NCBI GenBank assembly: GCA_025774615.1
Contig: JALGVQ010000050.1
Span: 1-14,871 of the forward strand
Direction: 5' to 3'
From: a bacterium
Lineage (GTDB): Bacteria; Blakebacterota; Blakebacteria; Blakebacterales; Blakebacteraceae
Length of the DNA stretch: 14,871 bases
The notes under the pieces are model-generated. The model ran no database searches. It was given only the letters and a program-made list of their open reading frames with translations, and was not told the DNA's origin. Within the stretch, counting starts at the first letter, position 1, and every line of letters starts with the position of its first letter. Below, in pieces: positions 1 to 14,871 of the stretch. The position numbers were made by a program, and so were the translations under genes.

Positions 1-596
1 CGTTCCGGCTCGTCATCTATCATCAGGTTGGCCCAGCGGAAGGAGTACACCCCGAATTCCTCGAACGAGGAGTTGTTATCGAGCATGTCGAAGTAATCGG
101 GGGAGGTGAACGGCTGATACCCCCTGCTTCCTGTTTCCGTCTCCCAGATCGCAACGACCCGTTCAGGCTCGGGAAAGGGCATCGGTCGCAGAACTATCCC
201 TTTCAACATGCTGAAGACCGCCACGTTCGCACCGATCGCAAGCGCAAGTATCAGAACAGCGACCACGGTAAAACCGGGAGACCTGCGCAGGGTACGGACC
301 GCGTAGATCGTATCATGCCGCATATCATCCAGCAGACGCGACAGCCGCAGTTTCTGGTCGTTCGATCGCATGATCCGGCTCGATTCCCTGCGGATCTTCT
401 CCTGATCTCCGAATCGCCGGTTGGCCTCCTCGCGCGCTGCCTCCGGTTCCCATCCCTCGCCGACCAGGTCCTCGATGAGCATCTCCAGGTGGGCCTCGAC
501 TTCCCGGTTGACCGACTCCTCGATCGGAAGTCCCCTGGTGTCGGGGCGACTACCCGTGATATGACCGCTCCGTTTCCACTCTCTTGCAGCACTCAT
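1..596 (-). CDS. ABC transporter permease, MacB/ADOP type (N-terminal part, truncated by window edge)
   Basis: This is the N-terminal 198 codons of a FtsX/MacB-type permease; the rest lies beyond position 1. The start is the ATG at 594-596, with GGAGG seven bases upstream and two bases after the PadR stop codon. Residues 25-75 form a charged helical segment (PIEESVNREVEAHLEMLIED, then an EEANRRFGD run), which is the cytoplasmic N-terminal extension typical of ADOP (duplicated orphan) permeases. Next come DDMRHDTIYAVRTLRRSPGF (about 90-109) and one membrane helix at about 110-132. A MacB-like periplasmic domain then begins, with the usual FPEPERVVAIW. The PadR gene immediately upstream is the standard partner of this family. 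ADOP proteins are known as efflux-type permeases without an adjacent ATPase. The cargo here is unknown, and the left flank is needed to see whether an ATPase follows. Confidence 0.9.
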   Translation of the reverse strand, partial: MSAAREWKRSGHITGSRPDTRGLPIEESVNREVEAHLEMLIEDLVGEGWEPEAAREEANRRFGDQEKIRRESSRIMRSNDQKLRLSRLLDDMRHDTIYAVRTLRRSPGFTVVAVLILALAIGANVAVFSMLKGIVLRPMPFPEPERVVAIWETETGSRGYQPFTSPDYFDMLDNNSSFEEFGVYSFRWANLMIDDEPE

Positions 597-598
597 GA

Positions 599-937
599 TC
601 AGGCCTCCACGGTGCGCAGGACGGTATACATCGCGGTGACATACCGGTCCCAGCTCTCAGATTGATCTTCCAGTTGCGCACGTCCGCCGTGAGTCAGCTC
701 GTAGAACCGCACCTCCCGTCCGGTCGGTGACTGACGCCATTCCGCCTGCAGCCACCCTTTCCCCTCCATACGCAGAAGGGCCTGATAGAGTGCGCCGTAT
801 TCGACCTGGATGGCGTCACCTGTTTTCCTCTCGATCCACTTCGAGATCTCATAGCCATGCAGTGGCCCCAGGCTCAGGGTCTTCATGATGAGGAGATCGA
901 GGGTCCCTTTCATCAGGGCGAGGGATTTCTTGCTCAT
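599..937 (-). CDS. PadR-family transcriptional regulator
   Basis: A 112-residue winged-helix repressor. Residues 8-35 carry the PadR signature: LMKGTLDLLIMKTLSLGPLHGYEIS, then KWIE. They are followed by a recognition helix and wing region (YGALYQALLRMEGKGWLQAEW, then GREVRFYELTHGGRAQL). The length matches short PadR proteins that have one DNA-binding domain and a C-terminal dimerisation helix. The start is ATG 935-937, preceded by GGGAG. The permease gene begins two bases after its stop, so the two are co-transcribed. PadR proteins in this arrangement normally repress their own operon and are released by a toxic ligand or by stress. The 26-bp imperfect palindrome about 50 bp upstream of the start is the obvious candidate operator. 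The ligand cannot be read from the sequence. Confidence 0.93.
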   Translation of the reverse strand: MSKKSLALMKGTLDLLIMKTLSLGPLHGYEISKWIERKTGDAIQVEYGALYQALLRMEGKGWLQAEWRQSPTGREVRFYELTHGGRAQLEDQSESWDRYVTAMYTVLRTVEA

Positions 938-985
938 CTGTGTCTCCCGGAAGGAGGTGTCATACTCCGGAACAGGACTTCATTG

Positions 986-1011
986 TGAGACACTCATATG
1001 TGAGAGTCTCA
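986..1011. promoter_or_regulatory. Imperfect 26-bp palindrome, probable PadR operator
   Basis: The outer arms are TGAGAC (986-991) and GTCTCA (1006-1011), a perfect inverted repeat. The inner part is also dyad-symmetric: CTCA at 992-996 mirrors TGAG at 1001-1004, with three mismatched pairs overall. The neighbouring bases 1011-1020 are AT-rich (atatatgtac). It sits 49-74 bp upstream of the padR start, where an autorepressor would block the promoter. PadR proteins bind long dyads of this kind. Assignment to this protein is inference from position and symmetry. Confidence 0.6.
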
Positions 1012-1073
1012 TATATGTACGCAGATGGTTCCAGAATGATTCAGGAAAATGCCCGCTCCTGTGGAATGACCCG

Positions 1074-2858
1074 TCAGTCGCGCTCGAAAACGATCTCCCC
1101 CCCCACGATCGTCAGCAGTATGGAGCCGTTCAGCAGCTTCTCCGGCTCAGACGATCCCAGAACGAATGGATCGACGTCCATCACGGTGATATCGGCGAAC
1201 CGCCCGGGGGAGAGCACACCGGTCTCCTGCTCCTGGAACGATGAGTACGCAGCCCATGAGGTATAGGCGCGGACCGCCTCCTCGGGCAGGACAGACTGTT
1301 CAGGATACCACCCTCCAGGAGGCTGCAGGTCGCGGTCACGGCGTGTGATGGCAGCATGAAGACCGTAGAAGATGTTGTGATCGGAACCGGGCAGGTCGGA
1401 ATTGAAGGTGAGTTCAGTGCCCGCGATACGCAGGGTCCGCCAGGCGAAGGCGCCACGACAGCGGTCAGGACCGATCCGGTCCTCCAGCCATGCCTTGTCC
1501 TCCACTGTCTGCGGCGGCTCCATGGAAGCGATCAGTTCCATCTCGCCGAAACGGATGAAGTCATCGGGGTGGAGTACCTGCGCATGTTCGATCCGGTGCC
1601 GGTACCCGATGGCCTGGGGAGTCCCGGCGATCACATCCTCATAGAAATCGAGCACATCACGGTTCCCGGCGTCACCGATGGCATGGATCGCCGCCTGGAA
1701 CCCGGCACGCATCGCCTCAGCAACCAGCTCTTCATCATAGCCGTATTCATCTCCGCTCACCCCGCGGTGCCCCGGCATGTCGGAGTAATCCTCCAGCATC
1801 TTCGCCCCCCGCGAACCGAGTGAGGCGTCGTAGTACGCCTTCACCGAACACGCCCGCAGCATGCTGTCTTTGTCCCTGTCCGGTCCCCTCGCGATCCATT
1901 CCCGCGTCAACGGTTCGTCCCGTGTGGAGATCATGGCATAGACCCGAATCGGCAGTCTTCCCTGCTCCTCGAGACCCTCGAACGCCTGCATCATGTCGGT
2001 CTTCGTCCCGGCCTGGTGCACACTGACGTAGCCGTCGGCTGCCATGGCGAGGAGCGCCGTCCTCAGATTATCCATCCTCCGTTCGAGCGTTTCCGGTGGG
2101 ATTGCGTCGCGAAGCAGATTCACGGCCTGATTGACGAAGACACCAGTCGGTTCGCCGCGGCGGTCCTTCAGTATCTCACCTCCGCTGGGTGATTCGGTCC
2201 CGGCAGAGACACCGGCCCTCTCAACGGCCAGGCTGTTGCCCCAGACACCGAATCCATGCAGGCCATCAATCAGGACCGGGTTGTCGGGGAAGAGTTCGTT
2301 CAGGCGTCGGTTGTCAGGATATCGATTGGCCCACAGACCCTCATCCCACCCCCATCCGATGACCCACTCACCCGGCGGGATGTCACCCGAACTCTCCACC
2401 AGCTGCGTATAGATCTCTTCTGTCGTGTTCAGTCCGCGCAGATCCACCCGGCTGAGATTCTGAGCCAGTTCATTGACATGGACATGGGAATCCACCAGTC
2501 CGGGCAGCACGGTCGCTCCATCGAGATCACGCACGATGGTCTCAGGTCCCCGGTAGCGCTCAGCCCCTTCCGCACTACCGACATAGATGATGATGCCGTC
2601 AGCGATCGCCACCGCCTCGGCGTCAGGATACCAGCCATCCGCGCCGACGGGCGCATCATCAGCCGGAGAGCCGTCAAAAGCCGGTTCACCCCAATCGAGA
2701 GTATAGACCCGGGCGTTGACCAGCAGGAGATCGGCGGCAGACTGCTTCAGTGCACATCCTGTCGGGAACATGACACCGATGATGCCGGCCGCAAACAAGA
2801 GAAGCAGTCTCATTGAGACAGCACTGCGGTACCGACCACGAGAACATCGAAGCATCAT
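1074..2858 (-). CDS. Exported amidohydrolase, YtcJ-like (amidohydrolase family 3)
   Basis: A 594-residue metal-dependent hydrolase. The N-terminus has a basic stretch, a hydrophobic segment at 17-31 and a cysteine at C35 in PTGC. This looks like a lipoprotein or Sec signal, although proline at -3 makes the lipobox imperfect. The family pattern follows in order: ADLLLVNARVYTL (42-54); LPGLVDSHVHV with metal ligands H125 and H127; VKAYYDASLGSRGA (339-352) with the lysine position; HAIGDAG (H392); RIEHAQ (H425); SDLPGSDHN (487-494); and the closing PGRFADITVMD beta-sandwich strand. AAGGA lies 4 and 7 bases before the paired ATGs at 2858 and 2855. The ATG at residue 16 would give a shorter signal peptide but has no ribosome site. 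YtcJ relatives hydrolyse cyclic amides, N-acyl groups or similar bonds, and the substrate here is unknown. The gene appears to stand alone, with no obvious promoter or terminator. Confidence 0.9.
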   Translation of the reverse strand: MMLRCSRGRYRSAVSMRLLLLFAAGIIGVMFPTGCALKQSAADLLLVNARVYTLDWGEPAFDGSPADDAPVGADGWYPDAEAVAIADGIIIYVGSAEGAERYRGPETIVRDLDGATVLPGLVDSHVHVNELAQNLSRVDLRGLNTTEEIYTQLVESSGDIPPGEWVIGWGWDEGLWANRYPDNRRLNELFPDNPVLIDGLHGFGVWGNSLAVERAGVSAGTESPSGGEILKDRRGEPTGVFVNQAVNLLRDAIPPETLERRMDNLRTALLAMAADGYVSVHQAGTKTDMMQAFEGLEEQGRLPIRVYAMISTRDEPLTREWIARGPDRDKDSMLRACSVKAYYDASLGSRGAKMLEDYSDMPGHRGVSGDEYGYDEELVAEAMRAGFQAAIHAIGDAGNRDVLDFYEDVIAGTPQAIGYRHRIEHAQVLHPDDFIRFGEMELIASMEPPQTVEDKAWLEDRIGPDRCRGAFAWRTLRIAGTELTFNSDLPGSDHNIFYGLHAAITRRDRDLQPPGGWYPEQSVLPEEAVRAYTSWAAYSSFQEQETGVLSPGRFADITVMDVDPFVLGSSEPEKLLNGSILLTIVGGEIVFERD

Positions 2859-2993
2859 TCCATCCTTCCCCTGCTCAAACGATCACAACCCGATCTGACG
2901 GGCTGGTGTCACTCTCCTCCATATCCGCAACGAATATGTAGATCAGCCACTGCGGCGGGTGTTCTCCCGGCAATCCCGGGAACAGAATCCCTT

Positions 2994-3143
2994 TTGACCA
3001 TTCCTACTCTAACAGTGCACCATGACCCGGATAAATGGGCAATTTCCAGGTCGTATGATCCGGGGGTCAGGGCACTGGAACTGGAAAGAATCGCGAAACG
3101 GGTGGGGATCGACGTGGTGGAATTCAGGCGGGCGAAGAGATGA
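2994..3143 (+). pseudogene. Possible small or remnant coding sequence, start uncertain
   Basis: The plus-strand frame ending with TGA at 3141-3143 is open back to a stop at 2814-2816 but has no in-frame ATG. The last part translates to protein-like sequence: DPDKWAISRSYDPGVRALEL, then ERIAKRVGIDVVEFRRAKR. This is a plausible amphipathic helix and strand, with GC-rich third codon positions like the real genes nearby. Possible starts are TTG 2994 (49 codons) and GTG 3015 (42 codons), but neither has a Shine-Dalgarno site. It could be the tail of a decayed gene, a tiny protein, or chance. I do not recognise a family. Confidence 0.2.
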
Positions 3144-3176
3144 TCGCGGTGCCGGAGGTGACGATGGGGCCGCGAT
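3143..3176. repeat. Inverted repeat, weak terminator candidate
   Basis: ATCGCGG (3143-3149) and CCGCGAT (3170-3176) form a perfect 7-bp stem with a 20-nt loop, about 28 bp beyond the stop codon of the last operon gene. No T-run follows on either strand, so intrinsic termination is doubtful. It may only stabilise the 3' end of the mRNA. Confidence 0.25.
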
Positions 3177-3203
3177 GTGTTCAGACCTGGTTCCCTGCCG
3201 GTA

Positions 3204-3614
3204 TCAGTCGGCCAACAGTTCAGCAATCGCTTTCAGGAACGGTTCCGGTTCGATCGGCTTGGGGAAGAAGCCGTCGGGCGGCGGTACCAGCCGGCGACCG
3301 CTCAGAAATTTCTCATAGCCATACTTGTCTCCACCGTAACCGGTTACCGCCGTCACGATGATCACCGGTATAGATGCGAGCTCGGCATCACTCCTGAAGT
3401 CCTTGTAGAACCGCGTCCCTGAAGCTTCCGGCATCGAGACATCGAGCGTCACCAGATCAGGCTTTTCCCGTTTGGCGACTTCGATACCCTCCCGTCCGTT
3501 CGAGGCGGATACAGTCTCATACCCTTTATCATGCAGGAGCATTTCCAGATAGCTCACCACATCGGGTTCATCGTCCACGATCAGGATCTTCTTGGTTCCT
3601 CCGGCACTCGACAT
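3204..3614 (-). CDS. Stand-alone response-regulator receiver protein (second of two)
   Basis: A 136-residue CheY-like receiver with no output domain. The acidic pocket is D14-D15, the phosphoryl-acceptor aspartate is D58 (VTLDVSMP), the switch threonine is T88 (IIVTA) and the conserved lysine is K119 (FFPKPI). Between T88 and K119 there is an extended loop of about 25 residues (GYGGDKYGYEKFLSGRRLVP) where an ordinary CheY has a short helix. This makes the alpha4-beta5 face, the usual partner surface, unusual. AGAAGGAG eight bases before ATG 3612-3614 is a strong ribosome site. The gene follows the other receiver by 45 bp and is the last of the operon. It probably receives phosphate from the kinase at 4209-5390 and acts by protein contact. 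The target is unknown. Confidence 0.93.
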   Translation of the reverse strand: MSSAGGTKKILIVDDEPDVVSYLEMLLHDKGYETVSASNGREGIEVAKREKPDLVTLDVSMPEASGTRFYKDFRSDAELASIPVIIVTAVTGYGGDKYGYEKFLSGRRLVPPPDGFFPKPIEPEPFLKAIAELLAD

Positions 3615-3659
3615 CTCAGGTCTCCTTCTGATTCACAGCAGTCAGATTATTTCAGCAAT

Positions 3660-4193
3660 TCAGGAATCGGATGGCTCTTTGTTCTTCAGCGCCGCGAGAG
3701 CGCGTCGAAGAGCGTGCGGCTCGGCCTTTGAAAGCTGCTCTTCAAGTTCTTCCTGCAGGTTGATCCTGTCTTCATCCTCGGGTGTCTCTTCCAGGCCGAG
3801 AGCCCGCTGTACACAACGCACGTAGTCGAGAGGCTTGACCGGTTTCTCCAGATACGTCCCCGGACCGGAGATGACCCGGTTTTCCATGATGTCTTCGAGG
3901 TCGTCCCTGCCGAGTTCATCCTGCGCGTGCGCGGTTACAATGAGAACCGGGATTCGTGAGAGTTCCTGGTCCTTTCTCAGTTCATAGAGAAGTTTGTGTC
4001 CGCTCTTGCCCGGCATCACCAGATCGAGGGAGATGAAATCGGGCCGCTCATCCTGAATGATCTTCAGGGCTTCATTCCCGTCTGATGCCGTCAGGACATT
4101 GAAATCCGCATCGCGCAGTATCTGGGCCAGGTAATCCCGAACATTCGGCTCGTCATCGACGATGAGTACGATTTTATCTTTTGCTGTGGGCAT
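3660..4193 (-). CDS. Stand-alone response-regulator receiver protein with helical tail (first of two)
   Basis: A 177-residue protein with an N-terminal receiver. The acidic pair is D13-D14, the acceptor is D57 (ISLDLVMPGKSG), the switch residue is T87 (LIVTA) and the lysine is K117 (YLEKPVKP). The last 40 residues or so (about 136-177) form a charged helix, DEDRINLQEELEEQLSKAEP followed by an alanine/arginine-rich stretch. There is no DNA-binding or enzymatic domain, so the tail may mediate dimerisation or docking. CAGGAG lies seven bases before ATG 4191-4193, and the gene starts 15 bp after the kinase stop. Two receivers at the end of a transmembrane redox operon recall the rrf1 regulator gene that ends the hmc operon of Desulfovibrio vulgaris. 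That comparison is by analogy only. Confidence 0.92.
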   Translation of the reverse strand: MPTAKDKIVLIVDDEPNVRDYLAQILRDADFNVLTASDGNEALKIIQDERPDFISLDLVMPGKSGHKLLYELRKDQELSRIPVLIVTAHAQDELGRDDLEDIMENRVISGPGTYLEKPVKPLDYVRCVQRALGLEETPEDEDRINLQEELEEQLSKAEPHALRRALAALKNKEPSDS

Positions 4194-4208
4194 GACGCCA
4201 CTCCTGGT

Positions 4209-5390
4209 TCATACGATTGGTTCTGAAGATGTCTGATCGCCCTTCTTCTCGGTATCGGGCTCCAATTCGGGAAGATCATCCCGCGGCAGTTCGATCGTGA
4301 AGGTCGATCCTTTTCCTTCCTCGGATGTGAAGGAGATCTGGCCGCCATGCTGGTGAATGATCTTCTTGGTCGTCAACAGCCCCAGACCGGTACCATGATC
4401 GGACCCCTTGGTGCTGAAGAACTTCGAGAACACTTTCTTGCTGACTTCATAATCCATTCCCTGCCCGTCATCCATCACTTCGTAGATCAGCACACCATCC
4501 TCCTCACGCAGAGAGACCGATACCACGTGATCGCTTGCGCGTTCACTGAAGGTGCAGGCGTCGATGGCGTTCGAGATCAGATTTGCCAGGCAGGTGTGGA
4601 TCCCTTCTTCATCCAGGGGAGCTGATGCGATCCCTTCCTTGATGTGTACATCCAGGTAGATCCCTGATTGCGCGGCCCGTTCCACGAAGAGCTCTACAAC
4701 CTCTCTTACCGGCTTCGCGGGATCGGCCATCGAGACCGTGGCTTCCCGACCCCGGGCGAAGTCAAGGAATTCCATCACAAAGTTGGATATGCGGGTGACA
4801 TTCTCTTCCACCATCATCCAGCCGCGAGCGATCCGATCGTCATCCTCCTGCTCGATCCCCGTGTTGACCGCATACAGCCCGCCCTCTAGCCCCATGAGCA
4901 CATTCTTGATCCCATGGGCGATCCCGGCCACCGTCTCCCCTACCGCGGCCAGCCGCTGCGCCTCGCGTTTTTCGTGTTCAAGCTTCTTGACCTGCGTGAT
5001 GTCGGTTGACATCTCGATGACGTAGGGGATCTTTCCGTCCGGCTGGATAATGGGAAGCATCTGCACCAGATAATGCGACTTGCCGCCGTGGCGATAGGTG
5101 CCCTCTTCCTCCCGTGTCCGGATCTTGCCATCGGCAAAAGTCTCCGCCGCCGCGCACCGCTTGCAGCGCTCCGACCGACCTTTATACACTTCGTAACACT
5201 CACGACCCTTCCACTCACCATACTCCTCGGTGAAGCGCCGATTTCCCTCGACGATCCGGAAATCGGGACTGATCACACTGATGGCAACCGGGACCTCGTT
5301 GAACAGGTGCTGTCGGAGCCATTCCCGGCTGGCCGCATCGAGCATGTCATTGCCCGGTCCATCTGCCGTTAATCCGAAATCTGGTGTCAT
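4209..5390 (-). CDS. PAS-domain sensor histidine kinase, apparently cytoplasmic
   Basis: A 393-residue protein using ATG 5388-5390. A longer in-frame reading to 5495 would overlap the upstream gene by 88 bp and is rejected. AAAGGA lies about 11 bases upstream. Residues 29-135 are a PAS domain with a cysteine cluster at C65, C76 and C79 (ECYEVYKGRSERCKRC), a pattern seen in PAS domains suspected of binding iron-sulfur or haem groups. The phosphoacceptor is H159 in VAGIAHGIKNVLMGLEGG; glycine follows the histidine where most kinases have Glu or Asp. ATPase boxes follow: N (LANLISNAIDAC, about 268-279), G1 (DDGQG, 307-311), F (KVFSKFFSTKG) and G2 (GTGLGL, 333-338). No membrane helix is visible. 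The gene begins 17 bp after the cytochrome fusion gene, so it probably senses the redox state or output of that complex and feeds the two receivers downstream. Confidence 0.92.
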   Translation of the reverse strand: MTPDFGLTADGPGNDMLDAASREWLRQHLFNEVPVAISVISPDFRIVEGNRRFTEEYGEWKGRECYEVYKGRSERCKRCAAAETFADGKIRTREEEGTYRHGGKSHYLVQMLPIIQPDGKIPYVIEMSTDITQVKKLEHEKREAQRLAAVGETVAGIAHGIKNVLMGLEGGLYAVNTGIEQEDDDRIARGWMMVEENVTRISNFVMEFLDFARGREATVSMADPAKPVREVVELFVERAAQSGIYLDVHIKEGIASAPLDEEGIHTCLANLISNAIDACTFSERASDHVVSVSLREEDGVLIYEVMDDGQGMDYEVSKKVFSKFFSTKGSDHGTGLGLLTTKKIIHQHGGQISFTSEEGKGSTFTIELPRDDLPELEPDTEKKGDQTSSEPIV

Positions 5391-5407
5391 GACAGCATCG
5401 GATCCTT

Positions 5408-7363
5408 TCAATGCCCGCCCTGGACAACATTGCTGGAGATCTTCCTGACAGGAGTCATTTCCTCCAGCATCCCACTGAAATCGGCATCGTGGCACGCGTC
5501 ACATCTGTCGAGGAGGTCAGCGAACCGTCCCGGTTCTTCCCGGGCATTCCGCTCGTGACAGGTGACGCACAGGCCGTGCATCGCGTCCATATACCCCACC
5601 GCATCCCCCCAGCGCGAACCGGGCAATTCGAGGATGAGACCACTTCCTTCTGGATTCCGATGGCACTCGACACACGCCGTGGCGGTCTCGTAACTCTTTA
5701 CCTCACTTCCATCGCTGTGACACTCGGTGCAGCCGTCATTACCTTCAAGCGCCTGTACGTGAAATGAATGATCGAAAAGTGCTGTGGGTTCATACATGTC
5801 CCGATGGCACTCGAAGCATGAGGAATTGCGGTCATAGGGGAGATCGAGATGGTGACATGTCCTGCACGATTCATCCCCCCCCTGCCGATCGACGTGTCCG
5901 GCATGGTTGAACAGGACGAGGGTAGCATCCCGGTTCCCATTGATGGCCAGGAGCGGTATCGGGCTCTCTGCGCTCTGAGACCACTCTTCCGCTCCCAGAA
6001 TCGCCAGCGCATGAAAATCCCCCGCCTGACGGGATACCTGGTACCCTTCAACCATCCGTGGAACAGAAACCGGCGTCCGTACCGTTTCTGCTCCTTTCAC
6101 CGGCAGGAACAGCAGGGCCACAGCCGCGGACATGACCGCCACAAGTGAGTACCGCCTCGGTGAAGCCTGCTCACCCGGCATCAGATCGTGCAGGGTTGCC
6201 GCGTCATAGCTCGGCTTCATCGGATCGACGTGGGCAGGTTCGTCATAGACCTTCAGGTGTTCGACGAAGAAAAGAAAAACCAGGATACAACAGGAGACGA
6301 TACCCACACTGACAGCGATTTCTTCCCAGCTCGGGAAGTAACCCCATCCCTCCGGTCGGGTAAAAGCGACAATACTCATATTGAGACGATAGCCGATCAT
6401 GCCCAGTACGGTGAGAGATGAACAGATCGCCATCCCGGTGATCGAGGAGCGTATGCGCCGGACGAGCAGAAGTGATGCCGGAAGGATCGCGGCCATACCG
6501 AGTTCGAAGAGGAAGAGGAGACTCTGCCACGAACCATCGAACGCCATTCCCAGATCGCCGCGGACAGCGAGATCCACGAGGCGCAGAACCACATAGACCC
6601 AGAGTACGATCGATGCTGCCATCCCGACCCCCGGCAGGAGGTCCTTCTTCACCTTGTGACCGAAGAAGTACGACGAGAGTAACCCCTCCAGAACCACCAT
6701 CATCAGACCAAGACCGATTGCCGATATGAAGTAGAAGACATAGATGATGGAGGAGTACCAGAGCGGGTGCAGTCTCGCCGGTGCGATCAGAAAGAGCGAA
6801 CCGAGTGAAGACTGATGCAGCGTCGAGAGGACGATACCAACGATCACCAGAGGAATGGTTACCTTCCTCAGAAACTTCAGTATCCGCTGGAAGATCGGAC
6901 GACCGAAGAGCGGATGTTCCAGAACCACCGGCGCGAACTCAAGGGAGAGCACCGTCAGGTAGAGCATCACGCAGACGGCAACTTCGAACAGCACCGAGTG
7001 GTGCTGCCAGTAGATCATGGGATGCCAGATATTCCACGGCAGACCCAGGTCGTAGAGGAGTCCCACCGCGACGGCGAGGTAGCCCAGCAGGGCGGTCAGG
7101 ATCGCCGGACGCACACACGACCGGTATTTCTCGAGACCAAAGATGTACACGGTCGCGGCCATGACGAATCCGCCGGCAGCAAGCGCAACTCCCGCCATCA
7201 CGTCGAATCCGATCCACAGACCCCACGGCGACGCATCCGACAGGTTCGTGACCGCGCCGAGCCCCCGGGTGAACCGGACAACCGAGACAGCCGCCAGAAC
7301 CCCCACAGATGCCCACAGGAACGATTTAAGGATCGTCAGTCGATTAAGCATTGGTCTCTTCAT
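5408..7363 (-). CDS. NrfD/HybB-like quinone-binding membrane subunit fused to a hexahaem cytochrome c
   Basis: A 651-residue fusion. Residues 1-370 contain about ten membrane helices of the NrfD/HybB/HmcC type (for example WGLWIGFDVMAGVALAAG, WNIWHPMIYWQHHSVLFE), which exchange electrons with menaquinone. After a charged loop, residues 403-424 (RRYSLVAVMSAAVALLFLPV, then KGA) form an eleventh hydrophobic segment that looks like an embedded signal peptide. The C-terminal domain has six CxxCH haem sites at C500, C516, C545, C564, C599 and C621. It also has FNHAGH and FDHSFH motifs that could supply distal histidines, as in class III cytochromes. The eleventh helix would place the haems in the periplasm. 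The start at 7363 overlaps the ferredoxin gene by 20 bp; the ATG four codons later (7351) is an alternative. In Hmc and Dsr systems the membrane subunit and the cytochrome are separate proteins, so the fusion is notable. Confidence 0.92.
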   Translation of the reverse strand: MKRPMLNRLTILKSFLWASVGVLAAVSVVRFTRGLGAVTNLSDASPWGLWIGFDVMAGVALAAGGFVMAATVYIFGLEKYRSCVRPAILTALLGYLAVAVGLLYDLGLPWNIWHPMIYWQHHSVLFEVAVCVMLYLTVLSLEFAPVVLEHPLFGRPIFQRILKFLRKVTIPLVIVGIVLSTLHQSSLGSLFLIAPARLHPLWYSSIIYVFYFISAIGLGLMMVVLEGLLSSYFFGHKVKKDLLPGVGMAASIVLWVYVVLRLVDLAVRGDLGMAFDGSWQSLLFLFELGMAAILPASLLLVRRIRSSITGMAICSSLTVLGMIGYRLNMSIVAFTRPEGWGYFPSWEEIAVSVGIVSCCILVFLFFVEHLKVYDEPAHVDPMKPSYDAATLHDLMPGEQASPRRYSLVAVMSAAVALLFLPVKGAETVRTPVSVPRMVEGYQVSRQAGDFHALAILGAEEWSQSAESPIPLLAINGNRDATLVLFNHAGHVDRQGGDESCRTCHHLDLPYDRNSSCFECHRDMYEPTALFDHSFHVQALEGNDGCTECHSDGSEVKSYETATACVECHRNPEGSGLILELPGSRWGDAVGYMDAMHGLCVTCHERNAREEPGRFADLLDRCDACHDADFSGMLEEMTPVRKISSNVVQGGH

Positions 7364-8201
7364 CCTCTGGTGTCATCGGGGTCTCAGCACCGGCATCTTC
7401 ATCGGAAGCAGGGATCGCAGGATCGACGACCACGGTCGTCCCTCCATCATCGGCCATCGAGGCAAGCTTCATGCGGCGATTGATTACCCAGTACGCTCCG
7501 CCCATGAAGGCACCCATTCCCAGTATCACCGGTGGTACCTTGCTCAGTGACTGCCAGGTCAGGTCGGGCAATGCCTCGGTGCCGAGATCCGGTTTCCAGG
7601 AGAGGAAGTCGAGCGGAATATCGGAGACATAGAGGACCGAAGTTCCGCCCACTTCATGCTCCCCGAATATCCGATCGATGTACGTTTCCGGATCAGCAGC
7701 GATGCGTCGATCGGCCTCGGCCAGCAGGTCAGTACGGCTTCCGAAGACCGTAGCCTCCTGGGGACAGGCTTCTACACAGGCGGGGACCCCACCCTCGATG
7801 AGCCGGTGATGGCACATGGTACATTTGTGCACCAGCGGCGTCGCTTTATCCCAATCGTAGCGGGGAATGCCGTACGGACAGGCGAGCATGCAGTAACGGC
7901 ATCCCATGCACCGGTCCGAGTCGTAGATCACTGGTCCTTCGGGAGTCTTCTGCATGGCACCGACCAGACAGGCACTCACGCAGGCTGGTTCATGGCAGTG
8001 ACGACACTGCTGCAGAACGAAATGATCGTCGGGACGGCGATGCACCGTGCAGTTCCGGGTGGCGGATAGAGCATCGATCGCACCCTGTCCGCGCCACGGT
8101 CGGTCCTTACCGAGCCCGTTCTCTTCCTTGCACGCTACAACGCATTCTTCACAGCCGACGCAACGGGTCGTGTCGATGAGGATCGCTGGAGAATCAATCA
8201 T
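7344..8201 (-). CDS. Four-cluster [4Fe-4S] ferredoxin subunit with C-terminal membrane anchor (HmcB/DsrO/HybA-like)
   Basis: A 285-residue electron-transfer subunit. Sixteen cysteines in four groups fit four [4Fe-4S] clusters: C14/17/20/24, C66/69/74/78, C98/101/104/108 and C127/130/142/146. Motifs include CVGCEECVVAC, CRHCHEPACVSAC and CMGCRYCMLACPYG. A single hydrophobic segment at about 222-241 (VPPVILGMGAFMGGAYWVIN) anchors the C-terminus, and an acidic threonine-rich tail follows. Unlike HybA or DsrO, no Tat or Sec signal precedes the first cluster, which starts at residue 14. The side of the membrane is therefore uncertain. The ATG at 8201 overlaps the cytochrome b stop as ATGA, indicating translational coupling. 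The protein should bridge the NrfD-like subunit and a soluble or haem partner. Confidence 0.93.
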   Translation of the reverse strand: MIDSPAILIDTTRCVGCEECVVACKEENGLGKDRPWRGQGAIDALSATRNCTVHRRPDDHFVLQQCRHCHEPACVSACLVGAMQKTPEGPVIYDSDRCMGCRYCMLACPYGIPRYDWDKATPLVHKCTMCHHRLIEGGVPACVEACPQEATVFGSRTDLLAEADRRIAADPETYIDRIFGEHEVGGTSVLYVSDIPLDFLSWKPDLGTEALPDLTWQSLSKVPPVILGMGAFMGGAYWVINRRMKLASMADDGGTTVVVDPAIPASDEDAGAETPMTPEDEETNA

Positions 8202-8914
8202 ATCGGTTCATTCGCTTTCCCAAGGGCTTCACCCACCCGACTTCCCGATTCAGAAGGGAAATGCCAGGCGAGTTCAGAAACGATCTGTGTTCCCGGCAGG
8301 AGCACCATATGGCTGAGTTTGGTTATCGGGATCAGGAAAAAGAGGAGATCCCCACTCAGCACATGAAGGAACAGCATGAACTGGTGTGAGAAGGGATTCC
8401 AGGCCGGGTGCATCACCAGAAACCCCGTGGCGAAAGGTATCGCGACGATCAGGGGCATCACGAAGTCCTGAAACCGGCTCAGTCTCCGTGACTCCCTGAA
8501 CACGACGCGCTGGATCACGATCGTGACAGCCGCGATGACGGCGATGATGGTCAATGCCGTGGAGAGTCCATTGGGCAGGGCCGGCCAGGAGAGACCGATG
8601 CCCCGCTCCCAGAGGGCGATATGTCCAGCCAGAAAGATCGGGACGAGGATGATGGAGATATGGAAGATGAGCGTGTTCAGGCCGTAGAGCAGACGGTTCT
8701 TCAACCCCTGCGTCAGGAACAGCCATCTCAACGTGGCGCTTACAACCTGGCGTGTCGGTATGGTCTTGTCCCCAGCTCGCCGATACGAACGGATGATTCC
8801 CCACACGGTAATGGCAACATGGCGTCCAAGCCCGAGTACCATGAAGGCCAGTCCCGCCCAGAAGACAGGTCCTCTCAACCATTGCAGCAGAATGTCGAAT
8901 GTCATCACGCTCAC
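8198..8914 (-). CDS. NarI-like dihaem cytochrome b membrane subunit (HmcE/TmcC/DsrM-like)
   Basis: A 238-residue membrane protein with about five helices (near 15-40, 78-102, 117-136, 150-168, 178-198). Candidate haem b ligands are H85 and H98 in the second helix and H184 and H202 near the last. The 18-residue spacing of H184 and H202 equals that of the known haem ligands H187 and H205 of E. coli NarI. The family oxidises or reduces menaquinol and passes electrons to an HdrD-like partner, here encoded just upstream. The start is GTG 8912-8914, overlapping the upstream stop as GTGA. GGAG lies seven bases before it. GTG 8908 and ATG 8905 in the same frame are possible alternatives. Both overlaps with its neighbours mark strict coupling of the complex subunits. 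Confidence 0.9.
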   Translation of the reverse strand: MSVMTFDILLQWLRGPVFWAGLAFMVLGLGRHVAITVWGIIRSYRRAGDKTIPTRQVVSATLRWLFLTQGLKNRLLYGLNTLIFHISIILVPIFLAGHIALWERGIGLSWPALPNGLSTALTIIAVIAAVTIVIQRVVFRESRRLSRFQDFVMPLIVAIPFATGFLVMHPAWNPFSHQFMLFLHVLSGDLLFFLIPITKLSHMVLLPGTQIVSELAWHFPSESGSRVGEALGKANEPI

Positions 8915-10320
8915 TCCTCCTCTCCGGCAGCCTCGGATTCGGAGGCTTCATCACCCTCACCCGGTTTCGGGACTCCAAAGTCGATCACCTCGAGCAGCAG
9001 GTCGTGCAGCCCAACGACCCGGACCTCCTCAAGATCATTGTCCTCGCAAACCTCCCTGAGCTGTTTCTTGCAGTTCGCGCAAGGGGAGACGACGTAGTGC
9101 GCACCGGTGGCGCGTATCTGATCCGCCTTGCGCTTTCCCAGTGGGCCGGTGCGGATTTCACGAATCTCATCGATCGAAACCGTTCCGCCCCCTCCCCCGC
9201 AGCAGTAGTTCTCGGTGCGGTTCGGGGTCATTTCGACGAAGTCCTCGCAGATCGCCTTCAGTATCTCCCGGGGCTCTTCGGTTATCCTGCCGGTTCGAGC
9301 GATATTGCACGGATCGTGGTAGGTGACCCGTTCCTTTATCTTCTCCTTCTTCAGCGGAATCCTGCCGGCCATCAGCATCTCATGGGCATATTGCAGACAG
9401 TTGACCACGGGTGGCGCATCGGGTCCGCCAAAGGTCGGGACATACCAGGCGGAACGGGTCGCATGTCCGCATTCACCTACCAGGACTTTACTGCCATCCA
9501 GGCGGTGGACCTCCTTGATGACGTTGTTGACGATACGCTCCATCATCCGGTCGCTGTAGAACAGCCCGTAGTTGATACCGTCGTAGTTCCCGGTCCCGAT
9601 CGTCCACGATCCACCGGTAACATGCATCACGGCGGCGTTTCCCATCAGGGTGTCCGCTTCAAGCAGGTAGTCGGAGACGGCCGGGAAGAACACGAATTCG
9701 GCACCTTCGACATCGAAAGGAAACGTGATATTCACACCGTAGAGTTCCTCGAGTTCCTCCTCGAGAAACTCACAGGTGTCCTTGAGCGCCGGCACCGGAA
9801 TCGCAGAGGTGTTGCCGACACCCTCGAGCTGCTCCCGCGTGGCTACCAGCAGCGCTTTCGGGATCACATCGATTTCGGAGAGGATATATCGGGCCAGATG
9901 CGTGATCAGGCCGTGGTCGATGCCGAGCGGACAGCTTGACTTGCACCTTCGACAGGCCGTGCACCGGTAGAACTCATCAGCCATCGTATCGAGATATTCA
10001 TCGGTGAGGATGAAGGCCCTGCTGAACCGTGCCTTCAGTATCCCTAACTGGGTGAAATATCTGCGATAGATACGCATGAGGAGTTCGGAGCGCTGACAGG
10101 GTATATCACGCTCTTCCCGGGTGTCCTCATACAGCTGGCATGATGACGCGCAACGACCGCATTTGGTACTCAGGCGAGTGTATGTCTCCAGTGCCACACC
10201 ATAGTTGCCGTGCTCCAGCACAGCCGCGAACGCCTCGAGGAATTTTCGCGGTCTGTCGGTGACATCGAGGGCCTTCTGTTCCACATAATAGCTGTATTTG
10301 TCCCGTGTTGTGTTGCCCAC
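8911..10320 (-). CDS. HdrD-like iron-sulfur protein with CCG domain (HmcF/TmcB/DsrK-like)
   Basis: A 469-residue, apparently soluble protein expected on the cytoplasmic face, bound to the NarI-like subunit. Two ferredoxin-type cysteine groups come first: C54/C57/C61 with C75, and C120/C123/C126/C130 (CTACRRCKSSCP). One complete CCG domain follows: C338 (HDPCN), C373-C374 (YCCGGGGG) and C414/C417 (SPCANC). This would hold the noncubane-type cluster that handles disulfide chemistry in heterodisulfide reductase. The region where a first CCG domain would sit (about 205-320) keeps only C284 (VGECGH) of the expected cysteines. An acidic tail ends the protein. The start is GTG 10318-10320 with GAGGGG about nine bases upstream, 13 bp after the NifX-like gene. 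Likely electron partners are a thiol/disulfide cofactor or protein. No HdrE or Hdr flavin gene is in view. Confidence 0.92.
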   Translation of the reverse strand: MGNTTRDKYSYYVEQKALDVTDRPRKFLEAFAAVLEHGNYGVALETYTRLSTKCGRCASSCQLYEDTREERDIPCQRSELLMRIYRRYFTQLGILKARFSRAFILTDEYLDTMADEFYRCTACRRCKSSCPLGIDHGLITHLARYILSEIDVIPKALLVATREQLEGVGNTSAIPVPALKDTCEFLEEELEELYGVNITFPFDVEGAEFVFFPAVSDYLLEADTLMGNAAVMHVTGGSWTIGTGNYDGINYGLFYSDRMMERIVNNVIKEVHRLDGSKVLVGECGHATRSAWYVPTFGGPDAPPVVNCLQYAHEMLMAGRIPLKKEKIKERVTYHDPCNIARTGRITEEPREILKAICEDFVEMTPNRTENYCCGGGGGTVSIDEIREIRTGPLGKRKADQIRATGAHYVVSPCANCKKQLREVCEDNDLEEVRVVGLHDLLLEVIDFGVPKPGEGDEASESEAAGEEE

Positions 10321-10333
10321 TGATCAAAGCCCC

Positions 10334-10696
10334 TCATCTCGATGGGTGTGATGGAAGTTCCGTACCGGGTGGTGAAGTATCCTCATGTCCAGGGACGAGT
10401 TGACCTCTCAGGTAGAGTTCCAGGAGTGCATCCACACTCCCCATCACCCAGGAGATAACCTCGATCCCACTCCCCCGGAGGCACTCCTCCAGTACATCCT
10501 GAACGCCTCCGCAGATAATCGTATCTACTCCCTGGTCCCGGAGCAGACGGACCCTGTCGAACGGTTCCTGGCTCCGGAGCGGGAAGTCGACCTGGTTCGA
10601 GATGTGTCCCCCGGTGATGGTATAGATCGTCATCAAGGCACAATGACCTACACAGGGGGCGACATCCTCTCCCGATCGTGGAACCGCTATCTTCAC
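10334..10696 (-). CDS. NifX/NifB-type cofactor-binding domain protein (dinitrogenase iron-molybdenum cofactor biosynthesis fold)
   Basis: A 120-residue single-domain protein beginning MKIAVPRSGEDVAP. It contains IICGGVQDVLEECLRGSGIE (61-79) and VISWVMGSVDALLELYLRGQ, the typical layout of the NifX/MTH1175 ribonuclease-H-like family. The start codon is GTG 10694-10696, with GGGAGG seven bases before it. Members bind iron-sulfur or iron-molybdenum cluster precursors, but many occur outside nitrogen fixation. There is no nif gene here, so a role in nitrogenase is unlikely. C15, H18 and C19 in the first loop, plus C62 and C72, could hold a metal cluster. It is the first gene of the sigma-54 operon, which suggests a role in assembly or sensing for the redox complex. 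That role is inference. Confidence 0.82.
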   Translation of the reverse strand: MKIAVPRSGEDVAPCVGHCALMTIYTITGGHISNQVDFPLRSQEPFDRVRLLRDQGVDTIICGGVQDVLEECLRGSGIEVISWVMGSVDALLELYLRGQLVPGHEDTSPPGTELPSHPSR

Positions 10697-10730
10697 AGAC
10701 GAACCTCCCGGTTTACTGATCCACTATGAC

Positions 10731-10746
10731 TGCAAAAAACGGGCCA
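10731..10746 (-). promoter_or_regulatory. Sigma-54 (-24/-12) promoter of the redox operon
   Basis: Read on the minus strand the sequence is TGGCCCGTTTTTTGCA. The consensus is TGGCACG-N4-TTGCA, so there is one mismatch, and the GG and GC dinucleotides are at the required spacing. Transcription should begin near 10720, about 25 bp before the GTG of the NifX-like gene. An enhancer-binding protein gene directly upstream and palindromes at an appropriate distance support it. Confidence 0.85.
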
Positions 10747-10747
10747 T

Positions 10748-10838
10748 TTCGGAAAATCAGTCGTGCGACATCTCTAATTGTCCATCAGACAATGGGTTAC
10801 GGGAAATAATCAGAAATAGTATGTATTGTTCGGAAAAT
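10748..10838. repeat. Ten-bp direct repeat flanking the spacer of the control region
   Basis: TTCGGAAAAT occurs at 10748-10757, just behind the -24 element, and again at 10829-10838, beside the promoter-proximal palindrome. The copies are 81 bp apart. This may be chance in an AT-rich stretch, or a binding site for a bending protein. Confidence 0.25.
10777..10793. promoter_or_regulatory. 17-bp palindrome between the enhancer sites and the promoter
   Basis: ATTGTC-CATCA-GACAAT has perfect 6-bp arms with a 5-bp centre, and sits about 30 bp upstream of the -24 element. It differs from the two TGTTTCA palindromes, so a second regulator may act here. It does not match FNR (TTGAT-N4-ATCAA) or Rex-like sites. 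Confidence 0.4.
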
Positions 10839-10840
10839 AA

Positions 10841-10858
10841 TGTTTCAGATTAGAAACA
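10841..10858. promoter_or_regulatory. Enhancer palindrome 2 (promoter-proximal)
   Basis: TGTTTCAGATTAGAAACA is an 18-bp dyad with 7-bp arms, one mismatched pair and a 4-bp spacer. Its centre is 33 bp (about three helical turns) from the centre of the other palindrome and about 105 bp upstream of the -24 element. This is a usual place for an activator of sigma-54 RNA polymerase. Confidence 0.72.
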
Positions 10859-10871
10859 ATACGGATGTTTC

Positions 10872-10893
10872 AATGTTTCACTATTGAAACATT
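10872..10893. promoter_or_regulatory. Enhancer palindrome 1 (promoter-distal), perfect dyad
   Basis: The core TGTTTCACTATTGAAACA (10874-10891) has perfect arms and a 4-bp centre. The symmetry extends to 9-bp arms (AATGTTTCA and TGAAACATT). An extra half-site, TGTTTCA, lies at 10866-10872. The palindrome ends next to the stop codon of the regulator gene at 10894, so activator and target sites are physically linked. As RNA it could form a hairpin, but the stem is mostly A-U and no T-run follows. Confidence 0.75.
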
Positions 10894-12288
10894 TTAGTGC
10901 GGTACTTTATAGTCCTCCGGGTTGATATCGTATTTCTGCAGTTTGCGCCACAACGTGGTCCTGCTGATACGCAGATCCTCTGCGGTATGGCCCTGATGGC
11001 CCTGATTTCGGCTGAGCGCAATCTGGATCGTGTGTGCTTCACTCTGCTGCAACCGGGAGACAGAGTCACCCCGGGCGGTACGGGTGACTGGTTCTTCATC
11101 CGGTTTCAGGTCTTCCGGTAGATGCCGGATCTCAATGAATCTGTTGTGACAGAGCACGAAGCCATATTCGATGATATTCTCCAGCTCGCGGGCGTTACCG
11201 GGAAACGTATGACGCATCAGGATTTCCATGACTTCGGGAGTGACTCCCTGTATCTGTTTTCCCCGCTTGGCATTGAAACGCTGGATGAAATGGTCGATGA
11301 GATAGGGTATGTCCTGACGACGCTCGACTAGAGGAGGAACCGTAAGGCGCACCACTGCCAGACGGAAATAGAGGTCATCCCTGAACTGCCCCCGGCTCAC
11401 CAGATCGGAGAGATCCCGGTTCGTAGCCGCCACGATGCGGACGTTTGCCGGAAGCGGCTTGACGCCGCCGAGAGGCTCGTACTGGCGCTCCTGGAGCAGA
11501 CGCAACAGCTTGACCTGTGTCTCTGTGGGGAGATCTCCGATCTCGTCGAAGAAGACGGTACCACCATCGGCGAGCGCTATCCGGCCCTTTTTATCTGCTT
11601 TGGCATCGGTGAAGGCGCCCTTCATGTAACCGAACAGTTCCGATTCAAAGAGGTTGGCGGGGAGGGTTCCGCAGTTCACCACAACATATGGCTGCTTTCC
11701 GCGAGGGCTGAGATTGTGGATCGCCCGGGCAAGCAGTTCTTTGCCTGAACCGCTCGGCCCCTCGATAAGAACGGTACTCTCACTCGATGCGATGTCGGGC
11801 AGGATAGCGAAAATCTTCTGGAAGGCTTCACTCTTGCCGATGATATCCTCGAATGTATACCTGCTCTGAATCTCCCTGCGGAGCTGTTCGATCATGCCAA
11901 GGTCCCGGAAGGTCTCGACCGCGCCGAGCAGGATGCCATCCTCACCGTGAAGCACGGCCGTGCTGATACTGATGGGGATCGATTTCCCCCGCTGGTTCAG
12001 GATGCGGGCCGGTTGATCGATCACCTCCTGCCCCGTGTCGAGTGACTGCCGGATCGCACAGCCCTTTTCACAGATATTCGCATGGAACACATCACAACAT
12101 TTCTTCCCGATAGCCCGTTCGGCGGAAACCCCGGTGATCCGCTCAGCCGCCCTGTTAAATGAGGTGATCTTCCAGTCGTTGTCGACCGTGAATACACCAT
12201 CAGCCACGCAGCGGAGGACCGACTCGAAGAACTGAGCCTGGCTGCCCGTCGATGATTCGTCGCGATGCTGTTTCTGTTCATCCGACAT
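10894..12288 (-). CDS. PAS-type sigma-54-dependent transcriptional activator (enhancer-binding protein)
   Basis: A 464-residue regulator. Residues 18-130 form a PAS domain with a cysteine group, C64-C65, C73 and C77 (KKCCDVFHANICEKGC), resembling the one in the nearby kinase. There is no receiver domain. The AAA+ domain (about 146-385) has Walker A GPSGSGKE (177-184), the sigma-54 contact loop as GAFTDA (224-229, normally GAFTGA), Walker B TVFFDE (244-249) and an FRDDLYFRL arginine-finger region. A Fis-type helix-turn-helix closes the protein (TAEDLRISRTTLWRKLQKYD). ATG 12286-12288 has GGAAG six bases upstream. By position it should activate the operon from the promoter at 10731-10746. The PAS domain probably senses redox state or a small ligand directly, since no phosphoacceptor is present. 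Confidence 0.94.
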   Translation of the reverse strand: MSDEQKQHRDESSTGSQAQFFESVLRCVADGVFTVDNDWKITSFNRAAERITGVSAERAIGKKCCDVFHANICEKGCAIRQSLDTGQEVIDQPARILNQRGKSIPISISTAVLHGEDGILLGAVETFRDLGMIEQLRREIQSRYTFEDIIGKSEAFQKIFAILPDIASSESTVLIEGPSGSGKELLARAIHNLSPRGKQPYVVVNCGTLPANLFESELFGYMKGAFTDAKADKKGRIALADGGTVFFDEIGDLPTETQVKLLRLLQERQYEPLGGVKPLPANVRIVAATNRDLSDLVSRGQFRDDLYFRLAVVRLTVPPLVERRQDIPYLIDHFIQRFNAKRGKQIQGVTPEVMEILMRHTFPGNARELENIIEYGFVLCHNRFIEIRHLPEDLKPDEEPVTRTARGDSVSRLQQSEAHTIQIALSRNQGHQGHTAEDLRISRTTLWRKLQKYDINPEDYKVPH

Positions 12289-12326
12289 GGTGTACTTCCG
12301 GCCGGGATTCCATGGTGCTGAAGTGA

Positions 12327-12347
12327 CTCATACAGGGTACGTATGAG
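12327..12347. promoter_or_regulatory. Inverted repeat in the divergent intergenic region
   Basis: CTCATAC (12327-12333) and GTATGAG (12341-12347) form a perfect 7-bp inverted repeat around a 7-bp centre. It lies 39-59 bp upstream of the regulator start and about 155 bp before the symporter start. It could be an operator for either divergent gene. I found no clear sigma-70 or sigma-54 promoter in 12289-12501. Confidence 0.4.
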
Positions 12348-12501
12348 GAGGGTCGCTGACAATCGAAGTCCTTCCCCTCCCTGTAAGATCCATTCCCCTC
12401 ACCCCGCATGGTGGACTACAATCAGGCGGCCCGCTCAAATTCAGAGTCTGTTCTCGAATGACCGGGGCACTGCCGGCACGATTTCCAGATGGGACCACCG
12501 A

Positions 12502-13902
12502 ATGCTGATCGCCGTTGTCATCGTCTATCTCATCGCAACCATCCTTACCGGTGCTCTGCTGAGCAGGCGAACAAAGACTGCATCAGACTTCCTCATCGCG
12601 GGCAGGCAGTTGGGACTTCCCCTGACCACGGCCACCCTCGCCGCCATTCAACTCGGAGCCGGCGTGATCATCGGTGGAGCGGAACTGGGAGCCGAGAGCG
12701 GGATGTGGCCCGGTGTCTGGTACGGAATCGGCTGCGGCGGAGGCCTGATCGTGTCCGGCCTGCTGGTTGCGGCGAAACTCCGCAAACATGGAGGGATCGT
12801 CCCGCTCGACTTCTTCGGCTACCGGTATGGTGAAAGGAAAGGCGTCCGGCTCTGGGGATGGCTCTCCAACATTCCCAGCCTGCTGGGCATCTTCGTGGCC
12901 CAGATCATTGCGGCCGGGACCATATTCCGCGTCTTCGGCTTCGACTACACCACCGGCGTGATCATCTGCGGGATCGCGATCATGCTCTATAGCGTCCTGG
13001 GTGGTATGTGGGGGGTGGCGGCTACCAACCTGATCCAGGTCGGTATCATCGTGATCGGGATACCGCTGGTAGCGATCATGGCTCTGCTTGAACTCGGCAG
13101 TACCGGGACGGTCACGGCCGGCGCCATCATCGCCACACCCTTCATCCCGCCGGGAATGTTCACCCGCGCCGTATTCATCATCGTGCCCTTCCTCCTCTCT
13201 ATCTCTGTTTCGTATGACGCCTTCATGCGCTATCAGTCCGCCAGTTCGGCGAGAGTGGCGAAATGGGGCTGCATCCTGGGAGGCGTGATCGTCATCTTCA
13301 TCAGTCTCTGCGTCGGTCTGATCGGCGCCATCGGAAGAAACGTCTTCCCCGACCTGGAGAGCGGCGCCGTCCTCCCGATGATGATCCAGGAAACGCTCTC
13401 TCCCCTGTTTGCCGGTCTGGTCGTCGCTTCCCTTCTCGCCGCGGTGATGTCCACCGGCAACTGCCTCCTGCTCTCACTCGCCGGCTGCTTCTCCCGCGAT
13501 CTCTACAACAAGGTCCTCAATCCATCGGCCGAAATAGACGACCTGAAGCATTCGAAACTCATCTCGAGAGCGGTCATCGTCGGCGCCATGGTAGTAGGGG
13601 TAGTGATCGCGCTCCGCGGTGAGGGGATCATTTACACCATCATCATCTTCAACTACCCCTACATGGGGAGTATGCTCGTGCCACTCCTCGGCGGTGTCCT
13701 GTGGAAACGGGCCACCTGGAAGGGCGCGCTGGCAGCCATGCTGGCAGGAGGCGCGATCGGTGTCGTCTCGTTCCTCGCCGGTATACCCGGACCGCTGAAC
13801 GGGCTCTTCAACATCGATCTGGGACTATTCCTGGCCTACGCCGTTTCGGTTGTGGTATTCGTGGGAGTCAGTCTGAGGGACCGTGAGCCCGGTATCACCT
13901 GA
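12502..13902 (+). CDS. Sodium:solute symporter (SSS family)
   Basis: A 466-residue membrane transporter with about 13 hydrophobic helices, the usual SSS count. Recognisable elements are DFLIAGRQLGLPLTTATLAA (29-48), GGMWGVAATNLIQ (167-179) and AAVMSTGNCLLLSLAGCFSR (315-334), whose serine-threonine pair matches the sodium-site region of the family. I chose ATG 12502. A longer frame from 12343 adds 53 residues that are proline/arginine-rich and unlike a transporter N-terminus. The ribosome site is weak (GGGA, seven bases upstream). The gene is divergent from the sigma-54 activator and 15 bp before a flavoprotein gene, so the two are co-transcribed. The likely cargo is a small organic acid or amide that the flavoprotein could act on. 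Family membership is solid, but the substrate is unknown. Confidence 0.92.
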   Translation: MLIAVVIVYLIATILTGALLSRRTKTASDFLIAGRQLGLPLTTATLAAIQLGAGVIIGGAELGAESGMWPGVWYGIGCGGGLIVSGLLVAAKLRKHGGIVPLDFFGYRYGERKGVRLWGWLSNIPSLLGIFVAQIIAAGTIFRVFGFDYTTGVIICGIAIMLYSVLGGMWGVAATNLIQVGIIVIGIPLVAIMALLELGSTGTVTAGAIIATPFIPPGMFTRAVFIIVPFLLSISVSYDAFMRYQSASSARVAKWGCILGGVIVIFISLCVGLIGAIGRNVFPDLESGAVLPMMIQETLSPLFAGLVVASLLAAVMSTGNCLLLSLAGCFSRDLYNKVLNPSAEIDDLKHSKLISRAVIVGAMVVGVVIALRGEGIIYTIIIFNYPYMGSMLVPLLGGVLWKRATWKGALAAMLAGGAIGVVSFLAGIPGPLNGLFNIDLGLFLAYAVSVVVFVGVSLRDREPGIT

Positions 13903-13917
13903 GAAAGGGAACAGCCC

Positions 13918-14871
13918 GTGAAGGTACCCCCCTCCCCCGGTTCCGATTGGCCATACCCGCTGAAGCTGCAGGACGAGTCCGTGATCGAGACCGACGTGCT
14001 GGTGCTGGGCGGCGGGATCGCAGGGTGCTGGGCCTCCATCGCCGCCGCCCGGCAGGGCGTGAAGGTCATGCTGGTTGAAAAGGGAGCGACGATCAGAAGC
14101 GGCGCGGGAGGATCAGGATGCGACCACTGGGAATCGGCCGCCACCAATCCCTGCTCCCGGGTCACACCGGAAGAACTCACCCGGGCGATGATCGAAGACC
14201 ACGGCGGCTACAATAATGGTATCTCCCACTACATCGAGTGCCGGGAGGGATATGACCGGTTGCTCGATATGGAGGAGATGGGCGGCAAGATCAGGGACAG
14301 TGAGAACGAGTTCGTCGGTGCGGAGTTCAGGGACGAGAAGACGAAATTCCTCTTTGCCTACGATTATGAGAACCGGTTCACGCTGCGGGTATGGGGTACG
14401 ACCTTCAAACCCGCCCTGCATGCCGAATGTCTGCGTCTGGGAGTGAACGTCATCGACCGTACCATGGCGACATCGCTCCTCTCCGAAGATGGCAGGCAGG
14501 GTGCCCGGATCATCGGAGCCACGGCCGTCAACGGACGTACCGGGGAGTTCATGGTGCTCAGAGCCGGGGCCACCGTACTGGCCATGTCCCGTCCGACCCG
14601 GATGTGGCTCTTTTCGACCGGGATGCCCGGACTATCGGAATTCAGACCGCCGCAATGCACCGGAGACGGTCACGCCATGGGATGGAGGGCCGGGGTCGAG
14701 TTCACCATGATGGAGAAATCGGTCCGGGCAGAGTGGTCGGGAGAACGGAGTTACCCCCCGTACGGAACCGGCAATACGCACAACACCTGGTACGCCTGTT
14801 CCATGGTCGATGCCGAGGGACGGGAGATCCCGTGGGTGGATCGGGACGGGAACATCCTCGAGACCGTCTCC
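13918..14871 (+). CDS. FAD-dependent oxidoreductase, fumarate reductase / AprA-like flavoprotein (3' end outside window)
   Basis: The first 318 codons of a flavoprotein; no stop is reached by the window edge. The start is GTG 13918-13920 with AGGGA seven bases upstream. A dinucleotide-binding fold opens the protein: TDVLVLGGGIAGCWASIAAA (25-44), ending at E54 (MLVEKGA). It is followed by RSGAGGSGCDHWESA (60-74), where related enzymes hold the FAD. CTGDGHAMGWRAGVEF (near 247-262) is the second FAD-contact motif of the FrdA/SdhA/AprA superfamily. No signal peptide is seen, so a cytoplasmic location is likely. It is not a canonical FrdA or AprA by eye, and the catalytic region is mostly beyond the window. 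Joined to the symporter, it suggests uptake and reduction (or oxidation) of an organic substrate. Confidence 0.87.
   Translation, partial: MKVPPSPGSDWPYPLKLQDESVIETDVLVLGGGIAGCWASIAAARQGVKVMLVEKGATIRSGAGGSGCDHWESAATNPCSRVTPEELTRAMIEDHGGYNNGISHYIECREGYDRLLDMEEMGGKIRDSENEFVGAEFRDEKTKFLFAYDYENRFTLRVWGTTFKPALHAECLRLGVNVIDRTMATSLLSEDGRQGARIIGATAVNGRTGEFMVLRAGATVLAMSRPTRMWLFSTGMPGLSEFRPPQCTGDGHAMGWRAGVEFTMMEKSVRAEWSGERSYPPYGTGNTHNTWYACSMVDAEGREIPWVDRDGNILETVS

Follow-up and report, generated by a model that had tools for sequence, protein, structure and literature searches.

Can a quinone-linked NrfD subunit and a multihaem cytochrome c be a single polypeptide and, if so, what kind of complex does this polypeptide serve? 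These questions are raised by one gene in a 14,871-nucleotide stretch of DNA (the window) from a Blakebacterota genome (GCA_025774615.1, contig JALGVQ010000050.1). In the Hmc, Dsr and Act systems the NrfD protein and the cytochrome are separate chains, as a prior sequence-only reading of this DNA had stated and as published accounts agree (PMC8076601, PMC10924467). Here both lie in one frame of 651 codons that runs without interruption on the minus strand from 7363 to 5408, and the plus-strand frame over 5408-7363 is closed. The gene, its parts and its neighbors are listed below with the evidence for each.

3204..3614, minus strand: second response regulator receiver protein (translation); many related operons also have a second receiver gene
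3660..4193, minus strand: response regulator receiver protein (Pfam), conserved in position
4209..5495, minus strand: histidine kinase with PAS domain, the next gene after the fusion (ORF, Pfam)
5408..7363, minus strand: NrfD-hexahaem fusion, 651 aa (ORF, Pfam, curated families, CxxCH sites, AlphaFold2)
6239..7363, minus strand: fusion residues 1-375, ten-helix membrane domain of the NrfD family, HmcC/HybB/ActC type (NCBIfam HmcC, ActC fold match)
6095..6154, minus strand: fusion residues 404-423, predicted eleventh transmembrane helix, N-side to P-side (hydropathy, AlphaFold2 helix 397-419, positive-inside count)
5411..5947, minus strand: fusion residues 473-651, hexahaem c domain (six CxxCH and six invariant non-motif His)
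7344..8201, minus strand: HmcB-like four-cluster 4Fe-4S subunit with a hydrophobic C-tail and no signal peptide (Pfam/NCBIfam, inspection of tail and signal)
8198..8914, minus strand: NarI-like membrane subunit of TmcC/HmcE type (curated families)
8911..10320, minus strand: protein of HdrD/DsrK/HmcF type that has one CCG domain and a pair of 4Fe-4S motifs (Pfam, curated families)
10334..10696, minus strand: NifX/MrpORP-like small protein (Pfam, curated families), kept in most HdrD-bearing operons
10894..12288, minus strand: PAS-sigma54 activator-Fis regulator (Pfam), conserved at the operon head

The listed GTG start of the histidine kinase overlaps the fusion, and its true start is probably near 5411. 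No standard-form sigma54 promoter was found ahead of the operon; the only match, with one mismatch, lies inside the activator gene and is below chance expectation. On the strand opposite to the fusion operon are an SSF-type symporter (12343-13902, plus) and an FrdA/AprA-like flavoprotein (13918-14871, plus) that is truncated where the window stops.

Residues 38-326 of the fusion match Pfam NrfD (PF03916; 6.8e-13, 49.4 bits against a cut-off of 25.8), which places the protein in the NrfD/PsrC family, whose members have eight to ten helices and bind no cofactors of their own. The best curated family is NCBIfam HmcC (NF045714), with 337 bits over residues 20-376, short of the equivalog cut-off of 550. 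AlphaFold2 predicted ten long helices within residues 1-369 and a separate helix at 397-419 (pLDDT 81-88), and model residues 1-375 matched the fold of ActC from alternative complex III with a Z-score of about 31. The ten helices of NrfD/HybB type that had been read from the letters are thereby borne out, as is an eleventh hydrophobic segment, which hydropathy places at 404-423 beside an RR pair at 403-404. Replacement of R89, Y99, E148 and H184 in Escherichia coli HybB reduces activity according to a review (PMC8076601). These positions align with R85, Y95, E142 and H183 of the NrfD half, and by this alignment the proton/quinone residues of HybB are kept.

The haem half carries CxxCH sites at residues 500, 516, 545, 564, 599 and 621, all six in the same open frame as NrfD, as first reported; 20,000 shuffles of residues 431-651 gave a mean of 0.04 and a maximum of two such motifs. 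Class III cytochrome c (Pfam) matches residues 481-568 (8.9e-13), and the nearest solved proteins are the 16-haem HmcA cytochromes (5.1e-16). The AlphaFold2 model of this part, made without haems, is of low confidence. An alignment of 28 relatives shows no variation in the six motifs, nor in exactly six further histidines (H487, H490, H505, H532, H535 and H596), so that the domain has the CxxCH motifs and distal histidines of a multihaem, class III-like c-type cytochrome. We infer that these twelve invariant features match the needs of six bis-His haems.

C-type haems require the periplasmic side of the membrane. Lysine and arginine are richer on the N-side loops of family members than on the P-side loops (means of 19.7 vs 8.1 per protein, with helix ends taken from hydropathy), and this charge bias argues for an N-in topology in which helix 11 runs from inside to outside. 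Both termini of ActC are likewise on the N-side (PMC8076601). Because loop charges, ActC termini and the requirement of c-type haems agree, the prediction that helix 11 places the haems in the periplasm, on the same chain as the quinone subunit, is well supported and upholds the original proposal on this point.

An unusual architecture could by itself suggest a sequencing or assembly artefact that joined two genes. This possibility is negligible, because the same frame and near-constant haem spacing recur in independent assemblies from several phyla, and this genome itself has two copies; the independent assemblies also dispose of the hidden stop or start that the sequence-only reading had named as a possible refutation. 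The second fusion in the genome (contig C154) is 40% identical and shares the gene order, and a second genome of the genus carries an 84%-identical orthologue and has orthologues of both copies. The window's genome is 82% complete and its phylum is represented by four genomes. A scan of the haem domain against 84,980 species returned 29 loci, one of them (L051) unrelated. All 28 relatives have six CxxCH motifs, mostly at offsets 0, 16, 45, 64, 100 and 121, and the domain is fused in 26 of 26 readable loci, the two other relatives being cut by contig ends. The homologues, all in one open frame, are from Latescibacterota, Gemmatimonadota, Planctomycetota, Acidobacteriota and Myxococcota. A search of a plasmid collection gave only partial matches, to unfused HybB-type proteins.

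When a tree was built from the NrfD halves, all fused proteins fell together (92/85, 93% of bootstraps). A tree enlarged with Acidobacteriota retained a fused clade of 39 rows (96 SH-aLRT), which takes in one five-haem and one seven-haem member. Because the fused NrfD halves form one clade, the simplest reading of the tree is that the fusion arose once, long ago, and then spread both vertically and laterally. The two copies in the window's genome sit in different main branches of this clade, which suggests that they are either old paralogues or separate acquisitions. Helix 11 had been proposed to be the former signal peptide of a secreted cytochrome. This proposal found no backing, as the scan of 84,980 species revealed no relative of the hexahaem domain that is secreted on its own, and it is at present a guess. 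The sole candidate for such an ancestor, L053, was rejected: its reading frame is open at the contig end and starts inside helix 11, as expected of a cut fusion.

Other joinings of NrfD were met along the way. Judged by eye, a third NrfD paralogue of the window's genome (L020, contig C306; 1869-3809, 949-1692 and 4751-5422, minus strand) has a C-terminal transmembrane helix and GcvH/lipoyl-like domain in place of haems, with a lysine at the would-be lipoyl position; more GcvH-like frames lie on both sides, together with a Tat-bearing Fe-S gene. L054 (G012:C139, 43-3075) is a separate NrfD fusion with at least 12 CxxCH motifs, part of it octahaem-reductase-like by eye, and its NrfD half falls outside the hexahaem clade. 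In L075 (G745:C3, 6705-8300, minus strand) NrfD is joined through a helix to a trihaem domain beside a signal-less Fe-S gene, and this protein falls in the unfused sister group. One contig (G012:C260; L042 and L056) carries a cluster of a 16-haem cytochrome, a Tat-bearing Fe-S protein and an unfused HmcC-like protein about 11 kb from its fused cluster.

The genes around the fusion vary in content among lineages. Type A operons have the order sigma54 activator, NifX-like protein, HdrD, NarI, Fe-S subunit, fusion, histidine kinase and receivers, although individual loci may miss some genes; they are found in this window, Latescibacterota, Gemmatimonadota, Acidobacteriota and some Planctomycetota and Myxococcota. 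Type B operons (Phycisphaerae) consist of NarI, Fe-S subunit, fusion and a 23-haem cytochrome, and type C operons (Myxococcota) of NarI, Fe-S subunit and fusion, both without HdrD. The core common to all three is thus NarI, Fe-S subunit and fusion. In Phycisphaerae the 23-CxxCH cytochrome lies directly 3' of the fusion (L033 6213-9263, L036 4710-7325 and similar loci), and in Myxococcota a secreted protein with weak Svf1/lipocalin similarity is encoded upstream of the three core genes (L044 1938-3041, L043 and L049). Apparent NarI-FeS fusions in Myxococcota were frames extended in the wrong reading frame. H98, H169 and H184 of the NarI-like subunit are invariant in 25 relatives, and in HdrD the CCG cysteines and the two 4Fe-4S motifs are all conserved.

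One of the closest known systems is the Hmc complex of Desulfovibrio (HmcABCDEF): among curated families the NrfD half scores best against HmcC, the haem half is nearest HmcA among solved structures, and the three genes upstream of the fusion match the HmcB, HmcE/TmcC and HmcF/DsrK families. In Hmc, however, HmcA and HmcC are separate genes, and HmcA has sixteen haems rather than six. There is no 16-haem gene in the window operon, no HmcD was recognized there, all scores are under the curated Hmc cut-offs, and the Fe-S subunit keeps the tail anchor but not the Tat signal that Hmc has along with it. DsrMKJOP is built of the same parts (NarI-like, HdrD-like, multihaem c, Fe-S and NrfD) and is tied to dsrAB, but its DsrJ is a separate triheme cytochrome, whereas the NrfD half here is HmcC-like rather than DsrP-like and the operon gave no match to DsrP or DsrJ. 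The DsrP of the window's genome is a different gene, on contig C3. ActC shares the ten-helix NrfD fold but only 13-16% identity; it has no eleventh helix, and its cytochrome ActA is a separate subunit. Cbc4 (CbcSTU)/SirCD-type modules also combine NrfD, Fe-S protein and c-type cytochrome as an exchangeable module (PMC11434368) but as three separate chains and without HdrD or NarI. The nearest precedent found is CbcL of Geobacter sulfurreducens, a single chain in which a membrane domain that deals with quinone is joined to multiple c haems in the periplasm (PMC9129911); CbcL is not an NrfD protein, however, as its membrane part has six helices and two b haems, and it carries nine c haems. NrfD modules, the Hmc and Dsr complexes and joining of the CbcL type are thus already known, and no account of an NrfD-multihaem fusion was found in the open-licence papers searched, although a subscription paper or database annotation could contain one. 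Wide occurrence of identical fusions already described had been named beforehand as a refutation; the fusion does occur widely, but an earlier description in those papers was not found.

The HdrD-bearing operons are associated with dissimilatory sulfite reductase. dsrA scored above cut-off in 14 of 16 genomes with type A operons vs none of 13 with type B or C (hypergeometric 1.5e-6, a naive value that, like those below, ignores relatedness and is thus too small, overstating the independence of genomes), and the same contrast is seen within Planctomycetota and within Myxococcota. Among 395 Gemmatimonadota genomes, four have the fusion and six have dsrA, and all four fusion genomes have dsrA (naive hypergeometric 1.5e-8, or 8e-5 when the two genomes that the fusion itself had brought into the study are left out). 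Among 396 Acidobacteriota genomes, 16 have a member of the fusion clade and 31 a dsrA match, with an overlap of 14 (naive values 1e-15, or 1.5e-14 minus the study-seeding genomes). Seventeen Acidobacteriota genomes were above the search threshold, but G745 was set aside for its different, NrfD-trihaem fusion; loci were read in G009, G495, G566, G578, G645, G667, G716, G725, G757, G801 and G440, and the fusions in G454, G480, G531, G540 and G684 are defined by match and frame length. The direction of the association is consistent in the two phyla. The two HdrD-bearing genomes without detected dsrA, and likewise L076 (G725), may be incomplete assemblies.

In two Acidobacteriota (L069 and L070) the fusion operon adjoins dsrAB, with dsrA and dsrB above curated cut-offs, a genetic link like that of DsrMKJOP. 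The order in G716 is DsrK-like, receiver, kinase, HdrD, NarI, Fe-S subunit, fusion, one unassigned stretch, dsrA and dsrB; in G801, dsrB and dsrA abut receivers, kinase, fusion, Fe-S subunit, NarI, HdrD and activator. Because L069 has its own dsrK/dsrM-like genes beside the fusion operon, the fusion complex is extra to them. The window's operon is not adjacent to dsrAB; contig C3 of its genome carries dsrA, a DsrK-like end and the NrfD gene beside it, and QmoABC-like genes (contig C270) and DsrC are also present. DsrC was found in nine of the 14 genomes searched, with G006 and G052, both carrying dsrA and the fusion, among those where it was not.

From the parts, their order, their co-occurrence and the conserved residues, all directly observed, we would predict the side of the haems, the electron path and its direction, a partner and proton coupling. 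The conserved gene set around the fusion probably passes electrons across the cell membrane. Our preferred reading, with a probability of roughly 0.6, is that the fusion supplies the quinone module of a transmembrane redox complex resembling Hmc and Dsr; an HmcA-like cytochrome has there been joined to an HmcC-like subunit, and electrons would move between periplasmic cytochromes or menaquinone and cytoplasmic HdrD/DsrC. This route is the accepted outline for the Hmc and Dsr complexes (PMC6303296, PMC8076601, PMC10924467). Periplasmic cytochromes would give electrons to the hexahaem domain, which would pass them through the Fe-S subunit to a menaquinone site in the NrfD half, with proton uptake there as in HybB/QrcD, and/or through the b haems of the NarI-like subunit to cytoplasmic HdrD. 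HdrD would then reduce a carrier of the thiol-disulfide kind, in dsr-bearing hosts most likely DsrC, and so serve sulfite reduction, and the direction of electron flow could reverse with redox conditions. In the HdrD-less operons of Phycisphaerae and Myxococcota (those of Phycisphaerae with the 23-haem cytochrome alongside), the core is more likely a wire from quinone to periplasm or the reverse.

The sequence-only reading tied the haems directly to the quinone site, which is conjectural; almost all loci retain a four-cluster Fe-S gene next to the fusion. The side of this Fe-S subunit, and with it the path to quinone, is uncertain because the subunit has no export signal: a Tat or Sec signal is absent in 38 of 38 fused loci, with the first cluster motif at most about 15 residues from the start, whereas a Tat motif is present in all eight Fe-S partners of canonical unfused NrfD subunits. 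NarH sits under NarI and offers a model for cytoplasmic placement. The signal-less 4Fe-4S protein might accordingly lie inside, under the NarI-like subunit, with tethered haems replacing Fe-S at the periplasmic quinone site and no Fe-S relay at all, and no Tat-bearing partner for it was recognized in the fusion operons. We nevertheless consider this arrangement unlikely. A conserved RR just after the hydrophobic C-tail points to a cytoplasmic C-terminus and hence to a periplasmic Fe-S domain; the unfused sister group equally has Fe-S proteins without a signal, so that signal loss needs no fusion and may be the older event; and in NrfD relatives the Fe-S subunit docks on the quinone-site side (PMC8076601). 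Moreover, a possible case of hitch-hiking through Tat has been described (PMC10924467), in which a tail-anchored Fe-S protein without a signal of its own may cross together with a hydrogenase that has a Tat signal. The choice between an Fe-S subunit outside by hitch-hiking and one inside under NarI is thus the choice between our preferred reading and this rival. A farther-reaching claim strikes us as quite doubtful: that these loci represent a widespread, so far undescribed class of transmembrane complex linked to dsr, whose signal-less Fe-S subunit works on the cytoplasmic side and whose covalently attached periplasmic haems do the work of the Fe-S relay at the quinone site of NrfD.

Alternatively, the fusion might act as a CbcL-like quinol oxidase for periplasmic or extracellular electron export, which oxidizes quinol at NrfD and hands electrons on to other cytochromes by way of its six haems; the dsrA link would then be incidental to an anaerobic lifestyle. 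The HdrD-less versions in Phycisphaerae, beside a 23-haem cytochrome, would fit this role, and in CbcL itself nine haems are attached to a membrane domain that works with quinone (PMC9129911). However, the HdrD-bearing versions, including that of this window, track dsrA and twice adjoin dsrAB, and the window contains no multihaem outer-membrane conduit. We therefore regard this alternative, too, as improbable.

The fusion leaves a cytochrome locked to its quinone subunit, which makes the complex purifiable and testable as a 1:1 electron wire, and the fusion complex is a compact, recognizable marker that tracks dsrA in the two phyla tested in bulk. The lost Tat signal puts in question which side the Fe-S subunits of such complexes occupy; if the haems did replace the Fe-S relay, the quinone and b-haem branches would be wired unlike those of every known NrfD complex. 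The finding bears on how uncultured sulfate or sulfite reducers outside the classical lineages bring electrons to DsrAB.
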